Positions 1 to 64,000 of a stretch of DNA of 64,000 nucleotides are shown piece after piece. The translations under genes were made by a program, and so were the position numbers. Position 1 is the stretch's first letter, and the number at the start of each line of letters is the position of its first letter. Location: the NCBI GenBank assembly GCA_904420175.1, contig CAJFUF010000029.1, positions 1-64,000 on the forward strand. Reading direction: 5' to 3'. Origin of the DNA: Candidatus Schneewindia gallinarum (GTDB lineage: Bacteria > Bacillota > Clostridia > Oscillospirales > Ruminococcaceae). A model generated the notes under the pieces. It did not search any database and had not been told where the DNA came from. It saw only the letters and a list, made by a program, of their open reading frames with translations.

Positions 1-28
1 GCACGATTCCCGCGTATAGAATCCCCAT
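1..28 (-). CDS. 5' end of a gene running off the window (MGILYAGIV...), next gene of the minus-strand operon
   Basis: Minus-strand ATG at 28..26 preceded by an AGGAGG-like RBS at ~34-40; only 9 codons visible. Confidence 0.4.
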
Positions 29-106
29 CCGTTTCCCTCCTAAGTCCTGGGGAGGACCTCCCCCCGCCGCACCTCTGCCCGGCGGACGGCTGTCCTCCCC
101 ACTTTC

Positions 107-763
107 TTACTCTGTCTCTTCCCTGAACCGGACGCACGCCTCGTACAGGCCCATGTCCTCCTGCCCAAACACCGCGAACACCCCGGCCACGGCCAGCTCT
201 GCGCCCGCCTGTGTACAGGCCCGGATGTTGTCCCAGCCGATGCCCCCGTCCACCTCAAGGAGGAAGGAGAAGTCCTTCTCCTTTTTCAGGGCGGACAGCT
301 TGTGCAGTTTGTCCAGGGTCTCCGGGAGGAAGCGCTGGCCGGAAAAGCCGGGCTTTACCCCCATGACAAGCACCAGTGCGGCCCGGTCAAGATACGGTTC
401 GACACGCTCCACACCGTCCTCCGGGCTGAGCACCAGCCCCGGGCGGATCCCTCTGTCCCTGAGGGCGGAAAGGAATGCGGCCGGGTCGGGCAGTGCGCCC
501 ACATGGGCGCAGGCATATTCCACCTGCAGCTCCGCCAGCCGGTCCACATAGTCCATGGGGTTTGTCACCATCAGGTGCACGTCCATGGGCGTGGAGGAGA
601 TGCTGCGGATGGCCTTCACCATGTCAAAGTTCAGGCAAAGGTTGGGCACAAAGTGCCCGTCCATGATGTCGATGTGGTAAAAGTCCACGCCGGCGCGGTC
701 CATGTCCCGGATATCGTTTTCAAGGTGCAGGTAGTCCGCGCAGGCAAGGGTCGGTGAAATCAT
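107..763 (-). CDS. Ribulose-phosphate 3-epimerase / allulose-6-phosphate 3-epimerase family protein
   Basis: MISPTLACADYLHLENDI...HIDIMDGHFVPN...DVHLMV...VDGGI motifs of the RPE family. Confidence 0.85.
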   Translation of the reverse strand: MISPTLACADYLHLENDIRDMDRAGVDFYHIDIMDGHFVPNLCLNFDMVKAIRSISSTPMDVHLMVTNPMDYVDRLAELQVEYACAHVGALPDPAAFLSALRDRGIRPGLVLSPEDGVERVEPYLDRAALVLVMGVKPGFSGQRFLPETLDKLHKLSALKKEKDFSFLLEVDGGIGWDNIRACTQAGAELAVAGVFAVFGQEDMGLYEACVRFREETE

Positions 764-775
764 GTCCGCCGCCCC

Positions 776-1702
776 CTACTTGGTTCCCGCAATGGTGGAG
801 TAGGATTTGCCGCTTGCCGCAGGGCCGGTGGCGTTCTTCATGGTAAAGGTCAGCACCAGCAGGGACGCCACATACGGGATCATCTGCACAAACTGCGAGG
901 GGATGGGCGCGTTGGGGATGGACTGCAAATACAGCTGCAGCGCATCGAAGAAGCCGAAGCACAGCGAGGCGGCAAAGGCCCCCACCGGGGTCCAGCGGCC
1001 CATAATGACCGCGCCGACAGCAAGGTAGCCGCGTCCGGCAATCATGCCCTCCTGGAACAGGTTCATGGAACCCACGGACAGGAACGCACCGCCGAGGCCG
1101 CCCAGCGCGCCGGAGATCAGCACGCCCAGGAAACGCAGGCGGTTGACATTGACACCTGCGGTGTCCGCGGCACGCGGATGCTCGCCACAGGCCTGCATCC
1201 GAAGGCCCACCGGGGTTTTATACAGCAGGTAGTGTACGCCGAACAGAATCAGGAATGCGATGTACACAATGGGCGACAGGTCCGCCAGATACTCGCCGAT
1301 AACCGGGATGGGACGCAGAAACTCGGTGGTGGAGATGTTGTTCACCTGTGCCGACACGCCGATCGAGTTAAACACCAGCTGCAGGCCCACCGAGCAGAAG
1401 CCGGTTGCCAGCAGCACCAGCGCCTGCGCGGACACGCCCATGGCGCCGCCGCAGACAATGGTGACAAAGCCGTGGATGGCCGACATGGCGACGCCGGCAA
1501 GAATGGCGAACAACACGCCGATCCATGGGTTTCCGGTGAGGTAGGAGCCCGCCACGGCCACAAACGCACCCATGGACATCATGCCCTCAAGGCCGATGTT
1601 CAGCACGCCGGTGCGCTCGGACAGGCAGGCGCCCGCAGCTGTCAGTGCAACGGGGATGCCCATGCGCAGCGTCGCCATAACGAGATACTCAATTACTCCC
1701 AT
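776..1702 (-). CDS. ABC transporter permease, BMP-associated (nucleoside) type
   Basis: Hydrophobic; 'ERTGVLNIGLEGMM' motif typical of NupQ/YufQ-like permeases. Confidence 0.9.
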   Translation of the reverse strand: MGVIEYLVMATLRMGIPVALTAAGACLSERTGVLNIGLEGMMSMGAFVAVAGSYLTGNPWIGVLFAILAGVAMSAIHGFVTIVCGGAMGVSAQALVLLATGFCSVGLQLVFNSIGVSAQVNNISTTEFLRPIPVIGEYLADLSPIVYIAFLILFGVHYLLYKTPVGLRMQACGEHPRAADTAGVNVNRLRFLGVLISGALGGLGGAFLSVGSMNLFQEGMIAGRGYLAVGAVIMGRWTPVGAFAASLCFGFFDALQLYLQSIPNAPIPSQFVQMIPYVASLLVLTFTMKNATGPAASGKSYSTIAGTK

Positions 1703-2768
1703 TGCCGTTCTCCCTCACTTTCTTTTTGGTTTTCAATTTGATGTAAATCCAGCGGATAAAGTTTTCCGAGCAGATGAACACAATAATAAGGCCCTGTACG
1801 ATGGAGACGAACTGGTTGGACATCCCCGTTTTCATCTGCATGAGGGGTGCGCCGTTCTTCATGCCCGCAAACAGGAAGGACGCCAGCAGGATGGCAAAGG
1901 GGTTGCCCTGCCCCAGCATGGCCACCGCGATACCGGTCGCCATGTACCCGGGGGCGTAGTTCTCCACAAGGCAGTGGGTCAGGCCCGCCACCTCGGTGGA
2001 GCCTGCAAAGCCCGCCAGCAGGCCGCTGACCATCATGGCCATAAAGACGTTTTTCTTAATGTTGATACCGGCGGAACGGGCCGCGTGGCGGTTAAAGCCG
2101 GCGGCACGCAGGTCGTATCCAGCCCGGGTGCGGAACACGTAGATGTAGATGACCACAACTGCCAGCAGGGAAATCAGGATGCCGGAGTTAATGCCCCACG
2201 GGGTGGGGAACAGGTTGGAGATGGCGGCGGAATCCTGAATGTTGGGGGTGGCCAGCTTGTTGGAGACGTAGCCCGGCATTTTCTGAATCAGGAAATTGCA
2301 CAGGTACTGCGCCACATAGTTCATCATGATGGTGCTGAACACCACGCTGACGTTCTTCTTTAAATTTAATAGTGCAGGAACCATGGACCACAGCATACCG
2401 CCCAAAGCGCCCACCACCATGGTCAGCGGGATGTGAATAATGGGCGGCAGGTTCAAAAACGCGCCCATGTACACGGAAATCAGACTGCCGATGAGAATCT
2501 GCCCGTCGACGCCGATGTTGAACACCGAGCATTTCTGGCCCACTGCAATGGCAAGCCCGGCAAACACAATGGGAATCATCCGGTTGAAGGTGCCGGTCAG
2601 CGACAGCGCGCCGCCGAAGGCGCCCTCAAACAGGGCACTGTATACGGTGATAGGGTCCTTGCCCAGTGCCGCCACAATGATGGCGCCCACCAGAATGGAA
2701 AGCACCAGCGCAATGGCGGAAATGGCAATGCGGGAGCCCGCGTTTTTCAGTTTTGCACTGTTAAGCAT
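1689..2768 (-). CDS. ABC transporter permease, BMP-associated (nucleoside) type
   Basis: Hydrophobic; 'VFNIGVDGQILIG' motif; start placed at MLNSAKLKN, overlapping the ATPase gene end. Confidence 0.9.
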   Translation of the reverse strand: MLNSAKLKNAGSRIAISAIALVLSILVGAIIVAALGKDPITVYSALFEGAFGGALSLTGTFNRMIPIVFAGLAIAVGQKCSVFNIGVDGQILIGSLISVYMGAFLNLPPIIHIPLTMVVGALGGMLWSMVPALLNLKKNVSVVFSTIMMNYVAQYLCNFLIQKMPGYVSNKLATPNIQDSAAISNLFPTPWGINSGILISLLAVVVIYIYVFRTRAGYDLRAAGFNRHAARSAGINIKKNVFMAMMVSGLLAGFAGSTEVAGLTHCLVENYAPGYMATGIAVAMLGQGNPFAILLASFLFAGMKNGAPLMQMKTGMSNQFVSIVQGLIIVFICSENFIRWIYIKLKTKKKVRENGNGSN

Positions 2769-4311
2769 CCTGCGCCACCTCCTCGTCTGCAATGCCCAGC
2801 ATGTACGCGCCGAGCTGTTCCTTGGTTACGCCCTTGTTCTCCACCACTTTGACAATTTCACCCTTGAAAATGATGGCAATTCGGTCCGCAAGGGCCAGAA
2901 TTTCATCCAGCTCAAGGGAGAACAGCAGCACGCCCTTACCCTTGTTACGCTCCTCCACCAGCTTTTTGTGGACGAATTCAATGGCGCCCAGGTCCAGCCC
3001 GCGTGTGGGCTGAACCGCCATAATGACCTCCGGGTCGGCGGACAGCTCTCTTGCCAGGATAATTTTCTGCTGGTTGCCGCCGGACAGGGTGGAGGCCGGG
3101 GCGTCCAGGCTGCCGCAGCGGATGTCGAATTGCTCTTTCAGTTCCTCTGCGTTTTTGTCCAGCTCCTTCTGGTTGATAAAAATGCGGTTTTTCAAAAACC
3201 GGGGGCGGTTCTGGTAGCCGAGGATCAGGTTCTGCTTTACGGAGTAGGGCAGCACCAGGCCGTCCTTGTGCCGGTCCTCGAAGATGACGGCCAGGCCCTT
3301 CTCCTTTATTTCCCGGATGGTTCTGCCGCGCATGTCCTCACCCAGCATGGTGTAGCTTCCGGAGTCCGGCTTCAGCTTGCCGCAGATGATGTCCACCAGC
3401 TGCTCCTGCCCGTTTCCGTCCACCCCCGCGATGCCGAGAATTTCCTCGTTGCGCAGGCCCAGGTTCACATGGTTCAGCTTGCCGACCTTCTGCTCGCTGT
3501 AGGAGATGTCCTTCAGCTCCAGAAGGGTCTTTTCCTCCTTCGCATGCTGGTGCTCGCCTCCGCCGAGGACAATCTCGCGGCCCACCATCATCATGGCCAG
3601 GTCCCGCTCGTCCGTGTCCTTCACGTCCTTGGTGCCGATAAGCCTTCCCAGCCGGATAACCGAGATCCGGTCGGACACCCGCATCACCTCGGCCAGCTTG
3701 TGGCTGATGAAAATGATGGTTTTCCCCTGCTCGCGCAGGCGCTCCATAATGCCGCAGAACTCGTCAATCTCCTGCGGGGTCAGCACCGCTGTCGGCTCGT
3801 CAAAAATCAGCACCTCTGCCCGGCGGTACAGCACCTTCAGGATTTCCACGCGCTGCTGCATGGGTACCGAGATGTCGGACACCTTCGCCTCCGGGTCGAT
3901 ATTCAGCCCGTACTGCTCAGACAGGGCGCGGACTTCCTCCACTGCCTTTTTGTAATCGATTTTCAATTTATTTCCAGGTTCCATGCCGAGGATGATGTTC
4001 TGTGTCACGGTAAATTTGGGAATCAGCATAAAGTGCTGGTGCACCATGCCGAGCCCCATACTGATGGCCTCTCCCGAGGAGGAGAAGCGGACCTCCTTGC
4101 CCTTGATTTTAATGGTGCCGGAGGTCTGCGGATACAGGCCGAACAGAATGCTCATCAGCGTTGATTTTCCCGCGCCGTTCTCCCCTGCGATGGAGTGGAT
4201 TTCCCCCTGCCTGATGCCGAGGGAGATGTCTTTGTTGGCTACAACGCCGCCGGGGAACTCCTTGGTGATATGTTCCAGCTGGACAATGTAGTTTTCGTTG
4301 TTCACTGTCAT
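2761..4311 (-). CDS. ABC transporter ATP-binding protein (double ABC domain, sugar/nucleoside type)
   Basis: Walker A GENGAGKSTL, two ABC domains, LSGGNQQK; start placed at MTVNNENYIVQ. Confidence 0.93.
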   Translation of the reverse strand: MTVNNENYIVQLEHITKEFPGGVVANKDISLGIRQGEIHSIAGENGAGKSTLMSILFGLYPQTSGTIKIKGKEVRFSSSGEAISMGLGMVHQHFMLIPKFTVTQNIILGMEPGNKLKIDYKKAVEEVRALSEQYGLNIDPEAKVSDISVPMQQRVEILKVLYRRAEVLIFDEPTAVLTPQEIDEFCGIMERLREQGKTIIFISHKLAEVMRVSDRISVIRLGRLIGTKDVKDTDERDLAMMMVGREIVLGGGEHQHAKEEKTLLELKDISYSEQKVGKLNHVNLGLRNEEILGIAGVDGNGQEQLVDIICGKLKPDSGSYTMLGEDMRGRTIREIKEKGLAVIFEDRHKDGLVLPYSVKQNLILGYQNRPRFLKNRIFINQKELDKNAEELKEQFDIRCGSLDAPASTLSGGNQQKIILARELSADPEVIMAVQPTRGLDLGAIEFVHKKLVEERNKGKGVLLFSLELDEILALADRIAIIFKGEIVKVVENKGVTKEQLGAYMLGIADEEVAQDA

Positions 4312-4381
4312 CACTCCTTCGTATCCGTGTGAAAAGAACCGGATGCCGGCGCATCCGGTTCCTGTCACAGCGTTTGAAAAG

Positions 4382-5485
4382 TTATTCGGGGAATTTGAAG
4401 GACTCTATCTCGTCATTGGAGGCGGGAACCACAATTTCTCCGTCGATGATGGCCTGACGCAGCTCCTCAATTCTTGTGGTGACTTCCTCAGGAATCATTG
4501 CAAGCAGCTCATCGTTCTTGTCGGTGTACAGCATGTCGACGCCTTCCTCTTTAAGGCCCATGTTCAAATGGGCGCCGCCCTGGAAGTTGCCTTCCGCCGC
4601 CTCTTTCAGCATGTTGTAGGCCACGTTGTCCACCCTCTTCACCTGGGAGACAACAATTCTTGAGGGCATCAGGTGGAACTGGCCGTCGGCCGCGCCGCAC
4701 ACCCAGTTGTCGCCGCCCAGTTCCTCAGAGGCCTGGAAAATACCCAGGTTGCTGGATGCAGCAGCGCCGGCAATCCAGTCGTAACCCTGGTTGTACAGCA
4801 TGGTGGCAGTCTCCTTGCCCTTGTTGGCATCCTGGAAGCCCACATAGGACACAGACACCTCGGCGTCCTTGTTGACATATCTTGCGCCGGTGCGGAAGCC
4901 CGCCTCAAAGCGGACCATGGTGCCGCCCTCGTTGCCGCCGATGAAAGCGACCTTGCCGGTCTTGCTCATCAGCTCGCAGAACGCGCCGGTTAAGAAAGCG
5001 GCCTCCTGCTCGCGGTAAGAGACGCAGCACAGGTTGTCGGGGGCGTCGGGCAAGTCGTAGTCAATGCTTAAGAACATCACGTCGGGGTTTTCCTTCATCA
5101 CGTCCACGCAGGGGTCGGTGACGACGGCGGAATTGAAAATGATGTAGTTGCAGCCCTGCTGAACCATGGTGCGTACCGTGTCGGCAGCCTGGGCGGCCTC
5201 CACCTTTTCGGCCTTCATGTACTCAAAGCCCAATTCAGCCTGGGCCTTCTCAATTCCCGCGACGATAACGTCGTCAAAGCTCTGGGAGCCTAAAAGACCG
5301 TTTAGAATGAAGCCCACCTTCAGGTCCGTGGTCTGGGTGCCTCCGGTACTTCCGCTTTGGGAGGCCTCCCCGCCTCCGCCGCAGCCTGCCAGCAGCGTCA
5401 GTGCCATAACCGCCGCCAGCAAGATGCTGAAGAACTTCTTTGCTTTCCTGCCTCTAAACATTTGTTCTCTCTCCTTTTTTATCAA
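4382..5485 (-). CDS. BMP (Med) family basic membrane lipoprotein, nucleoside-type substrate-binding protein
   Basis: Lipobox ALTLLAGCGGG; 'DLKVGFILNGLLGSQSFDDV...' BMP-family fold. Confidence 0.9.
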   Translation of the reverse strand: MIKKEREQMFRGRKAKKFFSILLAAVMALTLLAGCGGGGEASQSGSTGGTQTTDLKVGFILNGLLGSQSFDDVIVAGIEKAQAELGFEYMKAEKVEAAQAADTVRTMVQQGCNYIIFNSAVVTDPCVDVMKENPDVMFLSIDYDLPDAPDNLCCVSYREQEAAFLTGAFCELMSKTGKVAFIGGNEGGTMVRFEAGFRTGARYVNKDAEVSVSYVGFQDANKGKETATMLYNQGYDWIAGAAASSNLGIFQASEELGGDNWVCGAADGQFHLMPSRIVVSQVKRVDNVAYNMLKEAAEGNFQGGAHLNMGLKEEGVDMLYTDKNDELLAMIPEEVTTRIEELRQAIIDGEIVVPASNDEIESFKFPE

Positions 5486-5519
5486 TTTAATAGAAAGCCT
5501 TTCGCCTTTCTATCAAGGC

Positions 5520-6521
5520 CTACTGTTTTCCGGCAAAGTGCCGGAGGCTGTCCAGAAACAGCCGGACAAACGGCTCGCGCTGCATGGAGTCGATGTACCA
5601 CAGGTTTCTCTCCGCTTCGGTTTTGCCGTAATAGTCGTCCATGTCGATGATGGTAAAGCCGGTAGTCAGTTTCCCTTCGCATTCCACCTGGCAATAGTAT
5701 TTTTTAACCGTAAACCACTCCGGGTGCAGCAGAAACGCCACCACCGCCGGGTCCGGAAGGTGGGCGTGTCCCGCCTGCTGCCAGTCCTTCTCGTCCGCCT
5801 GCGTTTCCGCGAAGCAGCCGCCCTTCTGCCCCACCCTGTCGCCGTAGCCGCACAGGGTGTCGTACGCCAGCCGGGCAACCTCTCCGGGGATATCCCGGAT
5901 AAGCAGGCACTCCTCCTTCGTCAGGTACGCCCCCCGGTTGCTGGTGTCCAGCGGCAGCGCATACAGGGGGACGCCGCTGTCCAGCAGCACTTCGAACGCC
6001 TCCGGGTCCACCAGCACGTTAAACGTTGATACAATGGTGGGGTTGCCGCAGCGGTATGAGGTGCCCATAAACAGGATGCGTTCGATATTCCCCTTCAGCC
6101 CGGGGTAACGGAGCAGCAGCTGTGCCACATTGGTGGCGGGGCCCAGCGCCAGAATGGTCACGGGCCTGTCGCTTTCTTTTAAAATCTGCGCCATCCGCTC
6201 CACCGCCGGCACCGGGGAAATCAGCTCGTCATGGCTGCCACTAAAGCGGTAGCCGCGCAGCCCGTCTGCGCCGTGTACCTCCGGCGCCGTCAGCAGTTCC
6301 CGGCTCAGCGGTGCCGAAGCTCCGGGGGAGACGGGAACGTCTGTGACGCCAAGTAGGTGCAGCATGTTGCAGGTGTTTTCTGTGGTATGGGAAAGCGTGA
6401 CGTTCCCGGCGACGGTTGTCACTGCTTTCACGTCCAGCCGTCCCGATGCGACGGCGATGATCAGTGCGTACGCATCGTCAATGCCGGTGTCCACGTCGAT
6501 GATAACCGGTATGTTCTCCAT
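5520..6521 (-). CDS. Nucleoside hydrolase family protein (copy 1, divergent)
   Basis: MENIPVIIDVDTGIDDAYAL nucleoside hydrolase motif; start moved to MENIPV. Confidence 0.88.
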   Translation of the reverse strand: MENIPVIIDVDTGIDDAYALIIAVASGRLDVKAVTTVAGNVTLSHTTENTCNMLHLLGVTDVPVSPGASAPLSRELLTAPEVHGADGLRGYRFSGSHDELISPVPAVERMAQILKESDRPVTILALGPATNVAQLLLRYPGLKGNIERILFMGTSYRCGNPTIVSTFNVLVDPEAFEVLLDSGVPLYALPLDTSNRGAYLTKEECLLIRDIPGEVARLAYDTLCGYGDRVGQKGGCFAETQADEKDWQQAGHAHLPDPAVVAFLLHPEWFTVKKYYCQVECEGKLTTGFTIIDMDDYYGKTEAERNLWYIDSMQREPFVRLFLDSLRHFAGKQ

Positions 6522-6534
6522 ATCCGCCACCCCC

Positions 6535-7539
6535 TTAGGCGAAGTGCCGGATCGCGTCGTAAAACAGCTGGACAAAGCCCTTCCGGTCGACGGAGTCCAC
6601 AAAGAAGAAGTTCTTCTCCTCCTCGTCCTTGCAGTACCAGTCCTCCATATCAATCAGGGTCCAGCCGTCGGTCAGCTCACCCTTGCACTCCACATCGCAG
6701 TAATAGGGGCCCGCCACCGTAAACAGCTCCGGGTTTGTGACAAACGCCACCGTGGCCGGATCGTGCAGAGAGTTTTTCCCGGCGTTGCGCGCCGCCCGCT
6801 TGGGGTTGTGGTGCTCCTCGTCCTCGCCCAGCTCCAGGTTTTCCTCCTGGGCGTTTTTCCCGCCGTAACCCAGCAGAATCCCCTTCACCAGTTCTGCCGC
6901 GGGGCCGCCCATCTGCCCGATGGGCTCTGCCTCCTCATCGGTGATGTAGGACTTTTTGGTGGTGTCCAGCGGCACCGCATAAAACGGCACCCCGCTGTGG
7001 ATCACCTCGCGGAAGCCCTCCGGGTCCACCAGCACGTTAAAGGTTTGGACTGGGCCGGGGTTGCCCGTGTGGTAGGAGGCGCCCATGAACACAATGCGTT
7101 CAATGTGCGGCTTCACCTCCGGATATTTTTCAAACAGCAGGGCAAGGTTGGTCACCGGCCCCAGCGCGATGATGGTGACCTTTTCCTTCCTGTCCATCAG
7201 AATGTCCCGCATGAAGTCCCATGCAGGCTCCTTCTTCAGGGCGTAGGTCACATTCTCCTTAAAATCGTAGCCGCGCAGCCCGTTGGCCCCGTGCACAAAG
7301 CTTGCCTTAAAGGCCTTTCTGGCAATGGGCGCCGCCGCACCCGCCGCCACCGGGATGTCCCCCCGTCCCAGCAGGTCCAGGATGTTTAAGGTGTTGCGGG
7401 TCGTGTGCTCCAGCCCCACGTTGCCGGACACGGTGGTCACGCCCAGAATGTCCAGGTTGTCCGCCGCGCAGGCCATAACCAGCGCCATGGCGTCGTCAAT
7501 GCCGGTGTCCACATCGATGATTACAGGAATCTTATTCAT
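6535..7539 (-). CDS. Nucleoside hydrolase family protein (copy 2)
   Basis: IIDVDTGIDDAMAL and LHDPATVAF motifs. Confidence 0.92.
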   Translation of the reverse strand: MNKIPVIIDVDTGIDDAMALVMACAADNLDILGVTTVSGNVGLEHTTRNTLNILDLLGRGDIPVAAGAAAPIARKAFKASFVHGANGLRGYDFKENVTYALKKEPAWDFMRDILMDRKEKVTIIALGPVTNLALLFEKYPEVKPHIERIVFMGASYHTGNPGPVQTFNVLVDPEGFREVIHSGVPFYAVPLDTTKKSYITDEEAEPIGQMGGPAAELVKGILLGYGGKNAQEENLELGEDEEHHNPKRAARNAGKNSLHDPATVAFVTNPELFTVAGPYYCDVECKGELTDGWTLIDMEDWYCKDEEEKNFFFVDSVDRKGFVQLFYDAIRHFA

Positions 7540-7556
7540 TGCGATCCTCTTTTCTC

Positions 7557-8567
7557 TTATCCCTTTTGGTAGTGCCTAATTGAACGGTAAAACAGATCCT
7601 TCAGGCCTTCCCTGTTTACCGAATCGACAAAGTAGAAATGCTTTTCGTCCTCGTCCTTGCAGTACCAGTCCTCTTTGTCGATGAGGGTGAAACCGCTTGT
7701 CAGCTCCCCCTTACACTCCACGTCGCAGTAATAGGGGCCGGCTACGGTGAACAGCTCCGGTGCCGTCAAAAATGCAACGGTAGAGGGATCGTGAAGGCAG
7801 GTCTTTCCGCCCTCCCTCTCCTTATTACCCGTGGTGGTCGAGACCTCCTGCCCGTCGTCAAGCTGCTCATCTCCTGTCACAAACGCCGCGCCGTAGCTGA
7901 ACAGCACGCCCTGCACCAGTTCTGCCGCAGGGCCCGCCATTTCTTTTACGGCCTCCTTTTCCTGCGCCGTCAGATAGGCTTTTCGCGTTGTGTCCAGCGG
8001 CACCGCATAAAACGGCACCCCGCTATGAACCACCTGCCGGAATGCTTCCGGATCTACCATGACATTAAAGGTCTGAACCGGGCCGGGGTTCCCCGTATGG
8101 TAGGAGGCGCCCATAAACACAATCCGCTCTATCTTCGGCTTCACCTCCGGATATTTTTCAATCAGTACCGCAAGATTTGTCACCGGTCCCAGTGCACACA
8201 GCGTCACCTTTTCTCCGCTGCTCTCCAGGACCTGCCGCATGAAGTCCCATGCGGGTTCCTCCCGCAGGGCGTATCTTACGTTCTCCTTAAAGTTGTAGCC
8301 GCGCAGGCCCGTGGCCCCGTGCACATAGCTTGCCTTGGCGAGAGGCCGGGCCAGCGGCGCTGCAGCGCCTGCCGCCACTGGGATATCCCCGCGGCCTAAT
8401 AAATCCAGAACATTTAAGGTGTTGCGGGTCGTATCCTTCACTTCCACATTGCCCGCCACCGTGGTGACGCCTTTTATGTCCAGATTCTCTGCGGCACAGG
8501 CTATAACCAACGCCATGGCATCGTCTATACCGGTGTCCACATCGATCATAACCGGCTTCTTTTTCAT
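7557..8567 (-). CDS. Nucleoside hydrolase family protein (copy 3)
   Basis: MIDVDTGIDDAMAL and LHDPSTVAF motifs; extensive visible similarity to copy 2. Confidence 0.92.
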   Translation of the reverse strand: MKKKPVMIDVDTGIDDAMALVIACAAENLDIKGVTTVAGNVEVKDTTRNTLNVLDLLGRGDIPVAAGAAAPLARPLAKASYVHGATGLRGYNFKENVRYALREEPAWDFMRQVLESSGEKVTLCALGPVTNLAVLIEKYPEVKPKIERIVFMGASYHTGNPGPVQTFNVMVDPEAFRQVVHSGVPFYAVPLDTTRKAYLTAQEKEAVKEMAGPAAELVQGVLFSYGAAFVTGDEQLDDGQEVSTTTGNKEREGGKTCLHDPSTVAFLTAPELFTVAGPYYCDVECKGELTSGFTLIDKEDWYCKDEDEKHFYFVDSVNREGLKDLFYRSIRHYQKG

Positions 8568-9046
8568 GCCTGCGCCTCCTCATCCTCCAGCGTCTCCCCG
8601 CGGGAGAGCTTTTCCAGCAGCGCCAGCTTGTCGTCATGCCGTCCGCTGTATTTGCCGAACAGCCACGCCTCCACAATGGGAAGCGCCCGCTGCACATCCT
8701 CCAGTACCCATGCGCCGAGGCACAGCACATTGCTGTTGTTGTGCTCCCGGGACATGATGGCGGTGAAAATTTCCGTGCACAGCGCCGCGCGGATTCCCGG
8801 GATTTTGTTGGCGGCCATCATCATGCCCTGCCCGGTTCCGCAGATGAGAATGCCCCGCTCGCACCGGCCGGAGAGCACCTCCTTCGCCACCCGCTCGGCA
8901 TAATAGGGGTAGATGCCCTCATGGCAGCTGTTGCAGCCCACATCCGTGACACGGTAACCGCGCTGCCGCAGGCTGTCGATAAGCCCGCATTTAAAGTCGT
9001 ATCCGGCCACGTCACAGCCCACGGCCAGCTTCATTTGCAGTTCCAT
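8564..9046 (-). CDS. RpiB/LacA/LacB family sugar-phosphate isomerase
   Basis: MKLAVGCDVAGYDFK...ICGTGQGMMMAANKIPGIRAA...REHNNSNVLCLGAWV. Confidence 0.9.
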   Translation of the reverse strand: MELQMKLAVGCDVAGYDFKCGLIDSLRQRGYRVTDVGCNSCHEGIYPYYAERVAKEVLSGRCERGILICGTGQGMMMAANKIPGIRAALCTEIFTAIMSREHNNSNVLCLGAWVLEDVQRALPIVEAWLFGKYSGRHDDKLALLEKLSRGETLEDEEAQA

Positions 9047-9059
9047 CGTCCTTCCTCCT

Positions 9060-10547
9060 CTAGCCGCAGCAGGGGTGGTTGCCCACCTCCACATGGGTGC
9101 TGTTTTGGCTCGGGTCCTTCATGCACAGGTGCACGGACGCAGTCTTAAAGGTCAGCGGCAGGGCCAGGATGTTGGGGTTCTCCCCCACATATTTTCTTTT
9201 GGCGTCTGCCAGCGCCTCCTCAAAGGTGGCGCGGGTCTTCATGCCCATGCCCCTGGCGTAGCCCGGCTCCTGCGCGCCCACAATGTAAATGGCGCTGGTG
9301 TTCATCTCCGCAATGTGCGCGCAGCTGATCATGCTGAAGCCGTGGAACGGGTGGAAGGCGTTGCAGTAACGGTACTGACGGATATACTCCTCATTGGTGG
9401 CAAAGTACTCGCCGTACCGGTTCATGTCCGGAAGGATGTTCATCTGGTCGTGCTGGAACATCTCGTACATCTGCGGCAGGTAGGGCCACAGCTCCTTGTG
9501 GAAAAAACCGTTGCACAGGGAACTGCAGATAATGACGCAGTTTTCGCTCATGATCCGCTTGTGGCGGATGACCTGTGCGGACAGGGCCTGCATCATCATG
9601 ATGGGGTTGGTGCCCATCCCCTCGCCGTAGTGGAAAAACTGCGGCATGCCGAACACCAGCACGTCGTATTTCTTGTCCGCCCAGTGCACATAGGTGCGCT
9701 TGTCGGCGACCTTCCAGCTCTCCGGCTGCATCACGGCCGCGTAGCCGCTGAACACCGCAATCTGCCGGGAGTAGGTGTCCAGCACCGCATCGCAGCAGAA
9801 GAATTTTTTGCCCATGCATTTCTCCATGTGCTGGCCGATTTCGTCGAACTTCGTGCGCATCAGGCTGGTTCCGCTGACAGGGGTAAAATCCTTCCTGTGC
9901 ATGACGGACGGCACGTGGTGGCTTGCGATGCTGCGCCAGTGGGTGATGCCGGTGGCGCAGTGCTTATACCCGCCGGAGTACCCGCCGTAGGGGTTGCCCT
10001 GGGTGTGGCCGATAAGCACCGCCACATCCGCATCGTACACATATTTGTTCATCAGCACCGGGTCGCCCCGCTCGGTGGTGCCAAGATCCACCAGGTGCTC
10101 GTAATCCTCGCTGTCATGGTTGATAATCTGGTGTGTGGGCCAGAACTCGTTAAACAGCTCGTCGCCCAGCACACCGTGAATCTCCCGCTCGGTGTTTTTT
10201 CTGTGCAGGCCGTTGGAGCAGATAAGCAGGATGTCCTTCTTCTCCACCCCGGCGCTGTACAGCTCGTTCAAAATCAGGGGGATGGCCGTTTTCCGGTGGC
10301 TGGTGGGCTGTTCGCCCCCCTTGACCCTGTCCGGGAACACAATGACCACCTTGCTGCCCTTGTGGGCCAGCTCGGTTAAAGGCGGCATGCCCATGGGATT
10401 ACGGATGGACTTGAGCGTCTCCTCCGCAATTTTGTCCTCCGGAATGTGCGGGGGATCGGGTACCGTCTGCCCCGGGATGAAAACATCCGTGCTGTCCGGC
10501 AGTTCTGCCGCCATGGTGCCGTGTCCATACTCAAATTCCAGCTTCAT
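9060..10547 (-). CDS. LarA-like (nickel-pincer lactate racemase family, DUF2088-type) protein
   Basis: VFPDRVKGGE, CSNGLHRKNTEREI, GGYSGGYKHCATGITHWRSIASHH motifs reminiscent of LarA. Confidence 0.8.
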   Translation of the reverse strand: MKLEFEYGHGTMAAELPDSTDVFIPGQTVPDPPHIPEDKIAEETLKSIRNPMGMPPLTELAHKGSKVVIVFPDRVKGGEQPTSHRKTAIPLILNELYSAGVEKKDILLICSNGLHRKNTEREIHGVLGDELFNEFWPTHQIINHDSEDYEHLVDLGTTERGDPVLMNKYVYDADVAVLIGHTQGNPYGGYSGGYKHCATGITHWRSIASHHVPSVMHRKDFTPVSGTSLMRTKFDEIGQHMEKCMGKKFFCCDAVLDTYSRQIAVFSGYAAVMQPESWKVADKRTYVHWADKKYDVLVFGMPQFFHYGEGMGTNPIMMMQALSAQVIRHKRIMSENCVIICSSLCNGFFHKELWPYLPQMYEMFQHDQMNILPDMNRYGEYFATNEEYIRQYRYCNAFHPFHGFSMISCAHIAEMNTSAIYIVGAQEPGYARGMGMKTRATFEEALADAKRKYVGENPNILALPLTFKTASVHLCMKDPSQNSTHVEVGNHPCCG

Positions 10548-10561
10548 ACTGCATCCCTCCG

Positions 10562-11386
10562 TTACTGTTGCAGGTATTTTTCTATAATCGCCGCGTACTC
10601 CTCCGGGTAGAAGCCCACTTCCCCGGAAAATCTCGTCAGGCCGATCAGGCCTCCGTCCACCTCCGGCAGGGCGCCGATGGCCGCCGCATTCTCCTCCTTC
10701 AGGCCCCCGCCGTACACAACGGGGATGGGAAGGATGTTTTTAATCATCCGGGCCGTCTGCGCAATGTAGGGCGCATCCGGCGGGGTCTTCCCCGGCCCGA
10801 TGGCCCAGATGGGCTCGTATCCGGCCACCACCTTCGACAGGTCCGCGCCCTCAAGCCCCAGCCGCAGCTGCTGCTCCAGCACCTGCTCCCGCCGGTCCGT
10901 CTCCTCCGCGGTCTCCCCCACGCAGAACAGGACGTTCAGCCCCGCCGCCTGCGCGGCCTTTACTTCTGCCCGGAGGATCCGGTGGACGGCGGTAAAGTCC
11001 TGCGCGCCGCCCTCCGCCAGAATTTCTTTCAGGTTCGCGCGCTCCTCACTGTGGCCAACCATTGCCCATGTGCAGCCCAGCGCGGCGGCGCAGCGGGCGG
11101 TGTGCTGGGTGGTAAAAGCGCCGATGTTTCCATCCCCCACATCCCTGCGGAACACTCCCTGTACCCCCAACTGCAGGGGGCTGTCTGCGCGCCGTGCACG
11201 GCCTGCGTCCAACAGGTACGCCTCCGGAAAGAACACCGCCGGGACAAGGCCGCTTTTCCCCTCCAGCGCCCTGTCGGCCCCCTTCACAATGGCGACGCCG
11301 TACTCCTGCACCCCGCACAGGGTATTGATGCCCCCCCAGCTTTTTGGGATGTCAAACCGCTTCAGATTCACAAAGATGTATTTCAC
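10562..11386 (-). CDS. Triosephosphate-isomerase family protein
   Basis: VNLKRFD (N-x-K), VGHSEER (catalytic His), AGYEPIWAIGPGKTP (catalytic Glu); GTG start at 11386 with AGGGGAG RBS. Confidence 0.88.
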   Translation of the reverse strand: MKYIFVNLKRFDIPKSWGGINTLCGVQEYGVAIVKGADRALEGKSGLVPAVFFPEAYLLDAGRARRADSPLQLGVQGVFRRDVGDGNIGAFTTQHTARCAAALGCTWAMVGHSEERANLKEILAEGGAQDFTAVHRILRAEVKAAQAAGLNVLFCVGETAEETDRREQVLEQQLRLGLEGADLSKVVAGYEPIWAIGPGKTPPDAPYIAQTARMIKNILPIPVVYGGGLKEENAAAIGALPEVDGGLIGLTRFSGEVGFYPEEYAAIIEKYLQQ

Positions 11387-11423
11387 ATTGTTTCTCCCCT
11401 TCGGTCCGCCTTTTGTTGTTTTG

Positions 11424-11432
11424 AGTATAGCA
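11424..11432 (-). promoter_or_regulatory. Candidate extended -10 (TGC-TATACT) for the nucleoside/sugar operon
   Basis: Minus strand reads TTGCTATACTC ~40 nt upstream of the GTG start; no strong -35. Confidence 0.4.
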
Positions 11433-11440
11433 AGGCATTT

Positions 11441-11477
11441 TTCAAAAGTCCCGCAAAAGTTACGCAAACGTTTTCAT
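11441..11477. promoter_or_regulatory. Three phased 11-bp repeats ending in a LacI/cre-like pseudo-palindrome (ACGCAAACGTTTTCAT)
   Basis: TTCAAAAGTCC / CGCAAAAGTTA / CGCAAACGTTT back to back; last unit centred on CG with 6/8 dyad matches. Confidence 0.5.
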
Positions 11478-11832
11478 TGTGTAAATTGACTAATTTCAGG
11501 CGCTGATTTCCGTCAATTCTTCCAAAAACCGGCAAAAATTCCTTTTTTCGTCCCCCAAAAAATCCATTCCCTTTTGGTGTTGTTTTTTCTTTTCCCGTGA
11601 AAAAAGAAGCCGGTTTCTCCGGAATTTGGTTAAATTGCCGTGAAACCGGACCGGTATTTTGGTTAAACTGACCGGGGCTTTTTTTCGTGAACCCATGGGC
11701 AAACCGCCTTCAAAATGAAAAATATGCCTGTTCCGTTCATTCCTCTCCCCGTTTGTTGCATGTTTTTTCATGTTTTTGCACGCGTTTCACCTTATTTTGC
11801 ATGTCAAGGCTCTCCCTTTGCACGGCGTTTTC

Positions 11833-11861
11833 TTTACACCGCCCCACCCCGATGCTATAAT
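11833..11861 (+). promoter_or_regulatory. Sigma-A-type promoter for the first lacI gene (TTTACA-N17-TATAAT)
   Basis: Direct motif match with 17-nt spacing. Confidence 0.6.
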
Positions 11862-11914
11862 GGGGCCAACCGAAGGGGCTGCGCCCCTTTATGACAAGCG
11901 GAGGATGAACAGCA

Positions 11915-12943
11915 TTGACACAGAAGGAAATCGCAAGGCAGTGCGGTGTCTCGGTGGCCACCGTCTCGCGGGTGATCCGCAACAAGGATCACAAGTGCGC
12001 CTCACAGCAGACGAAGGACAAAATTTGGGAGCTGGTGCGCCGGTCCGGCTACGTACCCAACGAGGCGGCACAGCGGCTGAAACAGCCTGCCGCGCCCCGC
12101 GTGCAGCTGCCCAGCCGGACGGTGTCCTTCCTCCACGCAAAAATTCCCACGGATTTTGCCGACCGGATTTTCAGCGCCATTGCCCGTGCGGCGGAGGAAG
12201 CCGCCGTGTCTGAAAGCTTCCGTCTTGGCTACAACTTCTCTGCGCTGGATCACACCCCTGAGCAGACGCAGGAATTCCTGCTGACGCACCGTTCCGACGG
12301 GCTGGTGGTGTTCGGCCGCCTGGACGATCGGCTGTACAGCGCACTGCGGAAAAGTGCAAAAAATGTTATCGTTGTCGGTCTGTCCGACTTCCGTCCGCCC
12401 TTTGACCAGGTTTTTGCAGACGGCTATGTGGCTGCAAAAAAGGCCCTCGGCTACCTGTACGGGCTGGGCCACCGGGCCATCGGTTACATCGGGGACACCG
12501 GGACGGAGGTGCGCTATGCCGCCTATACCGACTTTATGAAGGAAAAGGGGCTTCCGGTGCCCCCGGGCTATATCCGCCGGTGTTCCATGTCCATGCAGAA
12601 GGGGTTTGAACAGGTCTCCCGCCTGCTGAGGGAGGCCGACCCGCTTCCCACCGCCCTTTTCTGCGACAAGGATATCACCGCCATCGGCGCCATGAAGGGG
12701 ATCCGCGAACAGCATCTGTACGTCCCGGACGACATCTCTGTTATCTCGGTGGACGATATGGAGGCGTCCCAGTTCATCCTTCCGCCGCTGACCTCCGTCT
12801 GTATCCCAAAACAGGAGTTGGGGCGGCTGGCGGTAAAAATCCTGTCCGACCGGATGAACCGCGGGCACACCCTGCCCATGCGGACGGAACTGCCCTGCGA
12901 CCTGATTATCCGCGAAAGCTGCGCCGCACCGCGGCGGGAGTAA
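11915..12943 (+). CDS. LacI family transcriptional regulator
   Basis: TQKEIARQCGVSVATVSRVIRNKDH HTH plus periplasmic-binding-like sensor domain; TTG start. Confidence 0.93.
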   Translation: MTQKEIARQCGVSVATVSRVIRNKDHKCASQQTKDKIWELVRRSGYVPNEAAQRLKQPAAPRVQLPSRTVSFLHAKIPTDFADRIFSAIARAAEEAAVSESFRLGYNFSALDHTPEQTQEFLLTHRSDGLVVFGRLDDRLYSALRKSAKNVIVVGLSDFRPPFDQVFADGYVAAKKALGYLYGLGHRAIGYIGDTGTEVRYAAYTDFMKEKGLPVPPGYIRRCSMSMQKGFEQVSRLLREADPLPTALFCDKDITAIGAMKGIREQHLYVPDDISVISVDDMEASQFILPPLTSVCIPKQELGRLAVKILSDRMNRGHTLPMRTELPCDLIIRESCAAPRRE

Positions 12944-12965
12944 TAAGAAAAGGGGGCTGCATTGT

Positions 12966-13976
12966 ATGACACTGAAGGATATTGCAAAACAGGCGGGGGT
13001 CTCCATCTCCACGGTGTCCCGCGTTATCAACAACAAGAACTACCACTGCACCCGGCCGGAGACGGAGCAGATGATCCGGGAGCTGGTGCAAAAGACCGGC
13101 TACCTTCCCAGTGTGGCGTACAAAGGCCTGAAAACAACGCCGGACAGCCTGGGAAAGCGCGTCATCTCCTGCCTGTACGCCCGCACGGACCTCAACACAC
13201 AGGACCAGTTCTTCGCCGCCATTGAACGCGGCGTGGGGAAGGAGGCCGCGGCCAGCGGCTGTGCGCTGGGCTGCTCCTTTTCTGCCATCGATGTGCTGGA
13301 CAACATTGATGAAAAATTTTTATCCTATTCCGAGCTGGACGGCATTGTGGTGCTGGGCCGCTTCGATGAAAAGCTGGTAAAGTTTTTGAAGGGGCGCACG
13401 AAAAATGTGATTCAGGTGGGGCTGAACGTCTCCTCCACCCAGTTCGACCAGGTGTTTGTCGACGGGTACAAGGCGGCTGTCAAAGCGCTCAATTACCTGT
13501 ACACCCTGGGGCACCGCTCCATCGCCTATCTGGGGGAGGTGGCCAACGAGGTCCGGTTCACCGCCTTCCAGGACTTCATGAAGGAGCATGACCTGCCGGT
13601 GGACGGGCACCAGGTCTGGGACTGCATCCAGTCCCTGCAGGGCGGGTTTGCAGCGGCGGAAAAGCTGGTGCAGTCCGGCCGGCTGCCCACTGCGCTGTTC
13701 TGTGCCAACGACATCACCGCCATCGGCGCCATGAAGGCCCTCCGGCAGGCGCACCTGAGCATTCCGGACGACATCTCCATCATCTCCATTGACGACATCG
13801 AGATGGCGCAGTTCATCACCCCCTCCCTAACCACCATCCGCATCCCCAAGACGGAGCTTGGGACGATGGCGGTCAAGCTGCTCAACGACCGGATTAACCG
13901 CGGGCACAGCCTGAAGCTGCGGCTGGAGCTGCCCTGCGACCTGATTATCCGGAACAGCTGCAGGCGCATCCGCTGA
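12966..13976 (+). CDS. LacI family transcriptional regulator (tandem paralogue)
   Basis: MTLKDIAKQAGVSISTVSRVINNKNY HTH; C-terminus closely parallels the preceding gene. Confidence 0.94.
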   Translation: MTLKDIAKQAGVSISTVSRVINNKNYHCTRPETEQMIRELVQKTGYLPSVAYKGLKTTPDSLGKRVISCLYARTDLNTQDQFFAAIERGVGKEAAASGCALGCSFSAIDVLDNIDEKFLSYSELDGIVVLGRFDEKLVKFLKGRTKNVIQVGLNVSSTQFDQVFVDGYKAAVKALNYLYTLGHRSIAYLGEVANEVRFTAFQDFMKEHDLPVDGHQVWDCIQSLQGGFAAAEKLVQSGRLPTALFCANDITAIGAMKALRQAHLSIPDDISIISIDDIEMAQFITPSLTTIRIPKTELGTMAVKLLNDRINRGHSLKLRLELPCDLIIRNSCRRIR

Positions 13977-13989
13977 CAAAAAAGAAAAA

Positions 13990-14021
13990 GCAGGGCCCCG
14001 TCCGTCTGGACGGGGCCCTGC
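13990..14021. terminator. Bidirectional intrinsic terminator between convergent lacI and udk
   Basis: 14-bp perfect stem GCAGGGCCCCGTCC-GTCT-GGACGGGGCCCTGC. Confidence 0.8.
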
Positions 14022-14037
14022 TTCGTTTGTATTCTGT

Positions 14038-14658
14038 TTACCGCTCTTTGATGGCGCTGCGGACGCGGTCGATAATCAACTGCACCGCCACGGGGTTGTG
14101 GGCGCCGCTGGGGATGATGACATCCGCATTTTTCTTGCTGGGTTCCACAAACTGTTCGTGCATGGGCTTGACGGTGGCAAGGTACTGGGTCACCACCGAG
14201 TCGATGGAGCGCCCGCGCTCCTCCACGTCGCGCACAAGCCGCCGGATAAAGCGGATGTCCGCATCCACATCCACAAAGATGCGCAGATCCATCGTGTCCC
14301 GCAGCTCCTCATTTTCGAACAGCAAAATCCCTTCCACAATGATGACCTTTGCCGGGTAGACGGTCTGCGTCTGCTCCAGCCGGGTGTATTCCACGAAGGA
14401 GTACAGCGGCACCTCCACCGGGCGGCCGTCCCGCAGCTCCTTCAGCTGCTCAATCATCATGGAGGTCTCCAGTGAATCGGGATGGTCGTAGTTCAGCGCC
14501 CGGCGCTGCTCGTACGTCAGGTTGCGATTGGGATAGTAGTAGCTGTCGTGGCACAGGATGATGGCGTCATCCTGGAATTCGTCCTTAATGCGCTGGGCAA
14601 GGGTGGTCTTGCCGGAGCCGCTGCCCCCTGCAATGCCCACAACATAGTTGCGCTTCAT
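14038..14658 (-). CDS. udk: Uridine kinase
   Basis: GIAGGSGSGKTTLAQRI, YYYPN...NYDHPDS motifs. Confidence 0.93.
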   Translation of the reverse strand: MKRNYVVGIAGGSGSGKTTLAQRIKDEFQDDAIILCHDSYYYPNRNLTYEQRRALNYDHPDSLETSMMIEQLKELRDGRPVEVPLYSFVEYTRLEQTQTVYPAKVIIVEGILLFENEELRDTMDLRIFVDVDADIRFIRRLVRDVEERGRSIDSVVTQYLATVKPMHEQFVEPSKKNADVIIPSGAHNPVAVQLIIDRVRSAIKER

Positions 14659-14673
14659 TGTCCGCTCCCCCCT

Positions 14674-15195
14674 TTACAAAATGGTGACGCCGAAGCCCCG
14701 CATCAGCTCAATGGCGTTGTCGTGCAGGCGCCTGTCAAAGCTGGCACAGCACTGCGCGTCCACGCTGATGGGCTTGTCCTTAAAGAAGTTGTACAGAATC
14801 ACCACATTGTGCAGCACGCACACGTTGGTGGCCACGCCCACAACCTCATACTCCTCCGCCTGCTTGACAAGGTCCAGCTCCGGCAGCTGTTTTGCCCCGA
14901 AGGAGGGCTTTTCCAGCACGGGGCTGTCCCCCACCATCTCCCGCACCTTGCCGTACAGTTCCCAGCCCGGGGTGCCCTTCAGGCAGTGCGGCGGGAAGCT
15001 GGCCGCCTCCCTCGTGTTTTGGTACTCCGCCGCCAGATGGGTGTCCTTTAAAAACAGCACCCCGTCCCCGGCGGCACGGTAGGCGGCAATTTTGCGGCAA
15101 ATCCGCTCCTCCAGCGCCTCCGCCGCGGCGCCGCAGGGCAGCGCACCGTTTACAAAGTCCTTCTGGTAATCCACCACAATCAGCAGTTTTTTCAT
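14674..15195 (-). CDS. Isochorismatase-family cysteine hydrolase
   Basis: LLIVVDYQKDFVNGAL ... VVGVATNVCVLHNVV. Confidence 0.88.
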   Translation of the reverse strand: MKKLLIVVDYQKDFVNGALPCGAAAEALEERICRKIAAYRAAGDGVLFLKDTHLAAEYQNTREAASFPPHCLKGTPGWELYGKVREMVGDSPVLEKPSFGAKQLPELDLVKQAEEYEVVGVATNVCVLHNVVILYNFFKDKPISVDAQCCASFDRRLHDNAIELMRGFGVTIL

Positions 15196-15322
15196 GCCTT
15201 GGCCCTCCCTATGCGTTTGTTTCTGACCCTAGTATACCACACGCGGCAGCCCGGCGCACCCGTTTCTTCCCCTGCGCATACAATAAATTGAGCAGGAACC
15301 GAAATGGAAAGGAGTACCCACT

Positions 15323-15844
15323 ATGTACAGCGTCTATGTCAGCCCGTCCCTGCAAAAAGCCAACGAGGGCGTGGGCGATTACGGCACCGAATATGACCGC
15401 ATGCACCAGCTTGCGGATATTCTCAGCCGGATTCTTGAAAACCGCGGATACAAGGTGTACCGCAGCGACCCGAACATGACCCTGAATGAGGCCATCCGGG
15501 ATTCCAATGCGAAAATGCCCGACATTCACCTTGCCCTGCACTCCAACGCGTCCACCAGCCACGAGGCCCGCGGGCCGGAGGTTATCGTCGCCTCCAACGG
15601 CAGGGCGCGCACGCTGGCCAATGCCATCTACAACCAGCTGCGCACCATCAACCCCTATCCCGGCCGCGGCGTGCTGTACGACACGTACTACGGCGAACTG
15701 CGCCTGACCAAAGCGCCCGCCAACCTGATTGAGGTGGACTTCCACGACAACCCGGAGGGGGCACAGTGGATTATCGACAACATGAACCTGATTGCGGAAA
15801 AAATCGCCGACGGCGTTGACGAATATTTCTACGGGCAAAACTGA
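15323..15844 (+). CDS. N-acetylmuramoyl-L-alanine amidase (Ami_3 type)
   Basis: VSPSLQ..GVGDYGTEYDRM...HLALHSNAS...LIEVDFHDNPEGAQWI. Confidence 0.85.
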   Translation: MYSVYVSPSLQKANEGVGDYGTEYDRMHQLADILSRILENRGYKVYRSDPNMTLNEAIRDSNAKMPDIHLALHSNASTSHEARGPEVIVASNGRARTLANAIYNQLRTINPYPGRGVLYDTYYGELRLTKAPANLIEVDFHDNPEGAQWIIDNMNLIAEKIADGVDEYFYGQN

Positions 15845-15856
15845 AAAGGGCAAAAA

Positions 15857-15886
15857 GGAAGGGCCTCTTTTTTAGGAGGCCCTTTT
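15857..15886. terminator. Intrinsic terminator between convergent genes
   Basis: AAGGGCCTC ... GAGGCCCTTTT hairpin. Confidence 0.7.
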
Positions 15887-15889
15887 CCT

Positions 15890-16624
15890 CTATCCGTGTT
15901 TTTTTGCCGACACAATCAGCATCATGGGGCGGCGCAGCTCATCCCGCATGCCGGGGATGTCCAGCATGCGCTCCGGCGGCTGGGGCTCCGCCACGCCGGT
16001 GATGCAAAAGCCCGCCTCCAGCAGCCCGCCCAGGTAGGTGGTCAGCGTGCGGTGGTACTTCGTCACCGGCTCGCCCAAAAACACGGCCTGCCGGGCGCCC
16101 TCCTCAAAATACCGGTCCACGGGGAAGTGTAGGATTTTCCCCTCCCCGTCGTAGTACCAGTCCTGTGTGCCGTAGGCGGTGAACACCGGGTGCTCCACCG
16201 TAAAGACAAAGTCGCCCCCCGGCGCAAGCCAGCTGTGCACCTTGTTTAACAGCGCCCCAAAATCGGACAGGTAGTGGAACGCAAGGGAGCTTAGCACCAC
16301 GTCGAAGCTGCCCGCCGGAAACGCCGCGTCCTCAATGGCCATGTGCCGGTAGGTGACCTGGGGCAGCCGGGTCTTTTCCCGCGCCACGCGAAGCATTTTT
16401 TCCGACAGGTCGATACCGGTGACCTCCGCCGCGCCGTGCTGCGCCGCGTAGATGCAGTGCCAACCGTAGCCGCAGCCCAGGTCCAGCACCCGCCGTCCCT
16501 TCAGCGCAGGCAGCATCCGCTTCAGCGTGTCCCACTCCCCCGCGCCGGCAAGCCCCTGCTCGCTGCGGGCCATGTGGCTGTATTTTTCAAAAAAAACCGG
16601 GTCGTCGTACTTGTTTTCCTTCAT
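15890..16624 (-). CDS. Class I SAM-dependent methyltransferase
   Basis: RVLDLGCGYGWHCIYAAQHGAAEVTGIDLSEKML. Confidence 0.9.
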   Translation of the reverse strand: MKENKYDDPVFFEKYSHMARSEQGLAGAGEWDTLKRMLPALKGRRVLDLGCGYGWHCIYAAQHGAAEVTGIDLSEKMLRVAREKTRLPQVTYRHMAIEDAAFPAGSFDVVLSSLAFHYLSDFGALLNKVHSWLAPGGDFVFTVEHPVFTAYGTQDWYYDGEGKILHFPVDRYFEEGARQAVFLGEPVTKYHRTLTTYLGGLLEAGFCITGVAEPQPPERMLDIPGMRDELRRPMMLIVSAKKHG

Positions 16625-16641
16625 GCCGTCCTCCCGCAGGG

Positions 16642-17574
16642 CTACTTTTTATACTTTTGGTATAATTCCTCCGCAAGTTTACGCGCATTTGCTTCCGTCT
16701 GCTTGGTGAACTGCGGATAGGGGCCGTGCTGCAGGATGTTGTGCGCGGCGGCGATGTTGCTCATAATCGCCGTCATCAGCGGGTCGCAGCCCTCGCACCA
16801 GCAGTACAGGGCGGAAGCGGTGGAGCAGTTGCCGCAGCCGGTGGGATCCACCGGCTCGCCGATGTCCACCGAGGGGGCGAAGGCCGCCTGGCCGTCCGCC
16901 ACCATGTAGGAGCCCTTTTTCCCCACCCGGTAGAAGCAGGGCACCCCCAGCTCCATAATTTTCCGGATGGCGTCCTGCTCGTTATCCACGCCGAAAAAGT
17001 GGAAGGACTCCGGCTTGTTTAAGGAGTAGAGGTCCACCTTCTTTATCAGCTGCCGCACCTCGTCATAATACTGGGGGTCCTCCAGGTCGCGGGTGGGGAT
17101 TTCCCACATCAACTTAAAGCCGTGCCGGTCGCGGATTGTCAGCAGCTCCTCCCACAGGCCGGCGCGGACATGCTCGTCTAAGTAAAGGCCCTTCACCCCC
17201 TCGGCAACCGCCTCAATCTGCCACGCCTGCACGGCGTAGTCCCCGTTGCCGGTAAACGTCGCCCCGCTGTACTTGCTGACCTCCGTAAAGGTGCCGTCCG
17301 GCCGGTAGTACAGGTCGGTGTAGTGGGTGTGCTGAAGGCAGCAGTTCGCCCCCTCGGTGGACATGCCGTTGGCGCGCATCCATGCGCCGTAGTACTGCTC
17401 GTAATCCGGGCCCACATTGGTGATGTACAACACATTGTCCGTCCACAGGCGCACCCCCTCCAGGGCAAACAGGCCGCCGCCCAGCTGCTGCTTTGTCATG
17501 CTACCGTCCGCATAGGTGATGTCGTTGGTGATGGTGACGCCGCCCACCAGATAATCATAACCGGGCTTTGCCAT
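16642..17574 (-). CDS. PfkB/ribokinase-fold carbohydrate kinase family protein with atypical active site (GCGN)
   Basis: Ribokinase-like layout; C-terminal motif DPTGCGNCSTAS where DTTGAGD is expected. Confidence 0.75.
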   Translation of the reverse strand: MAKPGYDYLVGGVTITNDITYADGSMTKQQLGGGLFALEGVRLWTDNVLYITNVGPDYEQYYGAWMRANGMSTEGANCCLQHTHYTDLYYRPDGTFTEVSKYSGATFTGNGDYAVQAWQIEAVAEGVKGLYLDEHVRAGLWEELLTIRDRHGFKLMWEIPTRDLEDPQYYDEVRQLIKKVDLYSLNKPESFHFFGVDNEQDAIRKIMELGVPCFYRVGKKGSYMVADGQAAFAPSVDIGEPVDPTGCGNCSTASALYCWCEGCDPLMTAIMSNIAAAHNILQHGPYPQFTKQTEANARKLAEELYQKYKK

Positions 17575-17787
17575 AACTTGTCTCCTCCTCATGTCGCAAC
17601 GCGGCCGGTGCCGCCGAAGCTATTTTCAATCATTATATGACATCCTATTACAGAAGTAAAGGGGGAAACGCGCCCTGTCCCCCGCCGTCCGGCGTACCCG
17701 GTTTTTTCACGCGGTTTTCGCAAGTCATCAGTTGCCGGGCAGGGCAAATCATGGTACACTATAGGTACTGAAAAAGGGGGTGCGCCC

Positions 17788-18240
17788 ATGGCCGTGCTGA
17801 TTGATGCGGACGCCTGCCCGGTGGTGGATCTGGCTGTGCGCCTTGCGGCGCGGTACGACCAGCCGGTGACGTTGGTGTGTGACACGTCACACTGGTTTTC
17901 GCGCTTCGATGTGCAGGTGGTCACGGTGGACAAGGGCGCGGACAGCGCGGATTTTGCGCTGCTGCGGCGGGTCCGGCCCGGCGACATTGTCGTCACGCAG
18001 GACTATGGCCTTGCGGCCATGTGCCTGGCAAAGCGCGCCCGGGTCCTTAACCAAAGCGGGTTTCTTTACACGGACGACAATATAGACGCCCTGCTGGCCG
18101 CCCGGCACGCCTCCGCGCAGATTCGGCGCGGAGGCGGACGGGTGAAGGGGCCGCGGCCCCGCTGTGCACAGGAGGACCGGCTGTTCGCCCGTACCTTCCT
18201 TCAACTTTTATCAGAGGGGGAAAAAACGGATGTGGAATGA
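17788..18240 (+). CDS. YaiI/YqxD family protein (DUF188)
   Basis: VLIDADACPVVDLAVRLA ... DIVVTQDYGLAAMCLAKRARVLNQSGFLYT. Confidence 0.92.
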   Translation: MAVLIDADACPVVDLAVRLAARYDQPVTLVCDTSHWFSRFDVQVVTVDKGADSADFALLRRVRPGDIVVTQDYGLAAMCLAKRARVLNQSGFLYTDDNIDALLAARHASAQIRRGGGRVKGPRPRCAQEDRLFARTFLQLLSEGEKTDVE

Positions 18241-18748
18241 TTTTAAAAAATTTGCGTTAAAGGGCAATGTGGTGGACATGGCCGTCGGTGTCATTATCGG
18301 CGGCGCGTTTGGGAAAATCGTCACCTCACTTGTCAACGACCTGATTATGCCGCTGGTGGGCCTGCTGACCGGCGGCATCAACTACTCGAACCTGTTTCTG
18401 ATTTTGGGAAGCGTGCCGGAGGGCGCGGTGATCACCACGCTGGAGGATGCAAAGGCGCTGAACGTGCCGACGCTGAACTACGGCGCGTTCCTGACGGAGT
18501 TGCTGGATTTCCTCATCATGGCGTTTTCCATCTTTTTGTTTATCCGGCTTCTGACTAAACTGAGCGAGCTGAATCCCTTAAAGAAAAAGAAGGCCGGAGA
18601 GGCGCCCGCACCCACCACCAAAATCTGCCCTTTCTGCCTGTCGGAAATTGACATCCGGGCCAGCCGCTGCCCGCACTGCACCTCCGTCCTGGAGGGGCCC
18701 GCGCCCGAGAAGGAAGGGGCCGAGACACCCGCCGGCGCGCAGGGCTGA
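18230..18748 (+). CDS. mscL: Large-conductance mechanosensitive channel MscL with C-terminal zinc ribbon
   Basis: WNDFKKFALKGNVVDMAVGVIIGGAFGKIVTSLVNDLIMP; C-terminal CPFCLSEIDIRASRCPHC. Confidence 0.95.
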   Translation: MWNDFKKFALKGNVVDMAVGVIIGGAFGKIVTSLVNDLIMPLVGLLTGGINYSNLFLILGSVPEGAVITTLEDAKALNVPTLNYGAFLTELLDFLIMAFSIFLFIRLLTKLSELNPLKKKKAGEAPAPTTKICPFCLSEIDIRASRCPHCTSVLEGPAPEKEGAETPAGAQG

Positions 18749-18819
18749 CGCGGCGCGTCCCGGCGGCCGTATGACCGGGCCGGAAACAAGGAATACTACG
18801 CTGTATAAGGAGCAGAGCG

Positions 18820-20223
18820 ATGGATACGAAAATTTGGCAGTTTCGCAAAACACTGCTTTTGGTGCTGGGCTTTTTCAGCCTGTGCGCCAACGGGTGGATG
18901 TTCTGGACGGTGTGGAGCCAGCAGTACGCCAGCACGGCGAACTACTACCGCAACGGCTACTTTGTGCTGTTCGGCCTGTATGTGCTGCTGCTGTTCCTCA
19001 TCTCCTACAACAACGGGGCATACCGCGCGGGCTACTTCCGCGTGTCCGAGCTGATTTTCGCCCACGTCACCTCCCTGTGCCTGACCAACGGCGTGGAGTA
19101 TTTGCAGATTAGCCTGATTGACGGGCGGCTGGTGCCCGTGGGCGGCATGCTGTGGCTGACGCTGATGCAGGCGGTGTTTGCAATTTTCTGGTCGGTGCTT
19201 GCCACCCGCATCTATTTCCTGATCTACCCGCCGCGGAAGATGGTGCTGGTGTACCAGAACGACAGCGACAAGTATCTTATCGGCAAAATCCATCACCGGG
19301 CCGACAAGTATAATATTGAGGATACCATCTCCATTGGCGAGGGGATGGAGAACGTCAAGAAAAAAATCTTGCAGTACCACGCGGTGGTGCTTAGTGAAAT
19401 GCCGGACGAAACCCGGAACGAGCTGATGCGCTTCTGCTTTAAAAACGACCGGCGCGCCTACATCGTCCCGTCGCTGACGGACATTATGCTGGGCAACGCC
19501 TCCACCATCAACCTGTTCGACACGCCGCTGCTGCTGTGCCGCAACCGCTCGCTGACGTATGAGCAGCGGCTGGTTAAGCGCACCATGGACCTGGTGGTGT
19601 CCTCCGTGGGGATTATCGTCGCCTCCCCCTTTATGCTGATTGTGGCGCTGGCCGTCAAGCTGTACGACGGCGGCCCCGTGCTGTTTAAGCAGGACCGGCT
19701 GACCAAGGACGGCAAGGTTTTCCGCCTGTACAAATTCCGCAGCATGGTGGTGGACGCGGAGAAGGACGGCGTCGCCCGGCTGGCCACCCAGCATGACGAG
19801 CGGATCACCCCGGTGGGCAAGTTCATCCGCGCCACCCGCCTGGACGAACTGCCCCAGCTGTTCAACATCTTCATGGGCAGCATGTCCCTGGTGGGCCCCC
19901 GCCCGGAGCGGCCCGAAATTGCAAAGCAGTACCTGGAGATTATGCCCCAGTTCGACTACCGGCTGAAATTTAAGGCGGGCCTGACCGGCTACGCGCAGGT
20001 GATGGGCAAGTACAACACCACCCCGCAGGACAAGCTGACGCTGGATTTGATGTATATCGAGGGGTACTCCCTCCTGCTGGATTTCAAAATCCTTCTGCTG
20101 ACCCTGAAAACCATTTTTGTCAGGGAAAGCACGGAGGGCATTGACGAGCACGCCACCATTGCCGACCGGCCCATTGAGGCGGCCGCAGAGGAAAATGACG
20201 GCAAAACAGGAGCGAAGCAATGA
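18820..20223 (+). CDS. Sugar transferase (bacterial polyprenyl-phosphate glycosylphosphotransferase)
   Basis: N-terminal TM region; KRTMDLVVSSVGIIVASPFM...GPVLFKQDRLTKDGKVFRLYKFRSM...LDELPQLFNIFMGSMSLVGPRPERPE. Confidence 0.92.
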   Translation: MDTKIWQFRKTLLLVLGFFSLCANGWMFWTVWSQQYASTANYYRNGYFVLFGLYVLLLFLISYNNGAYRAGYFRVSELIFAHVTSLCLTNGVEYLQISLIDGRLVPVGGMLWLTLMQAVFAIFWSVLATRIYFLIYPPRKMVLVYQNDSDKYLIGKIHHRADKYNIEDTISIGEGMENVKKKILQYHAVVLSEMPDETRNELMRFCFKNDRRAYIVPSLTDIMLGNASTINLFDTPLLLCRNRSLTYEQRLVKRTMDLVVSSVGIIVASPFMLIVALAVKLYDGGPVLFKQDRLTKDGKVFRLYKFRSMVVDAEKDGVARLATQHDERITPVGKFIRATRLDELPQLFNIFMGSMSLVGPRPERPEIAKQYLEIMPQFDYRLKFKAGLTGYAQVMGKYNTTPQDKLTLDLMYIEGYSLLLDFKILLLTLKTIFVRESTEGIDEHATIADRPIEAAAEENDGKTGAKQ

Positions 20224-20978
20224 AAACAACCAAAATCGCCATCGTCTTTTACACCGTGATGGCGCTGGCGCTGGGCCTGTGGCTGTTTGTGTATCTGAAA
20301 AGCCCGTCCCCTGCGCCTGTCACCCGCGTGACGGACGCCACCCAGGCGGAGCGGCAGGCCGCGCAGGACGCCGCGCTGCAGCTAATCCGCACGGACAACG
20401 GGAAAAACAACTACTCCGCCTATGTGCAAAACATGACGGACTGCCTTGTGCTGCCGAAGGTCTCCCTGAACCAGGTGGACTTTGCGGCCGGGGGCGCCGT
20501 CAGCGACGGGTACGGCAATGTGCGGGGCTTCCGCCTGTGCGGGAAAACGGCGCAGGGCCGCGGGTTCTATCTTGATTTATCCCGTGGGACAGATGGAAAC
20601 TACACCGTTTCCGCTGTGGCGGAGGACGACAGGATTCTGCCCGCGGTGGAGCGGGATTGTTCCGTGCTGTTCCTGTTCGGCCAGCGGCTGTACGCCGCCA
20701 CGGAAAGCGGCGAAGTGTACCCCGCCTCCCAGTGGGCGGACGATTTGTTTACGGAGGAGCCGCCCATGACGCTGGAGCAGTTCAACGCGGCGCTTATCTC
20801 CTCCGCCCGGGAGGCGGATTTCTGGTTTGGGCACATCCTGTCCCCCGGCGGCGCCGTGCGCACCCTTGTTTACCTCGGCGTGCTGGCCGTGGGCACGCTT
20901 CTGCTGGCCGCAGGCCGCAGGGTGGAAAAGCGGAAAAGGCGCCGCCCCCGCAAGGACAACGTCATTTCATTTCATTAA
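20220..20978 (+). CDS. Hypothetical membrane-anchored protein (N- and C-terminal TM segments)
   Basis: Overlaps the preceding stop by 4 nt (ATGA), N-terminal signal/TM and C-terminal TM; no recognised family. Confidence 0.65.
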   Translation: MKTTKIAIVFYTVMALALGLWLFVYLKSPSPAPVTRVTDATQAERQAAQDAALQLIRTDNGKNNYSAYVQNMTDCLVLPKVSLNQVDFAAGGAVSDGYGNVRGFRLCGKTAQGRGFYLDLSRGTDGNYTVSAVAEDDRILPAVERDCSVLFLFGQRLYAATESGEVYPASQWADDLFTEEPPMTLEQFNAALISSAREADFWFGHILSPGGAVRTLVYLGVLAVGTLLLAAGRRVEKRKRRRPRKDNVISFH

Positions 20979-21005
20979 AAACCGGTAAAGGAAACAAGGC
21001 AAACA

Positions 21006-21043
21006 AAGGGAAGGGCCGCAGCGAAAGCTGCGGCCCTTCCCTT
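21006..21043. terminator. Bidirectional intrinsic terminator
   Basis: 17-bp stem AAGGGAAGGGCCGCAGC-GAAA-GCTGCGGCCCTTCCCTT followed by TTTC. Confidence 0.85.
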
Positions 21044-21050
21044 TTTCTTT

Positions 21051-21287
21051 TCAACAGTCCAAATTTTGTTCCTTCATGCGCGCTTCCACCGTCATGCTGA
21101 GGAAGCAGAGAAATTCTTCCACCGTTGGAATTTCCCCCTTTCGGGGCACCATATCCTGTAGGGCCTTTGTTTTCGGGTCGCTGCAGTTTTGATAGGCCAT
21201 GTTGATGGTTTGCTGCATTTCTTTCCTGACTTCCTCCGGTGTGGTGCCGTTCTCCCTCGCCAGCTCCATAAAAACTTCTGTAAACAT
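21051..21287 (-). CDS. Small protein resembling the Spo0A C-terminal DNA-binding domain (no receiver)
   Basis: ARENGTTPEEVRKEMQQTINMAY and EIPTVEEFLCFLSMTV parallel Spo0A-C [23 protein letters not shown] and KPTNSEFIAMVADKL (from memory). Confidence 0.55.
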   Translation of the reverse strand: MFTEVFMELARENGTTPEEVRKEMQQTINMAYQNCSDPKTKALQDMVPRKGEIPTVEEFLCFLSMTVEARMKEQNLDC

Positions 21288-21377
21288 TCATCATACCTTC
21301 TTTCTGCAAATTGTGATAAGATGGGGGCTTTTGTATCTTATCTTGACATTATATTACCAGATTGAAAATAAGTAATT

Positions 21378-21394
21378 TGTCAAACCGTGTCGAA
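21378..21394 (+). promoter_or_regulatory. Tandem 0A-box-like pair (TGTCAAA-CCG-TGTCGAA)
   Basis: One perfect TGTCGAA and one single-mismatch copy spaced 10 bp apart in an intergenic region. Confidence 0.4.
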
Positions 21395-21497
21395 CATCCG
21401 GTTTATTTTAGAATTTATTAAATTATTTCAAGGTTTTAAGGGGTGTGGTTCTTATTTAGAATAATCTTATATTGGAAATTTTCTTGTTTTAGATGGA

Positions 21498-21827
21498 TTG
21501 GGAGCAGTTATGGACGGCATAGGAAAGCACTTAAATGCAATATTGTTTCAGCGGGGAATCCCAAAAAAGCAGTTTGCCAAGCAAATTGGGCTTTCCGAGC
21601 AACAACTGCACGCCATTCTCTCTGGGAACAGTCTGTCAACACTTGAAACCCTTGAGAAAATTTCAACGGCTTTGGATGTGCCGACAGATTTCTTTCTTCA
21701 GGATTATGGCAAGCAGTTTCTTATTTTTGCAATCGACGACTATTTTTCAAAAGTCGACAAAAGCGTGGCACAGGCCACATTAGACGATCTTTCTTATCTT
21801 TTAAACGAGGAAAACAGCGATGGGTAG
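21498..21827 (+). CDS. XRE-family HTH regulator
   Basis: KKQFAKQIGLSEQQLHAILSGNSLSTLETLEKISTALDVPTDFF. Confidence 0.85.
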   Translation: MGAVMDGIGKHLNAILFQRGIPKKQFAKQIGLSEQQLHAILSGNSLSTLETLEKISTALDVPTDFFLQDYGKQFLIFAIDDYFSKVDKSVAQATLDDLSYLLNEENSDG

Positions 21828-22149
21828 TTTGTATTCGGAGAGGTTGAAAAATTTCAGAACCGGACGTGGAAAGCATGAAACGCAGTCCACATTTTCCGAA
21901 AGGCTTGATATCACTGCCAAATACTACTCGGATTTGGAGAGAGGGTTCGGTACCCCGTCCGTGTCCCTGCATGTCCAGATCTGCAAAACGCTGGACAAAC
22001 CTTCAGACTGTTTCTTTTTCAACAACCGGAAGGACTTCGCCCTTTCCCCGGAACAGGTTGCATTTCTCAAAACCCTCGACACCCGGCAGTTAAAAACACT
22101 GCTCGGCGTGTTGCAGGCCATCTACGAAGAAAACAAGCACCAGAAATAG
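21820..22149 (+). CDS. XRE-family HTH regulator
   Basis: TFSERLDITAKYYSDLERGFGTPSVSLHVQICKTLDKPSDCFF; overlaps the preceding gene by 8 nt. Confidence 0.8.
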   Translation: MGSLYSERLKNFRTGRGKHETQSTFSERLDITAKYYSDLERGFGTPSVSLHVQICKTLDKPSDCFFFNNRKDFALSPEQVAFLKTLDTRQLKTLLGVLQAIYEENKHQK

Positions 22150-22266
22150 CCCCCGGAAGGTTTCTTATCTGCTAATTTTATTTCCAATTTAAGTTATTCT
22201 GTATCCTGTTTGCAGATAAAATATTATGTATAAATTTCCAAAAAATTGAAATTGCAGGAAGAGGAC

Positions 22267-22548
22267 ATGGAAAAAGGCAAACGGATGTTCACAATTGAAA
22301 GAAATCTCTGCGGAGAGCGGGTGCGTCTGGGCCGGGCCCTGCACAAGCCGCCCCTGTCGCAGGAACAGCTGGCCGCCAAGGTCCAGCTGGAGGGCCTTGA
22401 CATGACAAAGGTGATGATTTCCAAAATCGAAAGCGGCGTGCGCCATGTGTGCGATGCGGAGCTGCGCGCCCTTGCCAGGGTGCTGGGCGTTTCCATGGAG
22501 TGGCTGGTGGGCGACGAGGACGTTATGAAGTCCATCTTTAAAAAATAG
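22267..22548 (+). CDS. XRE-family HTH regulator
   Basis: SQEQLAAKVQLEGLDMTKVMISKIESGVRHVCDAELRALARVLGVSMEWLV. Confidence 0.85.
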   Translation: MEKGKRMFTIERNLCGERVRLGRALHKPPLSQEQLAAKVQLEGLDMTKVMISKIESGVRHVCDAELRALARVLGVSMEWLVGDEDVMKSIFKK

Positions 22549-22586
22549 GGCCGGTTAAAAAACAGGCCGTGCCGGAAAACAACAAA

Positions 22587-22618
22587 AAAACGGACTGCGG
22601 AAATTCCGCAGTCCGTTT
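22587..22618. terminator. Bidirectional intrinsic terminator
   Basis: AAAACGGACTGCGG-AAATT-CCGCAGTCCGTTTT. Confidence 0.8.
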
Positions 22619-22639
22619 TCTTTTGCTTTTTTGTGCCTT

Positions 22640-25600
22640 TTAGTCGGCCTTGGCCATCTCGACCAGCTGTGCGTACTTCTCCGCCGCGTTCTCCTCTGCC
22701 TTTTCGAACAGGGTGGTCGCTCTGTCGGGGAAGCTTCTCGTCAGCGAGCTGTAGCGAACCTCGCCGCTGATGAAGTCCTTGTAGCTGGCGGTCGGCGCCT
22801 TGCTGTCCAGCTGGAAGGGGTTCTTGCCCTCCTTCGCACGTCTGGGGTCATAGCGGAACAGGTGCCAGTAGCCGGCCTCAACAGCCGCCTTGGCCTCGCT
22901 CATGCTCTTGCCCATGCCCACGCGCATGCCGTGGTTGATGCAGGGTGCGTAGCCGATCACAAGGGACGGGCCGTTGTAGCTTTCCGCCTCGTGCATGGCC
23001 TTCAGGCACTGGTTGTAATCAGCACCCATGGAGACCTGCGCCACGTACACATAGCCGTAGCTCATGGCGATGGCGGCAAGATCCTTCTGCTTGACAACCT
23101 TACCGGCGGCCGCGAACTGTGCAACCGCGCCGGTGGGCGTCGCCTTGGAGGACTGACCGCCGGTGTTGGAGTACACCTCGGTGTTAAAGACCATGATGTT
23201 GACATCCTCGCCGGAGGCAATGACGTGGTCCAGACCGCCGAAGCCAATGTCGTAGGCCCAGCCGTCGCCGCCGAAGCACCAGATGCTCTTCTTCGCGAGG
23301 TAGTCCTTATCCTTCAGAATCTCCTTCGCCTCGTCGCAGCCGCAGGCTTCCAGTGCTGCAACAAGCTCCTTCGTGGCGGCGGCATTCTCCTTGCCGTTGT
23401 CCGCGGTGGCCAGGTACTTCTCGCCCGCGGCCTTCACGTCGGCGTTCTTGCCGCTTTCCACAAGGGCCTTCACCTTCTCGATGAGGTGGTTTCTGAGGGT
23501 GGCCTGCGCAAGGTACATGCCGTAGCCGTACTCTGCGTTATCCTCAAACAGGGAGTTGGCCCATGCCGGACCAAAGCCGCTGCTGTGGTTGACCGTGTAG
23601 GGGGTGGAAGGTGCGGAACCGCCCCAGATGGAGGAGCAGCCCGTGGCGTTGGCGATGTACATTCTCTCGCCGAACAGCTGGGTAATCAGCTTGGCATAGG
23701 GGGTCTCGCCGCAGCCTGCGCACGCGCCGGAGAATTCAAGCAGGGGCTGCTTGAACTGGCTGCCCTTGACGGTGGTGTCCTTAAACTTCTCGGCAACCTC
23801 GGGCTTCGCCTCGATGGTCTGGCCGTAGAGGAATTTCTCCTCCTCGCCGCGCTGGGTGTCCAGCAGCTGCATGGTCAGGGCCTTCTCGCCCTTCTTGCCG
23901 GGGCAGACGTTCGCGCAGGAACCGCAGCCGGTGCAGTCAAGCGCGGAAACGGTCATGGCAAACTTGTAGCCGGGCATGCCGGTGGCATCCATCATCTTCA
24001 TGCCCTCGGGGGCGTTCTTGGCCTCCTCCTCATTCAGGATGACCGGGCGGATAACCGCGTGCGGGCACACGTAGGAGCAGAAGTTACACTGGATGCAGTT
24101 GTCGGGGTTCCAGCAGGGAACGTCCACAGCAATGCCGCGCTTCTCATACGCAGCAGAGCCCTGCGGGAAGGTGCCGTCAGGCATGTCGATAAAGGTGGAA
24201 ACCGGCAGGTCGTAGCCCTTCTGGGCGGACACGGGGTTCAGGATATCCTTGACGAACTTCACAAGCTCCGGACGGTCGCCGGTGACGGTCTGCTCGACCT
24301 TCTCATCGGTGGCGTTCGCCCACTCCTTCGGGATCTTGACCTTGACGACCTCGGCAGCGCCGCGCTCGATGGCGGCATGGTTCATGGCGACGATCTTCTC
24401 GCCCTTCTTGCCGTAGGAAGCGGTGGCCGCATCCTTCATGAACTGGATGGCATCCTCCGGGGGAATGACCTTGGTCAGCTTGAAGAAAGCGGACTGCAGG
24501 ATGGTGTTGATACGACCGCCCAAGCCGATTTCACGGGCAATCTCCACACCGTCGATGGTGTAGAACTTGATGTTGTGCTTTGCGATGAACTTCTTCACGC
24601 GGCCGGGAAGCCTCTTGTCGATCTCCTCGGCGTCCCATGCGCAGTTCAGCAGGAAGATACCGCCGTCCTTCAGGTCCTCGACCATCTCGTACTTATCAAT
24701 GTAGGAAGGATTGTGGCAGGCCACGAAATCCGCCTTGTTGATGAGGTAGGTGGAGCGGATGGGCTTCTTACCGAAGCGCAGGTGGGAAATGGTGACACCG
24801 CCGGACTTCTTGGAGTCATAGTCGAAGTAGCCCTGCGCATACAGGTTGGTGTGGTCACCGATGATTTTGATGGTGTTCTTGTTGGCGCCGACCGTACCGT
24901 CGGAGCCAAGGCCCCAGAACTTGCAGGAGGTGGTGCCCTTCGGCGTGGTGTCGGGGTTCTCCTTCAGCTTTAAGGACAGCTTGGTCACATCGTCCTCAAT
25001 GCCGATGGTGAATTTCTTCTTGGGTCTTGCGGCATCCATGTTGCGGTACACGGCGATGATCTGGGCGGGGGTGGTGTCCTTGCTGCCCAGGCCGTAGCGG
25101 CCGGAGTACACGGGGATGTCGGCATACTTCGTGTCCTTTAAGGCGGCGACAACGTCAAGCCACAGCGGCTCGCCCATGGCGCCCGGCTCCTTGGTGCGGT
25201 CCAGAACGGAGATCTTCTCCACCGTGTCGGGAAGCGCAGCCAGCAGGTGCTTCGCAGAGAAAGGACGGTACAGGCGGACCTTCACAAGGCCGACCTTCTC
25301 GCCTGCGGCCTTCAGGTAGTCGATGGTCTCCTCAATGGTGTCGTTGACAGAGCCCATGGCGACGATGACCTTGGTGGCGTCCTTCGCACCGTAGTAGTTG
25401 AACAGCTTGTACTTGGTGCCAATCTTCTTGTTGACCTCGTTCATATACCCCTCGACAATGGCGGGAACCGCATTGTAGAAGCTGTTGGAGGCCTCACGTG
25501 CCTGGAAGAAAATATCGGGGTTCTGCGCTGTGCCGCGAAGCACGGGATGCTCCGGGTTGAGGGCGCGGCGGCGGAACGCGTCGATGGCGTCCATATCCAC

Positions 25601-26182
25601 CATGTCCTTCAGGTCCTCGTAGTCCCAGGTCTCAATCTTCTGGATCTCGTGGGAGGTACGGAAGCCGTCGAAGAAGTGCAGGAAGGGAACGCGGCCCTTG
25701 ATGGCGGACAGGTGCGCAACGGCGCCTAAGTCCATAACCTCCTGCGGGTTGGTGGAGCACAGCATGGCAAAGCCGGTCTGGCGGCAGGCATACACGTCAG
25801 AGTGGTCGCCGAAGATGGACAGCGCATGGCTGGCAACGGCACGGGCGGAGACATGGATAACACCCGGCAGCAGCTCACCTGCGATTTTGTACATGTTCGG
25901 GATCATCAGCAGCAGGCCCTGAGACGCGGTGTAGGTGGTGGTCAGCGCACCGGCTGCAAGGGAGCCGTGCACCGTACCGGCGGCACCGGCCTCAGACTGC
26001 ATCTCGACAACTTTTACTTCGTTGCCGAAGATGTTCTTCAGTCCACCGGCGGACCACTTATCGGTCACTTCCGCCATCACGGACGAAGGGGTGATCGGAT
26101 AAATGGCAGCAAGGTCGGTGAACGCGTAGGACACGTGGGCGGCGGCGTTGTTGCCGTCCATGGTCTTCATTTTTCTTGCCAT
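22640..26182 (-). CDS. nifJ: Pyruvate:ferredoxin (flavodoxin) oxidoreductase
   Basis: Full-length 1180 aa; two 4Fe-4S motifs (CIQCNFCSYVCP, CTGCGSCANVCP), TPP domain. Confidence 0.96.
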   Translation of the reverse strand: MARKMKTMDGNNAAAHVSYAFTDLAAIYPITPSSVMAEVTDKWSAGGLKNIFGNEVKVVEMQSEAGAAGTVHGSLAAGALTTTYTASQGLLLMIPNMYKIAGELLPGVIHVSARAVASHALSIFGDHSDVYACRQTGFAMLCSTNPQEVMDLGAVAHLSAIKGRVPFLHFFDGFRTSHEIQKIETWDYEDLKDMVDMDAIDAFRRRALNPEHPVLRGTAQNPDIFFQAREASNSFYNAVPAIVEGYMNEVNKKIGTKYKLFNYYGAKDATKVIVAMGSVNDTIEETIDYLKAAGEKVGLVKVRLYRPFSAKHLLAALPDTVEKISVLDRTKEPGAMGEPLWLDVVAALKDTKYADIPVYSGRYGLGSKDTTPAQIIAVYRNMDAARPKKKFTIGIEDDVTKLSLKLKENPDTTPKGTTSCKFWGLGSDGTVGANKNTIKIIGDHTNLYAQGYFDYDSKKSGGVTISHLRFGKKPIRSTYLINKADFVACHNPSYIDKYEMVEDLKDGGIFLLNCAWDAEEIDKRLPGRVKKFIAKHNIKFYTIDGVEIAREIGLGGRINTILQSAFFKLTKVIPPEDAIQFMKDAATASYGKKGEKIVAMNHAAIERGAAEVVKVKIPKEWANATDEKVEQTVTGDRPELVKFVKDILNPVSAQKGYDLPVSTFIDMPDGTFPQGSAAYEKRGIAVDVPCWNPDNCIQCNFCSYVCPHAVIRPVILNEEEAKNAPEGMKMMDATGMPGYKFAMTVSALDCTGCGSCANVCPGKKGEKALTMQLLDTQRGEEEKFLYGQTIEAKPEVAEKFKDTTVKGSQFKQPLLEFSGACAGCGETPYAKLITQLFGERMYIANATGCSSIWGGSAPSTPYTVNHSSGFGPAWANSLFEDNAEYGYGMYLAQATLRNHLIEKVKALVESGKNADVKAAGEKYLATADNGKENAAATKELVAALEACGCDEAKEILKDKDYLAKKSIWCFGGDGWAYDIGFGGLDHVIASGEDVNIMVFNTEVYSNTGGQSSKATPTGAVAQFAAAGKVVKQKDLAAIAMSYGYVYVAQVSMGADYNQCLKAMHEAESYNGPSLVIGYAPCINHGMRVGMGKSMSEAKAAVEAGYWHLFRYDPRRAKEGKNPFQLDSKAPTASYKDFISGEVRYSSLTRSFPDRATTLFEKAEENAAEKYAQLVEMAKAD

Positions 26183-26528
26183 TTTATTATTTTCCTCCTT
26201 TTTGGTTGTTCTGTCTCCATGACTTTTTTCCGCACTGCAGCACGGAAAAGTCTACACCAAAAAGTCTATCACTTTTGCTCCGTAATGTAAAGATTGAAAG
26301 TGGCGAAAAAACCGGGTTTTTTCAAATATTTTTTCGCCTTCCATTTTTTCCCTTTTGTTTTTCCCCGATTTCACCGGGATTTTACGCTTTTTTTGAAAAT
26401 GAAAAATCCCGCTTTACCGCTTCATTATTTGACTTTTCATGGAAAAGCGCTTATGATAGAGGGGTATGAAAAAGGCACTTTTTCACAGCCTTCATTTTTT
26501 GCCTGTTTTGAAAGGAGACCTGCAATCC

Positions 26529-27893
26529 ATGGATGGAGACCCATTCCCGCTTAGTATGCTTCTGATTCCGCTGCTGCTGCTTGTTTTTTCCGCCCTCTGC
26601 TCCATGGCGGAGGCGGCCGCCGTCACCTATAACGACGCCGAGCTGGCCCGTCTGGCACAGGACGGCCACAAACGGGCGCAGCGCCTGCAAAGCCTGATGG
26701 ACCCGCCCTCCCGCTTTATGGCATCCACCAGCGCCATCTACCTGCTGTTTTTCCTATTGGGCGGCACATTTGCGGCGCTGCCGCTGCAGCCGAGGATGCG
26801 CGGCCTGTTTCTGCAGTGGTTCCCCGGCATCGACCCCGCGGCCGCCGTGCTGTTTTCCGCCATCCTTCTGGCGGTGTGCTATACCGCGCTGTTCCTTGTG
26901 TTCGGCCGGATCCTGCCGAAGGCGCTGGGCGGCTGGTACCATAAGCGCTTCGCTTTCTCCCTCAGCCCTGTCCTCAGTTTCTTCTGCACCCTGCTGACCC
27001 CGCTGTCCGCGCTGTGCTTCCTTTTGTCCAAATGGCTGGCAAAGCTGTTCCATGTGGACCTGCTGAACCCGCCGGACGAAGTCACGGAGGAGGAAATCCG
27101 CATGATGGTGGACGCAGGGAATGAGACGGGCGTCATTGCGGAAAGCCAGCGGGAGATGATTGAAAACATCTTCGATTTAAACGACCTGTGCGCGGAGGAC
27201 GTCATGACCCACCGCCGGGACGTGTCCGCTGTGGAGGACATGGATTCCCTGTCCGAGGTGATTGACCTGTCCATTAAGGAGGGGTTCTCCCGCATCCCTG
27301 TCTATAAAGAGGATATCGACAACATTGTGGGCATGGTCGCCGTCAAGGATCTGCTTCCGCTTATCTACGACAAGCAGAAGCGGAACGAAGCCATCAGCGA
27401 CTACCTGCGCCCCATCGTCTATGTGCCCGAGTCGGTGCATTGCAGGGACCTGCTGACCCAGATGCGGGCGAAAAAAATCCAGATGGCCGTGGTGGTGGAC
27501 GAGTACGGCGGCACCGCCGGCATTGTCACCATGGAGGACCTGCTGGAATCCATTGTGGGCGACATCACGGACGAGTTTGACGACGAGGAGGAGGCCGACG
27601 TGGTCTCCGCAGCGGACGGCAGCTTCTCGGTGGACGGCTCCCTTGATTTGGAGGAGCTGGAGGAGCTGATTCCCATCTCCCTGCCGGAGGAACGGGACTT
27701 TGACACGGTGGGCGGCCTTGTGCTGGACTGCCTCGGCCGGTTCCCGGAGGAGAACGAGCATCCGGTTGTAAAATACAGCGGCTACGCCTTCCGCGTCATG
27801 CAGATGGAGGAAAGGCGAATCGCCCGCATCAAAATCAGAAAACTGCCGGAGAAAAAGGCCGGTACGGATGAGAAGAAAGGAAATGACCAGTAA
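26529..27893 (+). CDS. HlyC/CorC family transporter (CNNM + CBS pair + CorC_HlyC domain)
   Basis: DUF21-like membrane region, [32 protein letters not shown]. Confidence 0.92.
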
Positions 27894-28360
27894 TGTCCCT
27901 TGCATCGGTAAAAGAATTTTTTCATAACCTCGGTCGGGAAAACGATATTTTGGAGTTCCCGGTTTCCAGTGCCACTGTGGCGCTGGCTGCGGAAGCGGTG
28001 GGAACGGAACCCGCACGGATTGCCAAAACCCTGTCGTTCATGACGCCGGACGGCCCCATCCTGGTGGTCGCCGCGGGGGACACCAAGGTGGACAACCGGA
28101 AATTTAAGGACACCTTCCACTGCAAGGCAACCTTTTTAACGCCGGAACAGGTGCTGGAATACACCGGCCATCCCGTCGGCGGGGTGTGCCCCTTCGCACT
28201 GGCCACCCCTGTCCCCGTGTTTCTGGATGAAAGCCTGCGCCGGTTTGAAACCGTCTTCCCTGCCGCCGGCAGCGCCAATTCCGCCATCGAGCTTTCCCCC
28301 GCCGAATTGGAAGGAGTGTGCGAGGGCAGCCGCTGGGTAACAGTTTGTAAAATCTCATAG
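27893..28360 (+). CDS. YbaK/EbsC family (aminoacyl-tRNA deacylase-like) protein
   Basis: ARIAKTLSF...VVAAGDTKVDNRKFK...GHPVGGVCPFAL. Confidence 0.9.
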   Translation: MSLASVKEFFHNLGRENDILEFPVSSATVALAAEAVGTEPARIAKTLSFMTPDGPILVVAAGDTKVDNRKFKDTFHCKATFLTPEQVLEYTGHPVGGVCPFALATPVPVFLDESLRRFETVFPAAGSANSAIELSPAELEGVCEGSRWVTVCKIS

Positions 28361-28383
28361 TAATATACAAATTGTATATTACT
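28359..28383. repeat. 25-bp palindrome AGTAATATACAA-A-TTGTATATTACT
   Basis: Perfect 12-bp arms around one central base. Confidence 0.85.
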
Positions 28384-28510
28384 CTGATTGGCTTTTCCGC
28401 CGCTACCGGGACTGGCCTGCACGGTTTTGGGGGCTGCCTTGTCAGGCTGTTTCCTGTATTTTTGCCCCGGCACCTTGCTTTTTAAAAACCGTATTATTTT
28501 AAAAAATATT

Positions 28511-28536
28511 ACACCGGGTAATTTACCACCCGGTGT
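28511..28536. terminator. Hairpin, likely terminator or attenuator
   Basis: ACACCGGGT...ACCCGGTGT. Confidence 0.5.
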
Positions 28537-28551
28537 ATCTCTTTCTGTCCC

Positions 28552-28580
28552 TTGACAGAAGGGAGATTTCCCACTATCAT
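28552..28580 (+). promoter_or_regulatory. Sigma-A promoter TTGACA-N17-TATCAT upstream of the MATE gene
   Basis: Perfect -35, 17-nt spacer, near-consensus -10. Confidence 0.65.
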
Positions 28581-28678
28581 TTAATTGATAAGTCAATAAA
28601 TAAAACCGGAGTTTTCCGGCAGTGTACTCCGTAGGGCGGCCGGGGTGGTTTGCGTACGGAATAGGAGGAGGATCAGAC

Positions 28679-30073
28679 ATGGATCAGGCTTTGCAAAACC
28701 CACTGGGTACGGAAAAAATACCGCAGCTGCTGACGCGCTTTGCGGTTCCCAGCGTGATTGCCATGCTGGTCAGTTCACTTTACAACATTGTGGACCAGAT
28801 TTTTATTGGACAGGGTGTCGGGGTGCTGGGGAACGCCGCCACCAACGTGGCGTTCCCGCTGGTGACGGTGTGCACGGCCACCGCGCTGCTGTTCGGCATC
28901 GGCGGGGCGGCCAACTTCAACCTGTGCATGGGCGCAGGGAAAAAGGAGGAGGCGGCCAAATTTGCCGGCGGCGCAGTAACGCTGCTGATAGGCGGCGGGA
29001 TTGTGCTTTGCATACTGACCCTGCTGTTTCTGGAACCGTTGATGTGGGGCTGCGGCGCAACGGCCGACACCATCGACTATGCCCTGACCTACACGGGGAT
29101 TACGGCCTTCGGTTTCCCCTTCCTTATTCTTTCTAACGGCGGCGGGCACCTGATCCGCGCGGACGGGGCGCCCCGTTTTTCCATGCTGTGCAACCTGACG
29201 GGCGCAATGATCAACACCATTCTGGACCCGCTGTTTATTTTCCCCATGGGGCTCGGCATTGCCGGGGCCGCATGGGCCACGGTGATTGGGCAGGTTGTCT
29301 CCGGCATCATGGCGGCGGTCTATCTCTCGCGGTTTCGGACGGTCCGGCTGACGCGGGGCACGCTGCGGCCGGGTCTGCGGCGCAGCCTGAAGATCGCCTC
29401 CCTCGGGGCGGCCAACTGTTTCAATCAGCTGGCCATGATGGTGGTGCAGATTACCCTGAACAACACGCTGACCTTCTACGGTGCGCTGTCCGTCTACGGA
29501 AAGGAAATCCCGTTGGCCTGCGCCGGCATTATTTCCAAGGTGAATATGATTTTCTTCTCTTTTGCCATTGGCCTAGCCCAGGGGCTGCAGCCCATCTGCA
29601 GCTTCAACTACGGGGCGAAGAAGTATGCACGTGTGCGGGAAACCTACCGGCTGGCGCTGATTGCCGCCACCTGTATCTCCTTCCTGGCATTTTTGTGCTT
29701 TCAGCTGTTTCCACGGCAGATTATCTCCATCTTCGGAAATGGAACGGAGGAGTACTTCCACTTTGCAGAGCAGTACTTCCGGATTTATCTGTTTTTCACC
29801 TTCTTAAATGGAATTCAGCCGGTAACCACCAACCTGTTCACCGCCATTGGCAAGGCCTCCCGCGGGATCTTCCTGTCCCTGACACGGCAAATTCTGTTTT
29901 TGCTTCCGCTGATTGTCCTTTTACCTGCCCTGTTCGGCATTGACGGCATTATGTTTGCAGGCCCGGTGGCGGACCTCATTGCTGCGGTCCTCTCCCTGCT
30001 GCTTGCAGGACGGGAGCTACGGCGTATCCGCAGGATGGAATCGCCCCTGTGCGAGACGCAGCCCGCCCGGTAA
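28679..30073 (+). CDS. MATE family efflux transporter
   Basis: 12-TM; VPSVIAMLVSSLYNIVDQIFIGQGVGVLGNAATNVAFP. Confidence 0.94.
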   Translation: MDQALQNPLGTEKIPQLLTRFAVPSVIAMLVSSLYNIVDQIFIGQGVGVLGNAATNVAFPLVTVCTATALLFGIGGAANFNLCMGAGKKEEAAKFAGGAVTLLIGGGIVLCILTLLFLEPLMWGCGATADTIDYALTYTGITAFGFPFLILSNGGGHLIRADGAPRFSMLCNLTGAMINTILDPLFIFPMGLGIAGAAWATVIGQVVSGIMAAVYLSRFRTVRLTRGTLRPGLRRSLKIASLGAANCFNQLAMMVVQITLNNTLTFYGALSVYGKEIPLACAGIISKVNMIFFSFAIGLAQGLQPICSFNYGAKKYARVRETYRLALIAATCISFLAFLCFQLFPRQIISIFGNGTEEYFHFAEQYFRIYLFFTFLNGIQPVTTNLFTAIGKASRGIFLSLTRQILFLLPLIVLLPALFGIDGIMFAGPVADLIAAVLSLLLAGRELRRIRRMESPLCETQPAR

Positions 30074-30096
30074 ATAAAATAACCCCTGAAAATGGG

Positions 30097-30125
30097 AAGG
30101 CCCTGTCCGGCTTGGACAGGGCCTT
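30097..30125 (+). terminator. Intrinsic terminator after the MATE gene
   Basis: AAGGCCCTGTCC-GGCTT-GGACAGGGCCTT then TGTTTG. Confidence 0.75.
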
Positions 30126-30177
30126 TGTTTGTTACACTCTCTTCCCTCTCATCTGCAAGAGATGTAAGCAGGAGAAA

Positions 30178-30199
30178 AGCCCCCGATTTCCCGGAGGCT
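30178..30199 (-). terminator. Intrinsic terminator for the minus-strand tRNA transcript
   Basis: Minus strand AGCCTCCG-GGAAAT-CGGGGGCT followed by TTTC. Confidence 0.55.
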
Positions 30200-30399
30200 T
30201 CTCCCCTATAACAAATGAAGAAAAAAACAAATTTGGTGGTTTGCCTTGTCTGCATTGTACCATTTGCGCATTGCGCTGTCAAGCTGTTTTTCCGCTGTTC
30301 TCAGCGAAAAATCAAGGCAATAAAGACCAAAAGCCGCTGCACTAAAAGAAACACACCCCGCAAACCCGCATGAATGCGTAAGTTTGTTGGGTGTGTGTT

Positions 30400-30474
30400 T
30401 GGTGACCCGGACGGGAATCGAACCCGTGATACCGCCGTGAAAGGGCGGTGTCTTAACCTCTTGACCACCGGGCC
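30400..30474 (-). tRNA. tRNA-Glu (anticodon TTC), CCA encoded
   Basis: Cloverleaf readable on minus strand: GGCCCGG acceptor, CGCCCTTTCACGGCG anticodon arm, GGTTCGAATCC T-arm, CCA. Confidence 0.95.
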
Positions 30475-30514
30475 TTTTAAAAAGCGGTCAGTACTGTATC
30501 CTACTGACCGCTTG

Positions 30515-30591
30515 TGGTAGCGGCAACTGGATTTGAACCAGTGACACTTCGGGTATGAACCGAATGCTCTAGCCAACTGAGCTATGCCGCC
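30515..30591 (-). tRNA. tRNA-Met (anticodon CAT), CCA encoded
   Basis: Minus strand GGCGGCA acceptor, TTCGGTTCATACCCGAA anticodon arm, GGTTCAAATCC T-arm, CCA. Confidence 0.94.
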
Positions 30592-30677
30592 ATAAATTCG
30601 CCCCTCATTACAGGGGCGAAAATAATTATATTATAGAATCACTGTGTTTGTCAATAGCTTTTCCAATTTTACGGCAA

Positions 30678-31829
30678 TTATTTTGCATCGTAGTTGGGGG
30701 AAGCGTCGATTTTCGCCATATCGTGGGGATGGCTCTCCCGCAGGCCCGCCGCTGTAATCTTTACAAACTGGGCGTTGGCCTGCATCTCCTCCACGGTGTG
30801 TGCGCCGCAGGCGCCCATGCCCGCCTTCAGGCCGCCCACCATCTGGAACAGCATGTCGGCAACCGGGCCGCGGTAAGGGATAAGCCCCTCAATACCCTCC
30901 GGCACCAGCTTCTTTTTGTTCTCCTGGAAATAGCGGTCGCCGCTGCCCTTCTTCATAGCGCCGATACTTCCCATTCCGCGGTAGGTCTTATACTTTTTGC
31001 CGTCCATTTCCACCACTTCCTGCGGAGACTCCTCACAGCCGCCCAGCATGGAGCCCAGCATGACGGTGCTTGCGCCTGCCGCCAGCGCCTTTGCAATGTC
31101 GCCGGAGTAGACAATGCCGCCGTCCGCAATCACCGGGATGCCGTACTTTGCCGCGGCGCAGGCCGCGTCGTACACCGCGGTAATCTGCGGCACGCCAATG
31201 CCCGCCACCACGCGGGTGGTGCAGATGGAGCCGGGGCCGATGCCCACCTTGACGCAGTCCGCGCCCGCCTTAATAAGGTCCTCCGTGGCGGCGGCAGTCG
31301 CCACGTTGCCCGCCACCAGCGCCACATCCGGGAAGGCCGCCTTCACCTTTTTCACGCAGTTCATCACGCCCTCGCTGTGGCCGTGGGAGGAATCAAGCAC
31401 CAGCACGTCCGCACCGGCCGCTACCAGCGCCTCCGCCCGGTCCAGCACATTGGCCGTCACACCCAGTGCAGCGGCGCACAGCAGCCTGCCCTGCTTGTCC
31501 ACGGCGGCCTGCTCCGGGTCAAAGTCCCGGAACTCCTTGACCTCGCGCACCTGCGCGGCCTGCTCCTCAATGGACATGCTTTTGTGGATGACGGCAATTC
31601 CGCCGTTCTTCGCCATGGCGATGGCCATCCGCTTCTCAGACACCGTATCCATGGCAGCCGCCACAATGGGCACCTTTAAAACAATGTCCTTTGCCAGCTT
31701 TGCGGACACGTCCACATCACTGGGTACCACGTCGCTTTTTGCAGGGATCAGCAGCACATCGTTGTAGCTGAGCCCCTCCTTCAAAAACTTATCGGCCGGG
31801 TTCGTGTTTACCATCATCATTCTCCTCAC
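30678..31829 (-). CDS. guaB: IMP dehydrogenase lacking the CBS (Bateman) module
   Basis: [18 protein letters not shown] active-site loop; only 383 aa with a short linker where CBS domains normally sit. Confidence 0.88.
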
Positions 31830-32542
31830 TTGATTTTTAGTATTCCGTCAAAGCAGCGGCCCCTGTCGTGCTCTCCCCTGACAAAGACGGTTTCTTCCTC
31901 CCGTTTCCCGCTCAGACGGATGGTCTGGCCGGGGTATGCCTCCCCCGTCATGGACAAATACAGCTCCGCAGCCTGCTGCCGGAAGGGGTCAAAAGGCCCG
32001 TAGTCCATGACAATGTCGGCATATTTTACATTGTTCAAATGCCCGTTTGCATCCACGTCGGAGTAGCGCACCAGCTTGTCCGGCAGCGGCTGCAAATCCT
32101 CCGGCATGCACAGCCGGGCGCCTAAGTCCACCTGCACGGCCTGCTCCACCAGGGGTAGCGGATGCGGGAACGCGGCAGGCCGCAGGATTTTTCTGCTGCG
32201 GGGGTCAATCAGCACCCACTGGGACGCCGCCTCGCACAGCAGGCGGTCCCCGTCCAGCACCCGGTAGTTCCGGTGAAACCGCGCGCCCTTCACCGCCATG
32301 GGCCACGTCTCAAAGGTGACGGCCTGCTCCATCCGCGGCAGTTCGTAAAATTTCATGCCCACACTGACAATGACGAAGACAAACCCTTCCTCATACAGCC
32401 TGTCGTAGGGCAGGCCGAGGCTGTCCAGCTGGTAGCCCGCGCACTCCTGCATTTTCAGCAGCACGGCAGAGGGGCGCATCCGCTCGTGGCAGTCGCAGTC
32501 GTAATGCGTGGGGGCATAGGAAATGGAAAAAGGCGTGTTCAA
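31826..32542 (-). CDS. Acyl-ACP thioesterase family protein
   Basis: Hotdog-type layout; [22 protein letters not shown]. Confidence 0.85.
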
Positions 32543-32556
32543 ACAGTTCTCCCCTT

Positions 32557-33828
32557 CTATTTAATCACGTCCACGCCCATGTAGGGACGCAGCACCTCCG
32601 GCACGGTGATGGTGCCGTCCTCATTCTGGTAATTTTCCATAATTGCCGCCACAGTACGGCCCACCGCAAGGCCGGAGCCGTTCAGGGTGTGCACCAGCTG
32701 TGCCTTGTCCTTCGGGGTTCTCTTAAAGCGGATGCCCGCCCGGCGCGCCTGATAGTCCTCAAAATTCGAGCAGGACGAAATTTCCGCATACCGTCCGTAA
32801 GAGGGCAGCCACACCTCGATATCATAGGTTTTTGCACTGGAAAAGCCCAGATCACCGCTGGACAGGGCCACCACGCGGTACGGCAGGCCCAGCGCCTGAA
32901 GGGCCTCCTCCGCAGAGTGGGTCAGGCTCTCCAGCTCGTCATAGGAGGTCTCCGGGTCGGCGAATTTCACAAGCTCTACCTTGTTGAACTGGTGCTGGCG
33001 GATAATGCCGCGGGTGTCGCGTCCCGCGCTGCCCGCCTCCGCCCGGAAACAGGCGGAATAGGCGCAGAACTTTAACGGCAGCTTGCTTCCGTCCAGGATT
33101 TCATTGGCGTAGTAGTTCGTCACCGGCACCTCGGCGGTGGGAATCAGGAAGTAGTCGTTGTTGGCGACGCGGAACGCGTCCTCCTCAAATTTGGGCAGCT
33201 GTCCCGTCCCGGTCATGGAGCCCCGGTTGACCATGTAGGGGGGCAGCATCTCGGTATAGCCGTGCTGCGCGTGAAAATCCATATAAAAATTGATAACCGA
33301 CCGCTCCAGCCGGGCGCCTAAGCCCTTATAGAAGGTGAAGCGTGCGCCGGCCACCTTGGCCGCACGCTCAAAGTCCAGAATGTCAAGGCCGGTTCCCAAA
33401 TCCCAGTGGGCCTTGGGCTCAAAGTCAAAGGTTCTCGGCTCGCCCCAGCGGCGCTGCTCCACATTGTCGCTGTCGTCCTTCCCCACCGGCACCGATTCGT
33501 GCGGGATGTTGGGGACGCGAAGCAGCAGTTCCCGCTGCTTTGTCTCCAGCCCGCTCAGCTCCGAAGCCATCTCCTTGATGTCGTCGGACAGCGTCTTGAG
33601 CTGCGCCATCAGCTCCTCTGTGTTTTTCCCCTCTTTTTTCAGCATGGGGATCTGCTTGCTCAGCTTGTTCTGCTCCGCCTTCTCACCCTCCGTCTTGGCG
33701 GTCAGGACGCGGCGCTGCTCGTCAATGTTCAAAATTTCATCAATGGTCTCATCCATGGGGTTCTGCCGGTTCCGCATGGCCTCCTTCACGCGCTGCGGAT
33801 CCTGTCTGATTACCTTAATGTCTAACAT
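32557..33828 (-). CDS. serS: Seryl-tRNA synthetase
   Basis: [21 protein letters not shown]; class II motifs [21 protein letters not shown]. Confidence 0.97.
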
Positions 33829-33842
33829 GTTCCTATCTCCTT

Positions 33843-34697
33843 TTATTTCATATCCCCTAATTTATTGGCCAGTTCCTGTAGTTCTTCTTTGTTTAAAAAT
33901 TCAATACTCAGCATTCCTCCATCCCCTTTCGGGGACACGGAAATCCTCCGGCCCAGCGCCTCTCTTAAGGACAAGGCCACCTCGTCATAAAAGCTGTCCC
34001 GGACGGGCGCCTCCTTTTCCTTTTGCTGCGGCTGTTTCAGGGCCTTTTTCACAAGGCGCTCCGTTTCCCGGACAGACAGCCCCTCCGCCGCCACTTTTTC
34101 CGCCAGCGGCGTGCAGACCGCCGGGTCGGACAGGGCGGCAAGGGCGCGCGCATGTCCGGCAGACAGCTTTCCGTCCCGCAGCAGCTGCAGCACCTTCTCC
34201 GGCAGCTGTAACAGCCGCAGCGCATTGGCCACCGCCGGGCGGGATTTGCCCACCTTGGCCGCCACCTGCTCCTGTGTCAGGGAAAAGCTGTCCATCAGTT
34301 TCCGGTAGCCCAGCGCCTCCTCCACGGCGTTCAGGTCCTCCCGCTGGAGGTTTTCCACCAGCGCCAGTTCCATGGCCGCAAGTTCGGTCAGCTCCTTTAC
34401 CACGGCGGGAATTTCCGTCAGGCCCGCCAGCTTGGCGGCCCGCCAGCGGCGCTCCCCCGCCACAATCTGGTATCCGCCTGCCGTCAGCGGGCGCACCAGA
34501 ATCGGCTGCATCACCCCGTGCTCCCGGATGGAGTCGGCCAGTTCGTTCAGCGCCGTCTCGTCAAAGGCCCGTCTCGGCTGGTCGCGGTTGGGCTCCACCT
34601 CCGAGATGCGCAGCGTCATCCGCTCGCTGTCCTGGGTGGCATTGTCCACAAACAGGGCGTCCAGCCCGCGGCCCAGGCCGCTTCGTTTTCCTGCCAT
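33843..34697 (-). CDS. parB: Chromosome partitioning protein ParB/Spo0J
   Basis: [35 protein letters not shown]. Confidence 0.95.
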
Positions 34698-34712
34698 CTC
34701 TGTTCCCTTCCT

Positions 34713-35477
34713 TTAATGCTGTAATCGTAAAAATTCTTCCGCCAACGCCCGGTATGCCTCCGCCCCGCGGGACCCCCGGTCGTAGTAGGTGACCGGCTCG
34801 CCGTAGCTGGGCGCCTCAGACACGCGCACATTGCGCGGGATGGTGGTGGCGTACACCTTGCGGGGGAAGTATTTTTTTACTTCCTCCACCACCTGCATGG
34901 TCAGGTTCAGCCGCCCGTCGTACATGGTCAGCAGCACCCCTTCAATGTCCAGCCCCGGGTTATACAGCCGCTTGACCTGACGGATGGTACCCATCAGCTG
35001 GCTCAGCCCCTCCAGGGCATAGTACTCGCACTGGATGGGGACAAACACCGTGTCGCTGGCGTTAAAGGCGTTTAACGTCAGCAGGCCCAGCGAGGGGGGG
35101 CAGTCGATAAACAAAAAGTCGTACTGATCCCTTAAGCGGAACAGCGGTTTTTTCAACCGTTCCTCCCTGCCTGCTAAGTCCACCAGTTCAATCTCCGCGC
35201 CGGCAAGGTCGATGTTGCACGGAATGATGGACAGGTTTTCAAAGCCGGTTTTCAGCACGGCAGAGGCCGGGTCGGCCTCCCCCACCATGACGTCGTAGGT
35301 GGAAACGGTAACCTGCCGTTTGTTGACGCCCACCCCGCTGGAGCAGTTCCCCTGCGGGTCCGCATCCACCAACAGCACACGTTTCCCCAAGGAGCCTAGG
35401 GCCGCCGCCAAATTGACCGCCGTGGTGGTTTTCCCCACGCCGCCCTTCTGGTTTGCGATTGCTATTATTTTGCCCAT
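34713..35477 (-). CDS. parA: Chromosome partitioning ATPase ParA/Soj
   Basis: IIAIANQKGGVGKTTTAVNLAAAL. Confidence 0.96.
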   Translation of the reverse strand: MGKIIAIANQKGGVGKTTTAVNLAAALGSLGKRVLLVDADPQGNCSSGVGVNKRQVTVSTYDVMVGEADPASAVLKTGFENLSIIPCNIDLAGAEIELVDLAGREERLKKPLFRLRDQYDFLFIDCPPSLGLLTLNAFNASDTVFVPIQCEYYALEGLSQLMGTIRQVKRLYNPGLDIEGVLLTMYDGRLNLTMQVVEEVKKYFPRKVYATTIPRNVRVSEAPSYGEPVTYYDRGSRGAEAYRALAEEFLRLQH

Positions 35478-35561
35478 ATTTCCTCCCGTATGATCGTTTG
35501 TCTCCTATTTTATCACACTTGGGGACGCTTTTAAACCAGTTCTCTGCAAATTCTTGGTTTT

Positions 35562-35577
35562 TGTTTCACGTGAAACA
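35562..35577. promoter_or_regulatory. parS site 1 (TGTTTCACGTGAAACA)
   Basis: Perfect 16-bp parS palindrome. Confidence 0.95.
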
Positions 35578-35600
35578 ATTTCATCCCACAACCGCACCGG

Positions 35601-35616
35601 TGTTTCACGTGAAACA
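35601..35616. promoter_or_regulatory. parS site 2 (TGTTTCACGTGAAACA), inside a 24-bp palindrome 35597-35620
   Basis: Perfect parS; flanks extend the dyad to CCGGTGTTTCACGTGAAACACCGG. Confidence 0.95.
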
Positions 35617-35657
35617 CCGGAAGGGCCCTGCTCATACGAGCAGGGCCCTTCCGGTGT
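35614..35657. terminator. 20-bp perfect hairpin abutting parS 2
   Basis: ACACCGGAAGGGCCCTGCTC-ATAC-GAGCAGGGCCCTTCCGGTGT; no clear U-tract, so terminator role is uncertain. Confidence 0.55.
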
Positions 35658-35718
35658 GTGTAATTTGGGGAAAGTGGATGTTGTAGTGTATATCAACCGT
35701 TTCCGGTTAATACCCATG

Positions 35719-36510
35719 TCAGTGGGTTTTGGGAATGTAGACGGTATACTCAATAAAATAATCCGTCTCCCGCTTTGCGGTGTCCGCGTTCAGCCCCTGC
35801 TGTTTCAGGGCCTTGACCGCCTTGTTGATGGTGTTGATGAACAGCCGGACATCCTTGATGGCAATGGTTTTTTTGCCCTTGGGCACCTCGTGCAGGGCGG
35901 CCTGCACCAGCCGCTCTGTCTCCTCCACCGTTAAGCGCCGGGCAAGGATTTTATCAATCAGCTGTTCCCGCTGTGCGTCGTCCTGGATTTTCAGCAGCGC
36001 CCTGGCGTGCCGTTCCGTCAGTCCACCGGCCACCAGCCTTCCCAGCTGTTCCTGGGGCAGCCGCAGCAGGCGTAGTTTGTTCGCCACTGCCGACTGGGAC
36101 TTTCCAATCCGTTCCGCCACCTGCTCCTGCGTCAGGTCCAGCATATCGCAAAGGTTGCGGATTGCCACCGCCTCGTCATAAAAGCTGAGGTTTTCCCGCT
36201 GGATGTTCTCCGTCAGGGAAAGCACTGCAGCGGCCTGCTCGTCCGCATCGTGGACAATACAGGGCACCTCCGTCAGGCCCGCCAATTTTGCGGCACGCAG
36301 CCTGCGCTCCCCCGCGATTAAAACATAGCTGCCGTTCTGCGCCCTGACCACCAGCGGCTGCAGGATACCGTCCTGCTTGATGCTGGCAGCAAGGGAGCGC
36401 AGCTCCTCACTAGAAAAAACACGCCGGGGCTGGTGGGGCGACGGCTGCAGCTTGTCCACCGGAATTTTCACCACTTTGCCTGCGGTGTCATTTCGAAGGA
36501 AACCTGCCAT
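35719..36510 (-). CDS. noc: ParB-family nucleoid occlusion protein Noc
   Basis: [39 protein letters not shown]; second ParB paralogue located between parA and rsmG. Confidence 0.85.
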   Translation of the reverse strand: MAGFLRNDTAGKVVKIPVDKLQPSPHQPRRVFSSEELRSLAASIKQDGILQPLVVRAQNGSYVLIAGERRLRAAKLAGLTEVPCIVHDADEQAAAVLSLTENIQRENLSFYDEAVAIRNLCDMLDLTQEQVAERIGKSQSAVANKLRLLRLPQEQLGRLVAGGLTERHARALLKIQDDAQREQLIDKILARRLTVEETERLVQAALHEVPKGKKTIAIKDVRLFINTINKAVKALKQQGLNADTAKRETDYFIEYTVYIPKTH

Positions 36511-36618
36511 CCCTTACACCCCCTGTGTTCTTTCTGTCCTCACTATAACACAGGTATTTTTAAAATTCCACTGTTTTTCATCGGGGCGATTCACCCCATT
36601 TCGCGCTGTTTCGACATT

Positions 36619-37329
36619 TTAAAGGGGTTTTTTTGTAATTTTCCCTGTTTGTCTGGGGTATTTTGTCGAAGTTTGCGATATTTTTTTTATGACTACCAGG
36701 GTTCTGGCGCTTTTGTCCGGCAGGGTATAGCACACCGGCTCCAACGCACGGCCGCCCAGCTCCTTCACCGCATTGTGGGCCTGCTTTAACTCCTCCGTTC
36801 CCTCCGGCCCTTTCAGCGCCAGCAGCACGCCGCCGGGCTTTACCAGCGGCAGGCACCATTCGCACAGAATGTTCAGCCGCGCCACCGCACGGGCTGTGAC
36901 CACCTCATATACCTCCCGGTGTTCCGCCTTGCGTCCGGCTTCCTCCCCGCGCAGGTGCACCTGCTGTGCACGGATGCCCAGCGCAGCGCACAGCTCCGAC
37001 AGGAACACCAGCCGCTTGTTTAAGCTGTCAATCTGCGTAATGGAAAGGTCCGGCCGCACAACCGCCATGGGTACCGAGGGGAAGCCCGCGCCGCTGCCCA
37101 CATCTGCCAGCCGCGCCCCCTGCGGCACCGGATAGAAATGCAGCGGGGCGATGCTGTCCACAAAATGTTTGACCGCAATGCCGTCCGGGTCAGTGATAGC
37201 CGTCAGGTTCACTTTTTCATTGTATGCGCACAGCCGGGCAGCGTATTCCTCAAACTGCCGCAGCATGTCCTCCGTCAGCGGCAGGCCGAACTGCTCCGCC
37301 CCCTGCCGCAGCAACGCCGTATTAAGCAT
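36619..37329 (-). CDS. rsmG: 16S rRNA (guanine527-N7) methyltransferase
   Basis: NEKVNLTAITDPDGIAVKHFVDSIAPL ... LADVGSGAGFPSVPMAVVRPDL. Confidence 0.95.
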   Translation of the reverse strand: MLNTALLRQGAEQFGLPLTEDMLRQFEEYAARLCAYNEKVNLTAITDPDGIAVKHFVDSIAPLHFYPVPQGARLADVGSGAGFPSVPMAVVRPDLSITQIDSLNKRLVFLSELCAALGIRAQQVHLRGEEAGRKAEHREVYEVVTARAVARLNILCEWCLPLVKPGGVLLALKGPEGTEELKQAHNAVKELGGRALEPVCYTLPDKSARTLVVIKKISQTSTKYPRQTGKITKKPL

Positions 37330-39220
37330 GGCCCCGTCTCCTTTCCATTGTCTGTTTTTCAAGCCAGATAAGCAGCACGGAGATGTCCGCCGGGGACACG
37401 CCGGAAATCCGGGAGGCCTGTCCCACGTTTTCGGGCCGTATCTTTTGCAGCTTCTCCCGCGCCTCCAGCCTCAGCCCCTCAATGGAGGCATAGTCCGCGT
37501 CCGCGGGCAGGCGCCGGCTTTCCAGCTTGCGCATGTGCTCCGCCTCCGCCTGCTGGCGGCGGATATACCCCTCGTACTTGATTTCAATCTCCACCTGCTC
37601 CTTCACCATGGGCTCCAGCACCGGCCGGCCGGGGTCGAAGGGCGCAAGGTCGTCATAGGAAATCTGCGGGCGCTTCAGCAGCTCCGCCAGCTTCGTCCCC
37701 GCCGCCAGCGGCGCAGTGCCCCTGCTTACCAGCAGGTCGTCCAGCCGCTCGCTGGGGGCGATACCCTGCTCCCTAAGCCGGGCAATCTCCTTTTGCTTTG
37801 CCGCCTCTCGCTTTTTATACAATTTGTATGATTTTTCTGTTACTAAACCAATTGTATATCCTTTTTCCGTCAGCCGGGCCTGTGCATTGTCCTGCCGAAG
37901 CAGCAGCCGGTACTCGCTGCGGGAGGTCATCATCCGGTAGGGGTCGATGACGCCTTTCGTTACCAGGTCGTCAATCAGGGTGCCGATGTAGCTGTCTGCG
38001 CGTGTCAGCACAAACGGAGGCCTTCCCTGAAGGCGCAGGGCCGCATTGATGCCTGCGATTAGGCCCTGGGCGGCAGCCTCCTCATAGCCGGAGGTGCCGT
38101 TGAACTGGCCTGCGCCGTACAGGCCGGGGATGTCCTTAAACTCCAGCGTGGGGCGCAGCTGCAACGGGTCGCAGCACTCATATTCAATGGCATAGGCGGG
38201 GCGTATAAATTCCACATGCTCAAAGCCCTTCATACTGCGGTACATGGCAATCTGCACATCCTCCGGCAGGGAGGAGGACATTCCCTGGATATACATCTCA
38301 TCCGTGTCAAGGCCGCAGGGCTCCACAAAAATCTGGTGGCGCTTCTTGTCTGCAAAGCGAACCACCTTGTCCTCAATACTGGGGCAGTAGCGGGGGCCGA
38401 TGCCGTCAATGCGCCCGGAGTACAGCGGCGAACGGTCCAGATTGGCCCGGATAATGTCATGGGTGTTCTCGTTTGTGTAGGCGATGTAACAGCACACCTG
38501 GTTTTTCAGTTTTTTCGTGGTGTCGAAGGACATGGGTACCACGGGCTCCTCCCCGTCCTGCCGCTCCAGTACGGAGAAATCGATACTGCGCCGGTTGACG
38601 CGGGCGGGGGTGCCTGTCTTAAAGCGGCGCAGCTGCACCCCCAGCTGCTTCAGGCTGTCCACCAATGCATTGCTGGCGTGGGTGCCGTCCGGCCCGGAGG
38701 AAAACGACGTCTCCCCGATGTGGATGGTGCCGCCCAGAAACGTTCCGGTGCACAGGATAACGGCTTTTACCGGTATCTGCGCGCCCAGCGCCGTCTCCAC
38801 CGCGCAAACGCCGTGCTCGTCCCTTTTTATCGCCACAATCTCCGCCTGTTTTAAAAACAGGTTGTCCGTGCTTTCCAGCAGCTTTTTCATGTAGCCGTGG
38901 TAGCGCGCCCGGTCGCTCTGCACCCTCAGGGAGTGCACGGCAGGGCCCTTCCCCTTGTTTAACATCCTGCTTTGCAGGAAGGTGGCGTCCGCCGCTTTTG
39001 CCATCTGGCCGCCCAGCGCGTCGATTTCCCGCACAAGGTGCCCCTTCGCCGTGCCGCCGATGGCCGGGTTGCACGGCATGTTGCCCACCATGTCGGCACT
39101 GGTGGTGAACACCGCCGTCCGGCAGCCGAGGCGCGCGGCCGCCACGCCTGCCTCAATCCCCGCATGGCCTGCGCCCACCACGGCAATGTCATAGGATTCG
39201 TATACTCGCGTCTCACTCAT
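37322..39220 (-). CDS. mnmG: tRNA uridine-5-carboxymethylaminomethyl modification enzyme MnmG/GidA
   Basis: YDIAVVGAGHAGIEAGVAAARLG; CNPAIGGTAKGHLVREIDALGG. Confidence 0.97.
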   Translation of the reverse strand: MSETRVYESYDIAVVGAGHAGIEAGVAAARLGCRTAVFTTSADMVGNMPCNPAIGGTAKGHLVREIDALGGQMAKAADATFLQSRMLNKGKGPAVHSLRVQSDRARYHGYMKKLLESTDNLFLKQAEIVAIKRDEHGVCAVETALGAQIPVKAVILCTGTFLGGTIHIGETSFSSGPDGTHASNALVDSLKQLGVQLRRFKTGTPARVNRRSIDFSVLERQDGEEPVVPMSFDTTKKLKNQVCCYIAYTNENTHDIIRANLDRSPLYSGRIDGIGPRYCPSIEDKVVRFADKKRHQIFVEPCGLDTDEMYIQGMSSSLPEDVQIAMYRSMKGFEHVEFIRPAYAIEYECCDPLQLRPTLEFKDIPGLYGAGQFNGTSGYEEAAAQGLIAGINAALRLQGRPPFVLTRADSYIGTLIDDLVTKGVIDPYRMMTSRSEYRLLLRQDNAQARLTEKGYTIGLVTEKSYKLYKKREAAKQKEIARLREQGIAPSERLDDLLVSRGTAPLAAGTKLAELLKRPQISYDDLAPFDPGRPVLEPMVKEQVEIEIKYEGYIRRQQAEAEHMRKLESRRLPADADYASIEGLRLEAREKLQKIRPENVGQASRISGVSPADISVLLIWLEKQTMERRRGHA

Positions 39221-39225
39221 CTCTT

Positions 39226-40599
39226 CTACTTCCCAACACAGAATCTTGAAAAAACATCCTCAATAATGCTGTCGCTTGCCCGCTTCCCGGACAGGGTGTA
39301 CAGGGCGCCCAGCGCCTGCTCCAGCTCCACTGAGACGGCGTCAAACGTCATGCCCATCTCCAGCGCCTCCAGGGCGCGGCGGCAGCAGTCCGCAGCCTGC
39401 CGGGCACTGGCCAGCTGCCGTTCGTTGGCAATCATGCCGTCCTCCGGGTGAAATTCCTCCATCCGCAGGCGTTCCCGCAGCTGCTCCAAAAGCTGCCCGG
39501 TCCCCTGCCCTGTTACAGAGGAAACCTCCGTTACCTGATGAAAAGCCTGCTTCAGCCTGTTTTTGTCGCACAGGGCGGGCCGGTCCTTTTTGCTGAGGAT
39601 GCACAGCACGTTTTCCTTCCCCGCAAGCTCGCTCAGCATTAGCTCATCCTCCCCGTCCAGGGGCGCGCTTCTGTCAAAAACTGCAAGAATCAGGTCCGCC
39701 CTGTCGCAGGCGGCTTTACTGCGGCGGACACCCTCCGCCTCAATAACATCCTCCGTCTCCCGAATGCCGGCGGTGTCCAGCAGCGTCACGGCAAGGCCGC
39801 TTAACTCCATCCGGGCGCTGACCACATCCCGCGTGGTACCCGCAATGTCGGTGACAATGGCGCAGTCCTGCCCGGCAAGGCTGTTTAGCAGGCTGGACTT
39901 TCCCACGTTGGGTTTGCCCACAATGGCAATGGTAACCCCGTCCCGGATGGGGGCGGACTGATGGTAGGTGGCAATCAGCGCCGTCAGATCCTGCAGGCAG
40001 GATTCCGTCCCGGTAAGAAGGCCCTGCCGGTCTATCTGCTCCACATCCTCCTCCGGGAAATCCAACACTGCCGCAAGGTGGGAACAAAGCATTTTCAGCC
40101 GGTCCGCCAGCCGGTCCACCCGCTTGTGCAGGGCCCCGTCCTTCTGACACAGGGCCGCTTTCAGCGCCCGTTCCCCCTCTGCTTCAATCAGGTCGGCCAC
40201 TGCCTCCGCCTCGGTCAGGTCCAGCTTCCCGTTTAAAAAAGCGCGTTTGGTAAACTCCCCCGCCATGGCCGGCTCTGCCCCGGCGTCAAAACAGGCGGCC
40301 AGGATTTTTTTAAGGCTGTAGACGCCGCCGTGGCAGGAAAACTCCACCACATCCTCCCCGGTGTAGCTTCTCGGCGCGCGGAACACGGTGGCGACGCCGT
40401 CGTCCAGCTGTCCGCTGCGATCGGAAAGCACCCCGTAGCACACGGTGTGCCCCGGCATATCTGCCAGCTTCCTATCCCTGTTTTTGCACTGAAACACCCG
40501 GCCTGCCACACGCAGGGCCTCCGGTCCGGAAATTCGGATGACGCCAAGGCCGCTTTTCACCGGCGCTGTGGCAATTGCTGCAATGGTTGTCTGCTGCAT
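39226..40599 (-). CDS. mnmE: tRNA modification GTPase MnmE/TrmE
   Basis: TIAAIATAPVKSGLGVIRISG; GKPNVGKSSLLNSLAGQDCAIVTDIAGTTRD; C-terminal FCVGK. Confidence 0.97.
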   Translation of the reverse strand: MQQTTIAAIATAPVKSGLGVIRISGPEALRVAGRVFQCKNRDRKLADMPGHTVCYGVLSDRSGQLDDGVATVFRAPRSYTGEDVVEFSCHGGVYSLKKILAACFDAGAEPAMAGEFTKRAFLNGKLDLTEAEAVADLIEAEGERALKAALCQKDGALHKRVDRLADRLKMLCSHLAAVLDFPEEDVEQIDRQGLLTGTESCLQDLTALIATYHQSAPIRDGVTIAIVGKPNVGKSSLLNSLAGQDCAIVTDIAGTTRDVVSARMELSGLAVTLLDTAGIRETEDVIEAEGVRRSKAACDRADLILAVFDRSAPLDGEDELMLSELAGKENVLCILSKKDRPALCDKNRLKQAFHQVTEVSSVTGQGTGQLLEQLRERLRMEEFHPEDGMIANERQLASARQAADCCRRALEALEMGMTFDAVSVELEQALGALYTLSGKRASDSIIEDVFSRFCVGK

Positions 40600-40629
40600 A
40601 CGGCTGTCCCTTCTTCCCTATACCGCAAA

Positions 40630-40655
40630 AGAGAGGAAGGTCACCCTTCCTCTCT
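40630..40655. terminator. Hairpin between jag and mnmE
   Basis: AGAGAGGAAGG-TCAC-CCTTCCTCTCT. Confidence 0.55.
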
Positions 40656-40669
40656 CCGGTTGCGGTCTG

Positions 40670-41635
40670 TTATAACTCAATTTTGGAGTAGAGGCTGAAC
40701 TCCTCCGCCTCTTTCGGGGCCTCTGCCCGCTTTGTCACGGTCTCCTCCCCGGCGGGCTGCGCCGCCCTGCGCGGCTCCCCCCTGCGGGAAGCACCCTGGC
40801 GGGAACCCCTGCCACGGCCGCGGCGGTCGCGGTCCCGTCCCCCGCCCTGCGGCTTGTTCTTGCTGCTGATGACCACATGGCGGTTGGGCTCCTCCCCGAT
40901 GGAGGAAGAGGTCGCACCCTCCACCTGGCTGACAGCGGAATGGATCACCCGCCGCTCAAAGGGGTTCATCGGCTCCAGATGCTGGTTGCGTCCGGTACGG
41001 ACAGCCTTCTCCGCCATCCGTTTTGCCAGCGCCTCCAGGGTGCCGATGCGCTTCTCCCGGTAATTTTCACAGTCCACCGTAATCCGGTAATAGGTGTCGT
41101 CGCCGCGGTTGGCTGCAAGGCTGGTTAAGTACTGCAGCGCATCCAGCGTCTCACCCCGGCGGCCAATCATGGCGCCCAGGCCCTCACCGGTGACTTTCAG
41201 GGTGGTCCCCTCCTCACCGCGGATAACTTCCACCTGCGCTGTGGGCAATTGCATGTTGGCAAGTACCTGCTCCAGATAGCGGACCGCCCTGCCCACTTTT
41301 TTCTCTATTTCCTCCTCACTGGGAAGGGGCCTTACCTTTTCCTTCTCAGCGGTTTTTTCCTGTTTCTTTTCCTGCTGGGGTTTCTTTTTTGCCTGCGGCT
41401 GCTTCTTCTCTGTTTTTTCCGGCTTGTCCGCTGTTTTGGCCGCCTGCTGCAGGTTCTCCTCCTGCGTTACAAACACGCGCACCTTTGCAAGGGAGGAACC
41501 GAACACGCCAAGCAGCCCCTTCTTCGGCAGGCTGATGATTTCGAAATCCGCATCCTCCCGGTTAACGCCCAGCTTGATGCAGCCAGCCTCAATGGCGGCT
41601 TCCACGGTTCTTCCGGTCTCAATCACTTCACGCAT
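40670..41635 (-). CDS. jag: Jag/SpoIIIJ-associated RNA-binding protein (KH + R3H)
   Basis: Jag_N region, KH GLGAMIGRRGETLDALQYL, R3H MNPFERRVIHSAV. Confidence 0.92.
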   Translation of the reverse strand: MREVIETGRTVEAAIEAGCIKLGVNREDADFEIISLPKKGLLGVFGSSLAKVRVFVTQEENLQQAAKTADKPEKTEKKQPQAKKKPQQEKKQEKTAEKEKVRPLPSEEEIEKKVGRAVRYLEQVLANMQLPTAQVEVIRGEEGTTLKVTGEGLGAMIGRRGETLDALQYLTSLAANRGDDTYYRITVDCENYREKRIGTLEALAKRMAEKAVRTGRNQHLEPMNPFERRVIHSAVSQVEGATSSSIGEEPNRHVVISSKNKPQGGGRDRDRRGRGRGSRQGASRRGEPRRAAQPAGEETVTKRAEAPKEAEEFSLYSKIEL

Positions 41636-41653
41636 TGTTAACCCTCCAATGCT

Positions 41654-42694
41654 TTACTTCTTCTTGGTTTTGGGGGTGGAAGCCTGCTGCGGCGTCTCGT
41701 CGGCATCCTCGTACAGCTTTGCCTCCAACTCTCTCGCACGGGCAATCCGGATTTTGTCCAGCTCGCTCTGCTTTACGTCTTTTTCAATTACCTTGCCGTC
41801 CGCTGTCTTGATTGCAACTTTGGCCTTTTTTGCGGCTTTTCTGCGCTCTGCAATTTCCTTGCGCATCTTCTCCGCCGTTGCCTCAGGCGGATACATCTTG
41901 TTCAGAACAAACATCTGGACAATGGCCAGCACGTTGCTCATGCACCAGTACAGGCCCACACCGGCAGGAACCGCAAAGGTGAAGGCCACGAAAATGACGG
42001 CCATCACATACATGATGCCCTTGCCGCCGGCCTGGCTTGACATGGGGTTCATCTTCATGGACAGCACGGTCTGCAAAATGGTGGTAATGCCCGCCGCTAC
42101 CGGGATAATCAGCATCAGGTTGAGGGCAAAGGTGGGAACCTCCCCCAGGTTGATGCCGAGGAAATTGAGGTCGAGCCCCTGAATTTCCCGAATGAGGTTT
42201 GCTTCGCCAGCGCCCAGCGTGCCGAGGTACTTTTCCGGAGCAGACTGGATCATGTTTACAATCCGGATTTCCCTGTCAAGGCCCGTCACGTTCAGCTGGG
42301 TGGCCAGCGCGTTAATCACGTCCCCCGGAACATGGAACAAATGGGTCAGCGGCTTGTACACCACGTCGATAACGCCGAATAAAATCGGGAACTGGATGAG
42401 GGAAGCGCCGCACCCGGTGGACATTTTCATGCCCTCCTCCGTGTACAGCTTCTGCATCTCCTCCGCCTGTTTTTCCCGGTTGTTGGCATACTTCTTGCGG
42501 ATTTCATCCATCCGCGGCTTCCACACCAGCTGCTGGATGCTTGCCTTGTGCGTCTTGATTGCGAAGGGGAACAGCGCCACCTTTGAAATCAGCGTGAATG
42601 CGAACAGCGCCAGCACATAGATGGGAATGGCTTTGTAACAGGCCCACATGATATAACCAAGCGGGGTTCCAAACAACGTGTAAAGGAATTCCAT
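41654..42694 (-). CDS. yidC: Membrane protein insertase YidC/SpoIIIJ
   Basis: 60KD_IMP-like TM region; position between jag and yidD. Confidence 0.93.
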   Translation of the reverse strand: MEFLYTLFGTPLGYIMWACYKAIPIYVLALFAFTLISKVALFPFAIKTHKASIQQLVWKPRMDEIRKKYANNREKQAEEMQKLYTEEGMKMSTGCGASLIQFPILFGVIDVVYKPLTHLFHVPGDVINALATQLNVTGLDREIRIVNMIQSAPEKYLGTLGAGEANLIREIQGLDLNFLGINLGEVPTFALNLMLIIPVAAGITTILQTVLSMKMNPMSSQAGGKGIMYVMAVIFVAFTFAVPAGVGLYWCMSNVLAIVQMFVLNKMYPPEATAEKMRKEIAERRKAAKKAKVAIKTADGKVIEKDVKQSELDKIRIARARELEAKLYEDADETPQQASTPKTKKK

Positions 42695-42708
42695 TGACTT
42701 TCCTCCAA

Positions 42709-42948
42709 TTATTTTGAGGTTTTCTTTTCCGGGACGAGGTCCACCCCGCCCTTAAAAAGTGGGTTGCAGCGAAGTATCCTTTTCAGGGACAGGAATCCTC
42801 CCTTTAGGACGCCAAAACGCTCTACCGCCTCAATGCAATAATTGGAGCAGGTCGGATAAAACCTGCACCGCGGGCGCGTGTTGACTGAGATGTGTGTTTG
42901 ATAATACCGCACTGCCTTAATGACGAGTTTTTTCACTTTCAAGGACAC
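42709..42948 (-). CDS. yidD: Membrane protein insertion efficiency factor YidD
   Basis: [37 protein letters not shown]. Confidence 0.95.
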
Positions 42949-43270
42949 CTGCTTTTTGGAGTTGCTCCTTCATCTCCCGTTTAACGGACCAGGATTTGAC
43001 ATAGGCCGTCCTTGTCCGCGCCACGAATACCAAACAATACCCGGTTTTCACCCGGGGTGCAAGTTCCCTGTAAGCCGCCCGGATGACCCTTCTTGCTCTG
43101 TTGCGCTTGACTGCACAGCCAATTTTTTTGCTGGAAGTAATCCCGTACTGGCTTTTTTTGTCCCGCCCGCTTTTCATCACATAGCACACAAGGGACGGAC
43201 TGACAAAGCTTTTTCCATAACGGTAGACCCTGCGGAACATGTGGTTTTCGTTCATTACCGTATACTTCAT
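42917..43270 (-). CDS. rnpA: Ribonuclease P protein component
   Basis: [10 protein letters not shown]...[23 protein letters not shown]. Confidence 0.95.
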
Positions 43271-43334
43271 GTTCTACCCTTCCATCAAAAAGCGCACAGA
43301 AAAAGAATGACCACCGGGGGACAGTGGTCAGAAC

Positions 43335-43469
43335 TTACAGACTTAAGGTTTTTCTTCCTTTTGCTCTTCTTCTGGCAAGCACTTTTCTTCCGTTTTTCGT
43401 TGCCATCCTTGCACGGAAACCGTGGACCCTGGAACGATGTCTTTTTTTCGGCTGATAGGTTCTTAACAT
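43335..43469 (-). CDS. rpmH: 50S ribosomal protein L34 (not in the ORF track)
   Basis: Hand translation [44 protein letters not shown]. Confidence 0.97.
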
Positions 43470-43604
43470 GTAGAAACCCCCCTTTCAGACAAAACTTTAC
43501 GGTTTAAAATTATAGCCCATCCTTTTCAAGCTGTCAATGACTTTTTACCGATTTCCCCGGTTTTTTGCACCCCCGCCGGTTTTTCACCTTTTTCTTTCCA
43601 TAAG

Positions 43605-43633
43605 TTGAAAGATGGGCCGTTTTATGTTACAAT
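43605..43633 (+). promoter_or_regulatory. Candidate dnaA promoter TTGAAA-N17-TACAAT
   Basis: Motif match with 17-nt spacer upstream of dnaA. Confidence 0.5.
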
Positions 43634-43675
43634 AACATATATTCATATATAAGGAAGCCGGAGGAGCGAAAAGGT

Positions 43676-44995
43676 ATGGAATCGTTCAACGACGTATGGA
43701 ACAGTGTCAAGGAACTTTGTAAGGAGCGTATCACCAGTGTCGCCTATAATCTGTGGATTTGCTGCATTGAAAACCCGGAATTTAAGGACGACACGGTTTT
43801 CCTATATGTCAGAAGCATGCTGCAAAAAAACGTGCTGGATGCAAAATACATGAAAACGCTGAAAACCGCCTTTGCAGAGGTGATGGGGTTTGATGTCGCC
43901 ATCACCGTTGTGGCGGAGGAGCAGAACCAGCCCAAACAGGAACCGGTGGAAAATGCGGATACTGGATTTTTAAACGGCGGGGTGCAGAACTACACCTTCG
44001 CCAACTTTATTGTGGGCCCCTCCAACAAGTTTGCCCATGCGGCATCCCTTGCGGTGGCCTCCAATCCTTCCGGTGCATACAACCCGCTGTTCATCTACGG
44101 CGGCAGCGGCCTTGGAAAAACCCACCTGCTGTATGCCATCTGCAATGAAATCAACAAAAACAACCCCTCCTCCAATATCATCTACGTCAAGGGGGAGGAA
44201 TTCACCAACGAGCTGATTGCCGCCATCCAGTCCGGCGGAACGCAGGACTTCCACCTGAAATACAGGGAGGCGGACGTGCTGCTTGTGGACGACATCCAGT
44301 TTATCTCCGGCAAGGACAGCACGCAGGAGGAGTTTTTCCACACCTTCAATGCCCTGTACCACGCGGGCAAACAGATTGTCCTGACAAGCGACCGGCCCCC
44401 GAAGGAGATTAAAACATTGGAGGACAGGCTGCGCACTCGGTTTGAATGGGGCCTGCTTGCCGACATCCAGCCCCCGGATTTTGAGACGCGTATCGCCATT
44501 ATCCGGCGCAAGGCTGCAGCCATCGACATCCATATCCCGGACGAGGTGTCCGAATTTATTGCCAACAAATTAAAAAGCAACATCCGCCAGCTGGAGGGGG
44601 CAGTGAAAAAAATCAAGGCCTACCAGCTGCTGACCAATACGCCCCCTTCCATCACCATTGCGCAGACGGCCATCCGGGATATTCTCAGCGACACGCAGCC
44701 CGTCCCGCTGACGGTGGAAAAAATCCTTGGGGAGGTTTCCCGTACCTACGGCATCTCCGTTGCGGACATCCGCAGTGAAAAGCGCACCTCCTCCATCTCC
44801 GCCGCGCGGCAGGTGGCCATGTACGTTGTCAGGGAAGTTACCTCCATGTCCCAAAGCGACATTGGCAAGGAATTTAACGGCCGCGACCACTCCACCGTGG
44901 TCTACACCTTAAAGCAGGCCCGCAAGAATATGGAGCAGAACCGCGACTTCCGCGAGATGGTGGAGGACATCATCAAAAACATTAAAAATACCTGA
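43676..44995 (+). CDS. dnaA: Chromosomal replication initiator DnaA
   Basis: GGSGLGKTHLLYAI, VLLVDDIQF, FNGRDHSTVVYTLKQA. Confidence 0.98.
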   Translation: MESFNDVWNSVKELCKERITSVAYNLWICCIENPEFKDDTVFLYVRSMLQKNVLDAKYMKTLKTAFAEVMGFDVAITVVAEEQNQPKQEPVENADTGFLNGGVQNYTFANFIVGPSNKFAHAASLAVASNPSGAYNPLFIYGGSGLGKTHLLYAICNEINKNNPSSNIIYVKGEEFTNELIAAIQSGGTQDFHLKYREADVLLVDDIQFISGKDSTQEEFFHTFNALYHAGKQIVLTSDRPPKEIKTLEDRLRTRFEWGLLADIQPPDFETRIAIIRRKAAAIDIHIPDEVSEFIANKLKSNIRQLEGAVKKIKAYQLLTNTPPSITIAQTAIRDILSDTQPVPLTVEKILGEVSRTYGISVADIRSEKRTSSISAARQVAMYVVREVTSMSQSDIGKEFNGRDHSTVVYTLKQARKNMEQNRDFREMVEDIIKNIKNT

Positions 44996-45231
44996 TGCTT
45001 TTCAACAGCTTTCCCGTTGATTCCACCTTTTTCTTTCAACACGCATTGTGGAAGAAATTGAGGGGCCCTCTCTTTCACAAACAGTCAACAGACTTTTCTT
45101 TTTTCAAAATGCTTCACAAACCGCCTTGCTGACAGGAAATGGCGGGATATTCAACTTTTCAACGACCCCTACTACTAATACTATTTTATATCCTATCCTA
45201 TTAAGAAAAAATTGAAGGAGGAACGCCTCTT
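44996..45231 (+). other. oriC: Probable oriC (dnaA-dnaN intergenic) with DnaA-trio-like element at 45169-45185
   Basis: Position between dnaA and dnaN; CTACTACTAATACTATT followed by AT-rich TTATATCCTATCCTATTAAG; repeated TCAAC cores. Confidence 0.75.
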
Positions 45232-46338
45232 ATGAAATTCACCTGTGACCGGCAGCTGCTGTCCAGCGCCGCCCTGAATGCCTCCCGTGCTGTCGTTGCA
45301 AAATCCAGCGTACCCGCACTGGAAGGCCTTCTTATCAAAACATCCAACAATGCCGTTTCCATCACCGGCTACGACCTGGAAAAAGGGATTACAACCGGGA
45401 TTGCCGCCACGGTGGAAAACCCCGGAACCATTGTGGTGGGCGCGCGCATTTTCTGTGAGATTTTAAGAAAGCTTGACACGGACACAGTGGAAATCATCTC
45501 CGATAACTCCCTTCTTGTGATTATCAAAGGCGGCAAAAGCGAGTTTTCCATTATGGGCAGCAGTGCGGAGGACTACCCGGAAATGCCCGTCTTTGAAGGG
45601 GAAAACACCCTGAGCATGGACAGCGCCGTGCTGAAGGAAATGATTGAACAGACCATTTTTGCCGTCTCCACCAACGAACAGAAACCCATCCTGACAGGCG
45701 CACTGTTTGAAATCAGCGAGGGCATGTTCAATATGGTTGCGATGGACGGGTTCCGCCTGGCCATTAGGAAGGAGCCGGTTCAGGGTGCGGCGGACGCCAG
45801 CTTTGTGGTCCCTGCAAAGACGCTGGCCGATGTGTCCAAGATGATTGAGGACGACTACCCTGTTACCATCTCCATTTCAAAAAAGCACATCCTGTTTAAT
45901 TTTGCAGGCTATCAGATACTATCCCGCCTGCTGGAGGGAACCTTCTTTGATTATAAAAAGGCCATCCCTAGCACCTTTACCACCAGCGTCAAAATATCGG
46001 TGCGGCAGTTTATCGACTCCATCGACCGGACGGCGCTGATTATTACCGACCGGCTGAACAGCCCCATTGAGATTTTGTTTGAAAACGATGCGGTTTCCTT
46101 CAGCTGCACGACACCCCTTGGAAAAAGCTATGATGAATTTCCCCTTGCCATTGAAGGAAAGGCGGTCAAAATCGGGTTTAACAACCGCTTTTTGCTGGAC
46201 GCGTTAAAGGCCACCGGCTGTGACGAGGTAATTTTACAGTTCAACGGGCCGCTTTCCCCTGTCATTATCAAACCCCTTTCCTCCGACAGCTTTGTTTTCC
46301 TTGTGCTGCCCGTGATGCTGAAGGACATGAAAAAGTAG
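45232..46338 (+). CDS. dnaN: DNA polymerase III beta sliding clamp
   Basis: [41 protein letters not shown]-terminal FLVLPVMLK. Confidence 0.97.
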
Positions 46339-46339
46339 C

Positions 46340-46552
46340 ATGGAAAGAAAGAAAGTAAAACTTTCTACCGAGTTTATCAAGCTGGACAGCCTGTTAAAAT
46401 TTGCAGGATTGTGCATGACCGGCGGAGAAGCAAAAAACCGCATTCAAAACGGAGAGGTGCTGGTAAAAGGGGAAGTATGCCTTCAGCGCGGAAGAAAAAT
46501 CCGTTCCGGCGATACGGTCCAGCTGGACGGCATGATCATTGAGGTAGAATAG
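46340..46552 (+). CDS. yaaA: S4-domain RNA-binding protein, YaaA family
   Basis: [46 protein letters not shown]; between dnaN and recF. Confidence 0.9.
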
Positions 46553-46553
46553 G

Positions 46554-47636
46554 TTGAAGATAACGGAGTTAGGCATTGCGGCGTTTCGAAACCTGAAGGA
46601 GCAGACAATCCTGCCGGGTGGCGGAAGCAACGTCATTTACGGCGAAAATGCACAGGGAAAAACAAACCTGCTGGAGGCCATCTGGTTATTTACCGGGGGC
46701 AAAAGTTTCCGTGGTGCAAAGGAAAATGAAATGATCCCCTTTGACGGGCAGTTTGCAAAGCTGTCCATGCAGTTTGAAAGCGAAGGCCGCCCGCAGCAGA
46801 TGGATCTCCGCCTGACACAGACAAAGGAGATGTTTTTAAACGGCGCAAAATGCCGGACGGCGGCAGACGTGGTGGGAAAACTCGGCTGTGTGGTATTCTC
46901 CCCTGTCCATCTCAACCTTGTAAAGGACGGGCCGAATTTAAGACGGCGGTTCATGGACGGGGCCATCTGCCAGATGAAGCCGTCCTACATCAGCAGCATG
47001 AACCAGTACCGCAGGGCGCTGCTGTCGCGCGGCGCCCTGCTAAAAGACTGCCAGTACCATGCGGAATTGCTGGACACGCTGGACATTTGGGATGTTCAGC
47101 TTGCAGGGCTGGCGGAGAGGATTGTAGAAAAAAGAAAAGAATTTATCGAGAAGCTGACGCCGGTGGCCGAGGAGGCATATGCCGGCATCTGCGGCGGGAA
47201 GGAACAGCTCAGCATCCGGTACGAAAGCACCGTGCCGGAGGGGGACTACAGGCAGGAGTTTTTGAAGCAGTTAAGGGAAAACCGTGCACTGGACCTGAAA
47301 AACAGGACCACATCGGCCGGCCCGCACCGGGATGATCTGGTGCTTTGTATCAATGGCAATTCAGCGCGAAGCTACGGGTCCCAGGGCCAGCAGCGCAGCT
47401 GTGTGCTTGCGCTGAAGCTGGCGGAGGCGGCGCTGATGGAACAGCTGTTTTCTGAAAAGCCGGTTATCCTGCTGGATGATGTGCTTAGCGAATTGGATAA
47501 AAACCGTCAGCAGTATGTATTAAATAAGCTCAGCGGCTTCCAGGTGTTTATCACCTGTTGTGAAAAGGAACATTTTGAAGGCTTGGAGAACGGCGTCCTG
47601 TTTTTTATGCAGGACGGGCAGTTGACGAGAGGATAG
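46554..47636 (+). CDS. recF: DNA replication and repair protein RecF
   Basis: FRNLKEQ...NVIYGENAQGKTNLLEAIWLFTGGKSFR; TTG start. Confidence 0.95.
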   Translation: MKITELGIAAFRNLKEQTILPGGGSNVIYGENAQGKTNLLEAIWLFTGGKSFRGAKENEMIPFDGQFAKLSMQFESEGRPQQMDLRLTQTKEMFLNGAKCRTAADVVGKLGCVVFSPVHLNLVKDGPNLRRRFMDGAICQMKPSYISSMNQYRRALLSRGALLKDCQYHAELLDTLDIWDVQLAGLAERIVEKRKEFIEKLTPVAEEAYAGICGGKEQLSIRYESTVPEGDYRQEFLKQLRENRALDLKNRTTSAGPHRDDLVLCINGNSARSYGSQGQQRSCVLALKLAEAALMEQLFSEKPVILLDDVLSELDKNRQQYVLNKLSGFQVFITCCEKEHFEGLENGVLFFMQDGQLTRG

Positions 47637-47647
47637 GAGGAAAAGGC

Positions 47648-49884
<2,237 letters not shown>

Positions 49885-49896
49885 AAAAGAGGGAGT

Positions 49897-50511
49897 ATGG
49901 ATAGTTTTAGCCATGAGCCGCAGTACAAGCTGCGCTACTTCATCACACTGGATGATTTTTATGAGTATCTGCACTATGTGGACAAGGCGACCATCCCCGC
50001 CCGTAAGGAGGATGCAAAAAACCGGATGTTTTTCCACCTTGGAATCTGCGCCGTGTTCGCCCTGTTTATCTTAATTACGCCCGGCACGGAAAAGCTGATA
50101 TCCCTTGCCGCCGTGCCGCTTGCATTGCTTGCACTGGTGGTTTTCTGGGCCTCCCGCAGAAAAGCGGAGGGGAATGGAAAGGTCATTGACAAACTGAAAG
50201 CGCAGGCTGTCCGGGACCGGGGGGACATGAAGGATCCCATGGAACTGGAACTTTATGATGATAAAATTCATCTGACCACCGTGAACGGGATGCGGCACAT
50301 CCGCTACAGCGACATCGACTGGATTGAGGACAGCGAAAACCTGCACATTGTGGCCCTTCGGCGCGACTGGGACTGCCTGAGCCGGGATATTGAGCGGATC
50401 CTGATCCCGAAACGGGTGGTGGAAGAAGAGCTGTGGGAGGAAATGAAGGCCTTTCTCACAAAGCAGAAGCTGGCTGAGGACGAGAAACGGAAAAAGAAGA
50501 GGAAAAGGTGA
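49897..50511 (+). CDS. Membrane protein of unknown function (YcxB-like) between gyrB and gyrA
   Basis: Two central TM segments followed by LYDDKIHLTTVNGMRHIRYSDIDWIEDSENLHIV soluble domain. Confidence 0.7.
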   Translation: MDSFSHEPQYKLRYFITLDDFYEYLHYVDKATIPARKEDAKNRMFFHLGICAVFALFILITPGTEKLISLAAVPLALLALVVFWASRRKAEGNGKVIDKLKAQAVRDRGDMKDPMELELYDDKIHLTTVNGMRHIRYSDIDWIEDSENLHIVALRRDWDCLSRDIERILIPKRVVEEELWEEMKAFLTKQKLAEDEKRKKKRKR

Positions 50512-52982
50512 AGAGGATGTATACAGAGGGATCAAAAGTTATCAATGTGGACCTTGAAAAAGAGATGAAGAAGTCTTTCCTCGACTACTCCATGTCCGTC
50601 ATTGTCTCCCGTGCGCTGCCCGATGTGCGGGACGGCCTGAAACCGGTCCACAGAAGAATCCTGTACACGCTGTATGAAAACGGCATCACACCGGACAAGC
50701 CGTACAGAAAATGTGCGGACACGGTGGGAAGCGTGCTGGGCCGGTACCATCCCCACGGCGACGCCGCCGTGTACGACGCACTGGTGCGTCTGGCGCAGGA
50801 CTTCTCCCTGCGGTATCCGCTGATTGACGGACACGGAAACTTCGGCTCCGTCGACGGGGACCCGCCCGCCGCCTACCGTTATACCGAGGCGAAGATGAGC
50901 AAAATCTCGGTGGAGATGCTGACGGACATTGAAAAGGAGACGGTGGACTTCGGCCCCAACTATGACGACCGCTTAAAGGAGCCCAAGGTCCTCCCCTCCC
51001 GGTTCCCGAACCTTTTGGTCAACGGCTGCACCGGCATTGCGGTGGGCATGGCCACCAACATCCCCCCCCACAACCTGAGGGAGGTCATCGACGCGGTCTG
51101 CCTGCTAATTGACAATCCGGAGGCGGACATGGCGGAGATCATGCAGCATATCGAGGGGCCCGACTTCCCTACCGGCGGCATTATCATGGGCCGCAGCGGC
51201 ATCCGTGCCGCCTACGCCACCGGCCGCGGACGCATTACCCTTCGGGGCCGTGCGGAAATTGTGGAGGAAAAAAACCGCTTTAAAATTATTGTGACAGAGC
51301 TTCCCTACATGGTCAACAAGGCGCGGCTGGTGGAAAGCATCGCCGACCTTGTCAAGGAGAAGCGCATTGAAGGCATTTCCGATTTGCGGGACGAGTCGGA
51401 CCGCGACGGCATGCGCATGGTCATTGAACTGAAACGGGACGCCAACCCGCAGGTGGTGCTGAACCAGCTGTACTCCTACAGCCAGCTGCAGGAGACGGTG
51501 GGCGTCATTATGCTGGCGCTGGATCACGGCATCCCCAAGGTCATGAACCTGAAGGACATGCTGACGAAATATCTGGACTTCCAGTGCGAGGTGGTCATCC
51601 GCCGGACAGAGTACGACCTGAGAAAGGCGAAGGAGCGCGCCCATATTTTAGAGGGTCTGAAAATCGCCATTGACAACATCGACGAAGTCATTAAAATCTG
51701 CCGGGAGAGCAAGACCATTGCCGAGCAGAAGCAGAACCTGATTGAGCGCTTCGAACTCAGCGAGCCGCAGGCCGCCGCCATCGTCGCCATGCGGCTGGCC
51801 CAGCTGGCCGGCCTCGAGATGGACAAAATCATCCACGAGTACAACGCCATCATGGAGAAGATCGCCGATTTGGAGGACATCCTTGCCAACCACAGCCGGG
51901 TGCTGTCCATTGTCAAGGAGGAGATTTCCGTGCTGAGGGACAAGTACGGGGACGAGCGGCGCACCGAAATCCAGACCGTGAGCGGCGAAGTGGATATCGA
52001 GGATTTAATCCCTGTTGAGGAGTGTGTCCTGGCCCTGACCCACCGCGGCTATATCAAACGCCAGGCCATCGACGCATACAAAACGCAAAAGCGCGGCGGA
52101 CGCGGCGTGACCGGTATCGCCACAAGGGAGGAGGACTTTGCAGAGGAACTGTTTGTCTGCTCCACCCACGACTATGTACTGTTCTTCACCTCCCGCGGCA
52201 GGGTGCTGCGGCTGAAGGGGTACGAGGTGCCGCAGGGCGGCCGTACCTCCAAGGGAACCAACATCGTCAACCTTCTGCCCATTGAGGCGGGGGAAAAGGT
52301 CCTGACCATGATCCGGATTCCCGAATTCAGGGAGGATCAGCACCTTGTATTCGTCACGAAAAACGGCATCATTAAACGGACGCCGCTGATGGACTACAAC
52401 ACAGCACGCAAAAACGGCGTCATCGCCCTCCGGGTGGATGAGGATGACGAACTGCGCTGGGTACGCCTGACGGACGGAAACAGCGACCTGATTGTGGGAA
52501 CGAAAAACGGCGTCGCCATCCGCTTCCAGGAAAGCGACGTGCGCCTTATGGGCAGGACGGCCCGGGGCGTCAAAGCCATCACCCTGCGGGATGGTGACGA
52601 GGTGGTGGGCATGTCCCGCGTCCGGGATAACGCCCTGCTGTTGACGGTAACCGACAAGGGACAGGGCCGCAGAACCGACCCGGCGGAGTACCGCCTGCAG
52701 TCCCGCGGAGGCCTCGGCATTAAAAACTACCCCGTTGGGGAAGAAAAGGGCCTGGTGGCCGGCATTAAAATGGTGGATGAGGACGACGACGTGATTATGA
52801 TTACCACCGACGGAATCATCATCCGCATACCGGTGGCCGACATCTCCGTCCAGTCCCGGTACGCCGGCGGTGTACGCGTCATGCGCGTGGACGAAGGGGA
52901 GCGTATCGTCACCCTTGCCCGGGCGCCCAAAATGGAAGAGCCTGCAGAGCAGACGGAGGAAGAACCGTCCACAGAGGAATAA
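50508..52982 (+). CDS. gyrA: DNA gyrase subunit A
   Basis: [39 protein letters not shown]; GyrA C-terminal repeats. Confidence 0.98.
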
Positions 52983-52990
52983 AAAAAGGG

Positions 52991-53023
52991 AAAAAGCGCC
53001 ATGCTGTTAGCATGGCGCTTTTT
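52991..53023 (+). terminator. Intrinsic terminator after gyrA
   Basis: AAAAAGCGCCATGCT-GTT-AGCATGGCGCTTTTT. Confidence 0.88.
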
Positions 53024-53132
53024 TGTGTAGCAGCCGTAAACTCTTTGTGAACATTTTAAAAACTTGTTGTTTTTATACTTAATATATGATAATATAGTTT
53101 TCGATACTAGATAATACTTCAGGAGGTAGCTT

Positions 53133-53819
53133 ATGGGCGGCATTGCAGAAATTTACGGCGATTCCATCATGAAGGGCGTGTTTTTTGACAGTCTGGCCGG
53201 AAAGTACCGAACGTTGCCCGGCACCCTGTTCGAGCGGTTTGCGGAAAAGTTCGGCCTGCAAATTAAAAACCGGTCCCGGTTCGGCTGCACCATCAGCAAG
53301 GGCGCGCGGATGCTGGACAATGCCCTGCAAAAACCGGAGCCGCGGGATTTCCTTCTGATGGAGTACGGCGGGAACGACTGCGACTTCAACTGGAAGGAGG
53401 TGGCGGAACAGCCCACGGCACAGCACAACCCCCACACGCCGCCGGCCGCTTTTGAGCAGGCGTACCGCGGCATGGTGGAACGGGTAAAGGCCATGGGAAC
53501 GCGTCCGGTGGCCATGTCCCTTCCCCCGATTGATGCGGAGAAATATTTTCAGTGGATCACCCGGGACGGCCTCAGCAAGGACCGGATTTTGCAGTGGCTG
53601 GGGGATGTGCAGATGATCTACCGCTTTCAGGAGCTGTATTCCGGTATCATCACCCGGATTGCCTATGAGATGGACTGCCTGTTTGTGGATGTGCGCAGTG
53701 CGTTTTTGGACAAACATAACTACAAGCAACTGCTGTGTGAGGACGGCATCCATCCAAACGAAGCAGGACATGAGCTGATTTACGCCGCCTTCAGCCAAAA
53801 GGCGGCAGCCGTGCTGTAA
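53133..53819 (+). CDS. SGNH/GDSL hydrolase family protein
   Basis: EIYGDSIMKGV, MEYGGNDCDFNW, EDGIHPNEAGHE. Confidence 0.85.
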   Translation: MGGIAEIYGDSIMKGVFFDSLAGKYRTLPGTLFERFAEKFGLQIKNRSRFGCTISKGARMLDNALQKPEPRDFLLMEYGGNDCDFNWKEVAEQPTAQHNPHTPPAAFEQAYRGMVERVKAMGTRPVAMSLPPIDAEKYFQWITRDGLSKDRILQWLGDVQMIYRFQELYSGIITRIAYEMDCLFVDVRSAFLDKHNYKQLLCEDGIHPNEAGHELIYAAFSQKAAAVL

Positions 53820-53827
53820 ACAAGGGA

Positions 53828-53858
53828 AAGGGGGCGGAACCTGGGTTCCGGCCCCTTT
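53828..53858 (+). terminator. Intrinsic terminator
   Basis: AAAGGGGGCGGAACC-TG-GGTTCCGGCCCCTTT. Confidence 0.75.
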
Positions 53859-53939
53859 TTAGCGTAAAAGATGGAAAAACCGCATAGGATGGAACAGAGA
53901 AAGCGGCCGGTGGACCGCCGGGAAAGAGGAGGAATTTCC

Positions 53940-55220
53940 ATGCTCATCCATGTGGTCAAGCAAGGGGATACCCTGTGGAAGCTGTCACGGCGCTACGGCG
54001 TCTCGGTAGAGCGGTTAACCAGCGACAACGGCATTGCCGATCCGCGCAGGCTGATGATTGGGCAGGCGCTGGCGGTGCTTCAGCCCGCCCAGGTGTACAC
54101 GGTGCGGCGCGGGGACACAGTGGACAGTATTGCAAGGCGGTTTGGCCTTGCCCCGATTGAACTGATACAAAACAACCCGGATCTTGCCGTAACAGGCGTC
54201 CTGCGTCCAGGGCGGACGCTGAGCATCCGCTTTGAGGGGGAAAAACGCCGGACCATCACCATAAACGGGTATGCCTATCCCCATGTGCAGCGCGCAGTGC
54301 TGGCCTATGCCCTGCCCTTTATGACCTATGTGACCATTTTCGGCTACGGCTTTACCCTGCAGGGCGAGCTGATTCCCACGGAGGATCAGCCCATCATCGA
54401 CCTTGCGGCGCGGTTCCAGGCGGCGCCGGTGATGCTGCTTAGCTCCATAACAGAGGACGGCACCTTTGACAGCGGCAAGGCCTCCGCGCTGTTTGAAAAC
54501 CCGGCGCTGCAGGAAAAAGTACTGGATGAGGTGCTGGCCGTCATGCTGTCCAAGGGCTATGTGGGTTTGGACATCGACTTCGAGTACATCCGGCCGGAGG
54601 ACACGCAGGGGTATCTTGACTTTATCAGCCTTGCGGCGGAAAAGCTGAACCCCTACGGCTTTTTCATCAACACCGACCTTGCGCCCAAGACCAGCGCCGT
54701 GCAGCGCGGCCTGCTGTATGAGGCGCACGACTATGCCCAGGTGGGTTCCCGCAGCGACACAGTGCTGCTAATGACGTACGAGTGGGGGCACACGGGAGGT
54801 CCGCCCATGGCGGTGGCTCCGCTGGACATGGTGCGGCAGGTGGTGGAATATGCCGTCAGTGAAATCCCGGCCAAAAAAATTATGTTGGGGCTGCCAAACT
54901 ACGGTTATGTCTGGCGGCTGCCGTTTGAGCGGGGCGTGACGCTGGCCGCCTCCATCGGCAACCAGTATGCGGTGACGCTGGCCGCACGGCACGGGGCGGA
55001 GATCCAGTTTGACAACGAGGCGGCCTCCCCCTTCTTCCGCTATTACAGCGGCGGAAAGGAGCATGTGGCATGGTTTGAGGATGTGCGCAGTATCAGCGCA
55101 AAGTTTGAGCTGATTGACGCGTACGACCTGCTGGGAGGAAGCTACTGGAACCTGATGCGCCCGTTTAACCAGAATTTTGCATTTTTAAGCGGCAATTATC
55201 AAATCAGAAAAGTGCAGTAA
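53940..55220 (+). CDS. LysM-repeat glycosyl hydrolase family 18 protein (spore peptidoglycan hydrolase YaaH/SleL type)
   Basis: Two N-terminal LysM motifs (VVKQGDTLWKLSRRYGV, YTVRRGDTVDSIARRFG); GLDIDFEYI GH18 catalytic motif. Confidence 0.9.
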   Translation: MLIHVVKQGDTLWKLSRRYGVSVERLTSDNGIADPRRLMIGQALAVLQPAQVYTVRRGDTVDSIARRFGLAPIELIQNNPDLAVTGVLRPGRTLSIRFEGEKRRTITINGYAYPHVQRAVLAYALPFMTYVTIFGYGFTLQGELIPTEDQPIIDLAARFQAAPVMLLSSITEDGTFDSGKASALFENPALQEKVLDEVLAVMLSKGYVGLDIDFEYIRPEDTQGYLDFISLAAEKLNPYGFFINTDLAPKTSAVQRGLLYEAHDYAQVGSRSDTVLLMTYEWGHTGGPPMAVAPLDMVRQVVEYAVSEIPAKKIMLGLPNYGYVWRLPFERGVTLAASIGNQYAVTLAARHGAEIQFDNEAASPFFRYYSGGKEHVAWFEDVRSISAKFELIDAYDLLGGSYWNLMRPFNQNFAFLSGNYQIRKVQ

Positions 55221-55409
55221 AAAAAGAGCCCTCTTTTTTGCAGGGCACAGCTTTAAGAAACCGGCCGGAAAGGGCGCCTGCATGCCGCCCTGCCCGGTTG
55301 GTTTCCTGTTTCGCCGTCCTTTTTCAAGCAGGCTCTTTTCCACAGGGGGTGCCACAGAATGCGGTGCCCTCCTTTTTTGTTTTCCCTCGGGACGCGGATC
55401 CCGGCCCCG

Positions 55410-55976
55410 TCAGCCTTCCAGCCCGCCGGGCTGAAGCTGGCCGCACCGCTTTAAGGCCGCGACCTTCAGCACCAGGGCAATGGTTTTCCCGTCCCTTATT
55501 TCTCCGGACAGCGCCATGTCCACCGCCTTGTCAAGGGGGATGCGCTCCACGCTTAAAAACTCGTCCTCATCCAGGTGCTGCCCCACTTTTGTAAGGTCCG
55601 AGGCGAAGTAAAGATAGATGACCTCCTCCAGATAGGCGCTGGAGGGGATGAATTCGCCCAGGGAAAAATAGACGCCCGCACGGTAACCGGTCTCCTCTAT
55701 CAGTTCGCGGAAGCCGCAGGCGGAGGGGTCCTCCCCTTTGTTGATTTTTCCGGCCGGAAGCTCCAGCAAAACCTGCCGGTGGGGGTAGCGGTACTGCCGG
55801 ACGAACAGCAGGTTCTCCCTCTCATCCAGCGCGGCAACGCACACGCCGCCGGAGTGCTCCACCACCTCCCTGGTGGCGCTGGCGCCGTTGGGCAGCTCCA
55901 CCGTGTCCACCCTGAGCCCCAAGATTTTCCCGTCGTATACCTGCCTGGAAGAAAGCGTTTTTTCCGTAAGTTCCAC
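55410..55976 (-). CDS. NUDIX hydrolase, ADP-ribose pyrophosphatase-like
   Basis: LPAGKINKGEDPSACGFRELIEETGYRAG NUDIX box. Confidence 0.92.
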   Translation of the reverse strand: MELTEKTLSSRQVYDGKILGLRVDTVELPNGASATREVVEHSGGVCVAALDERENLLFVRQYRYPHRQVLLELPAGKINKGEDPSACGFRELIEETGYRAGVYFSLGEFIPSSAYLEEVIYLYFASDLTKVGQHLDEDEFLSVERIPLDKAVDMALSGEIRDGKTIALVLKVAALKRCGQLQPGGLEG

Positions 55977-55979
55977 TGT

Positions 55980-57845
55980 TTAATCCTCCTTCTTATTTCC
56001 GGCCCTTACAAGGCCCAGGTCTCCCGGTTCCACCCATAAGAAGCCGTCCCCGGCGCTTCCCATAAGCACTTCGCCGCCGTCAAACGTCTCACCCAGGGGC
56101 AGGCCCATGCGGTGCCCGGTGGGGTTGCACAGCACCAGCAGGGCGCTTTCCCCGTCCCTGCGCTCAAAGGCGAAGCAACCGTCCGCGACGCTGACGGTGT
56201 GGAAACTGCCGGTTTTTAAGCAGGGCGTCTGATGCCGGATCCGGGACAGGGTCTTAATAAACGAAAGCAGCTCCGTGTCCTGCCTGTCCCAGGTGAAGCA
56301 ACCCCGGTTGAAGGGGTCCCGGTATCCCTGCATGCCGATTTCATCCCCGTAGTAGATACAGGGCACACCCGGCAGGAAGAAAAGCAGGCCGTAGGCCAGT
56401 TTCAGCAGCCGTTTTCCCCTGGCGTACTGCTCGGGCGACAGGTCGTGCCCGGCCTGCTGCTCCCGCGGGGCATAAAACAGGTCGTCCCCTGCAAGACGGG
56501 TGATGGCCCGCTCAACATCGTGGGTGGACAGGAAGTTCATCAGCACGTCCACCGTGGGCTTCGGATAATTTTGCAGGATGGTCAGCAGCGTCTGTTCCAG
56601 CTGCAGCGGGCTTCCCCCGGTGAGGTAGTCCAGCACCGCGTTTTTGAAGGGGTAGTTCATCACGCTGTCCAGCTGCCTGCCCAGCAGATAGGGCCGCCGC
56701 GCGCCGTAGCTGACCTTGGTGGACGCGTCCTCCCACACCTCGCCCAGAATCAGCGCATCGGGAAAGGCGGATTTAACCGAGTCGTGCAGGGCGTACAGAA
56801 AGCTGTCCGGCAGCTCGTCCGCCACATCCAGACGGAATCCAGCCGCACCGCGCTGCAGCCACTGCCGTGCAATGCCCTGCGGCCCGGTGATGTAGCTCTG
56901 GTATTCCGGATTGTCCTCATGAAGCTCCGGCAGGGTGTCGATACCCCACCAGCATTTGTAACGGTCGGGATACTGCTCAAACTGGTACCAGCTGCGGTAG
57001 GGGCTGTTCCAGTCGCGGCAGGCGCCTGTGTGCTCCCCATAGCGGCCCTGCTTGTTAAAGTACACGCTGTCATCCCCCGTGTGGCTGAACACCCCGTCAA
57101 GAAGGATGGAGATGCCGTGTTTTTTGGCCTGCGCCGCCAGGTGTTCGAACTCCTCATTGGTGCCAAGCAGGGGATCCACCCGCTCGTAGCTGGCGGTGTT
57201 GTACCGGTGGTTGGAATGCGCTTCAAAAATGGGGTTGAGGTACAGGCAGGTCACGCCCAGCTCCTGCAAATAGGGCAGCTTTTCCTCAATGCCTGCAAGG
57301 TCGCCGCAGAAATAGTCGTTGTTGCGGATTTTCCCCTGTGCGTCCGGCTGCCATACCGGCATGCCGCCCCAGTTGTCCCGCAGCACCCGGTCCGCCGGGA
57401 CATCCTGTTTGGGCCTGCCGCTGCGGTAAAACCGGTCGGGGAAAATCTGATACATCACGCCGCCCTTGAGGAAGTCCGGGGTACGGTACTCCTTCGCGTA
57501 GACTGTCAGCTGGTAGGGGGGCAGGCTGTCGCCCACCTCCCCCTGGAAACGGGCGCCCTGCTTGACAGGGACCGCCTGGCCGTAGCAGTTCGTCCCCTCG
57601 AATGAGTAGTAGCAGATGCCCGGATCCTGAAGCGGCAGCGACAGGCGGAAGGTGTCAAAGCCGTCCTCCCTGCCGCACAGGGTCATGGGGAACCGCTCGG
57701 TCCGGCCGTCCCGCTCCAGCAGCAGCGCCGCCCGCAGCACGGAGAAGTGCTGGGGAAACCGCAGCCGGAACCGGACAGGCTCCCCTGTGCTTGCAGCGCC
57801 GAACGGGGTTTTGTAAAAGGGGTCCAATGGATTAAAAAAGGACAT
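55980..57845 (-). CDS. GH13 alpha-glycosidase (neopullulanase/cyclomaltodextrinase-like)
   Basis: LLDGVFSHTGDD, GFRLDVADEL, ILGEVWEDA, NFLSTHDVER GH13 regions. Confidence 0.92.
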   Translation of the reverse strand: MSFFNPLDPFYKTPFGAASTGEPVRFRLRFPQHFSVLRAALLLERDGRTERFPMTLCGREDGFDTFRLSLPLQDPGICYYSFEGTNCYGQAVPVKQGARFQGEVGDSLPPYQLTVYAKEYRTPDFLKGGVMYQIFPDRFYRSGRPKQDVPADRVLRDNWGGMPVWQPDAQGKIRNNDYFCGDLAGIEEKLPYLQELGVTCLYLNPIFEAHSNHRYNTASYERVDPLLGTNEEFEHLAAQAKKHGISILLDGVFSHTGDDSVYFNKQGRYGEHTGACRDWNSPYRSWYQFEQYPDRYKCWWGIDTLPELHEDNPEYQSYITGPQGIARQWLQRGAAGFRLDVADELPDSFLYALHDSVKSAFPDALILGEVWEDASTKVSYGARRPYLLGRQLDSVMNYPFKNAVLDYLTGGSPLQLEQTLLTILQNYPKPTVDVLMNFLSTHDVERAITRLAGDDLFYAPREQQAGHDLSPEQYARGKRLLKLAYGLLFFLPGVPCIYYGDEIGMQGYRDPFNRGCFTWDRQDTELLSFIKTLSRIRHQTPCLKTGSFHTVSVADGCFAFERRDGESALLVLCNPTGHRMGLPLGETFDGGEVLMGSAGDGFLWVEPGDLGLVRAGNKKED

Positions 57846-57865
57846 AAAACACCTCGAAAACAAAA

Positions 57866-57893
57866 GTATGAGCAGGGCTGCCCCTGCTCATAC
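57866..57893. terminator. Hairpin between glgP and the GH13 gene
   Basis: GTATGAGCAGGG-CTGC-CCCTGCTCATAC. Confidence 0.5.
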
Positions 57894-57920
57894 CGGAATG
57901 GTTTACTCTGTCAGCCGCCG

Positions 57921-60329
57921 TTACTTCAGGGGCTTGATGTGCCAGATATTCTCCGCATACTGGGCGATGGCCCGGTCTGCGGCAAACACGCCCGCCTTGC
58001 AGGTGTTGATGAAGGATTTTTTGGCAAAGCCGTATGGATCCTCATACAGGGTGCCGACCTTCTGCTGCGCCTTGCGGTAGCTGTCGAAGTCCGCCAGCAC
58101 CATAAACGGGTCGTTGTAAAGCAGGCCGCCCGTAATGTCGGAGAAATTGTTGCCCATAATGCCGCTGGACAACATATCCACGCTCTGTTTAAGAACCGGG
58201 TCCGCGTTGTACCAGTCCTTCGGCGAATAGCCCTTGGCCTTCAGCGCCACCACATCCTCGTTGCGCATGCCGAACAGGACAATGTTGTCGTCCCCCACCT
58301 CGTTGTGGATTTCCACATTGGCACCGTCCAGCGTGCCGAGGGTCACCGCACCGTTAAGCATCAGCTTCATGTTACCGGTGCCGGACGCCTCCGTCCCTGC
58401 AAGGGAGATCTGCTCGCTGATGTCGGCGGCAGGCATGAGGATTTCGGACAGGGTCACCCGGTAATCCTCAAGATAGATGACCTTCAGCTTGCCCTTCATG
58501 GCGGGGTCGCTGTCAATCAGCTTGGCAATGGACCAGATGAGGCGGATAATCTGCTTTGCAATGTAGTAGCCGGGCGCCGCCTTCGCCGCGAAAATAAAGG
58601 TGCGCGGGGTGAAAGGGGCGTTGGGGTTTTCCTTGATGTAGTTATACAGGCTCAGGATGTGCAGGGCGTTCAGGTGCTGGCGCTTGTACTCGTGCATGCG
58701 CTTGACCTGCACATCGTAGATGGAGTCGGGATTCAGCTCCTGCCCGGTGGTGTCCTTTACGAATTTGTTGAAGCGCAGCTTGTTATCCCGCTTGATGGCG
58801 CGCACCTCGTCCAGTACGGCCCGATCATCCTGGTACTTCAGGCCCTTTTCCAGCAGCATGGCGTCCTTGCTGACGTCGCCGCCGGACAGCCTGCACATCA
58901 GGTTGTACAGCCCCGGGTTGCCCGCCTGCAGCCACCGGCGGTAGGCGATGCCGTTTGTCACGTTGGTGAACTTTTCCGGGTTCAGGGTGTAGAAATCGTG
59001 GAACACCGTGTCCTTAAGAATCTGGCTGTGCAGTGAGGAGACACCGTTGACGCTGTGGCTGCCGTGGACGGACAGGTTTGCCATCTTCACCTTTCCACCG
59101 GAGATAATGGCCATCCGCTCCACCTTGTCCTCCGGCGTGCCGATCCGGCGCAGGTCCTCCACAAAGCGGCGGTTGATTTCACAGATGATCTGGTAAATAC
59201 GCGGCAGCAGCGTGCGCACCAGGTTTTCGTCCCAGGTCTCCAGCGCCTCCTTCATCACCGTGTGGTTGGTGTAGGCAAAGGTGGCCTTGGTAATCTCCCA
59301 CGCACGCTCCCACGAGAAGCCGCACTCATCCAGCAGGATGCGCATGGTCTCCGCAATGCCGAGGGCGGGATGGGTGTCGTTGATGTGGATGGCGACCTTG
59401 TCGCTTAAGTTTTCCAGCGTGGCATAGCTTTTCAAATGCCTGCGCACAATGTCGTTGATGGTGGCGGAAACAAGGAAGTACTGCTGGCGCAGCCGCAGCT
59501 CCTTCCCTTCCGGATGGTTGTCGTTGGGGTACAGCACCTTGCTGATAGCCGTCAGCTTGGCAATCTCCCCCTCGGCAGCCTGGTAATTGCCGCTGTTGAA
59601 GGCGACCATGTCGAATTTGGGGGACACGGCCTTGAACAGCCGCAGGGTGCTGACCGCCTCGCTGTCATAGCCGGAAATCAGCATGTCGCAGGGCATGGCC
59701 GTCACAGTCTGGTAATCGGTATGGACAATAAAGGGCGATCCATCCTTCCAGTTCTCGGTAATTTTTCCGCCGAAACGGATCTCCACCGCGTCGGTGGGCT
59801 TCTCCTGAAGCCACACATCGCCGTGGTTGTAAATCCAGTCGTCGGGCAGCTCGGTCTGCCAGCCGTCCTCCAGCTTCTGGCGGAAGATGCCGTATTCGTA
59901 GCAGATAGAGTAGCCCCGCGCCGCATACTGGCCGGTGGCCAGCGCGTCGAGGAAGCAGGCCGCAAGCCGGCCCAGCCCCCCGTTGCCGATGCCCGCGTCC
60001 GGCTCAAGCTGGAACACATCCTCCAGCTGAAGGCCGCTTTCCTCCACAATCTCCTTCACCGTGTCGTACACGCCGAGATTGTACAGGTTGTTGCGCAAAG
60101 AGCGGCCAATAAGGAACTCCATGCAGATGTAGTACACCCGCTTGCTCTGCTCCGCCTTGATTTTTTTGGAGAAGCGCATTTTTTTGCTGCTCATCAGCTC
60201 CTCCAGCATGGCGCACAGCACGCGGTACATCTCCTCCGGGGAGGCGTTTTTCAGATCGGTATCGTACAGGGTTGCCAATTTATAGGAAAGGATGCCCGAC
60301 AGATTCTTTTTGGAAAGGTCAATGGACAT
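57921..60329 (-). CDS. glgP: Glycogen/maltodextrin phosphorylase
   Basis: GNGGLGRLAACFLDALAT; EASGTGNMKLMLNGAVTLGTLDGANVEI. Confidence 0.97.
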   Translation of the reverse strand: MSIDLSKKNLSGILSYKLATLYDTDLKNASPEEMYRVLCAMLEELMSSKKMRFSKKIKAEQSKRVYYICMEFLIGRSLRNNLYNLGVYDTVKEIVEESGLQLEDVFQLEPDAGIGNGGLGRLAACFLDALATGQYAARGYSICYEYGIFRQKLEDGWQTELPDDWIYNHGDVWLQEKPTDAVEIRFGGKITENWKDGSPFIVHTDYQTVTAMPCDMLISGYDSEAVSTLRLFKAVSPKFDMVAFNSGNYQAAEGEIAKLTAISKVLYPNDNHPEGKELRLRQQYFLVSATINDIVRRHLKSYATLENLSDKVAIHINDTHPALGIAETMRILLDECGFSWERAWEITKATFAYTNHTVMKEALETWDENLVRTLLPRIYQIICEINRRFVEDLRRIGTPEDKVERMAIISGGKVKMANLSVHGSHSVNGVSSLHSQILKDTVFHDFYTLNPEKFTNVTNGIAYRRWLQAGNPGLYNLMCRLSGGDVSKDAMLLEKGLKYQDDRAVLDEVRAIKRDNKLRFNKFVKDTTGQELNPDSIYDVQVKRMHEYKRQHLNALHILSLYNYIKENPNAPFTPRTFIFAAKAAPGYYIAKQIIRLIWSIAKLIDSDPAMKGKLKVIYLEDYRVTLSEILMPAADISEQISLAGTEASGTGNMKLMLNGAVTLGTLDGANVEIHNEVGDDNIVLFGMRNEDVVALKAKGYSPKDWYNADPVLKQSVDMLSSGIMGNNFSDITGGLLYNDPFMVLADFDSYRKAQQKVGTLYEDPYGFAKKSFINTCKAGVFAADRAIAQYAENIWHIKPLK

Positions 60330-60514
60330 ATCAATCACCACCTTAAGTATTTAGGGGTAGAACTTGTAATATTATACCGTAAAACGGCCCTTACCGCAAG
60401 TAAAATGAAAGGATTCAGCCAAATACGGCGTCCCAGAATGCAAGTTTCCCTGAAACTTTTGCTTTATTCTGCGTGTGGAGTGTATTATAATAAGAAAAAC
60501 AATCGAATTTTGCA

Positions 60515-60898
60515 GTGGAGGACGGCATGATGGAAAATCTGAATCGCGTGACGATTGTCATACATGGCACGGAATATACCCTGATGACGGACGAGGACCC
60601 CGCCCGCGTGGAGGAGCTGGGGGCCCAGCTGGACAAAAAGGTGCGGGAGGTACTGGATCAGAGCGACCGTATCACCTTTTCGGATGCGGCCATCCTGTGC
60701 GCCATGGACTATCTGAATTTGTTGGACAAGGCGGATCAGTCCGCGGACAATATGCGGGTGCAGATTAAGGAATATCTGGAGGATGTGGCCCGCAGTAAAA
60801 TTGAAATTGAGGAATTAAAGCGGCAGATTGACAAGCAGAAGCGGGAAAACGCCATTTTGGAAGCAAAGCTGAAAGTGAGCGACCTTGAAAAGAAATAG
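60515..60898 (+). CDS. zapA: Cell division protein ZapA
   Basis: RVTIVIHGTEYTLMTDEDPARVEELGAQLDKKVREVL plus coiled coil. Confidence 0.85.
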   Translation: MEDGMMENLNRVTIVIHGTEYTLMTDEDPARVEELGAQLDKKVREVLDQSDRITFSDAAILCAMDYLNLLDKADQSADNMRVQIKEYLEDVARSKIEIEELKRQIDKQKRENAILEAKLKVSDLEKK

Positions 60899-62942
60899 GG
60901 CCGAGCTGCTGGCACCCGCCGGCTCGCCCGAGGCGCTGTGCGCCGCGGTGCAGTGCGGATGCGATGCGGTGTATCTCGGCATGAAGCGGTTCAGCGCCCG
61001 GGCCGCAGGCGTCAATTTCTCACAGGAGGAGCTGGCGCGGGCCTGCGACTACTGTCACGAGCGGGGCGTAAAGGTGCACCTGGCGTTTAACACCATGCTG
61101 CTTGGCGAAAGGGAACTGGAGGAGGCTGCCGCTTTCTTATCCTATGCGGTAACGGCCGGTGTGGACGCCCTGATTATTGAGGATTTGGGCGCGCTGACCC
61201 TTGCGCAGCAGCTGGCGCCCGAGGTGGCGCTTCACGCCTCCACCCAGTGCTCGGTGCTGACGCCGGGCGGGATGGAACAGCTGAAGGCCCTCGGCTTTCA
61301 CCGCATGGTCCTGCCGCGGGAGTTGAGCCGGGAGGAGATCGCAGCGTTCCTTGTCCCGGGCGGCCTGGAGACGGAGGTGTTTGTCCACGGGGCGCTGTGC
61401 ATGTGCGTGTCCGGGCAGTGCTACTACAGTGCGGGGCTTGGCCGCCGTAGCGCCAACCGGGGCACCTGCGCCCAGCCCTGCCGGCTTCCCGCCGCAGGCG
61501 GCGCCTATCCCCTGAGTTTGAAGGACTTGTCCTTGTGCCGCTACCTGCCGGAGCTGGAAAGCATGGGCGTTACCAGTTTTAAAATTGAGGGGCGGCTGAA
61601 GCGGCCGGAGTATGTTGCCGCGGCCGTCACCGCCTGCCGGCTTGCCATGGACGGGAAGCCGTATGATGAGCAGTTGCTGCGCCAGGCGTTTTCCCGCTCT
61701 GGTTTTACGGACGGATACTATACCGGAAAGCGGGGCGCCGGCATGTTCGGCATGCGCAGCGCGGCTGACGCACGGCAGACGGCGGCCGCACAGCCCCAGC
61801 TGCAGGCCCTGCTTGAAACAAAGCGCCCGCGGGAGCCGCTGGAGGTGCGGGTGAGCTTGAAAAAGGGCTGCCCGGCCCGGGCGGAGGTCTTTGCGCAGGA
61901 CGGTGCGACAGCCGCTGTCTGCGGCCCGGTGCCGGAAGCGGCGCAGGGGCGGCCGGTCACACGGGAGATGGTGGAGCAGGCGTTTGCCAAACTGGGGGAC
62001 ACCCCCTTTGTTTTGAAAAAGCTGGATACCGAACTGGAAGACGGGCTGTTTTTACAAAAAAGCGCGCTGAACGCCCTGAGAAGAGAGGCACTGGCGGCGC
62101 TGTTAAGCGGACGGACACAGCCGTTCCACCGCCAGCCCCGTCCCGTGACGCTGCCGGAATTCCCTCCGGCAACCCGTGCGCCCCGGCAGTTTTTTGCCCT
62201 GCTGCAAAGTGCACAGCAGCTGACGGAGCAGACGGCCGCAGCGTTCGAGCTTATCGGGCTGCCTGCCGGGGAGATCACGCCCCGCGAAGTGGCACTGGCC
62301 GGTGCGGACCGGCTGTGCGCAGTCCCCTCCCGCGCGCCCTTCGGCGCGCAGGCGGAGCAGGAGGCCCTGCTGAAGCGGGCCGCTGCCTGCGGGGTGAGCA
62401 AGGCGTTGGTGCACACGCTGGACGGGATTACCATGGCAAAAAATGCGGGCCTGACGGAGTGGATAGGTTCTTTTACCCTCAACTGCGGGAACGCGGCGAC
62501 GGCAGGGCGGCTGCAGGCCCTCGGGCTGACGGCGCTGTGCGTCACGACGGAGGCACATCCCGACACGGCGGCGTCCCGCTGGCCGGAGGGCCTTGGCTGC
62601 GGCGCGGTGGTGTACGGGCGCCTGCCCTTTATGCTGACGCGTAACTGCCCGAAAAAGAACCTGCCGGGGGGAAACGGCTGCGGCGGGCCGTGCGGGCTGA
62701 AGGACCGCAGGGGCCGCACCCTGCCCCTGCGGTGCGACGGGCACGCCTGCGAGCTGCTGAATCCCGTGCCGCTGTGGCTGGCTGACCGCCTGCAGGAGTT
62801 GCGCGCCCCCAGCCTGCTGTTTTTCCTGTTCGACCGGCAGACGCCGGAGCAGATTTTACAGACAGCGCAGGCATACCGGCAGGGCCTTCCCTGCCCTACC
62901 AAGGAATTTACCCGGGGGAATGTGTTCCGCCCCGTGGAATAA
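60885..62942 (+). CDS. U32 family peptidase
   Basis: AELLAPAGSPEALCAAVQCGCDAVYLGMKRFSARA; EVFVHGALCMCVSGQCYYSAG; TTG start overlapping zapA. Confidence 0.92.
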   Translation: MKRNRAELLAPAGSPEALCAAVQCGCDAVYLGMKRFSARAAGVNFSQEELARACDYCHERGVKVHLAFNTMLLGERELEEAAAFLSYAVTAGVDALIIEDLGALTLAQQLAPEVALHASTQCSVLTPGGMEQLKALGFHRMVLPRELSREEIAAFLVPGGLETEVFVHGALCMCVSGQCYYSAGLGRRSANRGTCAQPCRLPAAGGAYPLSLKDLSLCRYLPELESMGVTSFKIEGRLKRPEYVAAAVTACRLAMDGKPYDEQLLRQAFSRSGFTDGYYTGKRGAGMFGMRSAADARQTAAAQPQLQALLETKRPREPLEVRVSLKKGCPARAEVFAQDGATAAVCGPVPEAAQGRPVTREMVEQAFAKLGDTPFVLKKLDTELEDGLFLQKSALNALRREALAALLSGRTQPFHRQPRPVTLPEFPPATRAPRQFFALLQSAQQLTEQTAAAFELIGLPAGEITPREVALAGADRLCAVPSRAPFGAQAEQEALLKRAAACGVSKALVHTLDGITMAKNAGLTEWIGSFTLNCGNAATAGRLQALGLTALCVTTEAHPDTAASRWPEGLGCGAVVYGRLPFMLTRNCPKKNLPGGNGCGGPCGLKDRRGRTLPLRCDGHACELLNPVPLWLADRLQELRAPSLLFFLFDRQTPEQILQTAQAYRQGLPCPTKEFTRGNVFRPVE

Positions 62943-62958
62943 AAGGAGGCTGAAGCCC

Positions 62959-63414
62959 ATGGATGTGAAAGTAAAACGCACCCGTCCCGGTGCGCTGTTG
63001 CCCTTGCGGGCGACAAGCGGCAGTGCCGGCGCGGATTTGTTTGCCTGCCTTGACGCACCCCTGACCCTTGCGCCCGGCGGGCGGGCGCTGGTGCCCACAG
63101 GCATCGCAGTGGAGCTGCCGGGGGCGAACCTTGTGGCGTTCGTCTTTGCCAGAAGCGGCCTTGCCATCAAGCACGGGATCACCCTGTCCAACGGGGTGGG
63201 CGTGATCGACAGCGATTACCGGGGGGAGCTGCAGGTGGGGCTGACCAACCTGTCCGACACCCCGTTTACCATTGAAAACCACATGCGGATAGCACAGCTG
63301 GTTATCAGCGAGTGTGTGCAGGCCGTGTTTGTGGAGACGGAAAATTTGGACGAGACCGCGCGGGGCGCCGGGGGCTTTGGCTCCACCGGGCTTCATGCGG
63401 AAAAGGAGGCGTAG
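62959..63414 (+). CDS. dut: dUTP diphosphatase
   Basis: ATSGSAGADLFA, RSGLAIKHGITLSNGVGVIDSDYRGEL, GGFGSTG. Confidence 0.95.
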   Translation: MDVKVKRTRPGALLPLRATSGSAGADLFACLDAPLTLAPGGRALVPTGIAVELPGANLVAFVFARSGLAIKHGITLSNGVGVIDSDYRGELQVGLTNLSDTPFTIENHMRIAQLVISECVQAVFVETENLDETARGAGGFGSTGLHAEKEA

Positions 63415-63418
63415 GGAC

Positions 63419-63994
63419 ATGAGTTTAATTCTGGCATCCGCATCCCCCCGCCGGGGTGAATTGCTGGCCGTACTGGCCCCTCATTTTGAGGTAATTCCCT
63501 CCAGCGTGGACGAGACGGTCGAGGGGGATCCCTCCCCGGAGGAGCGGGTTATGCAGCTTGCCCAGCGCAAGGCGCAGGATGTGTTTTCCACCCATCCGCA
63601 GGACGTGGTGGTGGGTGCGGACACCCTGGTGTTTCTGGACGGAAGGCCCCTCGGCAAACCGAAGGACCGGGAGGATGCGGCGCAGATGCTGCGCAGCCTG
63701 TCCGGCCGCGTGCATGAGGTGATCACCGGGGTGTGCGTGCTGTGGCCGGAAGGAAGCCGCCTGTTCTCCGAGACGAGCCGGGTGGAGTTCCTGCCCCTGA
63801 GCGAGCAGACCATTGAGAAATATGTCCGCTCCGGCGAGCCAATGGGCAAAGCGGGCGGCTACGCCATCCAGGGGCTTGCATCGGAGTTTGTCAAAAAACT
63901 GGACGGAAACCTCAGCAATGTGGTGGGCCTTCCCATCCCGCCCTTGGCGGGGGCATTGAAGCAAGCCGGGGTAAAATTAATTTTGGATTCATAA
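63419..63994 (+). CDS. maf: Maf/YhdE family nucleotide pyrophosphatase
   Basis: LILASASPRRGELLAVL; GADTLVFLDGRPLGKPKD. Confidence 0.95.
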   Translation: MSLILASASPRRGELLAVLAPHFEVIPSSVDETVEGDPSPEERVMQLAQRKAQDVFSTHPQDVVVGADTLVFLDGRPLGKPKDREDAAQMLRSLSGRVHEVITGVCVLWPEGSRLFSETSRVEFLPLSEQTIEKYVRSGEPMGKAGGYAIQGLASEFVKKLDGNLSNVVGLPIPPLAGALKQAGVKLILDS

Positions 63995-64000
63995 ATTAGG

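Follow-up and report, generated by a model that had tools for sequence, protein, structure and literature searches.

A DnaA box relaxed at position 6 in the origins of Oscillospirales and its link to DnaA residues 433 and 435

Judging from the dnaA–dnaN spacers of the relatives compared, position 6 of the DnaA box is relaxed from C to C or A, and this change is shared by the lineage across the whole order Oscillospirales. The letter used at this position is linked to two residues of the DnaA protein, 433 and 435 in the E. coli numbering. The oriC as such is ordinary; the relaxed, lineage-shared box letter is real, and its link to the two residues is a testable new rule. The DnaA box is regarded as nearly universal, and both the origin finders and the proposed broad inhibitors of DnaA domain IV depend on that. 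As one base is relaxed throughout a large order of bacteria from the gut, finders requiring TTATCCACA will overlook the boxes of this order or put them in the wrong place. The matching of two amino acids to one base also makes a direct and cheap test of joint change in an essential initiator and its origin.

Results

The Locus and Its Gene Order

The window, i.e., the whole 64 kb stretch of DNA analysed here, comes from contig C29 of the draft genome (G000) of an uncultured bacterium of the gut type, 1.77 Mb in 39 contigs. Its closest named relatives are Oscillospirales, e.g., Candidatus Pseudoruminococcus and Merdimmobilis hominis. The gene order around dnaA is that of the standard Firmicutes origin, with the minus-strand genes mnmG, mnmE, jag, yidC, and rnpA followed by the plus-strand genes dnaA, dnaN, yaaA, recF, gyrB, and gyrA. 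The dnaA gene occupies positions 43676–44995 of the plus strand (TIGR00362, 502 bits; PF08299 domain; alignment to 1J1V) and dnaN positions 45232–46338 of the same strand (TIGR00663, 281 bits). The spacer between them (44996–45231, plus strand), the unwinding part of oriC, has orthologous spacers in 287 genomes. The sign of the GC skew switches at ~46 kb, and the cumulative minimum of the window falls at 46311.

The DnaA protein of the window contains domains I, III (AAA+), and IV (helix-turn-helix), all of which were recognized by their profiles (PF11638, PF00308, and PF08299; TIGR00362). The genome has only one other DnaA-ATPase-like match (L002, G000:C24:14888-15256), which is an IstB/DnaC-like ATPase and no second DnaA. 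In another genome, the DnaA frame (L007, G100:C54:166-1491) is interrupted within domain IV by one in-frame TAA, which is probably an assembly error.

A likely dnaA promoter, TTGAAA-17-TACAAT, is present at 43605–43633. A minus-strand TTCAAC core (43604–43609) overlaps its −35 hexamer and is a possible site for the self-repression of DnaA. A perfect consensus promoter, TTGACA-17-TATAAT (43537–43509, minus strand), is directed away from dnaA, to the rnpA–yidC side.

Boxes, Trios, and AT-Rich DNA in the Spacer

The architecture of the dnaA–dnaN spacer is that of an ordinary basal unwinding system (BUS); overall, the origin is not an unusual one. Two boxes (45148–45164) stand in tandem directly ahead of the DnaA-trios (45169–45183), as in other systems of this kind. 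The first box, TATTCAACT (45148–45156, plus strand), was assigned by its position, which is that of B. subtilis box 6, and by a pattern unique in the genome; the second, TTTTCAACG (45156–45164, plus strand), was assigned by its position, that of B. subtilis box 7. The boxes are followed on the same strand by the GC-rich spacer ACCC (45165–45168), identified in alignments with relatives, where it is mostly GCCC or ACCC and where CCCCTACTA is enriched. Then come five DnaA-trios, CTA CTA CTA ATA CTA (45169–45183, plus strand; of the 3'-GAT-5' type on the other strand); a BUS is expected to have at least three such repeats. The trios are found at the equal place in 204 of the 287 relatives. The AT-rich DNA on their 3' side (45184–45215, plus strand) is probably the unwinding site, by analogy with B. 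subtilis and C. difficile; the A+T content of 45169–45231 is 70%. An earlier note, made from the letters of the window, had pointed to CTACTACTAATACTATT at 45169–45185 ahead of AT-rich DNA, and the run is indeed there.

The core of the first tandem box lies 19 bp ahead of the first trio and that of the second box 11 bp ahead of it, which are the commonest and the second commonest places among relatives. The distance of 12 bp between the end of the first box and the trios is inside the published peak of 10–13 bp. Both boxes are of the A6 type, i.e., they lack the C found at position 6 of the canonical TTWTNCACA box, and both retain T4, A7, and C8 of the canonical core in the form of TTCAAC. The number of mismatches to TTATCCACA is four in TATTCAACT and three in TTTTCAACG.

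More boxes of the plus strand were found farther from the trios by sequence match: two distal boxes of the A6 type, TTTTCAACA (44999–45007) and CTTTCAACA (45033–45041), and a weak box of the C6 type, GATTCCACC (45019–45027, core 45021–45026). A distal box of the C6 type, TCTTCCACA (45047–45055, core 45048–45053), matches on the minus strand, and CAGTCAACA (45082–45090, plus strand) is a weak candidate by its letters. The earlier note had listed TCAAC at 45002, 45036, 45085, 45151, and 45159 as well as its inverse at 45016, with all coordinates correct, and had overlooked the two boxes of the C6 type.

Chance Expectation and Uniqueness in the Genome

The 236-bp spacer was compared with 20,000 of its dinucleotide-preserving shuffles. 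TTCMAC was observed six times against a shuffle mean of 0.48, and none of the 20,000 shuffles reached six. The six copies of TCAAC (P = 5e-5), the tandem TTCMAC pair with a spacing of 8 bp (P = 5e-4), and the trio run CTACTACTA or TACTACTA (P = 0.0019) were likewise rare in the shuffles. An exact scan of the 64 kb window for TTATNCACA gave a single match, on the minus strand at 2432, with 0.79 expected by chance; therefore, neither flank of dnaA contains a consensus box, as had been claimed before.

In the genome of 1.77 Mb, the only mismatch-free copy of TTCMAC-N2-TTCMAC-N5-CTA is at 45150–45171, and the next-best sites have two mismatches, which is the level of the reversed-pattern control. 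A strong box cluster elsewhere, named in the earlier note as the finding that would speak against its reading, was not seen. Such a rival cluster was rejected, as the TTWTCMACA sites, judged from the first 100 of the 135 matches, are scattered and just one complete tandem-box-plus-trio pattern exists in the genome. TTWTCMACA has 135 matches in the genome and the reversed pattern 43; the excess may come from codon usage or from dispersed DnaA sites.

Box Position 6 across Relatives

The dnaA gene and its downstream spacer were collected from 287 distinct genomes of the window's family, the order Oscillospirales, and other Clostridia. TTTTCAACA is a box of the A6 type and TTTTCCACA one of the C6 type. 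The top enriched words in the first set of 98 spacers were the trios, CCCCTACTA, TTTTCCACA, and TTTTCAACA, with 69 observed versus 1.8 expected for TTTTCCACA and 83 versus 2.8 for TTTTCAACA. The boxes of all 287 spacers have A at position 6 in 693 cases, C in 664, T in 35, and G in 30.

The A6 and C6 boxes of these relatives share their flanks, and both types lie preferentially 19 and 11 bp ahead of the first trio. The sites at −19 and −11 carry A in 29 and 20 cases and C in 31 and 23, with G and T near none, and TTCAAC and TTCCAC interchange between relatives. As the flanks and both trio distances are shared, the two types are described as one box degenerate at one base, TTTTCMACA. We infer from this conservation of position and context that the A6 sites act as DnaA boxes.

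DnaA Contact Residues

The box contacts of E. coli DnaA are R399, P423, D433, H434, T435, and H439, and C. difficile retains all six, as do the further Firmicutes of the same comparison (PMC7561715). The recognition helix (434–451) reads 5'-TnCACA-3', and the T435M variant is defective in box binding (PMC5742627). The alignment of the window DnaA to E. coli DnaA (1J1V) gives R399, S423, D433, H434, S435, and Y439 (R370, S394, D404, H405, S406, and Y410 in its own numbering). The motif GRDHSTVVY, previously thought canonical, departs from the E. coli set by S for T435 and Y for H439, and outside the motif P423 is replaced by S, i.e., three of the six contacts differ; R399, D433, and H434 are retained. 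The earlier idea of a degenerate or shifted box code at a DnaA-trio origin is supported and can be sharpened to position 6; the premise of a canonical DnaA motif is not supported.

P423 is retained in 67 of the 287 proteins compared. Residue 435 is T in 83 of them, S in 191, and A in 13; residue 433 is D in 243, N in 22, and H in 20; and residue 439 is H in 74 and Y in 181. No open-access paper was found that gives the base contacted by D433.

Residues 433 and 435 Predict the Letter at Position 6

The fraction of A6 boxes in the 287 genomes is 0.24 with T435, 0.55 with S435, and 0.86 with A435; for residue 433, it is 0.19 with H, 0.50 with D, and 0.92 with N. These values suggest a rule by which T435 or H433 goes with C, D433 together with S435 (the window genome) with A or C, and A435 or N433 with A. 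When the genomes were grouped by GC content, A6 use was lower with T435 than with S435 in all five bins, and it was highest with A435 in the three bins where this residue is present.

A phylogenetic regression was performed with GC content as a covariate on a tree of DnaA minus domain IV. The effects of N433 (p = 1.3e-3), A435 (p = 4.6e-3), and T435 (p = 0.026) were retained under this control, and that of H433 was borderline (p = 0.066). The three-level residue code gave p = 1.3e-8 in 302 genomes, including those behind the code itself. The S435–T435 contrast is clustered on the tree and, taken alone, was weak under tree control before pooling. A435 has ~8 separate origins on the tree and no contrary pairs. 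The independent-pair tests for A435 and N433 all went in the expected direction, with too few pairs for significance. As most shifts between A and C occur with residues 433 and 435 unchanged, the sign tests driven by the A6 majority are low-powered.

For the held-out test, the rule was fixed beforehand and 74 new proteins were classed from residues 433 and 435 alone. The A:C counts were 37:6 in the predicted-A6 class, 15:62 in the predicted-C6 class, and 85:71 in the mixed class, to which the window's type belongs. The Fisher test gave p of ~1e-12 for the pooled sites and 2.5e-4 for the genome majorities; the latter value is safer, since the sites in one genome are not independent. The results showed that residues 433 and 435 predict the position-6 letter in unseen genomes, with two exceptions: L392 has A435 (with P423 and H439) yet only C6 boxes, and L396 has H433 yet mainly A6.

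Two other residues were considered as the switch and rejected. P423 varies widely, and P versus non-P has no tree-controlled link to position 6; H439Y has no such link either.

In N433 genomes (e.g., L120, L213, L142, and L428), position 6 of the trio-adjacent boxes is A or G, with TTTTCGACA and TTTGACA among the forms present, as if N433 read a purine. Those of H433 genomes (e.g., L022, L145, and L180) include TCCGCA forms, with G for A at position 7, and H433 may shift a second base of the box.

Discussion

A Proposed Code of Initiator and Origin

We hold it to be quite probable that the spacer is the half of a normal Firmicutes-type oriC that is unwound, in which the lineage would use TTTTCMACA boxes and residues 433 and 435 would set the letter at position 6. 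Model DnaA proteins require C at this position. The DnaA of the lineage would accept C or A, and where both are tolerated, base composition would pick the letter. The chemistry that we infer starts from C and A being the two bases with an amino group in the major groove, from which D433 could accept a hydrogen bond at C6 or A6. The methyl group of T435 would clash with that of the thymine opposite A6, and S435 or A435 would admit A6 because the clashing methyl is lost. N433 would pair with the N7 of a purine and would fit A or G. With somewhat less assurance, we favour the view that the Oscillospirales have a natural, evolving initiator–origin code, with C for T435 or H433, C or A for D433 with S435, and A for A435 or N433; N433 perhaps also reads G. 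The relaxed intermediate state, represented by the window genome, would allow the origin and the initiator to drift with function kept.

By analogy with B. subtilis, domain IV of DnaA would bind the two tandem boxes adjoining the trios, and the box-bound DnaA would be the platform for an ATP-DnaA oligomer on the trio strand (PMC6669920, PMC8287927). As in B. subtilis, this oligomer would then open the AT-rich DNA in the direction of dnaN.

Alternative Explanations

The same boxes could be explained by an unchanged specificity, in which an ordinary DnaA uses low-affinity degenerate boxes with the help of cooperativity and the trios, and A6 results from AT mutation pressure. A6 use does decrease as GC content rises (t = −5.6), and low-affinity boxes adjoining trios are already known (PMC8287927). 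However, only A and C are used at position 6, whereas the equally AT-rich T stays at the shuffle expectation: the D433 S435 genomes have T in 36 cases versus 30 expected and A in 353 versus 39. The residue effect also persists in the held-out genomes and under GC control, for which reason GC content was rejected as the entire cause. We consider this explanation unlikely, and slightly more unlikely still the one by shared ancestry, according to which clades differ in both the letter and the residue with no causation between them. The independent-pair sign tests, being short of significance, are consistent with shared ancestry, but A435 is found on ~8 separate branches with no contrary pairs, and the phylogenetic regression with GC speaks against it for both N433 (p = 1.3e-3) and A435 (p = 4.6e-3).

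It is far less probable that the TTCAAC repeats are bound by another protein and that the real DnaA boxes or the origin lie elsewhere. Such a reading draws on the fact that DnaA is the predicted protein on these repeats. However, TTCAAC and TTCCAC have common flanks and both trio distances and swap between relatives, the choice between them tracks DnaA residues 433 and 435, and the genome contains no further tandem-box-plus-trio site. The preferred reading, boxes relaxed at position 6 in an ordinary origin, is the one compared with known systems below.

Comparison with Known Origins

The BUS of B. subtilis oriC (boxes #6 and #7 plus trios) likewise lies between dnaA and dnaN and has two boxes in tandem, a short spacer rich in GC, trios of the 3'-GAT-5' type, and AT-rich DNA (PMC6669920, PMC8287927). 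It differs in box 6, which is the consensus TTATCCACA there, whereas the window boxes are of the A6 type. In Clostridioides difficile oriC2, where unwinding was demonstrated, a clear run of trios, CACCTACTACTATTACTACT, also follows dnaA on its downstream side (PMC7561715). Unlike the window, C. difficile retains all six contacts, P423, T435, and H439 included, and has TTWTNCACA boxes (PMC7561715).

Boxes shifted in a whole lineage are described for Thermotoga (a 12-mer), Epsilonproteobacteria (T5), and Cyanobacteria (T3, TTTTCCACA) (PMC6669920, PMC5043019, PMC4674748). The shifted box of Thermotoga is similarly linked to altered domain IV residues, whereas position 6 is unchanged in all three groups, and the available sections of these papers give no one-base residue rule. 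For phytoplasmas/mollicutes, boxes of the form TT(T/A)TCAACA have been proposed, and Cyanothece has a single predicted TTATCAACA (PMC3322544, PMC4674748). These predicted boxes have the same letter change at position 6, but they are single predicted cases, for which the sections available give no link to a DnaA residue; the phytoplasma review itself is doubtful of the motif (PMC3322544). The open-access papers searched describe neither an A6 box common to a whole lineage of Clostridia nor a 433/435 rule. The sequence features tested place the window origin in the BUS class, except that its boxes lack the canonical letter at position 6.
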